Assembly (NCBI GenBank): GCA_028825265.1
Contig: JAPKAM010000008.1
Location: 1 to 52,462 of the forward strand
Length of the DNA: 52,462 nt
Reading direction: 5' to 3'
Source of the DNA: Planctomycetota bacterium
Lineage (GTDB): Bacteria; Planctomycetota; UBA8108; UBA1146
Part shown: positions 1 to 52,462 of the stretch, piece after piece
Layout: each line of letters begins with the position of its first letter
How positions within the stretch are numbered: the first letter of the stretch is position 1
Position numbers and translations under genes: made by a program
Notes under the pieces: generated by a model
Databases searched by the model: none
What the model was told of the DNA's origin: nothing
The model's input: only the letters and a program-made list of their open reading frames with translations

Positions 1-60
1 GCACAGGCTTCTGCGGCACAGGCTTCTGCAGCACAGGCTTCTGCGGCACAGGTTTCTGGA
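1..60. repeat. 15-bp tandem repeat (gcacaggcttctgcg), 4 copies, coding for a QKPVP-type pentapeptide repeat on the minus strand
   Basis: gcacaggcttctgcg / gcacaggcttctgca / gcacaggcttctgcg / gcacaggtttctgga. Confidence 0.9.
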
Positions 61-1279
61 CGCCCGCCTGAGGCGGCCCCGTCTTCAATTCGGGCCACGG
101 CTTGGCCGAGGGAGACGGCTTGGCCGAGGGGGCAGGCTTGCTCTTTGGAGTGGGCCGTGGGGTCGCGCCACCACGAGCGGGAGTGGCTGCAAACTGTGCA
201 TACAGACGTGCGGTGACCTCTGGCATCCCCTCGAGATCGGTTTGGATCCGCAAGGTGCCTCGAATCGACCGCTCTGGTCGGCTCTGCAATACCTCGACCG
301 AGATCACGTAACGCTCCGATTCGCGAATCACCCGCTGGGTGACACCGAACACGCCCTCCGGCACATCCTCGATGGAGATGCTGGTGATATTGAACCGGGT
401 TCCGGGAGCGGTGGCAAAGACCTGGATGTCTTTCTTCACCACTGCGGCACGCGAATCGTATACGGGTGCCGAGAGTCGGTCGGTATCCTTGCGCTGGAAC
501 ACGATGTTGCCGCGGGGAACGATGGTGATCGGTGACTGGTGGTCGAGGGTCAGGGGAACGGTGGTGGTGCGGATTTCTCCGTCACTACAAACCACCTCCA
601 CAGTGACAATATCCCGGGTCATGCCGGCGACTAGCGCTGGCGGTGCAGTGAGGTGGATCTGGTACTTCTCACCCTCCACCAACTCGACGATCTGATGCAG
701 ATCGGCCTGGTTCTTGTTGACGGTCACCTCGGTGACGGTGATTCCCAACTCGGTACCCATCGAGACCTCGAACATACCGGTGAGAGTCTCTCCCACCGGA
801 CCCTTGAGGATCAGAGCATTGGGAGATGCCTTGATCACCTGGCGCAAGATGCCGTTGATGTTGAGTCGCACATTGGGCTGCCGAGGATCGTTACAACTGA
901 CGGTCGCGTACTTCCGAACCGTTTCTACTCGCAATTTTGAGGTGTCGACGCTGAGCGTGATTTCGCCCTCCCCACCGGGGAGAACTTCGCGGGTAAAGGT
1001 CCCGCGACTGCAGCCTCAGCCAGGCTTTACATTGGTGATGCGAAGTACCGACGAACCGGTATTCCGGAACTTGTAACTGTGCACCACTTTGGTGCCCTGT
1101 AAAACGGTGCCCCAGTCATGGGATATCTGGTCGAAGGAGATTCGTGGACCCGCCTCTGCCGGGGGAGGGGGAGGACCGAGGTCATCATCTCCCAGTTGAA
1201 AGGCGGACAGCGGAAAGCCCACGGCTAAGGCCAGGAAGACTCCGAGGATTGCATTTTTCACCAGTTCTCTGCCTCTCAT
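1..1279 (-). CDS. DUF1573-domain exported protein, candidate selenoprotein (in-frame UGA at 1018-1016); 3' end runs off the window
   Basis: ORF 1016..1279 begins with a signal peptide (MRGRELVKNAILGVFLALAVGFPLSAF) and ends '...VVHSYKFRNTGSSVLRITNVKPG*'. The same frame stays open from 1015 to position 1 and continues 'GCSRGTFTREVLPGGEGEITLSVDTSKLRVETVRKYATVSCNDPRQPNVRLNINGIL...', the expected DUF1573 continuation. TGA replaces the first Cys of the CGC motif. Confidence 0.85.
97..132. repeat. 18-bp tandem duplication in the Pro/Lys-rich tail of the DUF1573 protein
   Basis: acggcttggccgagggag / acggcttggccgaggggg. Confidence 0.85.
987..1007 (-). promoter_or_regulatory. Candidate bacterial SECIS hairpin just downstream of the DUF1573 UGA
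   Basis: On the coding strand: UGA-GGCUGCAG-[UCGCGGG-ACCUUUA-CCCGCGA]; perfect 7-bp stem, 7-nt loop, stem begins 9 nt after UGA. Confidence 0.4.
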
Positions 1280-1444
1280 TGAACGATCGTTCTACGGGTA
1301 GGATCGCCGCTTCGGATCGCCGCTTCGGATCATCGTGCGGATTTCCGCATAGTTCTGCGAGTCGAGTCGTCATGGAATTGGCGACGATCACCCTCAAAGA
1401 TAACTGGAAGATGCGGTTTTGGTCAAGTGATCATGGACTCCCAA

Positions 1445-2605
1445 TCAGGGAGAATCGGGCTTCCTGAGCCGGAACTGTGCGATGATCGCTTTTTCCCGCA
1501 CTTGATCTTCTCCCTCGCCCAGGCGAATTCGAAGAGTGCCCTTGGCCTGGGAGAGGGGATGGGTTTTCAGAACATCGATCCGCAACTTGTAATGATGCCC
1601 GGGGAGTACTTCGGTGATGGTGAGGCCAAAAAGCCCCTCGGGGGCATCGATGATCTGCGCCGAGAGGATCTCGATGGGGAGATCGTCACGAACCGAGCGG
1701 ACCTGCACCTCTTGCTTCACCTCACGTCGGACCGGCCCATCGAGGGGGGCGGTATGACGTCGATAGAACACGACATTGCCATTGGGAATCAGTTGGACCC
1801 GATCTTGGTGTATGACCACCACCGGCACCGGAATCTGCAACTCTTTCCCTTCGTCGACCTGGACAAATAACTCCAGGTCATCTCGCAGGCTTCCCATCGT
1901 CTCGGATGGACCTGCATGGAGGGTGAGGCGCCAGCCCTTCTCGAGCGGGTCGATCGACACCACCGAAAAGGAGCCATTCCTGGAGCGGGCGCGGGTCACC
2001 TGTAGAGGAATCTCGGTGGCGGGCAGAATTGTGGTGGTGAGATTCTTCGATTCGAAGGAGAGCCCCTCCAGTTTCAGCACCTTTTTTTCAAACTGGAGTA
2101 ACGGATCGACGAGCCCAGTCATCCACAACTGGACCTCGGGAGACTCCGGGTCATTGGTTTTGACCAGCGCATTCTTGCGTGGCCGACCGCCGCTGAAGTC
2201 GGTGGTGTCGACTTGCAATTCGATGATGCCGACCGCGCCCACCTCGATCACCTGGTCAAAGCGAGTCGAGGTACAGCCACAGGTGGAAGTGACCTTGAGG
2301 ATTCTGAGTGGTGCCTGGCCATGATTCTCGACCTGAAAGGAGTGCTTGACCAAGGCTCCCTGGAGCACCTTCCCCCAGTCGTGTTCCGTCACGCCGAGGT
2401 GAATCACCGGAGCCGGGCCGATCGGAAGAGGGGCGGGTGGGTCCTGCTGCTGAGCAGCGGTCGGGGACCACAGCAGGAGCAAGAGGATGGAGACGCTCCA
2501 GATCGAGTGACGAGATCTCGATCTGCCGCCGATCGGGACTCGATTTGCGGTAGAGGAGGCGCATTCCGGCTGGATCGGAGGGGCAAGATCGGCTCTGGAA
2601 GACAT
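1445..2605 (-). CDS. DUF1573-domain exported protein, Cys form (CGC motif intact)
   Basis: ORF 1445..2806; likely Met at 2605 followed by a hydrophobic segment (SVSILLLLLWSPTAAQ). Motif 'LRILKVTSTCGCTSTRFDQVIEVG...VDTTDFSGGRPRKNALVKTNDPESPEVQLWMTG'. Confidence 0.85.
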   Translation of the reverse strand: MSSRADLAPPIQPECASSTANRVPIGGRSRSRHSIWSVSILLLLLWSPTAAQQQDPPAPLPIGPAPVIHLGVTEHDWGKVLQGALVKHSFQVENHGQAPLRILKVTSTCGCTSTRFDQVIEVGAVGIIELQVDTTDFSGGRPRKNALVKTNDPESPEVQLWMTGLVDPLLQFEKKVLKLEGLSFESKNLTTTILPATEIPLQVTRARSRNGSFSVVSIDPLEKGWRLTLHAGPSETMGSLRDDLELFVQVDEGKELQIPVPVVVIHQDRVQLIPNGNVVFYRRHTAPLDGPVRREVKQEVQVRSVRDDLPIEILSAQIIDAPEGLFGLTITEVLPGHHYKLRIDVLKTHPLSQAKGTLRIRLGEGEDQVREKAIIAQFRLRKPDSP

Positions 2606-2824
2606 GTTCGGAAAACTCCTGATTCCCCTCGAAGAGTGGCATTTGACGAGGAAACTCGATGCTAGGAGTGCAGCGGTGAATACGCAACCCCTGATTGAAT
2701 TGGAGGTATCTGGAACCAATATCTGCAGCAGACCGTTGTGGAGGAAGTTGCACTGAAGTGTATTTGGCGATATTTTGGCAAGTAGTGCGATCGCAGTGCG
2801 ATTCACGGGCCCGAAGGGAGACCA

Positions 2825-3820
2825 ATGTTAAAGAGAATCATGACTCGTAGTGGGGGGCTGGCGATCGCCATCCTCTTGCTTGCGAGTATCCAAGTTGAGG
2901 CAGGTTCTGAGGTGGGGGATACAGCTCCGGCCTTGAACGCAGGGGGTTGGATCAACATCGATGCCAACACCTCTTGGGATTCCCTTCAGGGGAAGTTGAT
3001 CCTGATCGAGAAATGGGCCACTTGGTGAGGACCTTGCAAGGGCCAGATTCCGCACTTGAACCAATTCCACAAGGAGTTCAAGGATCGCGGCCTGGTCGTC
3101 ATCGGGGTCACCGATGAACCGGAAAGCAAGGCGAAACCCTACATCGATCGTAACAAGATGCTGTATCCCATCGCCTACGGTGGTGGGGCCAGCGGGTACA
3201 AGACTCGCGGGATTCCTCACTCCTGGTTAGTGGGTCCGGGCGGAAAGATCGTCTGGAAGGGCCATCCCGGAGGACTCAACGCGTCCATCATCGAGAAACA
3301 CATCGAAGGTGCCCGCGTCGGTCCGAAGATCAGCCTTCCCCCGCAACTGGTGAAGTCCGAGAAGTACCTCAAGGCCGGTCAGTTTGGTCGGGCCTACACC
3401 GATCTGGAGAAGCAGGCGGGTCGGGCCAAGGATCCAGAAATCGAGAAGGCGGCTCGTGACGCGATGAAAAAGATCGCTGAGTTTGCGTCCGTTGAACTGG
3501 CCCGAGTGGCCCAGTTCAAGAAAGAGCAGAAGTACTCGGCGGGCTTGCAGGCACTCCAGCGTGGTTCCGTCTCCTTCAAGGGAATGGCGATTGCCAAGGA
3601 GTTCACCAAGGAACTGAAGGCGTGGAAGAAGGATAAGTCCATCCAGGCGGAGATGGCTGGAGGCCAGTTACTCGTCGATGCCCAGGATCTGGTCAAACGA
3701 GGCAAGTACGAAAAAGCGGCCAAGATCTATGCGACCCTGGTCAAAAGCAAGAAGTACGCCGGTTCGTCAGCCCAGAAGGAAGCGGAAATTCGCCTCCAGG
3801 AGATCAAGAAGTACCTCTAG
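2825..3820 (+). CDS. Exported TlpA/thioredoxin-like protein, candidate selenoprotein (in-frame UGA at 3026-3028, UGPC motif)
   Basis: ORF 2825..3028 'MLKRIMTRSGGLAIAILLLASIQVEAGSEVGDTAPALNAGGW...LQGKLILIEKWATW*' continues in the same frame as 'GPCKGQIPHLNQFHKEFKDRGLVVIGVTDEPESK...GIPHSWLVGPGGKIVWKGHPGG', the classical TlpA/Trx fold with WCGPC replaced by W-UGA-GPC. Confidence 0.9.
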
Positions 3821-3850
3821 TACACGAGTCAGATAGTACACGAGTCAGAT
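3819..3850. repeat. Perfect 16-bp tandem duplication (AGTACACGAGTCAGAT x2) at the tlpA-like stop codon
   Basis: ctctAGTACACGAGTCAGATAGTACACGAGTCAGATctc. Confidence 0.95.
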
Positions 3851-3862
3851 CTCAACATTGAA

Positions 3863-3896
3863 AGCAGCCCCGCAGGTCACGACCTGCGGGGCTGCT
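3863..3896. terminator. Hairpin between convergent genes, likely bidirectional terminator
   Basis: AGCAGCCCCGCAGGTC-AC-GACCTGCGGGGCTGCT inverted repeat between stops at 3820 (+) and 3928 (-). Confidence 0.75.
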
Positions 3897-3927
3897 CTCA
3901 TGATGACCGATGTACTGGAGGAGAGTC

Positions 3928-4920
3928 TCAGGAACTCACGCGGTCGATCAGGTCGACCACGCGGCTCGAGTATCCCCATTCATTGTCGTACCAGGAGAGG
4001 ACTTTGGCGGAGTGAGTTCCGATGGTCGTCGTCAATTGCGAGTCGAAGATCGATGAATGGGGGTTTCCGATGATGTCAGAGGACACCACTGGGTCGGTGC
4101 AGTACTGGAGTACCCCTCGCATCGGACCCTCGGCTGCCTTCTGCATCGCCGAGTTGATTTCTGCGACGGTGACCGGGTTCTCGAAGGTGGCCACGAGATC
4201 GACGATCGAACCATCGATCACCGGCACACGCATCGCCATACCGTCGAGCTTTCCCTCCAACTGGGGGAGCACTTTACCCACCGCACGGGCCGCCCCTGTC
4301 GAGGTGGGAATTACGTTCTCACCGGCAGCACGACTTCGACGAAGATCCTGGTGATACCAGTCCGCCAGACTCTGATCATTGGTATAGGCGTGAACCGTGG
4401 TCATCACTCCACGGATCAGACCAAACGTATCGTCCAGCACCTTGGCCATCGGGGCCAGGCAGTTGGTCGTGCAGGAGGCATTCGAGATGATTTGGTGTTC
4501 CGGTTCTAGAATCTCGTCGTTGACTCCCAGTACCACTAACGCATCGATGGCGTCCTTGGGAGGGACGGTCAAGATGACCTTTCTTGCACCTGCGTCGATG
4601 TGCATCTTGCACTCCTGACGCGAGCGGAATCGTCCGGTGGACTCGACGACCACATCGACTCCGAGGTCTTTCCATGGTAGTTGAGCCGGATCTTTTTCCG
4701 CCAGCATCTGGCAGCGCTGGCGTCCTGCAGAGAGGACTCCAGATTCGAGGGTGACCGGTTCAGGAAAGGGCCCCATCACCGAATCGTAGCGCAGCAAGTA
4801 GGCCAGAGATTCGGGATCGGAGATGTCATTGATGGCAACGACATCGATGTCTTCACGACCGGCTGCGATTCTAAAGACACTTCTTCCGATGCGCCCGAAT
4901 CCATTGATGGCAATCTTCAT
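3928..4920 (-). CDS. gap: Glyceraldehyde-3-phosphate dehydrogenase, type I, catalytic
   Basis: MKIAINGFGRIGR..., IISNASCTTNCLAPMAKVL, TTVHAYTNDQ, MRVPV, SWYDNEWGYSSRVVDL. Confidence 0.95.
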   Translation of the reverse strand: MKIAINGFGRIGRSVFRIAAGREDIDVVAINDISDPESLAYLLRYDSVMGPFPEPVTLESGVLSAGRQRCQMLAEKDPAQLPWKDLGVDVVVESTGRFRSRQECKMHIDAGARKVILTVPPKDAIDALVVLGVNDEILEPEHQIISNASCTTNCLAPMAKVLDDTFGLIRGVMTTVHAYTNDQSLADWYHQDLRRSRAAGENVIPTSTGAARAVGKVLPQLEGKLDGMAMRVPVIDGSIVDLVATFENPVTVAEINSAMQKAAEGPMRGVLQYCTDPVVSSDIIGNPHSSIFDSQLTTTIGTHSAKVLSWYDNEWGYSSRVVDLIDRVSS

Positions 4921-5951
4921 GAATCTCTCCTTTCGCCCTCGACAGCACTTCTGGATCCGATGCGAGCGGCAAGTTCGACGATCCTGTGGGAGATTCCGCC
5001 GCCCTGCTCGTACCAGCCGAGGACCTTGAGCAACACGCCATCGGTGACCAGGGTTGCGAGGCTATCGAAGACACAGGAGGAAGCGTTGCCTCCGATGTCG
5101 CTGGAGACGATCGGTTGATCGGTGTAGGAGAGATAGCCCTTGTGAATGCTGGCGGCTGCGCTGCGGAACACCTCGTTGACCTCGGCGGCTTCCACGGGTC
5201 TTTTCATCTGCACTGTCAGATCGGTGCAGGAGACGCCAGGAACAGGTACGTTCAACTTCATCCCCTTGAACTTCCCCCGCAGGTGAGGGAATAACTGCTC
5301 AATCGCCTCGTCGGTCCAGGTGGTCTGGGGGACGATGTTCTGCATCGCTGCGCGGGATCTTCGTAGATCTCCCCGAGCGGGAACATCGGTAAGACTCTGG
5401 TCGGCAGTGTATGCGTGTACCGAGGTGAAGGAGCCCTCTTCCACTCCGAAGGCATCGTCGAGAACCTTGACCATTAGCGCAGTGGCATTGGCGGTCGATG
5501 ATCCGCACGAGATGATCCGGTTCGATCGATCGACTTCGGAGGAGGTGACCCCCTGGATGTGCAGGTGGTCGATATCATCGGTCGGTGGAGTCGAAAGGAT
5601 GACTCGATCCGCACCCTGATCGAGATGTTTCTGCAGTTCGTGGCGTGCTCGAAACTTGCCTGTGGCTTCAACCACGACATCGACGCCATGTTCGTACCAG
5701 GGGATTTCGCCCGGTTCTCGGTGATGCAGCACCTGGATCTGTTTGCCACCGGCATAGATGGAATCTTCGAGGATCCGGATCGGTTCCTCAAAGGGGCCCC
5801 GCAGGGAATCGAATCTGAGCAAGTATTCCATCGCGTGGGTTTCCGCCAACTCGTTAATGGCGACGATCTCGATGTCCTTGCGGCCATACACCGCTCGAAA
5901 CACATTTCGACCGATTCGACCGAATCCCATCAGTCCAACTCGAACACTCAT
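4917..5951 (-). CDS. GAPDH-like protein lacking the catalytic Cys (probable pseudoenzyme or altered function)
   Basis: MSVRVGLMGFGRIGRNVFRAV... but RIISCGSSTANATALMVKVL in place of SNASCTTNC; stop overlaps the gap start codon (ATGA). Confidence 0.85.
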   Translation of the reverse strand: MSVRVGLMGFGRIGRNVFRAVYGRKDIEIVAINELAETHAMEYLLRFDSLRGPFEEPIRILEDSIYAGGKQIQVLHHREPGEIPWYEHGVDVVVEATGKFRARHELQKHLDQGADRVILSTPPTDDIDHLHIQGVTSSEVDRSNRIISCGSSTANATALMVKVLDDAFGVEEGSFTSVHAYTADQSLTDVPARGDLRRSRAAMQNIVPQTTWTDEAIEQLFPHLRGKFKGMKLNVPVPGVSCTDLTVQMKRPVEAAEVNEVFRSAAASIHKGYLSYTDQPIVSSDIGGNASSCVFDSLATLVTDGVLLKVLGWYEQGGGISHRIVELAARIGSRSAVEGERRDS

Positions 5952-6113
5952 CGCAAGACTCCTGTCGGGAGATCCGGAACCTGAATGGCATTTGCTACCT
6001 AGCAGACGCCAGTGGGTTCCCGGTAGCGGTAGTCGCGATCCCCCGACAGAATAACGCCAACAAGAAAAAGGTCGAGTGATCTGCGATCAACTCGCTAGCA
6101 AATAGGACTCGAG

Positions 6114-7238
6114 GTGACCGTGAATCGAATCTTGGCGACCTACAGGGTCGCGGGTGATCGACTGCAATCTGCCGCCCTTGCCAGGGAAATGGCGGTCGAA
6201 TTGACGGTCGAGGTCCCCGAGTCCTTGATCGATCGGTATCCCAGAATAGCGTCAGAAATCGTCGCCGAAGTGCGGCATGTCGAGGAACTGGCACCCGGTA
6301 TTCAGCAGGTGACGCTGGCGCTGAACGGAGACCTGGCCCGGTCCAATTTGAATCAACTGCTCAACCTGTTGCTGGGAAACTGTTCGATGATGACCTCGGT
6401 CCAACTCACTCGCCTGGAACTGCCGGATGAAGTTCTGGGTCGGTATTCGGGCCCGAGGCACAGTATCGAGGGCGTTCGCAAGTTGACCGGGGTGGTCGAC
6501 CGGCCGCTGGTGGCGACGGCACTGAAACCGAGGGGGGCGCCGCTTTCAGACCTGGTGAATATCTGTAGAGAGTTCACCATCGGGGGTGGGGATCTGATCA
6601 AGGATGATCACAATCTGATCGATGACGATCTCGATCAATTTCGCGATCGGGTCGAGCGCTGCACCGCCGCCATCCGTGAGGAACAGGGGGATCGACATCG
6701 ACTCTACCTGGTCAATCTGATCGCCCCCTCCGAGCAACTGGATGCCCGGATGGAGATCGCCCTCGAAGCGGGAGCCGATGGAGCTCTGCTGGCACCGTGG
6801 GTGATCGGACTCGATCGAGTGAGAGAACTGACCGGACGCTGGCCTGCGGTCTATCTGGGACATCCCTCGATGAGCGGAGTTCTCACCAGCGGCTCTGGCA
6901 TCGCCGCGCCGATTGTTCACGGAACGTTGGCGCGGTTGGCTGGACTGGATGGCTCGGTGTTCGTCAATAGCGGTGGTCGCTTCCCGCTGACCCGACCGCA
7001 GGGAAGAGAAATCGCTGAGGCGTTACGGTGTCCGCTCGCTGGCGTGGCTCGTGGCTGGGCGGTTCCAGCAGGGGGCATGCGGCCCGAGGGCCTTCCCGAG
7101 TTGGTCGAGGATTTCGGCCCCGAGACGATGCTGCTGATGGGCGGCGCAATCCTGGTATCTGAACTGGGAATCGCAGCCGAGACTGCTCGGATCCGCCAAC
7201 TTCTTCGACAACAATTTTCGAGTCATCTGAAGGAATGA
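6114..7238 (+). CDS. RuBisCO-like protein (form IV)
   Basis: GVVDRPLVATALKPRGAPLSDL, GGGDLIKDDHNLIDDD, VYLGHPSMSGV, VFVNSGGRFPLTRPQG, AVPAGGMRP, LLMGGAIL. RuBisCO large-subunit layout without the loop-6 Lys. Confidence 0.88.
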   Translation: MTVNRILATYRVAGDRLQSAALAREMAVELTVEVPESLIDRYPRIASEIVAEVRHVEELAPGIQQVTLALNGDLARSNLNQLLNLLLGNCSMMTSVQLTRLELPDEVLGRYSGPRHSIEGVRKLTGVVDRPLVATALKPRGAPLSDLVNICREFTIGGGDLIKDDHNLIDDDLDQFRDRVERCTAAIREEQGDRHRLYLVNLIAPSEQLDARMEIALEAGADGALLAPWVIGLDRVRELTGRWPAVYLGHPSMSGVLTSGSGIAAPIVHGTLARLAGLDGSVFVNSGGRFPLTRPQGREIAEALRCPLAGVARGWAVPAGGMRPEGLPELVEDFGPETMLLMGGAILVSELGIAAETARIRQLLRQQFSSHLKE

Positions 7239-7293
7239 GACCGCTGATCAACTCTCTCCAGCGAAGCCACAAATTGGTGGGCAAGGCGATCGG

Positions 7294-8472
7294 ATGGCGA
7301 TGATTTCAGTGCAATGTGGACTGGATCGATTGCGGGATGAGAACTTCGAATCACTTCGGGGTCGCCGGATCGGGGTCTGTTGCAATCGGTCGGCTATCGA
7401 TGGTCACGGAACCCGCCTAGAGGAGTGGCTTGTCGCTGCGGGCATCGAGGTGGTGCGCTGGTTTGAACCGGAGCACGGGATCGCGGCGACTGCCCAGGAT
7501 ATGGAGACGGTGGTCTCGAATCGACCTGAGGTGATCAGTCTCTACGGCGCTGACGAGGCTTCGCTAAGACCCGCTTCGAGTACCTTGGAGGATCTCGATC
7601 TGCTGCTTTTTGACATCCAGGACATCGGGAGTCGCTATTACACCTTCGGCGCGACGTTGAGATACATCCTGGAGGTGGCAGCGCTCACCGGCACCCGGGT
7701 GATGGTGCTCGATCGCCCCAATCCGATCGGCGGCATCGCCGTCGAGGGGGGCACGGTACATCAGGGATTCGAGAGTTTTGTCGGAGCTTCTCCGATCAGC
7801 ATCCGTCATGGACTGACGATGGGGGAGTTGGCATTACTGTTGGTCGGCCCTTTGGGAATCGATGCCGACCTTCAAGTGATTCCCTGCCAGGGTTGGTCGC
7901 GCGAGATGTTGCAGCCCGATGGCCCACTTCCCTGGGTGGCCCCTTCACCAAACATGCCGACAGCTGAGACCGCCCTCATCTACCCAGGAATCTGCCTGGT
8001 CGAGGGTACCGTTCTGTCGGAGGGGCGTGGTACCGATGCTCCTTTTCATCGGGTCGGAGCTCCGTGGATCGATGCCGATCGTCTCGCTGAAACCATGAAA
8101 CTACGCTCGAAGCAGATGGGATTGCTCGGCGTGAGCTTCTCACCAGTACATTTCGTTCCTGAGTTTCAGAAGTTTGCCCGCCAACAATGTCACGGGATCG
8201 AGATCAAGGTCATCGATGCCTCGGCAGTCGATGCACTGCTGCTAGGAGTGATCACGCTGGAACAGGCACGCGCTCAAGATCCAGAACTGTTTCGCTGGCG
8301 AACGGATCGATACGAGTTCATCGAGGATCCGCTCGCCATCGACTTGCTGTGGGGTGGTGATGATCTTCGGCTGGGACTGGAGCAGGGCATCTCGCCGCGC
8401 GATCTCATCTGGGCGCGAGAAGAGGAGCGTTGCCAATTTCTGGCCTTGCGTCAGGAGATCCTGCTCTACTGA
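7294..8472 (+). CDS. DUF1343 / YbbC-NamZ-like exo-beta-N-acetylmuramidase family protein
   Basis: GLDRL...LRGRRIGVCCNRSAID..., FEPEHGIAA, LLFDIQDIGSRYYTFGATL, VLDRPNPIGG, GICLVEGTVLSEGRGTDAPF. Confidence 0.88.
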   Translation: MAMISVQCGLDRLRDENFESLRGRRIGVCCNRSAIDGHGTRLEEWLVAAGIEVVRWFEPEHGIAATAQDMETVVSNRPEVISLYGADEASLRPASSTLEDLDLLLFDIQDIGSRYYTFGATLRYILEVAALTGTRVMVLDRPNPIGGIAVEGGTVHQGFESFVGASPISIRHGLTMGELALLLVGPLGIDADLQVIPCQGWSREMLQPDGPLPWVAPSPNMPTAETALIYPGICLVEGTVLSEGRGTDAPFHRVGAPWIDADRLAETMKLRSKQMGLLGVSFSPVHFVPEFQKFARQQCHGIEIKVIDASAVDALLLGVITLEQARAQDPELFRWRTDRYEFIEDPLAIDLLWGGDDLRLGLEQGISPRDLIWAREEERCQFLALRQEILLY

Positions 8473-8483
8473 GGGGGCTCGTG

Positions 8484-11400
8484 TCAGGATGTCGGTTGTT
8501 GTGCCACGAGTTGCGTGACCCGGTGGGCGATCACCGAGACGGCTCCCAGTCGTTCTTCGACCTGTCCTTCGACCAGCAGGGGACCCCTTCCATCGAGTAG
8601 GACTCGACGTACCGAGGGCCAGATCGAACTGAAGCAACTGACCTCACAGGTGCCGTGTTCATCTTCGAGGGTGATGAAACCCATCGCACCGCGGGCACTG
8701 GGGTGATGTCGAGAGGCGATGCGGATGCCGCTGATCCGGACCTTGTCGCCTGCTTTTCTTGGCACGTCGATCAACGAGATGCAGCCGAGACGCTGCCGGA
8801 TGTCACGGTGGAACTGCATCGGATGAGCCGTGATCCCTGCTCCCAGCAATCGGATCTCGTGTTCGAGCAATTTCTGTGGCGACAGTTCAACGAGGGGGGG
8901 GCCCTCGTCGACGATGCCTGCCAGGTCTCCGGTGGTCGCCTGTCCCCTGGATGCGCCCAGTGAACGGTATCGGGTCCGCATACGCCATAGCAGTCGGGTA
9001 CGGGGGATCTCGAAGTGGTCGAGTGCGCCGACCAGGATCCACTCCTCCAGTTCCGACATTCCGATCCGGGTGCGGCGTATCAGATCCTCGGGAGAATCAA
9101 AGGGTCGACTGGCGAAGACCGATTCGATGCTGGTCTGGCGTGATCCGAGGATCATCGTCAACGGCATGCGAATCGATCCATCCGACTCCAGGGTGAAGGT
9201 CTCTGCGGAGCACTCGACGCATGGTAAACGCAGCGCCACTCCCCGTCGCCGCGCCTCGGCGACGAAGGCGGCGAAGGGATACATGCCGGCGTGATGTCGA
9301 AACAGCGCGCACAGGAACTCGGCCGGGTGGTGGGCCTTGAGCCAGGCACTGCGCCAGGCGAGTAACCCGTAGGAGGCCGCGTGCGCCTTGTTGAAGGAGT
9401 AACTGCCGAAGCGCTGCAACTGTTGCCACAGTTGACGGGCTTCCCCGGCGCCGAAGCCGTGGCCGATGGCGTCGGCGATGAACTGGTCTTCCAGTCGTTG
9501 TATTTCTGCGTGGGAATCGCTGCGTACCGCACGAGCCAGGGCTCTTCGCAGCAGGTCCCCGGCGGCGAGGCTCTGGCCGGTGACGAGGGCGACCAACTCC
9601 ATTAAGTTTTCCTCGTAAAGGAGCAGCCCGCGCTGCTGCCCGAGTAACGAGGCGAGGGCCGGATGCGGCGGATCAGGGGCTTCCAGCCCCCTTGCCCGGC
9701 GGCAGAAAGCGTCCTTCAATCCGCCGGCAGAGGGTCCAGGGCGGATGAGGGCGACCGCTTGGATCGTCTCCTGTGCATTGCCCGCCTTCATCTGGATCAG
9801 CAGTGATCGCATCGCCGGACTCTCCAGTTGGAAGCAGCCGAGGGTGTCGCCACTTTGCAACAGTCGTGCGGTTCGTTCGCATCGTTCCGGGATGGCCGCG
9901 ATGTCGAGACGCTTGCCACTGCGCTGCTCGATCAGGTCGCGAACCGTTCCGATCTCCGAGACACAGCGGTTGCCGAGCAGGTCGATTTTGATCAACCCAG
10001 TCTCCTCGATGGAGTACATGTCGAGTTGGGTGATGATGATTCCCCGTGCTGCTCTCTCGACCGATGCGATCTGCTGGATGGGACGATCGGCGATGCAGAT
10101 GCCACCTGGGTGTACCGATCGATGGTGTGGTCGACCCAGTAACCACTGAGCATCTTCGAGCAGTTCCCGGCGAGCCGTTGCAGGAATTCCGATGGCTGCA
10201 ACGACGGGATCGTTACGGAGAAATTGCGGGATCGAATCAGGGGCACTGGATCCACCGAGGCGATGGGGCAATCGACGAGAGATGCGATCGACATCGGCGG
10301 GGGAGAGACCGTGAGCCCGGGCCGCTTCTCGCACGGCAGAGCGAGGCTGTAGCGTGGTCCGGGTACAGATCATCGCCGTTCGGTCCTTACCGTAGCGCTG
10401 GTAGACGTGATCGATGATGCGATCTCTCCCCTGCCAGCACAGGTCGATATCGATGTCGGGAAGGTCCTTACGATCCGGGTGCAAGAATCGTTCGAAGCGA
10501 AGACCGTGGGCGAGGGGGTCGACCTGGGTGATTCCGAGGGCATAGGAGACGATGGAAGCGGCTCCGGAACCGCGGCCTGCACATTCGATTCCGAGCCGAT
10601 GTGCCTCCGAAACGATGTCGCCGACTACCAGGAAGTAGGGGACGAATCCCATCGAGTCGATGACTTGCAGTTCGGTGGCGAGGCGTTCGAGGGCGGCGCG
10701 GGTGATGCTGCCGTAGCGGCTCACTAGGCCTCGATGGCACTGTTCGTACAGGAGCCCGAAAGGGGTCTGCCCGGGCGCGATCGGAAAGGGCGGGAAGATG
10801 GTTGGAGTCGCAGAGTGATCGAAGTTCGATGCCTCCTTCTCGATGCGGGAGGCGGATTCGAGAGCGGCGGGTAGATCGCGGTACAGTTGTTGCCACCGGG
10901 CTGGAGTGGGAATCGGGGCGAGCAGGGGAGAGATTTCCGGATCACGCTGATCGATTCGATCTCGAGCGACCCGTTCGATGGTCGAGACTCGGCGTACCGC
11001 TTCGAGCAAATCATGTCTCGGTTGCGTCACCGGTTGTAGCAACCCGATCCGTGATGAGGCGATGACCGCGAGTCCCAGTTGATCTGCGGCATCGAGGGCC
11101 CGATGTTCTCGTGCGATGGGATCGCGCAGGCGGTCGATCTCGAGCAGTACTCGATGCCGTGCCGACGGACCGAGTTGTTCGACCAATTGCCGTGCCAGCG
11201 ACAGGTCGCGTACCAGGATCAGCAGGGAAGGGGCATTGCAAACCTCATCGACCAGGTCAAAGGGAATCGAAGTTGAAGTTGGATTTGGATCGGTTGCGAT
11301 CGGTTCGGACAGACGTCGACCGCTGACCAGTGAGTGCAACTGCTTGCGGCTTGCCGGGTCCCTGGCGATGGCGACCACCGATCGACCGCAATTTCCATCG

Positions 11401-11609
11401 ACCTCGGCGGCGGCCAGCAACTTGAGATCGACCGATCGAGCCGCTCGGGTGGCTTCGACGATGGTACCGAGATCGACCTGTTCTGCGACCACAGCACTGC
11501 GCCAGCCGAGCCGGGCGGTTTCCTCGATGAGGGTGGAGATCGGCTCCATCCCTCTGAGCAGGGAGCCCCAGGAGCGCAGTGAGAGAAGCAATGGAGAGTC
11601 AGCAGGCAC
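8484..11609 (-). CDS. dnaE2: DnaE2-like DNA polymerase III alpha subunit (error-prone type)
   Basis: CAGRGSGAASIVSYALGITQVDPLAHGLRFERFLHPDRKDLPDIDIDLCWQGRDRIIDHVYQRYG; C-terminal OB-fold. ORF extends to 11921, but the preceding LexA-type box and a GAGG...GTG at 11609 favour a start there. Confidence 0.85.
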   Translation of the reverse strand: MPADSPLLLSLRSWGSLLRGMEPISTLIEETARLGWRSAVVAEQVDLGTIVEATRAARSVDLKLLAAAEVDGNCGRSVVAIARDPASRKQLHSLVSGRRLSEPIATDPNPTSTSIPFDLVDEVCNAPSLLILVRDLSLARQLVEQLGPSARHRVLLEIDRLRDPIAREHRALDAADQLGLAVIASSRIGLLQPVTQPRHDLLEAVRRVSTIERVARDRIDQRDPEISPLLAPIPTPARWQQLYRDLPAALESASRIEKEASNFDHSATPTIFPPFPIAPGQTPFGLLYEQCHRGLVSRYGSITRAALERLATELQVIDSMGFVPYFLVVGDIVSEAHRLGIECAGRGSGAASIVSYALGITQVDPLAHGLRFERFLHPDRKDLPDIDIDLCWQGRDRIIDHVYQRYGKDRTAMICTRTTLQPRSAVREAARAHGLSPADVDRISRRLPHRLGGSSAPDSIPQFLRNDPVVAAIGIPATARRELLEDAQWLLGRPHHRSVHPGGICIADRPIQQIASVERAARGIIITQLDMYSIEETGLIKIDLLGNRCVSEIGTVRDLIEQRSGKRLDIAAIPERCERTARLLQSGDTLGCFQLESPAMRSLLIQMKAGNAQETIQAVALIRPGPSAGGLKDAFCRRARGLEAPDPPHPALASLLGQQRGLLLYEENLMELVALVTGQSLAAGDLLRRALARAVRSDSHAEIQRLEDQFIADAIGHGFGAGEARQLWQQLQRFGSYSFNKAHAASYGLLAWRSAWLKAHHPAEFLCALFRHHAGMYPFAAFVAEARRRGVALRLPCVECSAETFTLESDGSIRMPLTMILGSRQTSIESVFASRPFDSPEDLIRRTRIGMSELEEWILVGALDHFEIPRTRLLWRMRTRYRSLGASRGQATTGDLAGIVDEGPPLVELSPQKLLEHEIRLLGAGITAHPMQFHRDIRQRLGCISLIDVPRKAGDKVRISGIRIASRHHPSARGAMGFITLEDEHGTCEVSCFSSIWPSVRRVLLDGRGPLLVEGQVEERLGAVSVIAHRVTQLVAQQPTS

Positions 11610-11650
11610 GGAAAACCTCGGATCGGTGGGGACGGAGCGGTCGCAGGATA

Positions 11651-11666
11651 GCGAACATCTGTTCGC
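11651..11666. promoter_or_regulatory. LexA/SOS-type box upstream of dnaE2
   Basis: GCGAACATCTGTTCGC inverted repeat; inside a 27-bp segment (11644-11670) identical to 39733-39759. Confidence 0.75.
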
Positions 11667-11791
11667 CATCCAAGGGGTGATCACCGAAGAGATTTGGTCG
11701 TCACCGGATGGGCTGAGAAAGCCCTCAAAAGATCGATGCGAGGCAGGAGGGCAGAAGGGCAGAAGGTGGAGGTCGGAAGGGCAACGCAGAC

Positions 11792-11833
11792 AAAAAAAAG
11801 GGGCCGGGGAAGGAGTTTCCTTCCCGGCCCCTG
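11792..11833 (-). terminator. Rho-independent terminator of the 11861-16174 gene
   Basis: On the minus strand: GGGGCCGGGAAGGA-AAC-TCCTTCCCCGGCCCC followed by TTTTTTTT. Confidence 0.9.
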
Positions 11834-11860
11834 GCACTGCGATCACCGCCCGATGAGAGA

Positions 11861-14800
11861 TCAGGGGCAGGCGTCGTAAGTTGTACAGTCGAGCGCATCG
11901 GAGGTCGGATCTGCACCGCACACGGGAGCGGTTGGGGCCGGCATGTTGGGCCCACCCGAGAACAGATTCGACAACTCGTACACCGCATCGGCGATGTTGA
12001 CCAGGCCGTCATCGTTACAGTCTGCTGCATCGTCGCAGTTGATGGCGCCGCCGCTGAAGAGGCCCGCTAGCAGCGAAACGGCATCGGCGATGTTGATCGC
12101 ACCGTCCGAGTTGATGTCGCCGCGCATGAAGCCACCGGTCGAAGGCTGAAGGGTGACGGTACCGTTGGCCAGAGCTGCGGGATTCGCCTGTCCATCGACG
12201 ACGACAATGTTGACCACCGAGGGAGAACCGAGCGAACTACTCCAGCTCAGAGGGGTCGTGGTTCCGGCGCTGTTGCCGATGAGGCCAGACGGCACCGTAT
12301 CGTAAGCGACGCTTCCCACCGAAGTACTGCTGGAAAACAACAGGAAGACAGTGTTGGAGAAGCTGTAGACACAACCCACCGTGAGACCATCGACATAGAA
12401 GTTGATATCGATGAAGTCCGGTCCGCTGTTGCCGTTGAGACCGTCGAGAGCCGCAGCAGCAGTCCAGGTGGTGGCCGTGATCAAACTCGGGTTGTTGGCG
12501 ACGCCTAGGGAGAAGCCCTGGGTCTGGTTGGGGTACCCGGGCGCAGTGGCATCTTCCTCGATCGACAAGGATGCTGAGAAACTGCCATTTCCGGTCGCGG
12601 GCGAGTAACTGGCCAGCACATCGGAAGCAATGAAGGTGAATCCATCGAGCGGCAGCTGGCACGACGGCAAGGAGGAGCAGTCCGGATCGTCGCAGTCGAT
12701 CAGTCCATCGCCATCATCGTCTGTACCATTGGTGCAGTTCTCGGGCGGGGCACCCACACAGGCCGGGTCGAGGTCGCAATCGGTATCTTCGCAATCGATC
12801 AGGCCGTCACCGTCGTCATCCACTCCATTGGTGCAGTTCTCCGGCGTCGGGGCACCCGCGAGGGTGATCTCGAGAATTCCGGTTCCTGAATCTCCCTGGG
12901 CCCAACTGCCGACTCGGATGAAGTAGGTCGTCCCACCCGTCATGCTGACATCGAGGATCGAGGTGAACGAGCCGCAGCCGATGCCATCTCCGTTGCAGGC
13001 GATCTGTGTCAGGGCGCCACAGGTTCCCTGGTAGATCACCACATCGCTGTCGAAGGTGATGGAGTCGCAAGTCGAGATGGTCGCGGTTCCCGAGGTGGGA
13101 GCCGTGAACTGGTACCACGCGTCCGATCCCATGTCGCCGAGAGCGGAAGTGGCACACTGACTATTGTCGTAAGGATCGGCACTGGTGGTCATCGCCGTGG
13201 TGTCGACTGCATTCGATCCGACCACTGCCACCAGCGGATCGGCACACTCGTCACCGGTACCGCCGCTACCGCCACAGGCGGGGTTGGGGGTGCAATCGGG
13301 GTCTGCGCAATCGACCAACCCATCGCCGTCATCGTCGGTTCCGTTGGTACAGTTTTCGGTCACTGGTCCACCGCCCCCGACGCTGATGGTGAGGGTTCCA
13401 GTTCCTGAAGTACCGATCGCCCAACTACCCACTCGAATCATGTAGGTGTTGCCCGCCGTCATGCCCACATCGAGAGAGGATGTGTATGCGGTACAGGCAG
13501 GACCATCTCCGTTGCAGGCGATCTGGTCGAGGGCGCCACAGGTGCCCTGGTAGACGACGAGGTCGCTGTCAAAATCGATGGCGTCACAGGTCGAGATCGT
13601 GGTGATTCCCGTAGTGGTTGCAGTGAATTGATACCAACCATCGGAAGCCATGTCGCCGAGGAAGGAACCGAAACACTGGGCATCGCTGTAGGGCTCGGCA
13701 CTGGTGGTCATCGCGGTGGTGTTGATGGGGTTGGCCCCCTCCACCACAGTCAGTGGGTCAGCGCATTCATCTCCGGCTCCACCGCCGCCGCCGCCACCAC
13801 CGACGGTGATGTTGAGGGTGCCGGTCCCGGAATCACCATTGAGCCAGCTTCCGACGCGGATGTAGTAGCTGTTGCCTGCCGTCATACCGACATCGAGTGT
13901 CGAGGTGAATCCGATGCATGCTGGACTATCGCCGATGCAAGCGATCTGGGTCAGAGCCCCGCAAGATCCCTCATAGACGACGATGTCACTGTCGAAATCG
14001 ATGCTGTCACAGGTCGAGACGGTCGTGGTTCCTGTGGTGTTCGCGGTGAACAGGTACCAGGCGTCCGAGCCCATGTCACCGAGTGATGTTCCGACACATT
14101 GAGCGTCGTTGTAGGGATCCGCGCTGTTGGTCATCGCAGTGGTGTCGACTGGATTGGCCCCTTCCACCGCAGTGAGGGGATCTGCACATTCATCGCCGGA
14201 TCCGCCACCACCACCGCCACAAGCGGGGTTGGCGCTGCAATCGGGGTCGGCGCAATCGATCATTCCGTCGCCGTCATCGTCGGTTCCATTGGTGCAGTTC
14301 TCGGTTACCGGACCGCCTCCGCCGACTGTAATGGTCAAGGTGCCGGTTCCCGATTGGGTGGCATCCCAGCTGCCCATGCGGACTAGGTACTCGACTCCAG
14401 CAGTGACGGGAACCCCGGTGATCAGGGAAGTGAATGCGCCGCAGCTGCTTCCATCGCCGTTGCAGGCGATCTGGTCGAGGGCGCCACAAGCACCGACGTA
14501 CACCGCAAGGTCGGAATCGAAACTGATGGAGTCACAGGTACTCACATCCATCGATCCGCTGGCGGTGGGGGTGAAGGAATACCAGGCATCCTGACTGAAG
14601 ACGCCCAGGAAACTACCGGGGCACTGGGCCTCACTGATCGGGTCTGTTCCGGTGGTCATCGTCGTGTTGTCGACCGCATTGGCCCCTTCGATCAGGGCGA
14701 TGGCGGTACTGCACTCATCACCGGCACCTGCGGGAAGGCAGGCGGGACTCGTGAAGCAGTCTGGATCGATGCAGTCGATCAGCCCATCGCCGTCATCGTC

Positions 14801-16174
14801 GGTTCCGTTGGAGCAGAGTTCGACGTTGCCACCACCACCCGCGGGAAGAGTATCGATGGTCAACTGGCCGGTGCCGGCGGAATCGAGCCAGGCTCCAAGG
14901 CCCAGACCCCAGGAACGAGAGAATCGTCCGTAATCGTCGGAGAAGTTGTTGCCGCACGCCGCAGCGCCACAGCACAGTTGACCGATGACGCGGTGATCCT
15001 GATCAAAAAGAGGTGAACCGGACGATCCCGGTTCGGTGGTTCCCAGGTCCCAGTCATTGACCGTGACGTAGTTGGTCGAGAGGGTCGGCGCCTGGTTCTC
15101 AAAGGAGATTCGCTTTTCCTCGACGTTGGGGTGATGAATGCCGGCTGCACTGGTCGGCTGCGAAGTCGATGCGTTCCATCCGCAGAAGGAGACGCCATAG
15201 GCGGGATTGGGAGGGCTGGTCAACTCGACCAGCGTGTAGTCGGAGGTGCTGGAACCAGAACGGTAGATGGCACCGCTGCTGAACTGGTTCAAGGTGCCAT
15301 TTCCGGGCCCACCACTGGCGCCGGATCCTGGCGCTCGACAGGTCGAGTTCTCGTAGTTCCAGTACACCACCAGTGAGCCAGCGTTGCCGCCGGTGACACC
15401 GCAGTGATCGGCAGTCATGAAGAAGGGAGTGCCATCCTGGGCGGTGTTATTGACCATGAATCCGGTGCAGAAGAGCGATCCCCCGGTGGAGATGACCCCG
15501 ACGCAATCGATCTCGTTTTCCCAGCCGGCCGATTGCGGGCAAACCACGTCGACATTGCAGGAACCAGACATCGACGGGCCGGTGTTGGTGGAAGAAGGCA
15601 CACCAAAGAACTCATGAAATCCACGGTATCCAGGATTGATGGAAGCCAGTTCCACCTCCTGGTCGATCAACCAGCGATCTTCGAGTGCGCAGGTGATTTC
15701 GATGACCACATCATTCCCTGCGATGGCGGGAGTCCAGAGTACGCCGGAGTCCTGGATGTCATCGACGGTGAAGGGGCGGGCCCGGTGGGTCCGATCGATG
15801 TTGTAGAGATTCATCTGACCCTCGACCGGCACCAGCCAGCGGCTGAATCCGAAGTTCATGCTGATGGCATTCTTGCAACGAGCTCGAAGACGCCACACTG
15901 CAGTCTGGTCATCCAGTTTGCTCCATTGTCCGTGGGTCGATGGACGGATGTCGACCGGCTGAGGTACGGCATAGCGAGGAGCCATCCCGGCTCGGTCGCG
16001 ATCGATGTCCTCCAGGTTCAGCGCCTCGAGTTCTAGGGCCGGAACCTCGACCACTGGCACATCCTTTAAGGAGATGTCAGCGCTGGCCAAGGTGGGGCCG
16101 AAGCCGACAAGGGAGAGAAGCGTAATGAACGCTGCAAGAGATCGAACTAGCATCATGATCCTCCTGAAGGACAT
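11861..16174 (-). CDS. Large secreted trypsin-fold (lysyl-endopeptidase-like) serine protease with repeated PPC-like/DxDGDG modules and a C-terminal type-I dockerin
   Basis: Triad regions MTADHCGVTGG, SDYTLVELTSPP, EPGSSGSPLFDQDHRVIGQLCCG; repeated '(E)NCTNGTDDDGDGLIDCxDPDC' and 'GDECADPL...DAWYxFTAxTTGTTTxSTCDSIDFDSDxVVYxGxCGALxQIAC' blocks; C-term GDINSDGAINIADAVSLLAGLFSGG...CNDDGLVNIADAVYELSNLFSGG. Confidence 0.88.
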   Translation of the reverse strand: MSFRRIMMLVRSLAAFITLLSLVGFGPTLASADISLKDVPVVEVPALELEALNLEDIDRDRAGMAPRYAVPQPVDIRPSTHGQWSKLDDQTAVWRLRARCKNAISMNFGFSRWLVPVEGQMNLYNIDRTHRARPFTVDDIQDSGVLWTPAIAGNDVVIEITCALEDRWLIDQEVELASINPGYRGFHEFFGVPSSTNTGPSMSGSCNVDVVCPQSAGWENEIDCVGVISTGGSLFCTGFMVNNTAQDGTPFFMTADHCGVTGGNAGSLVVYWNYENSTCRAPGSGASGGPGNGTLNQFSSGAIYRSGSSTSDYTLVELTSPPNPAYGVSFCGWNASTSQPTSAAGIHHPNVEEKRISFENQAPTLSTNYVTVNDWDLGTTEPGSSGSPLFDQDHRVIGQLCCGAAACGNNFSDDYGRFSRSWGLGLGAWLDSAGTGQLTIDTLPAGGGGNVELCSNGTDDDGDGLIDCIDPDCFTSPACLPAGAGDECSTAIALIEGANAVDNTTMTTGTDPISEAQCPGSFLGVFSQDAWYSFTPTASGSMDVSTCDSISFDSDLAVYVGACGALDQIACNGDGSSCGAFTSLITGVPVTAGVEYLVRMGSWDATQSGTGTLTITVGGGGPVTENCTNGTDDDGDGMIDCADPDCSANPACGGGGGGSGDECADPLTAVEGANPVDTTAMTNSADPYNDAQCVGTSLGDMGSDAWYLFTANTTGTTTVSTCDSIDFDSDIVVYEGSCGALTQIACIGDSPACIGFTSTLDVGMTAGNSYYIRVGSWLNGDSGTGTLNITVGGGGGGGGAGDECADPLTVVEGANPINTTAMTTSAEPYSDAQCFGSFLGDMASDGWYQFTATTTGITTISTCDAIDFDSDLVVYQGTCGALDQIACNGDGPACTAYTSSLDVGMTAGNTYMIRVGSWAIGTSGTGTLTISVGGGGPVTENCTNGTDDDGDGLVDCADPDCTPNPACGGSGGTGDECADPLVAVVGSNAVDTTAMTTSADPYDNSQCATSALGDMGSDAWYQFTAPTSGTATISTCDSITFDSDVVIYQGTCGALTQIACNGDGIGCGSFTSILDVSMTGGTTYFIRVGSWAQGDSGTGILEITLAGAPTPENCTNGVDDDGDGLIDCEDTDCDLDPACVGAPPENCTNGTDDDGDGLIDCDDPDCSSLPSCQLPLDGFTFIASDVLASYSPATGNGSFSASLSIEEDATAPGYPNQTQGFSLGVANNPSLITATTWTAAAALDGLNGNSGPDFIDINFYVDGLTVGCVYSFSNTVFLLFSSSTSVGSVAYDTVPSGLIGNSAGTTTPLSWSSSLGSPSVVNIVVVDGQANPAALANGTVTLQPSTGGFMRGDINSDGAINIADAVSLLAGLFSGGAINCDDAADCNDDGLVNIADAVYELSNLFSGGPNMPAPTAPVCGADPTSDALDCTTYDACP
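12660..14830 (-). repeat. Coding repeat array: about four ~140-160-aa modules with DxDGDG linkers inside the protease gene
   Basis: Near-identical blocks in the translation, e.g. 'VDTTAMTTSADPYDNSQCATSALGDMGSDAWYQFTAPTSG' versus 'VDTTAMTNSADPYNDAQCVGTSLGDMGSDAWYLFTANTTG'. Boundaries approximate. Confidence 0.8.
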
Positions 16175-16375
16175 GTATTTGGATCGAATCGGTCGATAGT
16201 CATCGCAACCCGACCCGATCCCCTGCCGGGTACCCAGCGGGTATCGGAAGGAAAAAGTTGGACAGAAATTACACCTGAGTCACCCCGAATCGTGATTCCG
16301 GTTTCGAACGATGATCGAACGATGTTTGAACATCGAGCGGCACATCACTGGATTCATCGGATTTCAAAGCCGTCT

Positions 16376-19300
16376 CTATTGTCCTTGTTGCTCGTTTTCT
16401 CGCAAGTGGCTATTTGCCGAGGATGGTCGGGATGTCTTGCCGAGATAGGCCCAAAGATCTCGTACCTGACCCTCATCGAGGGTCTCGATCAGTCCCTTGG
16501 GCATCGGAGAGTCGGGCGATGCTTCGATGGAGATGACGGTTCCGGTCAGGACCAGCGGCTGGTATCCAAATGGATCGGTATTGAGGACCAGAGAATCCGC
16601 ATCTTTGCGCAGGATTCGGCCCACTGCCAGATCGTCCTCGGTGGTGACGATGCTCCAGTGGTACTGGTCGGAGATATCGCGGGATGGGGTCAGAATTGCC
16701 CGCACCAGGTCGAGGTCGGAGAAGCGAGCCCTGACCCCGGTCAAATCGGGTCCGGCGCCACCGCCTAGTTGTTGAAAACGATGGCAGCGGCTACAGAGGG
16801 CCTTCTCGAAGGCGAGTTGTCCGCGCTTGGCATCGCCACCCGGCAGGCGCGCTGCAGCGAGCAGCGTGCTTTCGGTCCAGCGGGTCACTGGATCGGGAAG
16901 GACCGGGGGGGCCATTTCTGGCGGCGTGAGCACTCCAGAACCGTCATCGAGTTGCCGTACCATCTGATCGGCAAAGCCACGCAAACTGTGACCTCCGCTA
17001 CGGCCGCGGATCACCTTCAAAGCCGCGGCGATGCGCAGTTGCTGCCCCTCGTCCGGCTTCATGAATCGAAGCAGCCGAAGCGCCGCCAGTCCCTCCGCCG
17101 AATCGGCTTGGGCGGCCATCCAGTCGAGGATGCGCTCGGTCAAAGCGGGGGCGGAGAGGCGCACCAGCAGATCTCCTCGGAGTCGATTTTCGGCCAGATC
17201 GGGCCCCGGGAAGTTCACGTCAAAGCGCGCCAGAAGTCGCTGACGGGTCGCTCCCCCAGGGTCTCCCTGACGGGCGATGGCGACGGTGGCGATGCGGAGT
17301 TCCTCCAGTTGCTGGCGCCGATCAGTTGCGGGTGGGAGGTCGCACAGTCGTTCCAGCAGAGGGTCTCGATCGATTTTTTCGCCGACTCGCGCCAGCGTCA
17401 ACAGGCCGATCCGTCCCGCCTTGGAGGCGGGGTCGAGAGCCCACTCTCTCCAGCGTGACGGGGGAAACTGCTCGATCGCCACTCGTGCGGCATAGCCGAT
17501 CGTCTGGTCCCGATGAGAGAGGTGACTCCAGGCGTGGGTCAACAACTCCTCGACCGGTTGTAGATGGCCGCTTTCAAACTGCTTCTTGAGTGCCCTGGCG
17601 TGGCGCCCCTGCTCCGTGGTGGGGGGCGAGATGGGATCACGGTCGCCACCCTCCGCTCGGATACGAAAGAGAGTGCTGGCGGTCCCGCGTCCACCGGTCA
17701 CCCCGTAGAGGGCGCCATCGTCACCGAACACCATGTCTGCGACATTGAATGCGGTCGCGGCGGCAAACGGTTCGACTCGACCGCGCCAGCCGGCGCCGTG
17801 CTCGCGGGGGAAGTACGCCAGGATGCGACCGTAGGCCCAGTCTGCGATGTAGATCGCATGGCGCCAGCGACCGGGAAAGTTCCCTTCGAGTCCGGAGGAG
17901 ACGCCGGTCGGAGAGGACAGGTCGGTCTCGACCGATGGCATCACGGCATCGGGGATTCCATCGGGCCATTTGCCATCGCCGCCGCGCCATCCCGCCTCGC
18001 CACCGGAGACCACCTCGACCACTCTCGGAGAACGGTACCAGGGTGTGCCGATGTCCCATTCCATGTCGGCATCGTAGGTGAAGAGCGATCCATCGTGGTG
18101 GAACGCCAGGTCGTAGGAGTTGCGAAAGCCGCCCGCGACTCGCTCCCACTCGAGGGTCTTCGGATCGATGCGAAGCACCTGTCCGGCAGGGGCGAGATGG
18201 CCGACTGCATGACCATTGGGATCCCACAGTCGTGGCAGGATCAGATCCTCTTGCCAGTGACGATAGCGATCGCGGGTCAACAATGGCTCTGGCACATCGA
18301 TGTGATTGCCGACCACGGTCCAAATATCTCCACCGGGACCTCGAACCAGCGCGTGAACCCCATGCTCGCCACCGGGGCCCATCGCGGACAGGCGCTTTTC
18401 TTGATCGAAGAAGCCGTCTCCATCGGGATCGGAGAGGATCCACAGTCCACCCCGATCCTTGCGATGACCGGCGACATGAACCCACAAATCTCCATCGACC
18501 AGCAACAGGCCCTGGGCGTCGCCGAAATTGGCGCAGTCGCTGACCGTCACCCCGGCCTCGTCGATGACCACTCGCTTCAGCACTCCTCGTTGCGGAGATG
18601 TGATGAACTTTCCTGGACCTTCGCTGGCGATACACACCCAGGAGCCATCGGCTTGGTCGACATGGTGCAGGATCTCCGCTTGAAATCCCTGAGGAAGGCT
18701 CCAGCGCGTGACCGAACCGCCAGGGGTGAGTCCGATGTCTCCCCAGGGAGCGGTCCCTGCGCCGACATCTCCCAGCACCCGCACCTTCTTCTCGGCTCCA
18801 TCCTCGAGATGATGCCACTGCGAGTCGGTGACGATGGAGACCACGCTCCCATCCACTTTGGTCCAGGCGAGAATTCCCGCCAGTGCTGCAGGACCTCCAT
18901 CATTGATGCAGCGGATCCGCAACTGGTGACGACCCGCGGTCAACTTCTCGACGATGGTACGAGCCGGCTTCGACCAGTCATCACCCTTTAGGATCGGCTC
19001 TCCATCGAGGAACGCCACGAAGTGGTTATCGCCACTCATCGTCAAGGAGGCCTCGACCGATTGCTCGACGTCAAAATTGCGAACCAGGTCGATCGGCTGC
19101 TGGTCCGGACTCTTGCCCTCGGCCCAGATCCAGCGCGGCGGCCGCTCCTCGAGTGGGCTGGCGATTCGAGCACAGTCGAGCACCGGGTCGCCGTCGAGCG
19201 GTTGCCAGCGCCTGGCCCGGATCGACTTCCACTCGATCTTCATCGGCCCACCGGCATGGATCTGCAGTCCGAACTGGCCCGCGGTCACCGCATCGGTGGC

Positions 19301-19895
19301 CGCATCGGTGAAGGCACAGACGGGAGTGCCATCGATCTCATGACGAATCGACTGGCCGTGAGCGATGATTCGCATCTGGTGCCAGTTCCCATCGGAGAGA
19401 GTTTCGATGACGGTCTCGGCATCGGGATGGAAACCGATCACATCTCGAGAGCCATCGGCAGCGAGGGTGGCCACTTCTCCACGCGGTACTGCAATCCCTC
19501 GGCCGCGGGATTCGTAGAGCATCCCCGAGTATCGTTGGGCGGCGTCGAGGTCTGCCTGGTATCCGATCGCCTCGCCATCATCGGCGCGACGGCTGCGATA
19601 CTGGATGCCGCTGTTGCCGCCCTCGAGGCGAAAGTGGGCCTCCAGTACGAAGTCATTCCAGGTCGACTCGTGCCACAGATAGTCGCTGTGCGGCACCGGA
19701 CCTGCGGCGGGGCCTTGGCCGATGATCACTCCCTCTTCGACCTGCCACAACTTCGCATCGCCACTCCAGCCCGACAAACTGTGGCCATCGAACAGGTCGG
19801 TCCAGCCTAGGTCCTGGGCTGCGACTGCGGTCGTGAACGCCATCGAGATGGACAGCAACAACCATCGAGGCAGGGTGCTGTGCAAAAATTCCATG
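16376..19895 (-). CDS. DUF1080 domain + membrane-bound-dehydrogenase-type propeller + HEAT-like region + C-terminal PVC-type cytochrome c
   Basis: GWTDLFDGHSLSGWSGD...GGNSGIQYRSR (DUF1080); KRGQLAFEKALCSRCHRFQQLGGGAGPDLTGV (CxxCH); TEDDLAVGRILRKDADSLVL. Confidence 0.85.
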
Positions 19896-19968
19896 TGACC
19901 TCCCGGATCAGTGGTGCGGCTAACGATCATCACGGCGGCTCTTTTCTAGGCTGAATTTAATCAGTTCA

Positions 19969-20883
19969 TCATCGAGTTTGCAGGTCGGTCTGGATCGACA
20001 CGATCGATCGGTCTTCGGCGATGTCGGCCACGAAATCCGCCACTGCAGGGAGGGTCTCGATGGTCCAGCGAGTCAATCTTTCGTAGTGATCGAGGAATCG
20101 TTGCAGTGCCGCCGCATCCATCGAGTGGCTGGCGTCGTGGCCGCGGTCGGCTCGCAGGCGCGCCTCCTGCTGGCCACGCCACACCGCCACCGTCTCCCAG
20201 GATGGGACCTTCAGCATCGCCAACTGATCGAACTGTTGGAACAGTTGTTGGTACGGTCCTGCGAGTTGGTCGCGGATGCGATTTCTCCAGCCCATTTCGG
20301 CATCTTCGATCTGTTCCAGCCGGTTGACCGGGGTTTCCCAGTCGAACTGGGAGCAGGGCCCGAGGCCGGTACACCAGCCCTCGAAGATCACCACGTCAAA
20401 GGGACCGCTCAGGGTACTCGACATCGAGCCCGGGAGCCGATCATCGATGCCCTTGTCGAAGCGCGGAATGGTGGCCGTCTTTCCGTGCGGATCGGACAGT
20501 GCGCGGATGATTTCGATGGCGAGTTCGGTGTCGTGAGTTCCGGGGACTCCGCGAGTGATCCAGAGGGGGTGATCCTGATCGGCGAGGTGTTGTCGTTGCT
20601 GAAGTGGAAGATAGACATCATCGAGGGCCACGACGACGACCTTTAGATCGAACAGCTCCTTCGCCAGCGGCACCACCAGATCGCACAGGGTGCTCTTGCC
20701 TGCCCCCTGACAACCCTGTAGTCCGACCACCACCGGACCCGACTTGCGCTGATGCCAGCGCTGGAGCGATTCGGTGAAGGGGAGGTGCAGTTGATCGAGC
20801 AATCGAGTGGCACTCTCGGGAAGACCGAGCCGCTGCCGTTGCCGATTCCAGCGCTGTCCGATATCTGTCTCGAGAATCGACAT
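19969..20883 (-). CDS. D-glycerate 3-kinase-like P-loop kinase
   Basis: MSILETDIGQRW..., PVVVGLQGCQGAGKSTLCDLVVPLAKELFDLKVVVVALDDVYLPLQQRQHLADQDHPLWITRGVPGTHD. Confidence 0.8.
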   Translation of the reverse strand: MSILETDIGQRWNRQRQRLGLPESATRLLDQLHLPFTESLQRWHQRKSGPVVVGLQGCQGAGKSTLCDLVVPLAKELFDLKVVVVALDDVYLPLQQRQHLADQDHPLWITRGVPGTHDTELAIEIIRALSDPHGKTATIPRFDKGIDDRLPGSMSSTLSGPFDVVIFEGWCTGLGPCSQFDWETPVNRLEQIEDAEMGWRNRIRDQLAGPYQQLFQQFDQLAMLKVPSWETVAVWRGQQEARLRADRGHDASHSMDAAALQRFLDHYERLTRWTIETLPAVADFVADIAEDRSIVSIQTDLQTR

Positions 20884-21058
20884 TTGCACCCTCCAGCGAC
20901 AGAGGATACCCCAGGAATCGGACGTGTGAACGGGACAGACAGCGATGGATGACCACTTCGGGATCGCCAGCCGTTGGAGGAACCCGCATACGTCTATTGC
21001 GAGCCTAGTCAAGTCGGGGCACGATCCTGTGCGAGAGATCAAACTGAATTCATCGGTT

Positions 21059-21100
21059 CCCGAAGGAGAGTTCGCATGTCCCGAAGGAGAGTTCGCGTGG
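21059..21100 (+). repeat. 21-bp tandem duplication that duplicates an RBS plus start codon
   Basis: CCCGAAGGAGAGTTCGCATGT / CCCGAAGGAGAGTTCGCGTGG. Confidence 0.9.
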
Positions 21101-21696
21101 CAGCCCGGAAATTCACAACGTGGAGCCCACACTGGTTTTCAAGTTGGGTGTGTTTGCTGCTCATCACGAGCGGCTGCCTGTCTGGTTGCCTGGTTCTACC
21201 CGTGGCTGGCGGCGAGCAGGCGGGTGTATTCCAGGTCTTCGAACCGAAATCTAAGGTGGAAGACACTGGAGTCGGACTGTCGGGATACTGGTTTCGAGAT
21301 CAGCAACCTGGATTGTTCTTGCAGTTGCAATCCGCCTTCAGTGGAGCGGTCTCGGGGGTCGAATATGCGAGCCTTCCAGTGGGCTCTGACGGAGATCCCG
21401 TCACCGCGAGAGAGCGGCACGGAGTGACCATCGCAGCGGGACCGACCTGGAAATTCAATCAATATCTGTCGGTTTACGGCGGTCTCGGAGTCGGCAGCGT
21501 GTCGCGTTGGGAAGAACGATGGGATGCAGATCTCGTGTTGAGTCCGACCGGTTATTACCACACCGATGCCGGGACCACTTCAGAACTGCACTGGACCTTC
21601 GGGTCCTTGATACAAATCAGCGATGGCTGGGTCATCGATGTCGGTTATGGCACCTTCAGCGATTCGGTCCACGTCGGACTGGGCTACCGCTACTAG
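21076..21696 (+). CDS. Hypothetical lipoprotein/outer-membrane beta-barrel-like protein
   Basis: Signal peptide with lipobox-like LITSGCLSGCLV; alternating Gly/aromatic pattern, C-term VIDVGYGTFSDSVHVGLGYRY. Confidence 0.6.
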   Translation: MSRRRVRVAARKFTTWSPHWFSSWVCLLLITSGCLSGCLVLPVAGGEQAGVFQVFEPKSKVEDTGVGLSGYWFRDQQPGLFLQLQSAFSGAVSGVEYASLPVGSDGDPVTARERHGVTIAAGPTWKFNQYLSVYGGLGVGSVSRWEERWDADLVLSPTGYYHTDAGTTSELHWTFGSLIQISDGWVIDVGYGTFSDSVHVGLGYRY

Positions 21697-21712
21697 ATCT
21701 CGATGAGGAATC

Positions 21713-22780
21713 ATGATGTCTTCCACCCGATCGCAGGGATTGTTGCTCGTCAATCTGGGTTCTCCCGATGATCCGACCGTTCCTGCGGTGCGGAGGTATC
21801 TCGACCAGTTTCTGATGGACGAGCGCGTGATCGACATCCACCCGCTGCTGCGCAACTTGCTGGTGCGGGGCATCATCCTCAACACCCGCCCGAAGAAGAC
21901 CGCCGCAGCGTATCGCAAGGTGTGGTCTGAAGAGGGCTCCCCGCTGATCGTGACCTCGAAAAAGTTGACTGAAGAGGTCCGCGCCCTCTGGCAGGGCCCG
22001 GTGGCGCTGGGAATGCGTTACGGTAACCCTTCCATCGCCAGTGCCCTCGATGAACTCGGGCAGGCGGGTGCCGATGAGGTGATCGTCGTGCCGCTCTATC
22101 CCCACTACTCGATGAGTTCCTACGAGACGGCGGTGGCCAAGGTGCTGGAAGACTTGTCCAGGATGGCCGATCCCATCCAGGTCCACTTCCTGCAACCGTT
22201 CTACGATCACCCGATTTATCGTAAGGTGATTGCCGAGGTGACGGCGCCCTATCTGGAGGGGCAGTGGGATCACCTGCTCTTCTCCTTCCACGGTTTGCCG
22301 GTGCGTCACATCGAGAAGCGAGATGTCAGTGGTTGCTACTGTCTCAAGACCGATGACTGCTGCTTCACCGATCACCCGGCGACACCGATGTGTTACCGCG
22401 CCCAGTGCCGTCGCACCGCTCGCTATCTGGCCGAGGATCTGGGCCTGGCGGCAGACCAGTGGTCGGTGGCGTTCCAGTCGCGCCTCGGCAACGACCCGTG
22501 GCTCGAGCCCGCCACCGAGCCGACCATCGAGCGGCTCGCCAGGGAGGGCATCAAAAACCTCAAGATCATCTGCCCCGCCTTCGTCGCCGATTGTCTCGAG
22601 ACGGTTGAGGAGATCGATATGGCAGCGCGCGAGGTCTTCATGAAAGCGGGCGGAAAACAGTTCGAGACGATCCCGTGTCTCAACGCCGATCCACGCTGGG
22701 CGCAGGCGATCGTCGAGATGGCACCGGAGGCGCTGCAACGCCGAGCGGCTGCCGGTGCTGACGGAGTGATTTCCCAATAG
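21713..22780 (+). CDS. hemH: Ferrochelatase
   Basis: GLLLVNLGSPDDPTVPAVRRYLDQFLMDERVID, LFSFHGLPVRHIEKRD, CYRAQCRRTARYLAEDLGL, CPAFVADCLETVEEI. Confidence 0.95.
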   Translation: MMSSTRSQGLLLVNLGSPDDPTVPAVRRYLDQFLMDERVIDIHPLLRNLLVRGIILNTRPKKTAAAYRKVWSEEGSPLIVTSKKLTEEVRALWQGPVALGMRYGNPSIASALDELGQAGADEVIVVPLYPHYSMSSYETAVAKVLEDLSRMADPIQVHFLQPFYDHPIYRKVIAEVTAPYLEGQWDHLLFSFHGLPVRHIEKRDVSGCYCLKTDDCCFTDHPATPMCYRAQCRRTARYLAEDLGLAADQWSVAFQSRLGNDPWLEPATEPTIERLAREGIKNLKIICPAFVADCLETVEEIDMAAREVFMKAGGKQFETIPCLNADPRWAQAIVEMAPEALQRRAAAGADGVISQ

Positions 22781-23038
22781 GGTGAGATTTTAAATCTCAA
22801 AATTCAAGTCTCAATTCGAGGCTCAATTCTGAGATCATCGGCAAAGAACCAGAGTCGCTCCAATCCGCTCCCATCGACCACTTTCATAACAGCGGGACTC
22901 CGGCATCGATCGCACCTGCATCGGCATCACTGCATCATGAATCGATGCGCGATCAAGAGCGGTGGTAGTTCTCACAACTCCGTGCGTCGGCGGTGCGATC
23001 GTTGCCATGGTCAGGCAAAGGGGCTGGCGGTTTCTGCT

Positions 23039-24736
23039 TCACTGAAAAAGATGAGAAAAGAGGAAGGTGAGCAATGCGAGCAACAGCATCAGTCCCGGCA
23101 ACACCATCTTCCACTGCAGCGTCGTGGAAGATGGGATCTGATCGACCAGCGCGACGATCTTCGCAGGGATCCGGTCGAGGACTGTATGGGAAAGCGCGCC
23201 GGCCCCACGGGCGATGGGATTGTGGACGATCCAGCCGAGCAGGCGGCCGCCATTGCGGTAGACGACGTCGAAGTCGAGGTTCTCACGCCTCAGTTCCGGT
23301 GGATAGATGCCGGACTTCATTAGCACCACCACCGACAGCGAGGCAAAGAGCAACAATTGCATCTGCGTCAGCACATGAGTGGTGGTGTAGGGCACGTAGT
23401 CGACGCTGTAGGGCAGCAGGTTGTAGAGGAGATCGGGGCGACAGCCGATGAAGATGCACAGCGCCGCACCGATGGTCATCGCCAACAGCATGTTGATCGG
23501 TGGTTCCTTCGCTTCCAGTTTAGAGTCGTGGGCGAAGAAGGCGAAGTAGGGGATCTTGATGCCGGCGTGTTCGAGAACTCCGGCAGAAGCAAACAGCAGC
23601 AGGAACCACAGCCAGGTGTGCCCTTCCTGCAGTGCCGCGGCCATCACCATCGACTTGCTGACGAAACCGCTGAAGAGCGGTACCGCTGAGATGGATGCCG
23701 CACCGACGAGGCACAAGACGGTGGTGATCGGCATCTTGCGCCACAGGCCGCCGAGTTCGGTGCCACGGGTGGTGCCGGTGACGTGCAGTACCGCACCCAT
23801 CGACATAAACAGCAGTCCTTTGAAGAGCACGTCGTTGAAGGCGTGGGAGATCGCACCGTTGAGCGCCAACTCGGTACCGATCCCGATGCCGATCACCATG
23901 AAACCGATCTGGTTGATCATGCTGTAGCAGAGCACCTTGCGCAGGTCGTTCTCGATGACCGCATAGAAGATGGGGAAGAAGGTCATCACCGCACCGATGG
24001 TGATCAACTCCTCGGTGCCGGGGAAGAATCGTGCCAGTGCGTAGACTGCGGTCTTGGTGGTGAACGCCGACAGGAAAACCGCGCCGGTGGCACTGGCTGC
24101 CGGGTAGCTGTCGACGATCCATGTGTGCAACAGCGGGAAGCCGGCCTTGATGCCGAAGGCGAGGAAGATCCACAGCACACCGGGGGATGCCAGATCGAGC
24201 ACACCCAGTTCAGCGATGGTGAGGGAGCCGCCCGCTTGGTGATGGATCAGTAGTCCCGCCAGCAACGACAGCCCCGACAGCACCTGGAAGATGAGGTAGC
24301 GGCTACCGGTGGCCAGCGATCGATGGTTGTTGGCGGCCCACACGATGAACGCCGAGGTCAGTGCCAGTAGTTCCCAGCCGACAAATAGGGTCACCAGATC
24401 GCCGGCCAGCACCGTGCCGATGGCACTGCCGGCATAGAGCAGCGCCGAGCCGATCTCCAGGCGATTCTTCACATGCAGTGCGTAGATGACGCCGATCAGT
24501 GCGGCGATGTGAAACAGCAGTGCAAAGAGGAAGGAGAGCCGGTCGACCTGGGCGAGGATCAATTCGAATCCGAAGAAGGAGATGGTGAAGGAAGTTCCAT
24601 CGGGAAGACCGAGCAAGGCCAGCAGTCCGACCACGGGGGTGGCTAGGGCGATGATCTTGCGCGGCAACCCGCCCACCAGGAAACAGAGGATGGCCCCTAC
24701 GATGAAGGGTAGGACCGGATAGAGCCCCTCAATCAT
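23039..24736 (-). CDS. Mrp-type cation/proton antiporter large subunit (NuoL/MrpD-like), third copy
   Basis: Multi-TM antiporter core: VGWELLALTSAFIVWAANN, GIKAGFPLLHTWIVDSYPAASATGAVFLSAFTTKTAVYAL, VLCYSMINQIGFMVIGIG. Confidence 0.88.
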   Translation of the reverse strand: MIEGLYPVLPFIVGAILCFLVGGLPRKIIALATPVVGLLALLGLPDGTSFTISFFGFELILAQVDRLSFLFALLFHIAALIGVIYALHVKNRLEIGSALLYAGSAIGTVLAGDLVTLFVGWELLALTSAFIVWAANNHRSLATGSRYLIFQVLSGLSLLAGLLIHHQAGGSLTIAELGVLDLASPGVLWIFLAFGIKAGFPLLHTWIVDSYPAASATGAVFLSAFTTKTAVYALARFFPGTEELITIGAVMTFFPIFYAVIENDLRKVLCYSMINQIGFMVIGIGIGTELALNGAISHAFNDVLFKGLLFMSMGAVLHVTGTTRGTELGGLWRKMPITTVLCLVGAASISAVPLFSGFVSKSMVMAAALQEGHTWLWFLLLFASAGVLEHAGIKIPYFAFFAHDSKLEAKEPPINMLLAMTIGAALCIFIGCRPDLLYNLLPYSVDYVPYTTTHVLTQMQLLLFASLSVVVLMKSGIYPPELRRENLDFDVVYRNGGRLLGWIVHNPIARGAGALSHTVLDRIPAKIVALVDQIPSSTTLQWKMVLPGLMLLLALLTFLFSHLFQ

Positions 24737-24968
24737 CGTAGTACCCTTCCTTGCGCGACACCGCCGCTCGCAAGCCACGAGAACACAGCACCAGCAGTAC
24801 GATCCCGAGGAATCCGTAGATGGGATAGAAGCCGGGGATGCCTTCGATCGGTTCGACCGCCGCTTCTCGATGGCGGTGATAGAAGAAATCTGCGGCAAAG
24901 ACGATGATGCAGGCGATCACCAGCCACCAGTGGATACGCGAGGGAGCGGAGTGTGCCGGGTCGTTCAC
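24729..24968 (-). CDS. Small two-TM protein inside the Mrp operon
   Basis: GTG start overlapping the upstream stop (GTGA); VNDPAHSAPSRIHWWLVIACIIVFAADFFYHRHREAAVEPIEGIPGFYPIYGFLGIVLLVLCSRGLRAAVSRKEGYYDD. Confidence 0.75.
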   Translation of the reverse strand: MNDPAHSAPSRIHWWLVIACIIVFAADFFYHRHREAAVEPIEGIPGFYPIYGFLGIVLLVLCSRGLRAAVSRKEGYYDD

Positions 24969-26446
24969 GGCTGACTCCCCTCGATCATTTGTGCCAACTG
25001 GTCGTAGATGCCGGGCCAGAAGAAGAGCACCAGGCAGGCGAGAGCACTGACCAACAACGGGATGCGACACGCCCACGGTGCCTCGCCATGATCCTCGTAC
25101 CCCTTTACTGCCGCCGCCGTACTTTCCTTGGCGAAGAAGGCGCGGATCGGGATCGGCAACAGGTAGCCGAGGCCGAGCAGGGTGGAGATGAGCAGGGTGG
25201 CGAGGAATGCCCATTGGTGCGCCTCGATCATGCCGACGCACAGTAGCCACTTGCTCCAGGTGCCGGCCAGCGGCGGCAGACCCAGCGTACTGAGACTTCC
25301 GATGAGGAATGCGGTCATCGTCCACGGCATGCGATGGCCGATGCCATCGAGTTGATCGACCCGGGTCTTGCGGCTGGCGACGTAGATCGCTCCGGCAGCG
25401 AAGAAGAGGGTGATCTTGCCGTAGGCGTGCATGGCGATGTGGAGTGCGCCGCCCTGCAGGGCGGCGGGAAAGGCAACCGCGGCCCCGAGCACGATGTAGT
25501 TGAGTTGGCCGATGGTCGAGTAGGCGAGGCGTGCTTTCAACTCCGGTCGCGACAAGGCGATCACCGAGGTCAGCAGGATGGTGCCGGCGGCAAACCAGGC
25601 GACCACCTCGGCGCCCCAACTTTGCTGCATCGCGGTGGGGCCGATGATGGAAGTCGATAGTTTCAGCACGGTGAAGACTCCCGCTTTGACCACCGCCACC
25701 GCGTGCAACAGGGCACTGACCGGGGTCGGGGCGACCATCGCGTTGGGTAGCCACTGGTGAAACGGGAAGATGGCGGTCTTGGCGGTTCCGAAGAAGAAGA
25801 GCAGGATCAGTAGCGAGATCTGGGTCGGGGATGCGGAGCCTGCGAGGATGCCACCCGCCTCGAATCGAACCGTGCCGGTGAGGACCCAGGTCCACACGAT
25901 GGCGGTCAGCAGCAAGAGAGTCGACGAGCCGACCAGGATGGCAAGATAGATCCGCCCGGAGCGTTTCGCTGCGGCGCTACGGTGGTGAGTGATGAGGGGC
26001 CAGGTACTGAAGGTCATCAACTCGTAGAAGAGGAACAGCGTCAGCAAGTTGCCACTGAATGCGATCCCCATCGCTGCCAGGATGGCCAGGGCAAAGCAGG
26101 ACCAGTAGCGCTCCTGCCCCTCGAAGTTCGCTCCGTACAGCCCGTGCATGTATCCGACCGAGTAGATGCTGTTGAGGATCCACAGACTGGAAGCGACCAG
26201 GGCAAAGATGAGGCCGAGTGCATCGATCTCTAGCATGAAATCGAGGCCTGGGGCGATCGATCCAAACACCACGGTGGAGGATTGACCCTGGAGAACCGCC
26301 GGGAGCAGTTGGATGACGGTGAGCAACAGTGCCACCGACAGCAACAGGGTGCCGCAGTTACGCAGGGTATGCTGACGTCGCAGCAACCACGGTAGAACGG
26401 CTCCGAAGAGTGGAAGAGCCAGTGCCAGCATCTCGAGGGGGATCAT
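24965..26446 (-). CDS. Mrp-type antiporter large subunit (MrpD-like), second copy
   Basis: MIPLEMLALALPLFGAVLPWLL..., LFLFYELMTFSTWPLITH, FPFHQWLPNAMVAPTPVSALLHAVAVVKAGVF. ATGA overlap with the upstream gene. Confidence 0.9.
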   Translation of the reverse strand: MIPLEMLALALPLFGAVLPWLLRRQHTLRNCGTLLLSVALLLTVIQLLPAVLQGQSSTVVFGSIAPGLDFMLEIDALGLIFALVASSLWILNSIYSVGYMHGLYGANFEGQERYWSCFALAILAAMGIAFSGNLLTLFLFYELMTFSTWPLITHHRSAAAKRSGRIYLAILVGSSTLLLLTAIVWTWVLTGTVRFEAGGILAGSASPTQISLLILLFFFGTAKTAIFPFHQWLPNAMVAPTPVSALLHAVAVVKAGVFTVLKLSTSIIGPTAMQQSWGAEVVAWFAAGTILLTSVIALSRPELKARLAYSTIGQLNYIVLGAAVAFPAALQGGALHIAMHAYGKITLFFAAGAIYVASRKTRVDQLDGIGHRMPWTMTAFLIGSLSTLGLPPLAGTWSKWLLCVGMIEAHQWAFLATLLISTLLGLGYLLPIPIRAFFAKESTAAAVKGYEDHGEAPWACRIPLLVSALACLVLFFWPGIYDQLAQMIEGSQP

Positions 26447-27948
26447 CCGCCACCCCCCAGCAAGGCACGAGCAGCGTCGGTGGCGATTTCCACCACCGGG
26501 GCGGGATTCAGTCCGAGCCAGAGACTCGAGCCGATCAGCAGCCACACTGGCCACAGCATGTCGAAGGGTGCCTCGAGAATCTCTTCCGCATCCTCAGGAA
26601 CCGGTTTCAGGTAGGCGATCTCGACAAATCTCCAGGTGTAGATCGCAGCCATCGCTGAACCGAGCAGGACTAGCATCGCCAGGATCGGATAATCCGCCAG
26701 GAACAGACCTCGTAGTAGGTGTAACTTGCTGATGAATCCGGCGGTTCCAGGGATGCCGATCATCCCCAGTCCACCGAGAACCACCGCCGCACTGGTCCAT
26801 GGCATGCGCCGACCGATTCCCGCCAGCTGGGTGAAGTCATTGGTACCGAGCCGGTAGAGGAAGATTCCAGCACAGAGAAACAGTCCGCCCTTCATCAGAG
26901 CGTGGAACATCAGATGGAGGATCGAACCGGTCATGGCATCGATGTGACCCACCGCCAGTCCGAGGACGATGTAGCCGACCTGGGCGACACTCGAATAGCC
27001 GAGCAGCAACGACAGGGAAGGTTGACGGCTCGCCTGGATCGAACCGTAGAAGATGGCCCCTCCGGCACAGCCTCCCAGCAACCAGATGTTGGGATCGGTG
27101 AGGGTTCCTCCCTCGGTCGGAAGGACCGTGTAGAGGAACCGCATCGCCATGTAGATCCCGACCTTGGTGGCGGTGGCAGAGAGCAGCCCCGCCACCGCGG
27201 ATGGTGCGGTGGAGTAGGCCGCTGGCATCCAGAAATGGAGCGGGAAGAGCGCCATCTTGAGCGCGAGACCCACCAGCAGGAAGGCACGAGCGGTCAAGAC
27301 GGTGGCGCCGCCGTCATTCGCTTGCAGACGCTGATGCAGATCACTCATGTTGAGAGTGCCCGTGTGGGCGTACAGCAGTCCGATGCCGATGAGGATGAAG
27401 GATGCGCCGATCGATCCGAGGATCAGGTAGTTGAAGGCGGAAACGAGCGCCTTACGATCGCGCGATCGACCCATGGCGATCAGGCCATAGATGGTCAGTG
27501 AAGAGATCTCCAGCAACACGTACACGTTGAAGGCATCGCCGCTGACGACGATACCCAGCAGGCCTGTGATGGCGAGCAACCACACCGCCCAGAAGGGCCC
27601 GAGTCGATCCCCCGGAATCTCCATCTGAACACTGCGTCGCGCGTAGATGGTGACGATCCAACTGACCGAGGTCACTACCAGCGCCACGATGGCGCTGAGC
27701 ATATCCACTCGCAGTTCGATGCCGAAGGGGGGGGGCCAGCCACCCAGTGGATAGGAGATCGCTCCACCGGCGCGGATGGCCAGCAGCATCTCGATGGCGA
27801 TTAAGGTGGCGAATCCCATCGTCAGTACTGCCCAGGCCCAGCCCCTCGATCCACGGCCTAGGAGCGGTGCCAGCACGCCACCCAGCAGCGGGATCAGCAC
27901 CAGCAGCACTGGGAAGTGGAGCGACCATGGTTGCAGGAAGTTCAGCAT
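26443..27948 (-). CDS. mrpD: Mrp-type antiporter subunit MrpD
   Basis: GDAFNVYVLLEISSLTIYGLIAMG, FPLHFWMPAAYSTAPSAVAGLLSATATKVGIYMAMRF, LLGYSSVAQVGYIVLGL. Confidence 0.9.
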   Translation of the reverse strand: MLNFLQPWSLHFPVLLVLIPLLGGVLAPLLGRGSRGWAWAVLTMGFATLIAIEMLLAIRAGGAISYPLGGWPPPFGIELRVDMLSAIVALVVTSVSWIVTIYARRSVQMEIPGDRLGPFWAVWLLAITGLLGIVVSGDAFNVYVLLEISSLTIYGLIAMGRSRDRKALVSAFNYLILGSIGASFILIGIGLLYAHTGTLNMSDLHQRLQANDGGATVLTARAFLLVGLALKMALFPLHFWMPAAYSTAPSAVAGLLSATATKVGIYMAMRFLYTVLPTEGGTLTDPNIWLLGGCAGGAIFYGSIQASRQPSLSLLLGYSSVAQVGYIVLGLAVGHIDAMTGSILHLMFHALMKGGLFLCAGIFLYRLGTNDFTQLAGIGRRMPWTSAAVVLGGLGMIGIPGTAGFISKLHLLRGLFLADYPILAMLVLLGSAMAAIYTWRFVEIAYLKPVPEDAEEILEAPFDMLWPVWLLIGSSLWLGLNPAPVVEIATDAARALLGGGG

Positions 27949-28313
27949 CCCACCTCCTGCGATGATTGGTCGATGGCGGCCACTTCATCCGCCTCGACGG
28001 TGCCGTAACTCTCGCGGATCCCGATGGCGAGGGCCAGTGCCACAGCCATGGTGCTGACGGAGACGACGATAGCGGTGAGGATCAGCACATGTGGCAGCGG
28101 ATTGGCATAAATGACCGCAGGATCATCCTGCAGGATCGGGGCGGTCGCGCCATCACGGACCCCCAGAGTGATGTACATCAGGAAGATCCCGGTCTGGAAC
28201 AGGCCCAGCCCGAGTATCTTCTTGACCATGTTGTTGCGCGCGATGATGGCATACAGACCGACCATCATGATGATCACGAAGGCCCAGTGGTTGAACAGTC
28301 CCAGTAAGGTCAT
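27942..28313 (-). CDS. mrpC: Mrp antiporter subunit MrpC (NuoK-like)
   Basis: IIMMVGLYAIIARNNMVKKILGLGLFQTGIFLMYITLG...DPLPHVLILTAIVVSVSTMAVALALAIGIRESYGT. Confidence 0.88.
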   Translation of the reverse strand: MTLLGLFNHWAFVIIMMVGLYAIIARNNMVKKILGLGLFQTGIFLMYITLGVRDGATAPILQDDPAVIYANPLPHVLILTAIVVSVSTMAVALALAIGIRESYGTVEADEVAAIDQSSQEVGC

Positions 28314-28759
28314 CGGGTGCCTCCCTGGACCTTGCGGACGATGGTCAGGACCACCGAGGCGACGGTCAGCCCGACCCCCGCCTCGACCAGGGTCATGCCG
28401 AGCGCTTCCGCCTCGGCAGGGTGAGTCGGATCGAGTGCGGAGTAATCGAGGAAGTGTCCTCCCATCGCCATGCATGCCACTCCAGTTCCGGCATAGAGCA
28501 GCACCCCGAGGCTCATCGAGAGGTCGACCAGCCAGCGGGGCAGCCAGCGATCGGTTCCGCTGCGGCCGAAGAGGAGGAGGTGCAGGATGAACGCTGCCGC
28601 CACCAGTACTCCTGCCTGGAATCCTCCCCCCGGTCCGATCTCGCCGTGCATCTGCACGTAAAATCCAAAGATCAGAATGTAAGGGATCAGCATCCCTCCG
28701 ATGGTGCGGAGCACCACACTTTCACTCATCTCGTGGGACCGGCTACCGGAATCATGCAT
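28310..28759 (-). CDS. mrpB: Mrp antiporter subunit MrpB
   Basis: VVLRTIGGMLIPYILIFGFYVQMHGEIGPGGGFQAGVLVAAAFILHLLLFG. Confidence 0.88.
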   Translation of the reverse strand: MHDSGSRSHEMSESVVLRTIGGMLIPYILIFGFYVQMHGEIGPGGGFQAGVLVAAAFILHLLLFGRSGTDRWLPRWLVDLSMSLGVLLYAGTGVACMAMGGHFLDYSALDPTHPAEAEALGMTLVEAGVGLTVASVVLTIVRKVQGGTR

Positions 28760-29363
28760 CGTCGGTCTCCTCCGGCGATCGCCTCTGGCTGGGACGGAGC
28801 AGCAGCAGCAGGCACATTCCCGCCGAGAAGATCACAGCGGTCTCAAACATCGTGTCGTAGCCGCGGTAGGAGGCGAGGACAGCAGTGACGGTGTTGGGAA
28901 CGTGGTGGCCAAAGTCTCCTTCGCCGTGGAGTGCATTCTGCGCCGGTACGGTGGCAGCGACCTTTCCGATGTCCTGGGCGAGGTAGCGGGGCGCGATGTG
29001 AAGATGGGCGGGGGCCTGTGCATCGCCGAAACGGGGTAACTCCGAGGTCCCGTACAGCAGTACCACACCGGTCAGCACCACCAGCACCAAGGCCGGCAGC
29101 GAATGATCCCCGCCGCGCCGCTCCTTGGTCCCGAGCCGGGTCAGTGCCATCAGCAGCAGCACCGTCGATGCGCCCGCTCCCACACTGGCCTCGGTGAAGG
29201 AGACATCCATGGCGAAGAGGTTCGCCCAGATCACGGCCATCAGCATGCTGTAGATGCCCATGAGCATCACCGATCCCAGTAGATCGCGTTGCAGCATGGC
29301 GGCGACCGCAGCGATGACCGCCAGGATCAGTAATAGAACATCGAGGAGCAGCACGGGATCCAT
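28752..29363 (-). CDS. DUF4040/MrpA C-terminal-like subunit
   Basis: MQRDLLGSVMLMGIYSMLMAVIWANLFAMDVSFTEASVGAGASTVLLLMAL...HVPNTVTAVLASYRGYDTMFETAVIFSAGM. Confidence 0.85.
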   Translation of the reverse strand: MDPVLLLDVLLLILAVIAAVAAMLQRDLLGSVMLMGIYSMLMAVIWANLFAMDVSFTEASVGAGASTVLLLMALTRLGTKERRGGDHSLPALVLVVLTGVVLLYGTSELPRFGDAQAPAHLHIAPRYLAQDIGKVAATVPAQNALHGEGDFGHHVPNTVTAVLASYRGYDTMFETAVIFSAGMCLLLLLRPSQRRSPEETDDA

Positions 29364-29734
29364 CAGGGGGTCTCCTCGTCAGTTTCGAGATCGGCTGAAC
29401 TGCCAGTTGCTGAACTCCCAGTCGCAGATCTCCCAGTCCACGGAGCCAGCCCGCTCAGATGGGCGGCTCGTGAGATGGCATGTGTGGCGGTGGGGGTGGT
29501 CACCATCAGCAGCACCGAGATGGCGATCAGTTTCCCCACCACCACTAGGCTCTCCTCGGTGGCCTCGAGATTTCGCAGCACCAGCCCACTCAGCACGAGC
29601 AGTTGTGCCATCGTGTCGGCGGTTCCGGCGGGATGGAGACGGGAGTAGAAGTCTGGCATTCGCAGCACACCCAGTGCGCCGCTGAAGGCGACGAATCCAC
29701 CGAGTAGAAGCAGTCCATCACTGATCGTCTCCAT
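29363..29734 (-). CDS. mrpG: Mrp antiporter subunit MrpG
   Basis: LLLGGFVAFSGALGVLRMPDFYSRLHPAGTADTMAQLLVLSGL. Confidence 0.88.
   Translation of the reverse strand: METISDGLLLLGGFVAFSGALGVLRMPDFYSRLHPAGTADTMAQLLVLSGLVLRNLEATEESLVVVGKLIAISVLLMVTTPTATHAISRAAHLSGLAPWTGRSATGSSATGSSADLETDEETP
29395..29439. repeat. Degenerate 15-bp tandem repeat x3 in the mrpG 3' end (TGSSATGSSAD)
   Basis: ctgaactgccagttg / ctgaactcccagtcg / cagatctcccagtcc. Confidence 0.75.
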
Positions 29735-30012
29735 CAGGAGTTGTACCTTCCCGATTCAACGAATCGCAGCAGCGCGACCGTTGCGATGAAATTGATCAAT
29801 CCGTAGAGGATGGCGATGTCGAGGAATCCGCTGTCGATGAATCGGTTGTGGTCGCCGATGAATCCGATGATGGCCAGTAACATCACGGCCTTGGTTCCGA
29901 ACACATTGACCGCCAGCACCCGGTCGTAGAAGGTCGGGCCGAGCACCGAGCGGACGACGGCGAGGATGGCTCCCCCCAGAACCAGTAGTGCGGCCAGCAG
30001 TTCCGCATTCAC
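29734..30012 (-). CDS. mrpF: Mrp antiporter subunit MrpF
   Basis: VRSVLGPTFYDRVLAVNVFGTKAVMLLAIIGFIGDHNRFIDSGFLDIAILYGLINFIATVALLRF. Confidence 0.9.
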   Translation of the reverse strand: MNAELLAALLVLGGAILAVVRSVLGPTFYDRVLAVNVFGTKAVMLLAIIGFIGDHNRFIDSGFLDIAILYGLINFIATVALLRFVESGRYNS

Positions 30013-30593
30013 CGGGAGACCTTCCCTTCTTCTTTATCTTCTTCTTCATCATCGTCCCGCTCCCAACGCTGTGGAATCATCGGGCCGATCCGTTTCTCCA
30101 TCGAGCCGTCGAGCACCCCCCGGGCAGACTTCTCCCCGAGGGCGTGGACCCGCAGTGACTCGTCGTCGATGTCGATCGTCACCGTCCCCGGCGTCAGGGT
30201 GATGGAGTTGGCCAGTAGCGTCTGGGCGAGGGGATGATCGAACGGGGTGGGGATCTCGACTAGTCGGGGTGAGATGTCGGGTCGCGGAGACCACGCCAAG
30301 ATGGTCACTTCAAAACTCGATCGAATGATCTGCACCAGTAACCATGGCAGGTAGAGGAAGAAGCGAGGTAAGGATTGCAGCGGCTGGTACTGGGGGCCGA
30401 TCAGATCGAGCCGCTGGCACAGCAGCACCGTCACGGCGCTGGCCACCAGGCCAGAGCCGAGCAGGAAAGGAGAATCAAACTGCCCCGAGAGGAGCAGCCA
30501 GAAACCGAACAATGCCAGAAAAAGCCAGAAAGAACGCAACGGAATCCCCCGATACCCCAACCGTCTGCCGGTTGCACCGCCAGAAGATGGCAT
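30009..30593 (-). CDS. mrpE: Mrp antiporter subunit MrpE
   Basis: FWLFLALFGFWLLLSGQFDSPFLLGSGLVASAVTVLLCQRLDL...LVQIIRSSFEVTILAWSPRPDISPRLVEIPTP...LLANSITLTPGTVTIDIDDESLRVHAL. Confidence 0.88.
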   Translation of the reverse strand: MPSSGGATGRRLGYRGIPLRSFWLFLALFGFWLLLSGQFDSPFLLGSGLVASAVTVLLCQRLDLIGPQYQPLQSLPRFFLYLPWLLVQIIRSSFEVTILAWSPRPDISPRLVEIPTPFDHPLAQTLLANSITLTPGTVTIDIDDESLRVHALGEKSARGVLDGSMEKRIGPMIPQRWERDDDEEEDKEEGKVSR

Positions 30594-30738
30594 GCACAGG
30601 TGCGGGTGTCCACCGTTGGAAACGGCGACGGCAAGTGAGCGCCAGCGCGAACGGTCCATTTCGATGCAAAGTTCCAAAGCGACTCGCTCCTCGGGTCGGC
30701 TACAGGTAGCCTTGATCGGGGAGACGGGGGATCGCCGG

Positions 30739-31650
30739 ATGCAATTTGAAGAACTAGCGGGATTGGCAGCGGCGGCCTGCTGGGCCAGTGGAAGTTTCAT
30801 CTACAGTCGCCTCGATGTCACGGCAGCCGCTCTGAATCTGGGGAAGAATATCATTGCTGGCGTGTTGTTGCTGGCCAGCGTCCCGATCTTCGGAGCCGGT
30901 CTCGATGTCTGGCTGTCGGCTCCCCCGATCGATTACCTGTGGCTGATTCTGAGCGGGCTGATCGGGATTCTCATCGGCGATTCGGCCTATTTCCGCAGCA
31001 TCCAGATTCTCGGACCGCGCAAGGCGCTGGTCCTGACCACCCTGACCCCTCCCATCTCCGCCCTGTTCGGTTGGTTCTGGCTGGCAGAAACGTTGGAAAC
31101 GGTACACCTGGTGGCGATGGCGGTGACGCTGGCAGGAATCAGCCTGGTGATCCGAGATCGTAACCTGGCTCAAGATCGTTCCGGCCATCACCAGGGCAGT
31201 GTCAGAGATGGAATCATGCTGGGAATCTTTGCCGCTTCCTGTCAGTCGCTGGGAATCGCCTTGTCGAAGGTGGTGATGGAATCATCATTTCCAGCACTGG
31301 AAGTCTCGGCGATCAGGATCGGTGTGGCGGTCCTCGGGGGGTTGTTGATGGCCGTGGTGAGTGGATCGCTACCCGGCTGGAAGAAGCAACTGATGCAGAA
31401 GGGGATTCCTGGACGCATCTTTGTCGCCAGTCTGGTGGGAACTTACATCGGAATCTGGCTCAGCCACGTCTCGGCGGAACATTTGCCGCTCGCCATCGCC
31501 ACGACTCAGATGTCGATGACACCCATCTTCATGGTGCTACTGGTGGGGATCTTCCTGAGACAGAAGATCTCGGCGATTGCTTTTGTGGGGATGATCTTGG
31601 CCAGCCTGGGAGTCGCGATCCTGATGGACCTCATCGTCTGGGGCTTCTAA
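30739..31650 (+). CDS. EamA/DMT-family transporter
   Basis: MQFEELAGLAAAACWASGSFIYSRL, LIGDSAYFRSIQILGPRKALVLTTLTPPISALFGWFWLAETL; second EamA repeat. Confidence 0.85.
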   Translation: MQFEELAGLAAAACWASGSFIYSRLDVTAAALNLGKNIIAGVLLLASVPIFGAGLDVWLSAPPIDYLWLILSGLIGILIGDSAYFRSIQILGPRKALVLTTLTPPISALFGWFWLAETLETVHLVAMAVTLAGISLVIRDRNLAQDRSGHHQGSVRDGIMLGIFAASCQSLGIALSKVVMESSFPALEVSAIRIGVAVLGGLLMAVVSGSLPGWKKQLMQKGIPGRIFVASLVGTYIGIWLSHVSAEHLPLAIATTQMSMTPIFMVLLVGIFLRQKISAIAFVGMILASLGVAILMDLIVWGF

Positions 31651-31666
31651 GCACCACTCGAGTGCG

Positions 31667-32071
31667 CTACTTCAACTTCTCCTTGTACACGAGAATCAGA
31701 TTTCTCGTATACATCACCAGCGCCAGCGATTGACCCAGCAATAACACCGGCTCGATCTTGGCGATGGCGTAGGCGAAGGTGATGCAGCCGCCGGTGATAC
31801 TGATCCACCAGAAGGCGATGGGGATTTCCGACTTCCCTGCTTTCTCACTGACCCACCACTGGACGATCCAGCGCATGAAGAAGATCGCTTGCCCACCGTA
31901 ACCGATCAGTACCCAGCGATCGGTGGTCAGCTTGGACCAGAAGGTCTCAAAGAACTCTTCGGTGACCTGAGGATCATGGCTGGCCAGCAGGTCGAGGGCA
32001 CTACACCACCCATCTCCCACCAGCGGCCACAGCATCGATGCGGTCAGTGCCAAATCTGATATCGCCATCAT
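31667..32071 (-). CDS. Lipid-A-disaccharide synthase N-terminal-like (LABN) membrane protein
   Basis: WVLIGYGGQAIFFMRWIVQWWVSEKAGKSEIPIAFWWISITGGCITFAYAIAKIEPVLLLGQSLALVMYTRNL. Confidence 0.85.
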   Translation of the reverse strand: MMAISDLALTASMLWPLVGDGWCSALDLLASHDPQVTEEFFETFWSKLTTDRWVLIGYGGQAIFFMRWIVQWWVSEKAGKSEIPIAFWWISITGGCITFAYAIAKIEPVLLLGQSLALVMYTRNLILVYKEKLK

Positions 32072-32850
32072 CGGACCTCTTCTGCATGGTAGCGAAGGGC
32101 TCTCTTTTTCATCCGTCGAACCATCAACAGGTCGAGGAACGCCGGAATGCCCCTGCCGAGGGGAGAGTACTTGCTGGTGCCCAGTTGTCGGGCTCGATGT
32201 CGTACATCGACTTCCACGGTTCGACCACCTTGCATCTCGACGAGGTAGGGGAAGAACCGATGAAGACCGTTATAGAGCGTGAGATCCTGGATGATCTCTC
32301 GCCGAAACAATTTTAATGAGCAACCGACATCCTGGAATCGAGTTCCCAACAAGGTGTTGCGAACCGCATTGGCGATGCGCTGGGCAAACTTCCGAATCCA
32401 CGGGTCCTGACGATTCGCACGCACTCCCAGTACCGCATCTTGACCGGTACTCGCTTCGATCAACAGAGACATGTCGGCGGGATCATTCTGACCATCGGCA
32501 TCCATGGTGATGATCAGTTCCCCTCGGGCGGCATTGAATCCCGCCTCGAAGGCGGCACTTTGTCCACTGTTGGGGATCAGATTGAGGATTCGCAGGGTTG
32601 GCTGGGTTTCCTTGCGCCTACGCAGCAGCGTTTCGGTGCCATCGGTGGAGCCATCGTTGACGACGATCACCTCATGGCCGCCGCTCAATTCGCTGAGACT
32701 GGCGAACACTTCATCGAGCAGTGGCCCCAGTGCTTCCTCCTCGTTGTAGGCAGGGATCACCACCGAAATCATCGGTTCCATCGCTGAGGAATGATCGTCA
32801 TGCATGTTGGCGCTCACGTGGCCCCCGGATGGGTAACGAGTCTCGTTCAA
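32068..32850 (-). CDS. Family 2 glycosyltransferase (dolichol/undecaprenyl-phosphate sugar synthase-like)
   Basis: ISVVIPAYNEEEALGPLLDEV, VIVVNDGSTDGT, ELIITMDADGQNDPADM, LGTSKYSPLGRG. Confidence 0.9.
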   Translation of the reverse strand: MNETRYPSGGHVSANMHDDHSSAMEPMISVVIPAYNEEEALGPLLDEVFASLSELSGGHEVIVVNDGSTDGTETLLRRRKETQPTLRILNLIPNSGQSAAFEAGFNAARGELIITMDADGQNDPADMSLLIEASTGQDAVLGVRANRQDPWIRKFAQRIANAVRNTLLGTRFQDVGCSLKLFRREIIQDLTLYNGLHRFFPYLVEMQGGRTVEVDVRHRARQLGTSKYSPLGRGIPAFLDLLMVRRMKKRALRYHAEEVR

Positions 32851-32954
32851 CAGACTCTAGGTTGGTTCTCTCGGTACCTTGGACATTTGGACATTGTAGA
32901 ACCTTGGCGGATGGCTGCAACGGAACCGCCAGAGGAGAGCGATCTCGGGGCGAG

Positions 32955-34118
32955 TCAGCGGCGCAGGGCATCGACGACCGAGCGATTGGCGGCGATCCAC
33001 GCAGGAATCGCTCCACCGATCAGTCCCAGCAGGAAGGAGAGTAAGACGGAGGTGAGGGCGATGGTGGGGGAGAGTTGGAATGAAAAGCTGATGTCGGTAA
33101 AGGTATTGAAATTGGCAGCACCGGTCTCCAGGCCGTGGAAGGGGGCCACTAAAAGCAGTCCGATCACGCCGCCGATCAGTCCTACCTGGGCAGATTCCAG
33201 CAGGAACGCGAAGAACACCTCGACCCGGCTATAGCCAATGGCCAGCAAGATACCGATTTCGTGAGTCCGAGATGCGACGGTGGCCAGCATCGTGTTCATG
33301 GTTCCGATCACGGCGGCGGATCCCATGATGATGGTGAGGAAAATCGACAACACCAGCAGTGAGGTGCTGAGCCCGCTGGTCTGGGCGGCGAGGTATTCAC
33401 TTTGACGAGTGATGGAGAAACTGAGACGGGGATCCGCCTCCAGTTGCTCGGTCACCCTTGCGAAATCGAGGTCGGGCTGAACCCGCGCAATGACCCGGTT
33501 GTAGACCGGGCGATCGAGAGCCTCGAGCATCCGTTCGACCGGCCCCCAAATCTCGCTGCCCTGGGAGTTGTCAAATTCGTACACACCGACCACCGCGAAG
33601 GGCGTGGTGTTGAGGATCAGAGTCTCTCCGAGGGAGCAGTTCTTCATCCGGTCGACCAATGGCCGGCCGACCACCACCTCGTCGCTGCCCCAGTCGGGCC
33701 AGCGACCCTCGAGCAAACGTGGCGCAACTGGATGGAGTTTCAGCGATGCCTTTTCGATGCCTCGCAGTGGAGCATTGACCAAGCCTCCATCGACCTTCTC
33801 CATGTACATCGCCAGGAAGCACTCGGCGGCTGCCAACGGATTCCCCTGCGAGTCTCGCAAGATCTCGGGTCGCTCCTTGATGATGATGCGGGCCGACTCT
33901 CTCGGGATTCCTGAGTCTCCCTCGGAGGTGGCACCGACACGCAAGTACACCGCAACTTCTTCGGCCCCGAGTGGGCGGAACAACTGCTCGAAACCGTTTC
34001 GAAGCGATAGGATTCCACACAGAACTGCCGTGGTGAAGGCGATGCCCATGGTAGTAAAGAGCACCTGAGAACGGCGTCTCATCAGGTTCTTGGTGGTGTA
34101 TCCAGTCGGTAGCGCCAT
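32955..34118 (-). CDS. ABC transporter permease (FtsX/MacB-like)
   Basis: TTKNLMRRRSQVLFTTMGIAFTTAVLCGILSL..., TMNTMLATVASRTHEIGILLAIGYSRVEVFFAFLLES. Confidence 0.85.
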   Translation of the reverse strand: MALPTGYTTKNLMRRRSQVLFTTMGIAFTTAVLCGILSLRNGFEQLFRPLGAEEVAVYLRVGATSEGDSGIPRESARIIIKERPEILRDSQGNPLAAAECFLAMYMEKVDGGLVNAPLRGIEKASLKLHPVAPRLLEGRWPDWGSDEVVVGRPLVDRMKNCSLGETLILNTTPFAVVGVYEFDNSQGSEIWGPVERMLEALDRPVYNRVIARVQPDLDFARVTEQLEADPRLSFSITRQSEYLAAQTSGLSTSLLVLSIFLTIIMGSAAVIGTMNTMLATVASRTHEIGILLAIGYSRVEVFFAFLLESAQVGLIGGVIGLLLVAPFHGLETGAANFNTFTDISFSFQLSPTIALTSVLLSFLLGLIGGAIPAWIAANRSVVDALRR

Positions 34119-34119
34119 T

Positions 34120-35337
34120 TTATCCGCTGCTCCTCAAGGCTTCGGTCGGGCTCGACCTGAGGAATGGAATGCCGGCGGCCAACCCTGCCACGATTCCAAG
34201 CAGCGACGAGATGGCCAGCGCCAGCATCACCAGTGATCCACCGATATGATAATTTTGGATGTTCTGGGCGAAGATCCGGATCAGGCCACCTTCGGTGGCG
34301 ATGGCGAGCAGGATGCCGATGCTTCCACCCAGCAAGGAGATGATCAACCCTTCCCAGATCAGCAACATGGTGCTGACGATGGGACGAAATCCGAGGGCCT
34401 GTAGAATGCCAGATTCCTGCAGTCTTTGCCTTCCGCTGATCATCATGGTGTTGACCACAGAGAAGAAGATGGAGAAGAGTACCGCTCCGCCAATGGTGCC
34501 GAGGAACAGTGGCAAGTTTCCGATGGCGGAGACGAAGAATGAAGCAAAGGCCGCCTCGGTGATGGTCTGGGTGCGCTGGGGACCATTGGCAAAGAGTGCA
34601 TCGATATCCTCTGCGACCTGATCGATCTGAACATCCTCATCGGTGTTGACGTAGTAGACTCCGGCCCCGTGAGTTCCGAGCGCTTCGCCATTATCGAAGG
34701 CCTCGTTGAGGTAGTCGGAGCGGAAGTACATCGTGGTTTCGGGGATCCGTGCCTTGAGTGGTCGGTAGACGCCGACGATGACGAACTCCCAGGCCCTTCC
34801 ATCTACACGGGGGTAGAGGGACGGAATCAGCGGGATCGTATCTCCCAGTTGGAAACCGAAGCGCTCATCATCGCGCAGGCCGATGCCGATGATGGCCGCC
34901 CGGCGATCATTGCTAAATGCCTTTTGTACCGCAGCCCTCGCTGCCGGGCCGGTGATTCCTCCGGGTGCTTCGATGATCTCGATATCCTTGGTGTACATGT
35001 CGAGGAATCGTTCATGATCGACGGCGAACTGAGCAAAGAAGTTTTTTCGATCCTGGTAGTAGGCGCCAAACCAGCGGAACTTGGTGGTCAGGTGCACGCC
35101 ATCGATGGTGTCGATCTTTTGCTGGTATGACGTTGGCAGGTCGACGAACAGGCTGACTGCGGACTGGGTCACCAGGCGGTGGGAGGAGGCGCTGCGGACC
35201 CCCTCTTCCATCCCCTGAACCACTGCGATCAGGAAGCAGAGCAAGAACACGGCGATGGAGATGGCCATGACGGTCAGGCCATTTCGCACTTTTCTGGCCA
35301 TCAGGTGGCGCAGCGCCAGTCGTAATGGGAATCGCAC
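34120..35337 (-). CDS. ABC transporter permease (FtsX/MacB-like)
   Basis: LALRHLMARKVRNGLTVMAISIAVFLLCFLIAVVQG..., SVVNTMMISGRQRLQESGILQALGFRP. Confidence 0.85.
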   Translation of the reverse strand: MRFPLRLALRHLMARKVRNGLTVMAISIAVFLLCFLIAVVQGMEEGVRSASSHRLVTQSAVSLFVDLPTSYQQKIDTIDGVHLTTKFRWFGAYYQDRKNFFAQFAVDHERFLDMYTKDIEIIEAPGGITGPAARAAVQKAFSNDRRAAIIGIGLRDDERFGFQLGDTIPLIPSLYPRVDGRAWEFVIVGVYRPLKARIPETTMYFRSDYLNEAFDNGEALGTHGAGVYYVNTDEDVQIDQVAEDIDALFANGPQRTQTITEAAFASFFVSAIGNLPLFLGTIGGAVLFSIFFSVVNTMMISGRQRLQESGILQALGFRPIVSTMLLIWEGLIISLLGGSIGILLAIATEGGLIRIFAQNIQNYHIGGSLVMLALAISSLLGIVAGLAAGIPFLRSSPTEALRSSG

Positions 35338-36033
35338 TCAGGCCTCCTGCTGCTGGTCTTCCACCAGCAGACCCTTGTCCAGTTCGAGCAATCTTTTGGC
35401 CTGCTTCGCCGCGATCAGATCGTGAGTCACCATCAGGATGGTTTTGCCCAGTTCACTGTTGAGACGACCGAGAATCTGGAGCACTTCATCGGCGCTGCTG
35501 CGGTCCAAATCTCCAGTGGGTTCATCGGCGATGATCACGTCGGGGTCAGTGGCGATGGCTCTGGCGATGGCCACCCTTTGCTCTTGTCCGCCCGAGAGTT
35601 GAGAAGGGAGATGCGACGCACGATCAGCAAGCCCGACGATGTCGAGGGCGAAATCGGCCTGCTTCCTTCGATCCGCGGCGGACAGGGGGGTCAATTGGAG
35701 CGGCAGCATGACATTTTCGAGGGCGGTCAGGACCGGTAGCAAGTTGAAGGACTGGAAGACAAATCCGACATGGCGAGACCGCCAGGAAGGAAGTTTGCTG
35801 CGAGACATCGAACTGACCTCGGAGCCCGCGACGTGGACCGATCCGGAGTCACAGGAATCGAGGCCTCCGACGAGATTCAGGATGGTGGTCTTGCCCGAAC
35901 CACTGGGCCCCATCAAGGCCACGAAATCACTGGTGGTGATGGTCAGGTCGAGTTGGTCGAGAACCGTGAGAGTTTCTCCTCCACGGGTGTAACTCTTGCT
36001 GACCTTTTTCAGGGTGATGAAATCGTCGGACAT
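35338..36033 (-). CDS. ABC transporter ATP-binding protein (LolD/MacB type)
   Basis: Walker [10 protein letters not shown], signature [15 protein letters not shown], Walker [13 protein letters not shown]. Confidence 0.95.
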
Positions 36034-37239
36034 CTAGGGGCTCCTCACCTGGATACGGTCGCCGGATCGCAGTGCGGGATCGGGGTCTAGCACCACAGTT
36101 TCGCCTCCGATGAGTCCCGAGCCCACCTCGATGAAGCCATCTCCTACATCGTCTCGCAGGGTGATGGCACGCATTTCGATGATGCCATTGCGAACGACCA
36201 AGACTTGCGGTTGTTCGGTCGCCAGCAGCGCTCGAATCGGTAGTAAAACCTGTGGTGGAGTCGGATTGGCTTCCGATTCGGGCACAAAGACGACTCGAAC
36301 TCCCAGTTCTGGAAGTAGTTTTTCATCGCGATCGATGAATTCGGCTCTCAGTTCGACAGTCGCCTTGGATCGATTTGCGGTGGGCCAGATCTGGCGGATT
36401 CGACCGCGGTATCCCTTGTCGGGATACGCATCGAGGTAAATCAGCACCGGCGCACCGGTACGAGCCGCTTCGAGGGTGGTCTGGGCCAGTTCGATCTGCA
36501 CCTCGAGTGTCTCGAAATCGACCAGCGTGGCGACCGAGCCGCGAACGTTGACTCCTCCGCCGGTGGAAGCCACCACCTCACCGACCTCTGCGTTCTTCTC
36601 GACCACGATCCCCGAGAAGGGCGCATAGACGGTCGACTTGTCGATGCGAGCCTCGACCTCTTCGATGGAAGCATTGAGAGAAGCGACCCTTGCGGTGGCG
36701 GCGAGCGAGGTGGCCCGGGCCGTATCGAGTTCAGAGCGCGAAAGATCATCGGTACTGGAGAGAGACTGTTGTCGTTCGAGAGCCAGGCGAGCTCGCTCCG
36801 CTTCGGCCAGGCTACCGTCTCGGTCCGCCTGCAGCCGAGCCCGGGAAGCTTGCAACTCTCGACTATCGAGGCGCGCCACCACATCTCCGCGCTCGACCCT
36901 GGTGCCCTCCTCGACATTCAATTCGATGAGGCGCCCGGGGATGTCGGTGGAGAGGGAGGCTCGCCGTCGCGGGACGATGTAACCATTCGATGCGACGCCA
37001 GTGCGGTCGCTGGCCCCCCCTCGTCTTTGCACGCGTCCGGTGATCACCTCGGGATCCTGAGACTGGACGCTGGAAGGGATTTCTTTCCAGGCGATGTAAC
37101 CGACGACCAGCATCAACAGCAGGAGGATTGGCCAGCGGGAGTTCGAGGTCGGTGGGGTTCGATCGATCTTCAACTGAGAGAGATCGTGTCTGGGAGATCC
37201 ACCGTCGGAGGCGGGTGTGGTGTCAGGATTTGTCATCAC
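36034..37239 (-). CDS. HlyD/MacA-like membrane fusion protein
   Basis: GYIVPRRRASLSTDIPGRLIELNVEEGTRVERGDVVARLDSRELQA, VYAPFSGIVVEKNAEVGEVV. Confidence 0.9.
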   Translation of the reverse strand: MMTNPDTTPASDGGSPRHDLSQLKIDRTPPTSNSRWPILLLLMLVVGYIAWKEIPSSVQSQDPEVITGRVQRRGGASDRTGVASNGYIVPRRRASLSTDIPGRLIELNVEEGTRVERGDVVARLDSRELQASRARLQADRDGSLAEAERARLALERQQSLSSTDDLSRSELDTARATSLAATARVASLNASIEEVEARIDKSTVYAPFSGIVVEKNAEVGEVVASTGGGVNVRGSVATLVDFETLEVQIELAQTTLEAARTGAPVLIYLDAYPDKGYRGRIRQIWPTANRSKATVELRAEFIDRDEKLLPELGVRVVFVPESEANPTPPQVLLPIRALLATEQPQVLVVRNGIIEMRAITLRDDVGDGFIEVGSGLIGGETVVLDPDPALRSGDRIQVRSP

Positions 37240-37311
37240 ATCCTCGCTGGTTTAGGGGATCTGAGGTCTCGAAGGGCAGGATGCCAGATCGAGGTCTACT
37301 TTCCAGCGCTT

Positions 37312-38301
37312 CTACCAGCCGATCCTCCTCTTGGCGTCCTCGATGCCATGTTCGAGAGATTCGCTGGAGGAGGATCCCGTAGGACGCTGCGGAGGGAAGA
37401 TTTCCTCTCGCTGGCGTGGATATGCAGACGACCTCAGATGCGCGGGCATCGCATGACCGGAGCGTCGGCGCCGCTGTTGGCGGATGTTGTCGAGAGAGAT
37501 GGGAGCGACCACCGTCGCCTGGCCCGGTCCGCTCGCCGCCTGGGCCAGGATGCGTCCGTCTGGATCGATGACCATGCTGGCACCGGGCCACGAGAAGGGG
37601 GGGTAATGACTCGCCGATGCCCCCTGGTTACAGGCGACCACCGCTGCCAGGTTCTCGATGGCACGGCAGCGGTTGATCACCGTCCACCAGTCCATCGGTT
37701 CGGCAGCTCCCCACGGGTCCATGTAGGCGCTGATGCGAATCAGTACTTCGGCTCCTCCCAGGGTCAACTCGCGGCAAGTCTCGGGAAAGAGCCAGTCGTA
37801 ACAGGTCGCGACCCCCAGTCGGCCGATCTCGGTCTCGGTGACGGGGAACAGTTCTTCGTCGTAGCCCTCGATGTCGTGGGGACTGGTGTGAACCTCCCAC
37901 GGGATCCATGGATTGACCTTGCGGTAGCGGCTGACGATCTCGCCATCCGGATCGATCAGCACCGTCGTGTTGAAGAGTGCATCGCTCCAGCGTGGGTCGC
38001 TCTCGAGAAAGGAACCACTCTGGATCCACACGCCATGTTTTTTTGCTGCGGCTGCCAGTCTGTCGCTGTGCTGATTGGGAAACTCGACCGCCAGTTTCTC
38101 GCTCAGTTCCTCGACACTCTCGTAGATCGGTGCCGCATGCGCGAACTCGGGAAAGACCACCAGCTTGATGTCATGAAAGGGACGGTATCCGATCACCGCC
38201 TGTTCCAACTGTTCGATGATGCGAGTCGTGTTGTCGGTCATCTGTTCCCGATCGCGAGGGTTCGGCTGATCGGTCTGGCAGCAAGCGGCATAGTAGTTCA
38301 T
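37312..38301 (-). CDS. Carbon-nitrogen hydrolase (nitrilase superfamily)
   Basis: LVVFPEFAHA (Glu), YRKVNPW (Lys), LGVATCYDWLFPETCREL (Cys). Confidence 0.85.
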   Translation of the reverse strand: MNYYAACCQTDQPNPRDREQMTDNTTRIIEQLEQAVIGYRPFHDIKLVVFPEFAHAAPIYESVEELSEKLAVEFPNQHSDRLAAAAKKHGVWIQSGSFLESDPRWSDALFNTTVLIDPDGEIVSRYRKVNPWIPWEVHTSPHDIEGYDEELFPVTETEIGRLGVATCYDWLFPETCRELTLGGAEVLIRISAYMDPWGAAEPMDWWTVINRCRAIENLAAVVACNQGASASHYPPFSWPGASMVIDPDGRILAQAASGPGQATVVAPISLDNIRQQRRRRSGHAMPAHLRSSAYPRQREEIFPPQRPTGSSSSESLEHGIEDAKRRIGW

Positions 38302-38365
38302 CGAGTTCCTCCGGTGACTGGGCACCCCGATGGCTGGAGTGCAGGTCGCCCAATGGTAACCGTTG

Positions 38366-39691
38366 TCAGCGGGTCAGGCACGAGGTGCGCAGGATGAGTC
38401 CGTGCCGATCGCGTTCGAGACCGGTTCTGGCTCTCTTCTCATCACCCTTCTCGTCACCTCTGTTGTGGCCCGATTGCAGGGTCAGGGCACTGCCGCGTAG
38501 TAAAGCGCCATGGCCGTGGCGCATGCGGATTTGATCGACCTGCTCGAGGATCTGTTTCCAGCGCTGACCCGACTGCGAATCAGCCTGCGAATCAGCCTGC
38601 GGCGCGTCGATGTCAGCGGCGAACAGGTCTCCTTGTTGAAACGTGGGGGCGAGGCGAATGCGGTCGAGTTGGATCCCGACAAAGCGGATGGCGGTGCGAC
38701 GCCCCTCCATCGAAAGGCGCAGTTCGAGAGCGGCCTGGATGATGAAAGGATCGAGGGCGGTTGGAGCGGCCAGCACGATGCGGCGACGATCGCGGCGGTG
38801 ATCACTATGAGTGACCTGGAGCGAGATCCCCCCCGCTTCCAGACCTCTCTGGCGCAGATATCTGGCGGCTCGTTCCGCCAGATATTCGATCATCGCATCG
38901 AGGGTGCGGGGGCAGGTGACATCTTGATCGAAGGATGTCCCACGCTGAATCGATCGTGGGATCTCGCGACCACCGATGGGACGATGATCTTCGCCTCGGC
39001 AGCGCTCGTAGAGGGACTCGCCATGACGGCCGAGGATTCCGGCGAGAGCGGGTCGCGAGAGTTCTCGCAGCTGTTCGATCTTGTCGATGCCGAGATTCGA
39101 GAGGATCTCGACGGTACGAGGGCCGACCCCGGGTAAGTGTTCTATCGGCAATCGTAATAGAAAAGTTTCCTCTTGTTCCGGTTCCAGGTATCCGAGGCCA
39201 TTGGGTTTGTGGAACTTGCCGATGAGTCGGGCGAACATTCGGTTACGCCCGAGTCCCGCGGTGACGGTCAGTCCAGTACTGGAGTGAATCGCATCGCGTA
39301 GCCGGGCGATTTCTTTGGCGGGATCCGGATAGATTTGCTCGGTTCCGGTCAGGTCGCAGTACGCCTCGTCGAGGTGTTCTTCGACTAGCGGTGACCAGTT
39401 CTGGCAGATCTCAAACATACGGGTGGCGTAACAGCGATAGATCGATTCGTGACCGCGTACGATCACTAGTGGCGGACATTTCCGGAGCGCCAGGCCGAGC
39501 GGCATTCCCGCCTTCAACCCGTGACTTCTCGCCTCGTAAGAACAGGAAGCGATGACGCCACTCCCGACCGCAACCGGCTGTCCGGCGAGACGTGGATTGC
39601 GCAACTGTTCGACCGAGGCGAAGAAGGCATCGATGTCGAGGTGAAGGATCAGCGGGCGCAGAATCTTCGAGGGGGAAAATGATGGAGACAC
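38366..39691 (-). CDS. dinB: Y-family DNA polymerase IV
   Basis: LILHLDIDAFFASVEQLRNPRLAGQPVAVG, CSYEARSHGLKAGMPL, EHLDEAYCDLTGT, NRMFARLIGKFHKPNGLG, LPGVGPRTVEIL. Confidence 0.93.
   Translation of the reverse strand: MSPSFSPSKILRPLILHLDIDAFFASVEQLRNPRLAGQPVAVGSGVIASCSYEARSHGLKAGMPLGLALRKCPPLVIVRGHESIYRCYATRMFEICQNWSPLVEEHLDEAYCDLTGTEQIYPDPAKEIARLRDAIHSSTGLTVTAGLGRNRMFARLIGKFHKPNGLGYLEPEQEETFLLRLPIEHLPGVGPRTVEILSNLGIDKIEQLRELSRPALAGILGRHGESLYERCRGEDHRPIGGREIPRSIQRGTSFDQDVTCPRTLDAMIEYLAERAARYLRQRGLEAGGISLQVTHSDHRRDRRRIVLAAPTALDPFIIQAALELRLSMEGRRTAIRFVGIQLDRIRLAPTFQQGDLFAADIDAPQADSQADSQSGQRWKQILEQVDQIRMRHGHGALLRGSALTLQSGHNRGDEKGDEKRARTGLERDRHGLILRTSCLTR
38573..38596. repeat. 12-bp tandem duplication in dinB (ADSQADSQ)
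   Basis: ctgcgaatcagc x2. Confidence 0.85.
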
Positions 39692-39739
39692 GGGTCTTCC
39701 TTTCTCTTTTTTCGGGCGGCAACGGGGTGGGACAGGATA

Positions 39740-39755
39740 GCGAACATCTGTTCGC
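39740..39755. promoter_or_regulatory. LexA/SOS-type box upstream of dinB
   Basis: GCGAACATCTGTTCGC, ~50 bp upstream of the dinB start; same 27-bp element as at dnaE2. Confidence 0.75.
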
Positions 39756-39837
39756 CATCTACCCTTGACTTGTGTTGTGGGTTGCTGGACAGCACCATGC
39801 GCCCCGTCTCGTGAAACACGTCGATGAGAGGAATGAA

Positions 39838-40656
39838 ATGGAAACGCTCGAATTGAGAGGTCCCGACGCCAGCGGCCTCGCGACGCTGACGCTCAATCGG
39901 CCCGGTCAGTTGAACTCCCTCGACGGCACGATGGTCGAGGAGTTGGAGGCGGCACTCACCGAGGTGGCTGCGAATCGCGAGATCCGGGTGCTTCGACTGA
40001 TGGGAGCGGGTCGAGGATTCATGGCCGGTGGCGACCTGCGCTGGTTTGCTGGCATGTTTGGCCGCTGTTCCGACCCGGACCAGCGGCGTGAGCTGGTCGC
40101 CGAGGAGATTCGCTCGGTGCACCGCACCATCACTGCCATCGATCGACTGGCGGTTCCTGTGGTGGCCCAGGTTCACGGAGCGTGTGCTGGATTTGGACTG
40201 AGTCTGGCACTGGCTTGCGACTTGGTGATCTGCGCCAGAGACAGCAAAATCACCCTCGCCTACACCGGCATCGGTACCAGTCCCGATGGTGGATCGACTT
40301 ATCAGTTGAACCGTTTGATCGGCCGTCAGAGAGCGATGCAGATGGCGCTACTCAACGAGCGCATCGATGGAGACACCGCCTGTTCCTGGGGGCTCTTCGC
40401 ACGTGCTGTGGATCGGGATCTACTGGAGGAAGAGACGCTGCGAGTCTGCATGCAACTTGCAGATGGACCGTTACAAGCGCTGGTTCGTACTCGTAAACTA
40501 CTTCGCGATGACTCAGGAACCCTGGAGCAGGTGCTGGAGGCCGAGGCGATTTCGTTCGCAGAATGTGCCGCAGGAGAAGAGTTTCCAGAGGGGGTGCAAG
40601 CCTTCATCGATAAGCGTCCCGCAGATTACAGATCAGCGACAGGAGGTGCGTCTTGA
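39838..40656 (+). CDS. Enoyl-CoA hydratase/isomerase family protein
   Basis: LATLTLNRPGQLNSLDGTMVEELEAAL, GAGRGFMAGGDLRWF, AQVHGACAGFGLSLALACDLVICARDSKITLAYTGIGTSPDGG. Confidence 0.92.
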   Translation: METLELRGPDASGLATLTLNRPGQLNSLDGTMVEELEAALTEVAANREIRVLRLMGAGRGFMAGGDLRWFAGMFGRCSDPDQRRELVAEEIRSVHRTITAIDRLAVPVVAQVHGACAGFGLSLALACDLVICARDSKITLAYTGIGTSPDGGSTYQLNRLIGRQRAMQMALLNERIDGDTACSWGLFARAVDRDLLEEETLRVCMQLADGPLQALVRTRKLLRDDSGTLEQVLEAEAISFAECAAGEEFPEGVQAFIDKRPADYRSATGGAS

Positions 40657-41516
40657 ACGATCAATCTTCTTCAGAAAAGCCGCTCGCAGGCAAGGTGATG
40701 CTGCTGTCCGGCGGAAGTCGGGGAATCGGCCGTGCGATTGCCCTGCGTGCCGCACGTGACGGGGCCAAGGTGGTGATTGCAGCGAAGACGGATCAGCCGC
40801 ATCCACAACTGCCTGGAACGATTCACGAGACCGCTAAGATGGTCGAGGAGGCCGGCGGTGAAGCGCTCGCCGTCAAGATGGATATTCGAGATGATGAACT
40901 GGTCGAGGCGGCGGTTGCTGCGGCGGTGGATCGCTTTGGCAGAATCGACATCCTGGTCAACAATGCCAGCGCCATCTCCCTGACACCGGTGAGCCAGACT
41001 CCGATGAAACGCGTCGATCTGATGTTCGATGTCAATGTCAGAGGGACCTACACCTTTACCCGAGCCGCCATCGAAGCGATGAGTCATGGCGATGGCGCTC
41101 ACGTGGTGAATCTCTCGCCACCGCTCTCGATGCGACCCGTCTGGTTCGCGCGGCATACCGCCTACACCATCTCCAAGTACGGAATGAGTCTGTGCGTACT
41201 GGGGATGAGCGAAGAACTGAAACCGTTGGGCATCGCCGTCAACGGTCTCTGGCCCCGTACCGTCATCGATACCGAAGCACTACGATTGATTCCGGGAATG
41301 GATCGCAGAGCGACTCGCAAGCCTGAGATTGTCGCAGATGCCCTGCATGCCATCGTCACGCGAGATCCGGCAGAGGTCACCGGTCACTTCTTCCTCGACG
41401 AGGATGTGCTGCGAGAGCAGGGGATCGATCCCGATTCCTATGCCACCGTCGCGGGGATCGCACCGATGCCAGATCTGTTCGTCGATGGTCCCGGATCGAT
41501 GTTCTCGGACTCCTGA
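40653..41516 (+). CDS. Short-chain dehydrogenase/reductase (HSDL2-like)
   Basis: MLLSGGSRGIGRAIALRAARDGAKVVIAAKT, DILVNNASAISLTP, AYTISKYGMSL; TTG start overlaps upstream stop. Confidence 0.9.
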   Translation: MNDQSSSEKPLAGKVMLLSGGSRGIGRAIALRAARDGAKVVIAAKTDQPHPQLPGTIHETAKMVEEAGGEALAVKMDIRDDELVEAAVAAAVDRFGRIDILVNNASAISLTPVSQTPMKRVDLMFDVNVRGTYTFTRAAIEAMSHGDGAHVVNLSPPLSMRPVWFARHTAYTISKYGMSLCVLGMSEELKPLGIAVNGLWPRTVIDTEALRLIPGMDRRATRKPEIVADALHAIVTRDPAEVTGHFFLDEDVLREQGIDPDSYATVAGIAPMPDLFVDGPGSMFSDS

Positions 41517-41964
41517 TCAGCGCAACTGTTCGAGTTGGGCCAGCACATCGCGACTGAGGGCAACTTTCTGGCCACTTTGATAATTGATCTGGACGATGCG
41601 GGAAGTGCCGAGAGCGACCACTTTGCCCTGTTGTTGCGATTCGAGGCGGTGTTCCAGGGTATACCGATCGGTGCCGATGTCGGCGGTCCGGATCATCGAT
41701 GTGATGGTATCGGGATGCAGTACCGGGCTGCGGAAGATGCACTCGATTCGGGCCAGAATCGGCCCGCTGCAACTGTCAGGACCCAATTCTCTCGATCCGA
41801 TCCGTTGAAACACCTCGAATCGGGCATCCTCGAACCAGCGCAAGAATCGGGTGTTATTGACATGGCCGAGGGCATCCATATCACCCCAGGCGACCACGAT
41901 GGGAATCTTTAAGGGCCAGTAATCTGGCACTGGATCATGATTCTGGCCATTTCCATTGTTCATC
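41517..41964 (-). CDS. Acyl-CoA thioesterase (4HBT hotdog fold)
   Basis: IPIVVAWGDMDALGHVNNTRFLRWFEDARFEVFQRIG...LARIECIFRSPVLHPDTI. Confidence 0.88.
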
Positions 41965-42162
41965 CTGGAGCCCCTGTCGGCAGATCTGCAGCGTTTTTGC
42001 ACTTCGCCGACACTTTGAACCAGAAGAGTTGAGATTGCCAGAGCAGATGTTGCTTGTCTGATACCGGGTCAATCCCGTATCTTCCCCTCTCGTAGACGCT
42101 TCGGTCCTGAGGAGATTGTGGAGTCTGTGGTGATGAGGGAGAGGGGATCCTCTCTCTTGCAG

Positions 42163-42219
42163 TCGTGACGACTCGATCATGACGACTCAGTCATGACGAC
42201 TCGGTGATGACGACATCGG
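42163..42219. repeat. 14-bp tandem repeat (tcatgacgactcrg), ~4 degenerate units, upstream of the DUF1302 gene
   Basis: tcgtgacgactcga / tcatgacgactcag / tcatgacgactcgg / tgatgacgacatcgg. Confidence 0.85.
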
Positions 42220-42279
42220 TGATGGCACCACTCCTCGGGATTCATCGGAGCGTCCAACTCAGCAAGGAGGTACACCAGC

Positions 42280-44094
42280 ATGCGAGGATCTCTTTCCCCG
42301 CTAGGATCACGGGCGCGGCTTCAAGCGGCGCTATTCGTGGCCATTTTTACCCTGGTTCCGGTGATTGCCGGAGCCATCGAGTTTGATCTGATCAATGGAC
42401 GGGTCTCGGGTCACTTCGATACCACCGTCTCTGCAGGACTTTCCTGGAGAGTCGCCGACCCTGATCTGAGCATCATCGGAACCACCAATGGTGGTACCGC
42501 ACACTCCCTCAACGGAGATGACGGAAACCTCAACTATGATGCAGGGGATATCTTCTCGGAAAACCTCAAGGTGTTGCACGAGATCTCCTTCGATTTCGAC
42601 GAATACATGGTCTTCGTGAGAGGGTTTTACTTCACCGATTTTGCCGTCCGTGAAGGCGATGTTGTGGCTGAAGGGCGACCCGCATTGAATGGCACCGCAG
42701 AGCGATTTGCGGGTCAGAATGCCGTCTTGCTCGATGCCTGGATTCGCCGTGATTTTGGCAGCAACGACAATCCCTTGACGGTGACCCTGGGAAGTCAGGT
42801 GATCAACTGGGGAGAGAGCACCTTCATCCAGAATGGTCTCAACACTATCAATCCGGTCGACCTGTCGAAACTGCGTGCTGCCGGTTCCGAGATCAAGGAA
42901 GCGCTGGTCCCGATTCCCGCCGCGAAGTTCGACTACGACATCTCCGACACCTTCTCGTTCCAGGGCTTCTACCAGCTCGGCTGGCGCCCGACCCGCCTCG
43001 AACCGCTCGGCACCTACTTCTCGATTACCGATATCGCCAGTCCTGGTGGAAACGACGTGTTGCTGGGCTTCGGTGTGGATGATCAGATCGTCGATACTCC
43101 CGTTCCAGGGGCGATCGGCACCAATCCCAACTATAACTCTCCGATCGGTGTGGGGGTGCATCGCAGCGGCGACAGGACTCCGGATGACCTCGGCCAGTTC
43201 GGCCTTTCGGCTCGCTGGTTCCTCGAGGAACTGGGCGGAACCGAGGTTGGATTCTTTTACACTCACCTGCATAGTCGACTGCCCATCATCAGTGCCGTGA
43301 CCGGAACTGCAGCAGGGGTCGCAGCAGGGAACTACGGCGATTCTGCCGAGTACTTCCTCGAATATCCGGAAGATATCCAGACCTTCGGAATCGCTTTCAA
43401 CTCCGACCTAGGAAATACCGGTATCGCCCTTCAGGGAGAGACATCCCTTCACATCGACCAGCCGTTGCAAGTCGATGATGTGGAAATCCTCTTTGCTGCA
43501 CTGTCTCCCCTCAACTCGGTCTTCGGTCAGAGCACCATCGGTGCGTTTGACTATGGCGAGACGATACATGGCTTCAATCGCAAGGACGTCGCCCAGGCTC
43601 AGTTCAGTCTGACCAAGGTGATGGCGGGCTTGCTCGGTTCCGATCAGGCCGCAATGGTCGGTGAATTCGCAGCGACCTACGTCAACGAGATGGAAGATCA
43701 GGCCAACTTCCGCTACGAGGCGACAGGAACCTACACCAGTGGTACCGATCTCTTCACCGACTTGGGAATCCAGCCCGGTACCGAGCCGCTGTCGGCGTTC
43801 CCCGACGCCCTATCGATGGGATACAAGGCGCTGATCAAGTTGACCTACTACAACGCCATCGGATCGCTGGCGGTCTCTCCGATCATCGCATTTTCCCATG
43901 ACATCGAGGGAACTTCACCGGTACCGGTGGCGAACTTCATCGAGGGGCGCAAGGGAATCAGCACCTCGGTGACGGTCGGAGCCCTCGGATTGTGGGATGT
44001 GAAACTCGGTTACTCCAACTCGTTTGGTGGCGGTCGATACAACCTGCGAAACGACCGTGATTTCATGTCCCTCACCGCCAGTTACTCATTCTAG
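42280..44094 (+). CDS. DUF1302 family outer-membrane protein
   Basis: IEFDLINGRVSGHFDTTVSAGLSWRVADPD..., LGSQVINWGESTFIQNGLNTINPVDLSKLRAAGSEIKEALVPIP. Confidence 0.9.
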   Translation: MRGSLSPLGSRARLQAALFVAIFTLVPVIAGAIEFDLINGRVSGHFDTTVSAGLSWRVADPDLSIIGTTNGGTAHSLNGDDGNLNYDAGDIFSENLKVLHEISFDFDEYMVFVRGFYFTDFAVREGDVVAEGRPALNGTAERFAGQNAVLLDAWIRRDFGSNDNPLTVTLGSQVINWGESTFIQNGLNTINPVDLSKLRAAGSEIKEALVPIPAAKFDYDISDTFSFQGFYQLGWRPTRLEPLGTYFSITDIASPGGNDVLLGFGVDDQIVDTPVPGAIGTNPNYNSPIGVGVHRSGDRTPDDLGQFGLSARWFLEELGGTEVGFFYTHLHSRLPIISAVTGTAAGVAAGNYGDSAEYFLEYPEDIQTFGIAFNSDLGNTGIALQGETSLHIDQPLQVDDVEILFAALSPLNSVFGQSTIGAFDYGETIHGFNRKDVAQAQFSLTKVMAGLLGSDQAAMVGEFAATYVNEMEDQANFRYEATGTYTSGTDLFTDLGIQPGTEPLSAFPDALSMGYKALIKLTYYNAIGSLAVSPIIAFSHDIEGTSPVPVANFIEGRKGISTSVTVGALGLWDVKLGYSNSFGGGRYNLRNDRDFMSLTASYSF

Positions 44095-44106
44095 GAGGAG
44101 ACCTCA

Positions 44107-45489
44107 ATGTTGAATCGAAAGATCATCCTCGGTGCCTTGCTACTAGGAGCTGTTGTGCTGGTCGCAACAGTTCCATCGGCAGCAGTACCATCATCAGCAG
44201 ACGGTCCTGAACTGGGCAAGGAACTCACCGCCATGGGCGCCATCCAGGCGGGCAATGGCAGTGGATCGACCGCCGGCACCATTCCTCCTTGGACCGGCGG
44301 ATACAACGCCATTCCGAATGGTTGGAAACCCGGTGACCATTACGTCGATCCCTTCGCCAGCGACAAACCGCTGTACAAGATCGATCACTCGAACTACCAG
44401 AAGTACTCCCAGTACCTCTCTGCCGGGCAGATGGCGATGTTCGAGCGCTACCCTGATACTTGGTTCATGAATGTGTACCCTTCGCGACGCAGTGCTTGTT
44501 ACCCGGAAGACATCTACAAGGCTTCACTTGAAAATGCCCAAACGGCTTCGTTGACCGCCGACGGCAATGGCGTCAAGGACTGCCGCCGCACCTCTCCCTT
44601 CCCGATTCCCGAGAGTGGACTGGAAGTTCTGTGGAATCACATGCTGCGCTACCGTGGCGAGGTGATGTCCCGCACCATCGGCCAGGTGGCCCCCGCTCCC
44701 AATGGGAAGTTCGTAATGGTGCGAATCGAGGAGCAGGTGCTGTGGCGTTACAATCGCGAGGGGATGACTTCGGCCGATTCGGACAATGTTCTGGCCAAGT
44801 TCTACCAGGGAGTGCTCTCCCCGCCGCGACTGGCGGGCACCAAGTTGCATGTCCATGAGACTCTCGATCAAGGTCAAGATCCTCGTCAGGCCTGGGTCTA
44901 CAGTGCTGGCCTGCGGCGTGTACGCCGTGCACCACAGGTGGCCTTCGATAATCCTGGAACCGCCAGCGATGGCCAACGGACCAACGACCAGTTCGACATG
45001 TTCAATGGCAGCCCGGAGCGCTACGACTGGAAGTTGATCGGTCGTCAGGAGATGATCGTTCCTTACAACTGCTACAAGTCTCACAATGCCGAAGCCGATC
45101 CGGATCAGCTGATCCGAGCCGGACACCTCAACCCGGACCTGCTTCGCTATGAGCACCACCGGGTCTGGAAGGTGGAGGCGACGATCAAGTCGGGTACTAG
45201 TCACCTCTACGCCAAACGCGTCATGCACTTCGATGAAGATTCGTGGCAGCCGCTGGTCGTCGATCAGTACGACAACTCCGGCAAGATCTGGCGAGTGTCC
45301 GAGGCGTATCCCATCGTCTACTACGACATTCCCATCTTGTACGACTCCCTGCTGGCGCACTATGATCTTCAGAATGGTCGATACCTCGCCATCGGATTCA
45401 ATGCCCCTGGCAAGGTGGAACGATTTGATGTGACCCTGCGTGACAAGGACTTCTCTCCTGCGGCACTTTCGCGGCGTGGAAGAAGATAA
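44107..45489 (+). CDS. DUF1329 family (LolA-like) periplasmic protein
   Basis: GKELTAMGAIQAGNGSGSTAGTIPPWTGG, YPSRRSACYPEDIY, LGxxL-type barrel; RYDWKLIGRQEMIVPYNCYKSH, HRVWKVEATIKSGTSHLYAKRVMHFDEDSW. Confidence 0.92.
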   Translation: MLNRKIILGALLLGAVVLVATVPSAAVPSSADGPELGKELTAMGAIQAGNGSGSTAGTIPPWTGGYNAIPNGWKPGDHYVDPFASDKPLYKIDHSNYQKYSQYLSAGQMAMFERYPDTWFMNVYPSRRSACYPEDIYKASLENAQTASLTADGNGVKDCRRTSPFPIPESGLEVLWNHMLRYRGEVMSRTIGQVAPAPNGKFVMVRIEEQVLWRYNREGMTSADSDNVLAKFYQGVLSPPRLAGTKLHVHETLDQGQDPRQAWVYSAGLRRVRRAPQVAFDNPGTASDGQRTNDQFDMFNGSPERYDWKLIGRQEMIVPYNCYKSHNAEADPDQLIRAGHLNPDLLRYEHHRVWKVEATIKSGTSHLYAKRVMHFDEDSWQPLVVDQYDNSGKIWRVSEAYPIVYYDIPILYDSLLAHYDLQNGRYLAIGFNAPGKVERFDVTLRDKDFSPAALSRRGRR

Positions 45490-45519
45490 TCGCGTCTGAC
45501 GCCTAGGCGCAGACCAGCT

Positions 45520-45562
45520 GCCGGGCGGGCGGGGAACAGACCCCACCCGCCCGGCTTCTTTT
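45520..45562 (+). terminator. Terminator-like hairpin between the DUF1329 and YCF48-like genes
   Basis: GCCGGGCGGGCGGGG-AACAGA-CCCCACCCGCCCGGC followed by TTCTTTT. Confidence 0.8.
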
Positions 45563-45580
45563 CATCTGGGAAGGTTCATC

Positions 45581-46606
45581 ATGAATCGAGCGGTGGTGAC
45601 GATGCTGACAGACCAGCGCATTCTGGTACTGGTACTGGCTCTGGTCGGAGGATTCCTCCTGTCGGTTCGCATCGACCGGGCAGAAGCGAGAGTGGGGGGG
45701 GATTCCACCATCGATGATCGCTCGCATCGAGCGGCCAAGGCGCCAGCGGCTTTGCTGGTCGGAGCGACCTGTGTGGGGGATGTGGTGCTGGTGGCGGGGG
45801 ATCACGGTTTGATCCTCCGTTCCGGGGATGGTGGAAAATCATATGACCAGATCGTAACCCCGACTCGTCGCATGCTGACGGCGATCATTCTCGATGATCA
45901 GGGGACCTCCTTTGCGGTCGGCCACGACACCACCGTGCTGCGATCCCGCGACTCAGGACTCAGTTGGCAATCGGTGTACTGCGATCCAGAAGTGGATCTA
46001 GGGCTCTTCTCGATCGTGGCCCTCGATGCTTCTCGAGTGATTGCGGTGGGAGCTTTTGGCACGCTACTGATCAGCGATGATGGCGGGGATCACTGGAAGC
46101 AGGAACTGATCTCTGAAGATGGCCCTCACCTCTATTCACTTCAGAAATCAGACGACCGACTGGTCGTCACCGGAGAGTTTGGTTCCATCTTCGAGAGTCG
46201 CGATGGAGGAGACGATTGGATTCCATTGGAGAGCCCTTACGACGGCACCTTTTTCCACGTGTTGATCGACAGCCCTGATTCCATCATCGTGATGGGTTTG
46301 CGTGGAAACCTGTGGGAGGGACAGCCGGGTCTGTGGAAGCGAATCGATTCCGGATCGGAAGCGGCACTGTTCGGCGGATGTCGAATCGGCCCGGATCAGG
46401 TGGTCGTGGTTGGAGATGAGGGGCGCGTCCTCCATCGTTCAGCAGATGGAACCTGGTCCGATATCTCTCCAGGGGAGCGAAGAATCATCAGCACCGCCAT
46501 CCTATTGCCGGATGGGAGCATCCAGTTGTTCGGCGAGAAGGGATACCGTGGTATCGATCGACCCTCACCTGTGAAGTCGCAGGGATCGGGGAAGGCTGGC
46601 CAATGA
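45581..46606 (+). CDS. YCF48/BNR-repeat beta-propeller protein
   Basis: LILRSGDGGKSYDQIVTPTRRMLTAIILDDQGTSFAVGHDTTVLRSRDSGLSWQSV; repeated SxDGGxxW. Confidence 0.85.
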   Translation: MNRAVVTMLTDQRILVLVLALVGGFLLSVRIDRAEARVGGDSTIDDRSHRAAKAPAALLVGATCVGDVVLVAGDHGLILRSGDGGKSYDQIVTPTRRMLTAIILDDQGTSFAVGHDTTVLRSRDSGLSWQSVYCDPEVDLGLFSIVALDASRVIAVGAFGTLLISDDGGDHWKQELISEDGPHLYSLQKSDDRLVVTGEFGSIFESRDGGDDWIPLESPYDGTFFHVLIDSPDSIIVMGLRGNLWEGQPGLWKRIDSGSEAALFGGCRIGPDQVVVVGDEGRVLHRSADGTWSDISPGERRIISTAILLPDGSIQLFGEKGYRGIDRPSPVKSQGSGKAGQ

Positions 46607-48951
46607 CCGCATGGCTTGAAAAACTGATCTTCGAGCACCGGAGACTGATGCTGTGGCTGTTGGCTGTCGTCTCGGTACTGCTGACGGTCCAGGCCGCTCG
46701 GTTGGCAATCGATGCTGGATTCGAGAAGCAACTACCCCTCAGCCACCCGTACATGGAAACCTTCGTCAAGCATCGTGAGCAATTCGGCGGCGCCAACCGC
46801 TTGTTGATCTCGGTCCGTGCCAAGGACGGAGATCTGTTCGATCCGGTCGCGCTGGAGCGGGTCCGTGATGTGACCCGGGCTCTCGCCGAGGTACCAGGCA
46901 TCGATCGCACTTCTGTGAAATCTATCTTCACTCCCAACGTTCGATTCGTACGAATCGTCGAGGGAGGATTCGAGGGCGGGAATGTGGTGCCTGCGGAATG
47001 GCAACCGACCACAGAGATGGCCGATCAGGTCAGGGAGAATGTGCTCTATTCGGGCCAGGTCGGAAGACTGGTGGCCAACGATTTCTCCGCAGCGATGATC
47101 ACCGCAACGCTGGTCGAACAGGATCCCTTCACCAAGTTGAAACCGGATCCGATCGTGGTGGGGAATTTCCTCGAGGAGATGGTGCGTGCACCCTTCGTCG
47201 ACGAGGACATCGACATTCACATCATCGGATTCGCGAAAGCGATTTCAGACATCGCGGGTGGCGCGGTACAGGTGGTCGGGTTCTTCGCCATCGCTTTGTT
47301 GGTGACGGCATTCCTGGTGCGCTCCTTCTCCGGATCATGGCGACTGACTCTGCTCCCGATGGCTTGCTCCTTGCTGGCAGTGATCTGGACTCTCGGCACC
47401 GTCACGACCCTGGGATATGGACTCGATCCGATGTCGATCCTGGTGCCCTTCCTCATCTTTGCCATCGGGATGTCACATGGGGTGCAGATGACCGGTGCCT
47501 TCTCCGGCGCCATCGTCGAGGGTGCGGATGCAGTCTCGGCAGCGCGGACCGCCTTTCGTCAACTACTCCTTCCTGGCAGTGTGGCCCTGTGTAGTGATTC
47601 TGTCGGGTTCCTGACTCTGCTCTTCATCGAGATCGGTGTGATCCAGCACCTAGCCGTGATGTCTGCGGTGGGGGTGGTCCTGATCTTTGCCACCGGATTC
47701 GTGTTGCTGCCACTCTTACTCGGTGGGATGAAGGTGGGAGACTCCTTTGTGGAGCGGATGGCTAAACCGACGCCGCTGCGAGATTCGCTGTGGAATAAGC
47801 TCGCCGCTTGTACCCGTGGACCGGTGGCGGTGGTGCTGGTCTTGGCCTCCATCACTGCGGTGTACTGGGGCTGGAACCGCGCAGATGAAGTCATCATTGG
47901 TGACGCCAATGAAGGACTTCCGGAGTTGCACTTCGAATCTCGATACAACATCGATACCCGCAACATCGCTCATTCCTTTTCCATCGGAGTGGACCTGATC
48001 ACAGTGATCGTCGAAACGGTTCCCAACGCGAGTATCGATCATGCCGTGATGGATCGGATCGACGAGTTCCAGTGGAAGATCTCCAACATCGATGGAGTCC
48101 GCTCGACCATCTCCTTGCCGCAAGTCGCCAGAATCCTCGCCGCCGCCTGGAGTGAGGGCTCGCCCAAGTGGCGGGAGTTGCCAAGAAATAGTGAGATCCT
48201 GGCGCAGGCACTGAGCAGCATCGAGACATCCACCGGACTGTTGAACTCGGATGCGAGCGTGTTGCCGGTGTTGATCTTCACCGAGGATCACAAGGCAGAA
48301 ACGATCAATCGTGTGACCGAGGCGGTCGAGAAGTACGGGAAAGAGTTACAATCGGAGAAGGTTCATTTTCGCCTGGCGACCGGCAATGTCGGTGTGATGG
48401 CCGCTACCAACCAGGTGGTGGCCGCCGCCCAGATGGAGATGCTCATCACCATCTACTTGGTGGTGATCGCCCTCGGACTGCTGGCATTCCGGAGCATTCG
48501 GGCGACTCTTTGTGTGATCCTGCCGTTGATTCTGGTGAGTATTCTCTGCTACGCACTGATGGTGATCTTCGACATCGGTTTGAAGGTTTCGACCTTGCCG
48601 GTGGCCGCTCTGGGGGTCGGGATCGGAGTCGATTACGGCATCTACATCACTACTCAATTGATGCGAGCGCGTCGCAAGGGAGCCGATCTGGAGAGTGCCT
48701 ATCTGGTCTCCCTCAAGCGCACCGGCAATGCAGTTCTGGTGACTGGACTGACGCTGGCACTGGGCGTGGCCACCTGGATCTACTCCGACCTGAAATTGCA
48801 GGCGGACATGGGCTTGTTGCTGTGCTTCATGTTCGCAGGAAACATGATCGGAGCGCTGGTGCTGTTGCCCGCCCTGCAACGGGTCTTGCCCGGTGGGGGA
48901 GGCGAAGGTCGTTCGACTGACAGCAAGGGGCAATCTGCCTCGAAGCAGTAG
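46603..48951 (+). CDS. RND superfamily (MMPL-type) exporter
   Basis: FAIGMSHGVQMTGAFSGAIVEGADAVSAARTAFRQLLLPGSVALCSDSVGFLTLLFIEIGVIQHLAVMSAVGV; GVGIGVDYGIYITTQLMRARRKGADLESAYLVSLKRTGNAVLVTGLTLALGV. Confidence 0.92.
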   Translation: MTAWLEKLIFEHRRLMLWLLAVVSVLLTVQAARLAIDAGFEKQLPLSHPYMETFVKHREQFGGANRLLISVRAKDGDLFDPVALERVRDVTRALAEVPGIDRTSVKSIFTPNVRFVRIVEGGFEGGNVVPAEWQPTTEMADQVRENVLYSGQVGRLVANDFSAAMITATLVEQDPFTKLKPDPIVVGNFLEEMVRAPFVDEDIDIHIIGFAKAISDIAGGAVQVVGFFAIALLVTAFLVRSFSGSWRLTLLPMACSLLAVIWTLGTVTTLGYGLDPMSILVPFLIFAIGMSHGVQMTGAFSGAIVEGADAVSAARTAFRQLLLPGSVALCSDSVGFLTLLFIEIGVIQHLAVMSAVGVVLIFATGFVLLPLLLGGMKVGDSFVERMAKPTPLRDSLWNKLAACTRGPVAVVLVLASITAVYWGWNRADEVIIGDANEGLPELHFESRYNIDTRNIAHSFSIGVDLITVIVETVPNASIDHAVMDRIDEFQWKISNIDGVRSTISLPQVARILAAAWSEGSPKWRELPRNSEILAQALSSIETSTGLLNSDASVLPVLIFTEDHKAETINRVTEAVEKYGKELQSEKVHFRLATGNVGVMAATNQVVAAAQMEMLITIYLVVIALGLLAFRSIRATLCVILPLILVSILCYALMVIFDIGLKVSTLPVAALGVGIGVDYGIYITTQLMRARRKGADLESAYLVSLKRTGNAVLVTGLTLALGVATWIYSDLKLQADMGLLLCFMFAGNMIGALVLLPALQRVLPGGGGEGRSTDSKGQSASKQ

Positions 48952-49045
48952 CGCCGATGCGGACTACAGCACCGGGTCCCGATCAAGGAGATGACTTGTC
49001 ATGGCCCTTCTGAAGCACGGATGCCGCAGCGGACTCGGTCGAGAA

Positions 49046-51496
49046 TCACTCGGTCGGGTATCGCTCGGTTGCAGGGCAAGTACCCGCTGGGAATGAATCG
49101 ACCGCAATCGCTTCGCGACGGGCCAGATCTGCTTCACGGAGGCGACGCTCCCCCTCCTCATCGATGACTCCTGCTGCCAGTCCTCTTTGTACTAGGGTCG
49201 AGGACGGATGCTTGTCGAGACGCTTGGTGCGGATGGCATCCTTCAAAGCTTCGGTATCGCCACGGGATACGACAATTTTTTCCAGTGCCGCTTCCAGGGT
49301 CGCCAATCCGGGGCTGCCGGCGGGGCGCGTGATGACATCCTTGGTGAGGCTGAGAATCAACGGCGCTCCATCGAGTAAGTCGGCGGCGATCCGGTCGGCG
49401 AGTTGATCGGAGGGGCCGTGCGTGATCGTTCGACCCGGCACACCCAGAAGACGAAGAGCCGACGCCGCAGGACGGTGTGGAAGATTCTGGACGAAACCCG
49501 CCAGTGCCTCTTCGGTACGAAGAACACAGGTTTCCATCAGGTACTGGACCAGTTCTGCATCTCGGGCGGGCCGGCCATCGTCGTGAAACTTCTTCAACGC
49601 TGCCGAGCCGACGGTGATCCAGGAGAGCGCGTCGGCGAGTCGACCGGTCAGGTGTTCTTTACGCTTGAGAGACCCACCGAGAGTGGCCATGGCGATGTCT
49701 GAACTGAGTGCGAAGTGAGCCGACAAGCCGGTGAGTCGCTGTTGGCAGCGGCCGATGGTGGAATCGAAATTACGGCTGGTCAGTCGATAGAAGCTGAGCC
49801 TGTGGAACAGTGAGCGGGTGGCATTGGATATGACGAAACCGACGTGTCCCCAGAATGCGCGGTCGAAGGCGGCCAGGTCACCCTTCTCTACCGCTTCCAG
49901 TTCGGCGGTGACGAATGGATGACAGCGAACAGCACCCTGGCCAAAGATGATCATGGTGCGGGTCAGGATATTGGCTCCCTCGACGGTGATCCCGACTGGA
50001 ACTGCGGAGTAGGCGTTGGCGAGTTCGTTACGAGGACCGCGGCAGATGGCATTTCCTGCGACCACATCCATCGAGTCATTGACCACCTCGCGCAGTCGTT
50101 CCGTGGCAAATGCCTTGGCGATGGCACTGATGACCGCTGGTTTCTCGCCGAGATCGACCGCCAGGGTGGTGATTCCTCTTAGCGCATCGAGGGCATAGCT
50201 GCTAGATGCGGATCGGACCAGAGGTTCCTGGACTCCTTCGAAGCGACCGATGGGGAGTCCAAATTGCTCGCGGACCGAGGCGTGAGTCGTGGCGACTCGC
50301 AGGCACACCTGTGAGCCGCCCACCGAACTGGAGGGAAGTGAGATGCCGCGTCCTGCCGAGAGACATTGCATCAACATCCGCCAGCCCTTGCCGCACCCCT
50401 CCTCGCCGCCGATCACTGCATCGATGGGGACCCACACGTCGCGACCTCGGGTCGGGCCGTTGAGGAAGGGGACCCCGAGTGGGTCGTGGCGCTCACCGAT
50501 TTCCACGCCCTCCAGGTCGGCGGAAACCAAAGCACAGGTGATGCCCAGATCATCCTTTTCTCCAAGCAGGTGATCCGGGTCATAGAGGCGGAAGGCGACC
50601 CCGACCAGCGTCGCGCGCGGTGCCAGTGTGATGTAGCGCTTGTCCCAGTTGAGCCGGATCCCGAGTTTCTTCTGACCCTCGACTTCTTGTTCGACCACGA
50701 CTCCGTGGCTCGACATCGATCCTGCCGCATCCGATCCGGCACCAGGTTCGGTCAGCGCGAAGCAGGGAATCTCCTGCCCGCTGGCCAGCAGTGGTAGCAA
50801 GCGGTCCTTTTGGGAGTCGGTTCCGTAGTGCAGCAGCAATTCTCCGGGCCCCAGGGAGTTGGGAACCATGACCGTGATGGCCAATGCATTGCTTAGAGTT
50901 GCGACATGGGAGATCACCGCTGACATGGCGGCGGCGGAGAATCCGAGCCCGCCATAACTTTCGGGGATGATCATGCCGAAGAATCCGCGCGAGGCGAGGT
51001 AGTCAAACGCTTCATCGGAGATGGAGCCGTCCTGACGGTCCTTCCAGTTATCGACAAATTGAGTCAACTCTGCGACCGGTCCTTCGATGAATTCTCTCTC
51101 CCGTGAGGTCAGTTGTGCCGGACCAAGGGAGAACCAGCGCTTCCAGTTCGGGGCTCCGGAGAAGATCTCGCCGTCCCACCAGACGGTTCCCCCTTCCAGT
51201 GCTTCCCGTTCGGTTTCACTGATGGCGGGAAGGATCTTCTTGACGATTCCCATCACCATCGAGGTGATCCACCAGCGCCGTAGCGGAGCGATGAAGCCGA
51301 TCACCAGCAGCACGGAAAATCCGATCAGGATCACTCGATCGGTGAGGGTCGGTGTTTCGCCGGAGAGCAGCGGAAGAGCACAGATCATCGCTCCTGAGAC
51401 GGTCCAGGCCCAGCGCACCTTTCCCGCTAATAGCAGCCACAGCGCAGGGATTCCGATCAATAACCACGGCAGGACTTGTGGAACATTTTCGAGCAT
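49046..51496 (-). CDS. fadE: FadE-type acyl-CoA dehydrogenase
   Basis: FFGMIIPESYGGLGFSAAAMSAVISHVATLSNALAITVMVPNSLGPGELLLHYGTDSQKDRLLPLLASGQEIPCFALTEPGAGSDAAGS; N-terminal TM segment; long C-terminal extension. Confidence 0.93.
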   Translation of the reverse strand: MLENVPQVLPWLLIGIPALWLLLAGKVRWAWTVSGAMICALPLLSGETPTLTDRVILIGFSVLLVIGFIAPLRRWWITSMVMGIVKKILPAISETEREALEGGTVWWDGEIFSGAPNWKRWFSLGPAQLTSREREFIEGPVAELTQFVDNWKDRQDGSISDEAFDYLASRGFFGMIIPESYGGLGFSAAAMSAVISHVATLSNALAITVMVPNSLGPGELLLHYGTDSQKDRLLPLLASGQEIPCFALTEPGAGSDAAGSMSSHGVVVEQEVEGQKKLGIRLNWDKRYITLAPRATLVGVAFRLYDPDHLLGEKDDLGITCALVSADLEGVEIGERHDPLGVPFLNGPTRGRDVWVPIDAVIGGEEGCGKGWRMLMQCLSAGRGISLPSSSVGGSQVCLRVATTHASVREQFGLPIGRFEGVQEPLVRSASSSYALDALRGITTLAVDLGEKPAVISAIAKAFATERLREVVNDSMDVVAGNAICRGPRNELANAYSAVPVGITVEGANILTRTMIIFGQGAVRCHPFVTAELEAVEKGDLAAFDRAFWGHVGFVISNATRSLFHRLSFYRLTSRNFDSTIGRCQQRLTGLSAHFALSSDIAMATLGGSLKRKEHLTGRLADALSWITVGSAALKKFHDDGRPARDAELVQYLMETCVLRTEEALAGFVQNLPHRPAASALRLLGVPGRTITHGPSDQLADRIAADLLDGAPLILSLTKDVITRPAGSPGLATLEAALEKIVVSRGDTEALKDAIRTKRLDKHPSSTLVQRGLAAGVIDEEGERRLREADLARREAIAVDSFPAGTCPATERYPTE

Positions 51497-52176
51497 CAGG
51501 CTTCCTCTTCTCCGACAGTGGGTGCGGGCACTTGGCGGCGCAGATCATCTTCCATCAGATCGACTCCGAACCAGCCCAGCAAGGCATCGAGCACTTCCAG
51601 TGGATGGATTCCGACGTCGATGGTCACCACACCCAGTGTACCCGAAATGGCAAACCAGGTGTTTCGGCTACTGCGCTGAGCCTCCGACAGTTGAGCCAGC
51701 GAAGGGGCCTCGATGAGCCAGTCATGATGGATTTTTCGGTGCCACTGCATCAGCGAACACGATTGTCCCTCGACGTGGTGATTCCCCCTCAGCATACAAG
51801 CGTTGAGCCAGCCCTTCAGTGCTGGACTCGTGGCCGAATCGTCGGTTGTTCCTGACGGGGACTTCTCGAAGGGGAAGGCGACTAGCATCGTCGGAAAAGA
51901 TGCCGAGCGCAGCACTCCGGCGGGTTGGCCCGGTCGCGGGTCATGGCCGATGGTGAAGCGTGGTGAGAGATTGGCATCGACAAAGCCGATCGCCGGGTGC
52001 AACCAGCCGGTGGCCTCGATCTCACCGTAGAGCCCTAGCCCCGCGCCGACGCGTGCACGCACTGTATCGGTCAGATCATCGATTCTGGCCGGGATGTCGA
52101 TAGATTTGCAGCCGCAGGGGAGGAAGCCCAGCAGCACCAGCAGAACGATTGCGCCACTTCTCGACCAGAACCTCAT
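51496..52176 (-). CDS. Hypothetical lipoprotein
   Basis: MRFWSRSGAIVLLVLLGFLPCGCKSIDIPARIDDLTDTVRARVGAGLGLYGEIEATGWLHPAIGF; lipobox-like LPCGC. Confidence 0.65.
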   Translation of the reverse strand: MRFWSRSGAIVLLVLLGFLPCGCKSIDIPARIDDLTDTVRARVGAGLGLYGEIEATGWLHPAIGFVDANLSPRFTIGHDPRPGQPAGVLRSASFPTMLVAFPFEKSPSGTTDDSATSPALKGWLNACMLRGNHHVEGQSCSLMQWHRKIHHDWLIEAPSLAQLSEAQRSSRNTWFAISGTLGVVTIDVGIHPLEVLDALLGWFGVDLMEDDLRRQVPAPTVGEEEA

Positions 52177-52389
52177 CGACTTCTCCTTCCGGGTCGCAGT
52201 CGACCCATGCCCGCAGCATGGACCATCGAGCCTACATCTTGAAGGTGTCCGGTTACGGATTGTGCAACACTGGCACGGCTTGAAGATCCTATTTATCATT
52301 CTCGTTCGGGATGGCCGTGTCTCATCGATGGGCCACCGCTTCGGAGAGGTACTTTTGCGATGAAAAGGGTGTTCTGATGCGATTCACTG

Positions 52390-52462
52390 CTTTGCCGAGC
52401 GCTGTATTTTCTCTGCCGAGAGCTGTGTTTCCTCTGGCGAGAGCTGTGTTTCCTCTGGCGAG
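52390..52462 (+). repeat. 21-bp tandem repeat (cgagagctgtgtttcctctgg), at least 3 units, truncated by the window end
   Basis: ccgagcgctgtattttctctg / ccgagagctgtgtttcctctg / gcgagagctgtgtttcctctg / gcgag; in frame after ATG at 52378 it encodes RAVFPLA repeats. Confidence 0.85.

Follow-up and report, generated by a model that had tools for sequence, protein, structure and literature searches.

A DUF1573 gene at one end of a planctomycete contig carries an in-frame UGA where its adjacent paralogue encodes the first cysteine of a Cys-Gly-Cys (CGC) motif. This raises the question of whether the codon is read as selenocysteine (Sec) and whether the gene stands for a new selenoprotein family. The window analysed here, 52,462 nucleotides in length, is the entire contig (C100) of a draft genome of 2.98 Mb in 200 contigs that is 90% complete. 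The gene lies on the minus strand (positions 2-1279) and is cut by the contig end, which is also the window edge. Its frame starts with an ATG at 1279, contains a single in-frame TGA at 1018-1016 (V-K-P-G-[TGA]-G-C-S) and continues to the contig edge, spanning 426 codons with no second stop. The Pfam domain PF07610 extends across the TGA (residues 47-143, E 2.2e-18) and scores 66.5 bits, compared with a gathering cut-off of 26.1. The TGA (1016-1018) occupies the first position of U-G-C, in a column that holds Cys in the paralogue and in relatives. The substitution at the CGC motif and the open frame reported in the preliminary description are thus both present. At positions 1-60 of the window, where the contig end interrupts the gene, the sequence is a repeat that encodes Q-K-P-V-(P/L), which may be the reason that the assembly breaks there.

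The N-terminus of the encoded protein, judged by eye, resembles a signal peptide (MRGRELVKNAILGVFLALAVGFPLSA). An AlphaFold2 model of the protein (mean pLDDT 89, pTM 0.69) consists of a row of beta-sandwich domains, in which the U-G-C position falls in a loop joining two strands of the first, immunoglobulin (Ig)-like domain. Foldseek and sequence profiles agree in relating it to Ig domains of the HYDIN/ASH-like type and to 2qsv, an uncharacterised protein from Porphyromonas. From the signal-peptide-like N-terminus and the modelled fold, the product would be an exported Ig-like protein.

The gene is followed by a DUF1573 paralogue on the same strand (open reading frame 1445-2806; PF07610, E 1.6e-15), the true start of which probably lies within this frame. 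As initially described, the paralogue has Cys at the column of the TGA: it reads TGT-GGC-TGT (STCGCTST), with the first TGT at 2281-2279. Next to it, a divergent TlpA/ResA-like thioredoxin gene (2825-3820, plus strand) has a TGA of its own at 3026-3028 (WATW-U-GPC), and the UxxC motif is retained in 13 of the 14 family genomes with a matched gene. This neighbour is of the same kind as the UxxC TlpA/redoxin selenoproteins tabulated in reviews, but clears no curated NCBIfam selenoprotein cut-off. Further along, a GAPDH-like gene (3928-4920) terminates in TGA as a normal stop. This gene and a second, different GAPDH-like gene (4917-5951, minus strand) adjoin one another with a 4-base overlap. A codon-usage scan of the window for extra genes with UGA read-through missed the known ones and was dropped.

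The UGA is a shared feature of the lineage. In a DUF1573 search of the host genome and 58 relatives, copies with exactly one TGA were found in 15 of 16 family genomes (host included) and in one more genome of the order. With the OS_HP2 model run on 392 genomes of the phylum, the TGA copies among the matches listed came from the host's family and from the same one genome of the order. Most of these genes form two orthogroups, with a few TGA copies falling outside them. Orthogroup A, to which the gene described here belongs (VKPG-U-GC), spans 12 genomes and has TGA in 12/12, never TGY; orthogroup B (VNGT-U-GC), which includes a second copy in the host (C183:12327), likewise has TGA in all 12 of its genomes and never TGY. 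The UGA is therefore not a chance occurrence, and the TGA that had been proposed as a check, at the CGC column of DUF1573 genes in Sec-positive relatives, was found in both orthogroups. In a DUF1573 tree with the motif column masked, the 14 Cys paralogues group in a clade of their own. On this tree, the Sec label requires no fewer than two changes on branches with good support; long branches leave the exact number uncertain.

Sec-type copies also occur outside this lineage. Bacterium KW1-S15_115 has a Cys-Cys-Sec tandem of three DUF1573 genes (L107:1-3009, plus strand), and a TlpA-like gene with CxxC lies just after the array (L107:3042-4085, plus strand). A Zixibacteria draft genome contains a DUF1573 copy with UGC (L226:3088-3375, plus strand). 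Both genomes contain selA.

On the 3' side of the UGA, the sequence is under purifying selection: across six pairs, the dN/dS ratio lies between 0.07 and 0.24. Immediately after the UGA, synonymous differences are depleted: over codons +1 to +18 they amount to 0.220 versus 0.456 elsewhere in orthogroup A, and to 0.116 versus 0.481 in orthogroup B (column permutation, p<=5e-5 for each). The dip persists in both orthogroups when invariant-amino-acid columns alone are used. By contrast, no dip is seen in the Cys paralogue that these genomes also encode (0.473 versus 0.490, p=0.37). A nucleotide signal downstream of a Sec codon would be expected to leave such a dip, and in this gene the constrained stretch of about 17 codons (965-1015, minus strand) is the probable site of a Sec insertion signal (SECIS).

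Within this stretch, a consensus fold of 10 orthologues predicts two hairpins on the minus strand that are conserved within orthogroup A: hairpin 1 (988-1006; CGCGGG/CCCGCG), with its loop about 16 nt past the TGA, and hairpin 2 (965-985; CTCCCC/GGGGAG). Synonymous shuffles fold as well downstream of the UGA as the native sequence, and the mean z does not differ between Sec genes (-0.41) and Cys genes (-0.34). Fold energy was dropped as support for a SECIS; the hairpins drawn thus remain predicted rather than proven SECIS elements. A single consensus structure for orthogroups A and B was also rejected, as hairpin 2 alone survives in it, with little covariation.

The host encodes most of the machinery required for Sec insertion. 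The genes selA (E 1.9e-158) and selD (E 1.4e-104) and the tRNA-Sec form one cluster on contig C47. The tRNA scores 70 bits and is called by ARAGORN as tRNA-SeC with anticodon tca (UCA). SelB was not found in its 90% complete assembly, where model matches resemble other translation GTPases, which are universal in genomes. Sec machinery, whose absence from the host would have spoken against the preliminary description, was recovered except for SelB; each of the four congeners encodes SelB (full length in three, partial in one). In one of these congeners (G001), selA and selB lie about 160 kb apart on one contig, so an assembly gap would explain the missing gene. Two relatives with a TGA-containing DUF1573 gene (G005 and G009, both draft genomes) yielded no detectable selA.

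Several other host genes use UGA in the same way. At least eight, a lower bound, contain one UGA each, in place of a catalytic or motif Cys: selD itself (SCAG-U-AAK), the second DUF1573 copy, the TlpA-like neighbour and five further AhpC/TlpA-type genes located outside the window (L217, L218, L220, L221 and L224). In the last five, UGA takes the place of the catalytic Cys (as in FTPG-U-TAQC and FWGDW-U-GPC), and thus the host genome appears to be rich in selenoproteins.

Taken from sequence comparison, the gene is very probably a selenoprotein gene in which UGA is read as Sec, because the Sec genes of the host, the recurrence of the UGA, the purifying selection and the synonymous constraint just after the UGA all support this reading. 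Two other explanations of the codon can be weighed against the same evidence. If the TGA were a genuine stop, or had arisen by sequencing error or by mutation in a pseudogene, the downstream frame would not belong to one protein; the gene is known from draft assemblies alone and SelB is missing from this one, both of which speak for such an account. However, the TGA recurs in every orthologue and in a second orthogroup, a recurrence by which we consider this account already refuted, and purifying selection acts 3' of it. The synonymous constraint after the UGA, absent from the Cys paralogue, and the Sec genes of the host also contradict it, leaving it highly improbable. Still less credible is a genome-wide reassignment or suppression of UGA as another amino acid such as Trp, Gly or Cys. 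Several host genes do have in-frame UGA, which speaks for it, but UGA still stops ordinary genes such as that at 3928-4920, from which it follows that the code has not been reassigned. Moreover, the in-frame UGAs examined fall on catalytic Cys columns, and the host has tRNA-Sec(UCA), selA and selD.

The suggestion in the preliminary description that this might be an undescribed selenoprotein family does not hold, because published selenoproteome lists already include PF07610 with U-x-C. OS_HP2 (pfam07610, motif UxC) appears in the GOS selenoproteome table of 2008, a survey that had only two Sec sequences for it (PMC2398784). Published Sec sequences of the family include CAB1076174.1 and MDJ0815992.1. 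Two reviews, of 2022 and 2026, include UGC-type DUF1573 in their tables, with Zhang & Gladyshev 2007 as the source (PMC9312934, PMC13188914); the papers citing that work attribute the DUF1573 selenoprotein to the delta1 symbiont of Olavius algarvensis. DUF1573 is also named, once, in a paper about iron deficiency in Bacteroidetes. The NCBIfam model NF041425 is named "OS_HP2 family (seleno)protein". It scores the gene described here at 92.7 bits (E 1.3e-26) and the second host copy at 91.7, narrowly missing its cut-off of 100 bits; the gene is thus not counted as a strict member of NF041425, but belongs to the OS_HP2 kind with some divergence. Compared by domain and motif, it shows the published definition of the family, that is, pfam07610 with Sec in UxC/UGC (V-K-P-G-U-G-C). 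The gene is therefore a new member of DUF1573/OS_HP2, a selenoprotein family listed since 2007-2008.

With OS_HP2 (NF041425) of the Olavius symbiont and the GOS survey, the protein has in common the PF07610 domain and Sec as the first residue of U-x-C/UGC, whereas the host is a planctomycete, the protein is longer with extra beta domains, and two Sec orthogroups occur within one genome. It is alike in sequence and fold to Cys-form DUF1573 and HYDIN-VesB-CFA65-like Ig proteins (PF07610, PF22544; PDB 2qsv, Porphyromonas gingivalis), but has Sec instead of the first Cys of CGC. Two things are added to the known family: a conserved neighbourhood, in which the gene stands with the Cys paralogue and the divergent TlpA-like thioredoxin (UxxC), and the occurrence of Sec copies in two more lineages.

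How the protein might work can be outlined from these features. SelB and Sec-tRNA(UCA) would decode the UGA, aided by a downstream mRNA signal (SECIS), and the signal peptide would export the product. In U-G-C, Sec could then pair with the second residue after it, Cys, in a reversible selenenylsulfide and so serve thiol/disulfide redox reactions of the cell envelope. The adjoining UxxC TlpA-like thioredoxin would be the likely partner, and the Cys paralogue would probably do comparable work free of selenium. Envelope thiol/disulfide exchange fits because an exported Ig-like scaffold with U-x-C adjoins a thioredoxin-fold gene, also in a distant genome. We infer this redox-relay step tentatively, at somewhat less than even confidence.

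A selenoprotein could also use U-G-C in another manner, binding a metal or holding a structural bond and taking no part in thiol/disulfide exchange. Such a role is favoured by the Ig-like scaffold, which is not among the known redox folds; Sec is usually retained for redox catalysis, however, and a thioredoxin-fold gene adjoins DUF1573 both here and in the distant genome, so that we hold a metal-binding or structural site to be less likely than not. Returning to thiol/disulfide exchange, a broader proposal would join the Cys/Sec DUF1573 pair and the Sec TlpA-like thioredoxin into a dedicated selenium-based envelope relay, with Sec having arisen more than once in DUF1573 (in the planctomycete order, the unplaced bacterium, Zixibacteria and the Olavius symbiont). 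In this full form, the proposal is rather unlikely.

For the OS_HP2 family, these genes provide a well-replicated case of Sec that is fixed in a lineage. Ordinary gene callers would cut these DUF1573 genes at the UGA. Because Cys and Sec paralogues coexist in these genomes, they offer a built-in control, both for mapping the mRNA signal downstream of the UGA and for finding what selenium adds.

Follow-up and report, generated by a model that had tools for sequence, protein, structure and literature searches.

TlpA/thiol-disulfide isomerase-like proteins with a UxxC motif (cd02966) and Prx-like thiol:disulfide oxidoreductases with a UxxC motif (PF00578) are listed as predicted selenoprotein families (PMC13188914, Table 1). 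According to the bSECIS rules, the apical loop of the hairpin lies 16–37 nt after the UGA codon and carries G[G/U] in its first positions; some putative bacterial SECIS elements misfit this model (PMC13188914).

The locus described here lies in a window of 52,462 nt, the whole stretch of DNA that was analysed (contig JAPKAM010000008.1 of the Planctomycetota assembly GCA_028825265.1), and contains a gene for a predicted TlpA-like UxxC selenoprotein. Such a protein is of an already known kind; the surprise is the placement of its putative SECIS. With the cd02966 and PF00578 UxxC families it shares the TlpA-like thioredoxin fold and Sec as the first residue of UxxC, but it has an extra helical C-terminal domain and another SECIS placement. 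Bacillus ResA and DsbE (CcmG) are alike in fold and active-site context (ResA 4nmu, 1st9; DsbE-like 3gl3), whereas the window protein has Sec in place of Cys and a C-terminal extension. As in the canonical bSECIS of E. coli fdhF, a hairpin with a small G[G/U] loop and a stem of 4 or more bp lies in the coding region; however, its loop is found at 77 nt rather than at 16–37 nt, and a second conserved hairpin occupies the gap.

None of the NCBIfam selenoprotein models reaches its cut-off on the window protein. NF041054 (WAxxUGC_long) matches the ResA-like domain weakly (34.7 versus a cut-off of 300 bits; above cut-off in 0/80 relatives) and NF041382 (VPGUxxT type 1) matches a related C-terminal region weakly (18.7 versus 350 bits); both have other Sec motifs. 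No report of a displaced or bipartite bacterial SECIS was found in the open-access literature, which is not proof of absence.

Methods

Positions around the Sec codon were numbered with the U of the UGA (window 3026) as position 0. The class set consisted of 30 genomes, in 22 of which the gene was covered together with its active site. The bSECIS thresholds applied were an upper stem of 4–16 bp, an MFE of at most −7.5 kcal/mol and a UGA-to-loop distance of 16–37 nt. The AlphaFold model was built with 24 family members. A covariance model of the two-hairpin element was searched in 395 planctomycete genomes, which gave additional matches outside the class.

Results

Gene and protein: Re-reading of the gene confirmed the preliminary description of an in-frame TGA at the first catalytic Cys (WATW-U-GPC). 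From its ATG start the frame reads MLKRIMTRSGG...EKWATW*GPCKGQIPHLN..., with this one in-frame TGA and 263 further open codons before the stop (Table 1). The split into two open reading frames given earlier was reproduced for the downstream piece (254 aa from TTG 3056), but the upstream piece from ATG to TGA has 67 aa, not 69.

Table 1. Features of the selenoprotein locus in window coordinates (offsets from the U of the UGA in brackets).
Feature	Position	Strand	Basis or remark
TlpA/ResA-like exported Sec protein gene (predicted)	2825..3820	+	331 aa via UGA, TAG end; Pfam, AlphaFold, fold matches
Probable signal peptide, approx. residues 1–26	2825..2902	+	by eye; pLDDT low at residues 1–25
UGA, very likely Sec; residue 68, first position of UGPC	3026..3028	+	TGA kept in orthologues and phylum homologues, Cys elsewhere
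Putative structured spacer, long hairpin of about 57 nt	3041..3097 (+15..+71)	+	codon-shuffle z about −3 in class orthologues, covariation
Helices of the long hairpin	3041–3046/3092–3097, 3050–3053/3087–3090, 3055–3061/3076–3082	+	class consensus
Proposed displaced SECIS hairpin UCAUCGG[GGUCA]CCGAUGA	3099..3117 (+73..+91)	+	7/7 pairs in 22/22 orthologues, compensatory changes
C-terminal helical (TPR-like) domain, about residues 176–331	3350..3817	+	AlphaFold secondary structure; TPR matches
Exported DUF1573 protein with CGC motif, divergent	1445..2806	−	Pfam; synteny within the family
Long inverted repeat between convergent genes, probable terminator	3859..3898	.	sequence; palindrome in Rfam search

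The TlpA-like fold claimed at the outset was borne out by the Pfam domains AhpC-TSA, Redoxin and Thioredoxin, all of which exceed the cut-off for the Sec protein, and by the AlphaFold model (mean pLDDT 88.5), in which a domain matching ResA/DsbE folds is followed by about eight helices. The hallmarks of a TlpA/ResA-like oxidoreductase (thioredoxin fold, WxxxCxxC-type motif and cis-Pro) were found by Pfam and fold search, with RGIPHS present; TPR_14/TPR_19 matches to the C-terminal domain occur in a few family members. A hydrophobic stretch and an AxA-like site, assessed by eye, point to the signal peptide, and export was assessed in the same way. The product would be an exported TlpA/ResA-like thiol-disulfide oxidoreductase, in which Sec presumably attacks in the UGPC redox motif.

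The order DUF1573 – selenoprotein – GAPDH pair holds within the family, and the DUF1573 protein is a possible redox partner of the Sec protein. Downstream, at 3928–5951, lies the tandem GAPDH gene pair, whose place beside the selenoprotein gene is kept within the family; at 6114–7238 there is a RuBisCO large-chain-like protein, then a NamZ exo-N-acetylmuramidase. Among the neighbours examined, no cytochrome c maturation genes were seen.

Reading of the UGA: TGA stands at the Sec codon in 22/22 class orthologues (88–35 % identity), each of them without any other in-frame stop. The homologue comparison suggested in the preliminary description gave Cys or TGA codons at this site throughout the phylum (down to about 30 % identity), with TGA in dozens of planctomycete homologues and Cys at the aligned site of a Riflebacteria homologue (L024, WATWCPPC). 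In homologues with a TAG, this was simply the terminal stop, or the site was a Cys codon. A TlpA-like gene with UGA (WASW-U-HYC) was also noticed at 962–1411 of L025, a record labelled Peptostreptococcaceae.

A pseudogene, a sequencing error or two separate short genes, as annotation-style ORFs that divide the gene would have it, can hardly be entertained: separately deposited, independently assembled MAGs agree on the TGA from genus to phylum, and frame and domain are kept on both sides of it. Because the TGA is found in all 22 orthologues from independent MAGs, sequencing error and decay are excluded, and the two-gene reading is refuted by the same conservation.

tRNA-Sec (70 bits, anticodon TCA), selA (527 bits) and selD are clustered on one contig of the genome (C47). 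SelD, itself read through a UGA, starts with ...NYASCAGUAAKL..., and its CAG-U-AAK site is the classical Sec position. Of the selABCD set proposed for checking, selA, selC and selD were thus present, but neither selB nor a SelB fragment was found in this approximately 90 % complete MAG, in which the best match was EF-Tu-like; same-genus genomes carry a full 648-aa SelB. Since the 881-aa protein that adjoins selB in the genus is missing from this MAG too, the absence of selB is likely an assembly gap. In several planctomycete genomes (G040, G018, G047, G062, G064, G079) two or three SelB genes each score above the curated cut-off, which could relate to the two SECIS designs described below.

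That UGA is reassigned genome-wide to Trp or Gly, without Sec, would be favoured by the open frame alone. This reading has next to no probability, as UGA is the stop of selD in the host genome and of the orthologous gene in L030 and L036–L038, and a UCA tRNA of Sec-type structure is present together with selA and selD; reassignment is refuted by UGA stops at these conserved gene ends. The UGA is very likely decoded as Sec, because it is conserved, other homologues have Cys, selA, selD and tRNA-Sec are clustered in the genome, and selB is present in same-genus genomes. The claim made at the start is further supported by the Sec-containing SelD and by the ordinary SECIS hairpins of further UGA genes.

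At least four further UGA redox genes occur in the host genome, all with ordinary SECIS hairpins; their motifs are WATW-U-GPC with a TPR-like tail (L062 2621, C108), WGYS-U-GAC, WGDW-U-GPC and CAG-U-AAK of SelD (labels L062, L116, L118, L016). The hairpins read AAGGUGC[CGUGCC]GCACCUU at a spacing of 17 (C108), CGGGGACCU[GGUCG]AGGUCCUCG at 26 (SelD), GUGCGGA[GUC]UCCGCAC at about 17 (C200) and CACGAGC[GGUC]GCUCGUG at about 31 (C72).

Region directly after the UGA: A hairpin fitting the published bSECIS rules at 16–37 nt was found in 0/22 class orthologues. The bSECIS search proposed for 3026–3080 returned no qualifying hairpin, and that range would have misled, because the conserved candidate at 3099–3117 lies beyond 3080 and beyond 16–37 nt. 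By fold and codon shuffles, the first 42–60 nt past the UGA are no more stable than shuffled sequences. It is very improbable that Sec is inserted by way of a weak hairpin just after the UGA (for example CAAG-GC/GC-CUUG, about 3037–3058), with the downstream structures serving translation speed or mRNA stability: such a fold exists in the window sequence, but its stability equals that of shuffles (z 0.51; mean z about 0), orthologues do not conserve it, it falls outside the bSECIS criteria, and the downstream element tracks UGA, not Cys. A short SECIS directly after the UGA was rejected for this gene on the shuffles and the bSECIS rules. Pairing of the UGA with about +70..+79, as in the single-sequence MFE structure, was left aside, because this pairing is in competition with the 3′ hairpin and the UGA lies within the ribosome while it is being decoded.

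Two downstream hairpins: The conserved structure consists of the long hairpin and, after one base, the 3′ hairpin of 7 bp with the 5-nt loop GGUCA (3106–3110), which starts 77 nt after the UGA. With flanking bases the 3′ hairpin folds at −10.8 kcal/mol in the window, within the stem and energy thresholds; the bare hairpin in some relatives gives −6.8 to −8.6 kcal/mol. Its xGUxx loop is invariant in 22/22 class orthologues, fits the G[G/U] rule (PMC13188914) and agrees with the SECIS loops of the host's other UGA genes (CGUGCC, GGUCG, GUC, GGUC); the distal loop reads GGUCA in the window and CGUGA, AGUUA, AGUCU and others elsewhere. Rfam has no family at the element; its matches were to the downstream palindrome.

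Over 19 distinct class sequences the 3′ hairpin is 100 % paired, with both-sided changes that were matched by 0/500 shuffles. The codon pairs of its stem (ATC/GAT, ATT/AAT, GTT/AAC, GTC/GGC, GTG/CGC) are always complementary, and the changes include amino-acid swaps (D, N, G, R). The hairpins overlap coding sequence, and 7/7 pairing given the amino acids has a probability of 0.006–0.6 per class sequence; because coding constraint gives part of the pairing, single sequences are weak evidence, and the strength lies in many lineages and controls. For the whole element 91 % of cells are paired, versus 25–45 % for slid versions, and 8 pairs are changed on both sides. The stretch +12..+93 has a codon-shuffle z of −2.4 to −5.2 in all 22 orthologues, which are not mutually independent, and a downstream control has a mean of +0.3. 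Among close orthologues, synonymous differences drop to 0.05–0.2 at codons +16 to +33, versus about 0.45 elsewhere. For the stretch +12..+93, z is near 0 in most paralogues of the class, both Cys and UGA ones, and the two-hairpin element was not found in the Cys paralogues. Comparison of sequences establishes that both hairpins are conserved and linked to the UGA. Other class genes matched by the RNA model had Cys at the site or a UGA followed by an ordinary SECIS.

Proposed mechanism: We consider it likely that the exported Sec oxidoreductase is made by SelB recruitment through the hairpin at 3099–3117, the hairpin at 3041–3097 folding the distance of 77 nt to about 20 nt. The UGA would be decoded by SelA, SelD, tRNA-Sec and SelB. 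While the UGA occupies the A site, the long hairpin would have its base close to the mRNA entry, where the start of a canonical SECIS is expected, and the 3′ hairpin, directly behind it, would recruit SelB by its loop. At 77 nt this hairpin lies outside the canonical spacing, and the tight UGA-to-loop distance of 16–37 nt expected by the literature (PMC13188914) counts against it. Subtraction of +15..+71 (57 nt) leaves an effective spacing of 20 nt, a geometry on paper; one canonical element of the host genome has a similar spacing, 17 nt.

That the long hairpin at 3041–3097 is itself the SelB element, as a large-loop SECIS that the 3′ hairpin assists, for example by stacking or pausing, seems improbable to us. 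The long hairpin is conserved and covarying, and canonical SECIS hairpins with the loop AGUU at a spacing of 34 lie inside its region in L047, L155, L189 and L208; however, its apex in the class (offsets 36–49) is variable and without a conserved G or GU, and it is the 3′ hairpin whose stem is perfect and whose loop has the invariant GU. By inference, SelB would bind the 3′ hairpin, and the 5′ hairpin would act as a spacer.

Distribution in Planctomycetota: Outside the class, many matches of the covariance model are UGA genes in which both hairpins recur with different sequence and the loop again starts at 77 nt (distal hairpins UCGUCGC[CGUGA]GCGACGA, UCGUUGC[CGUGA]GCAACGA and UCGUUGG[CGUGU]CCAACGA). 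The pair at +77 was found in 21 extra planctomycete UGA loci, of which 17 were picked by the RNA model, a choice that favours structure, and 4 by protein similarity alone. Among protein-similarity-selected loci outside the class, the distal hairpin is present in 4/50 UGA versus 1/41 Cys loci, and over all 132 loci in 43/91 versus 1/41. The frequency of a 7-bp xGUxx hairpin in flanking DNA is about 1e-4 per position, and element-less homologues of the same peptide motif pair only 2–6 of 7.

The spacer alone (+12..+72, 3′ hairpin left out) has a mean z of −2.96 for class loci and −2.76 for the remaining distal loci, whereas non-distal UGA loci average −0.56 and Cys loci −0.22 (Mann–Whitney p 4e-9 against Cys loci, uncorrected for phylogeny). 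In the four distal loci picked by protein similarity, z ranges from −2.2 to −4.5. Since the spacer is stable in distal loci and near shuffles in the others, both hairpins go together. The sole Cys locus that keeps both (L226/L244, G074 C5; FRTWCGAC) groups with distal UGA genes, and L226 is probably a recent Sec-to-Cys change with a fossil SECIS.

Outside the class, most UGA homologues have a canonical short SECIS. By the criteria applied, neither type was seen in a small number of UGA homologues, L053 and L185 among them, which may hold further designs or hairpins missed by the filter. One gene, L152 (G119), has a canonical hairpin at 17, AAGUGC[CGUGCC]GCACUU, plus a distal one at 77. RNAalifold recovered no structure from the phylum set as a whole, since this set combines two SECIS designs.

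In the tree the class forms one clade, and at least 7 label changes are required for the distal loci elsewhere (few columns); it therefore seems that the two SECIS designs were repeatedly exchanged or lost. With a little less assurance than for the window gene itself, we think that Planctomycetota use a bipartite SECIS beside the ordinary one, that its spacer of about 57 nt lets a SelB hairpin act at 77 nt, and that lineages have switched between the designs.

Conclusion

The distance of 16–37 nt is given as the bacterial rule in reviews and is built into search tools. If the proposed arrangement is true, spatial and not linear distance would matter for bacterial Sec insertion, and the geometry of SelB reach to the ribosomal A site would become directly testable. 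It also suggests a design for recombinant selenoproteins in which the SECIS is set apart from the Sec codon. If the spacer hairpin bridges the 77 nt, such genes would escape current searches, and part of the prokaryotic selenoproteome has probably been missed or split in annotation.
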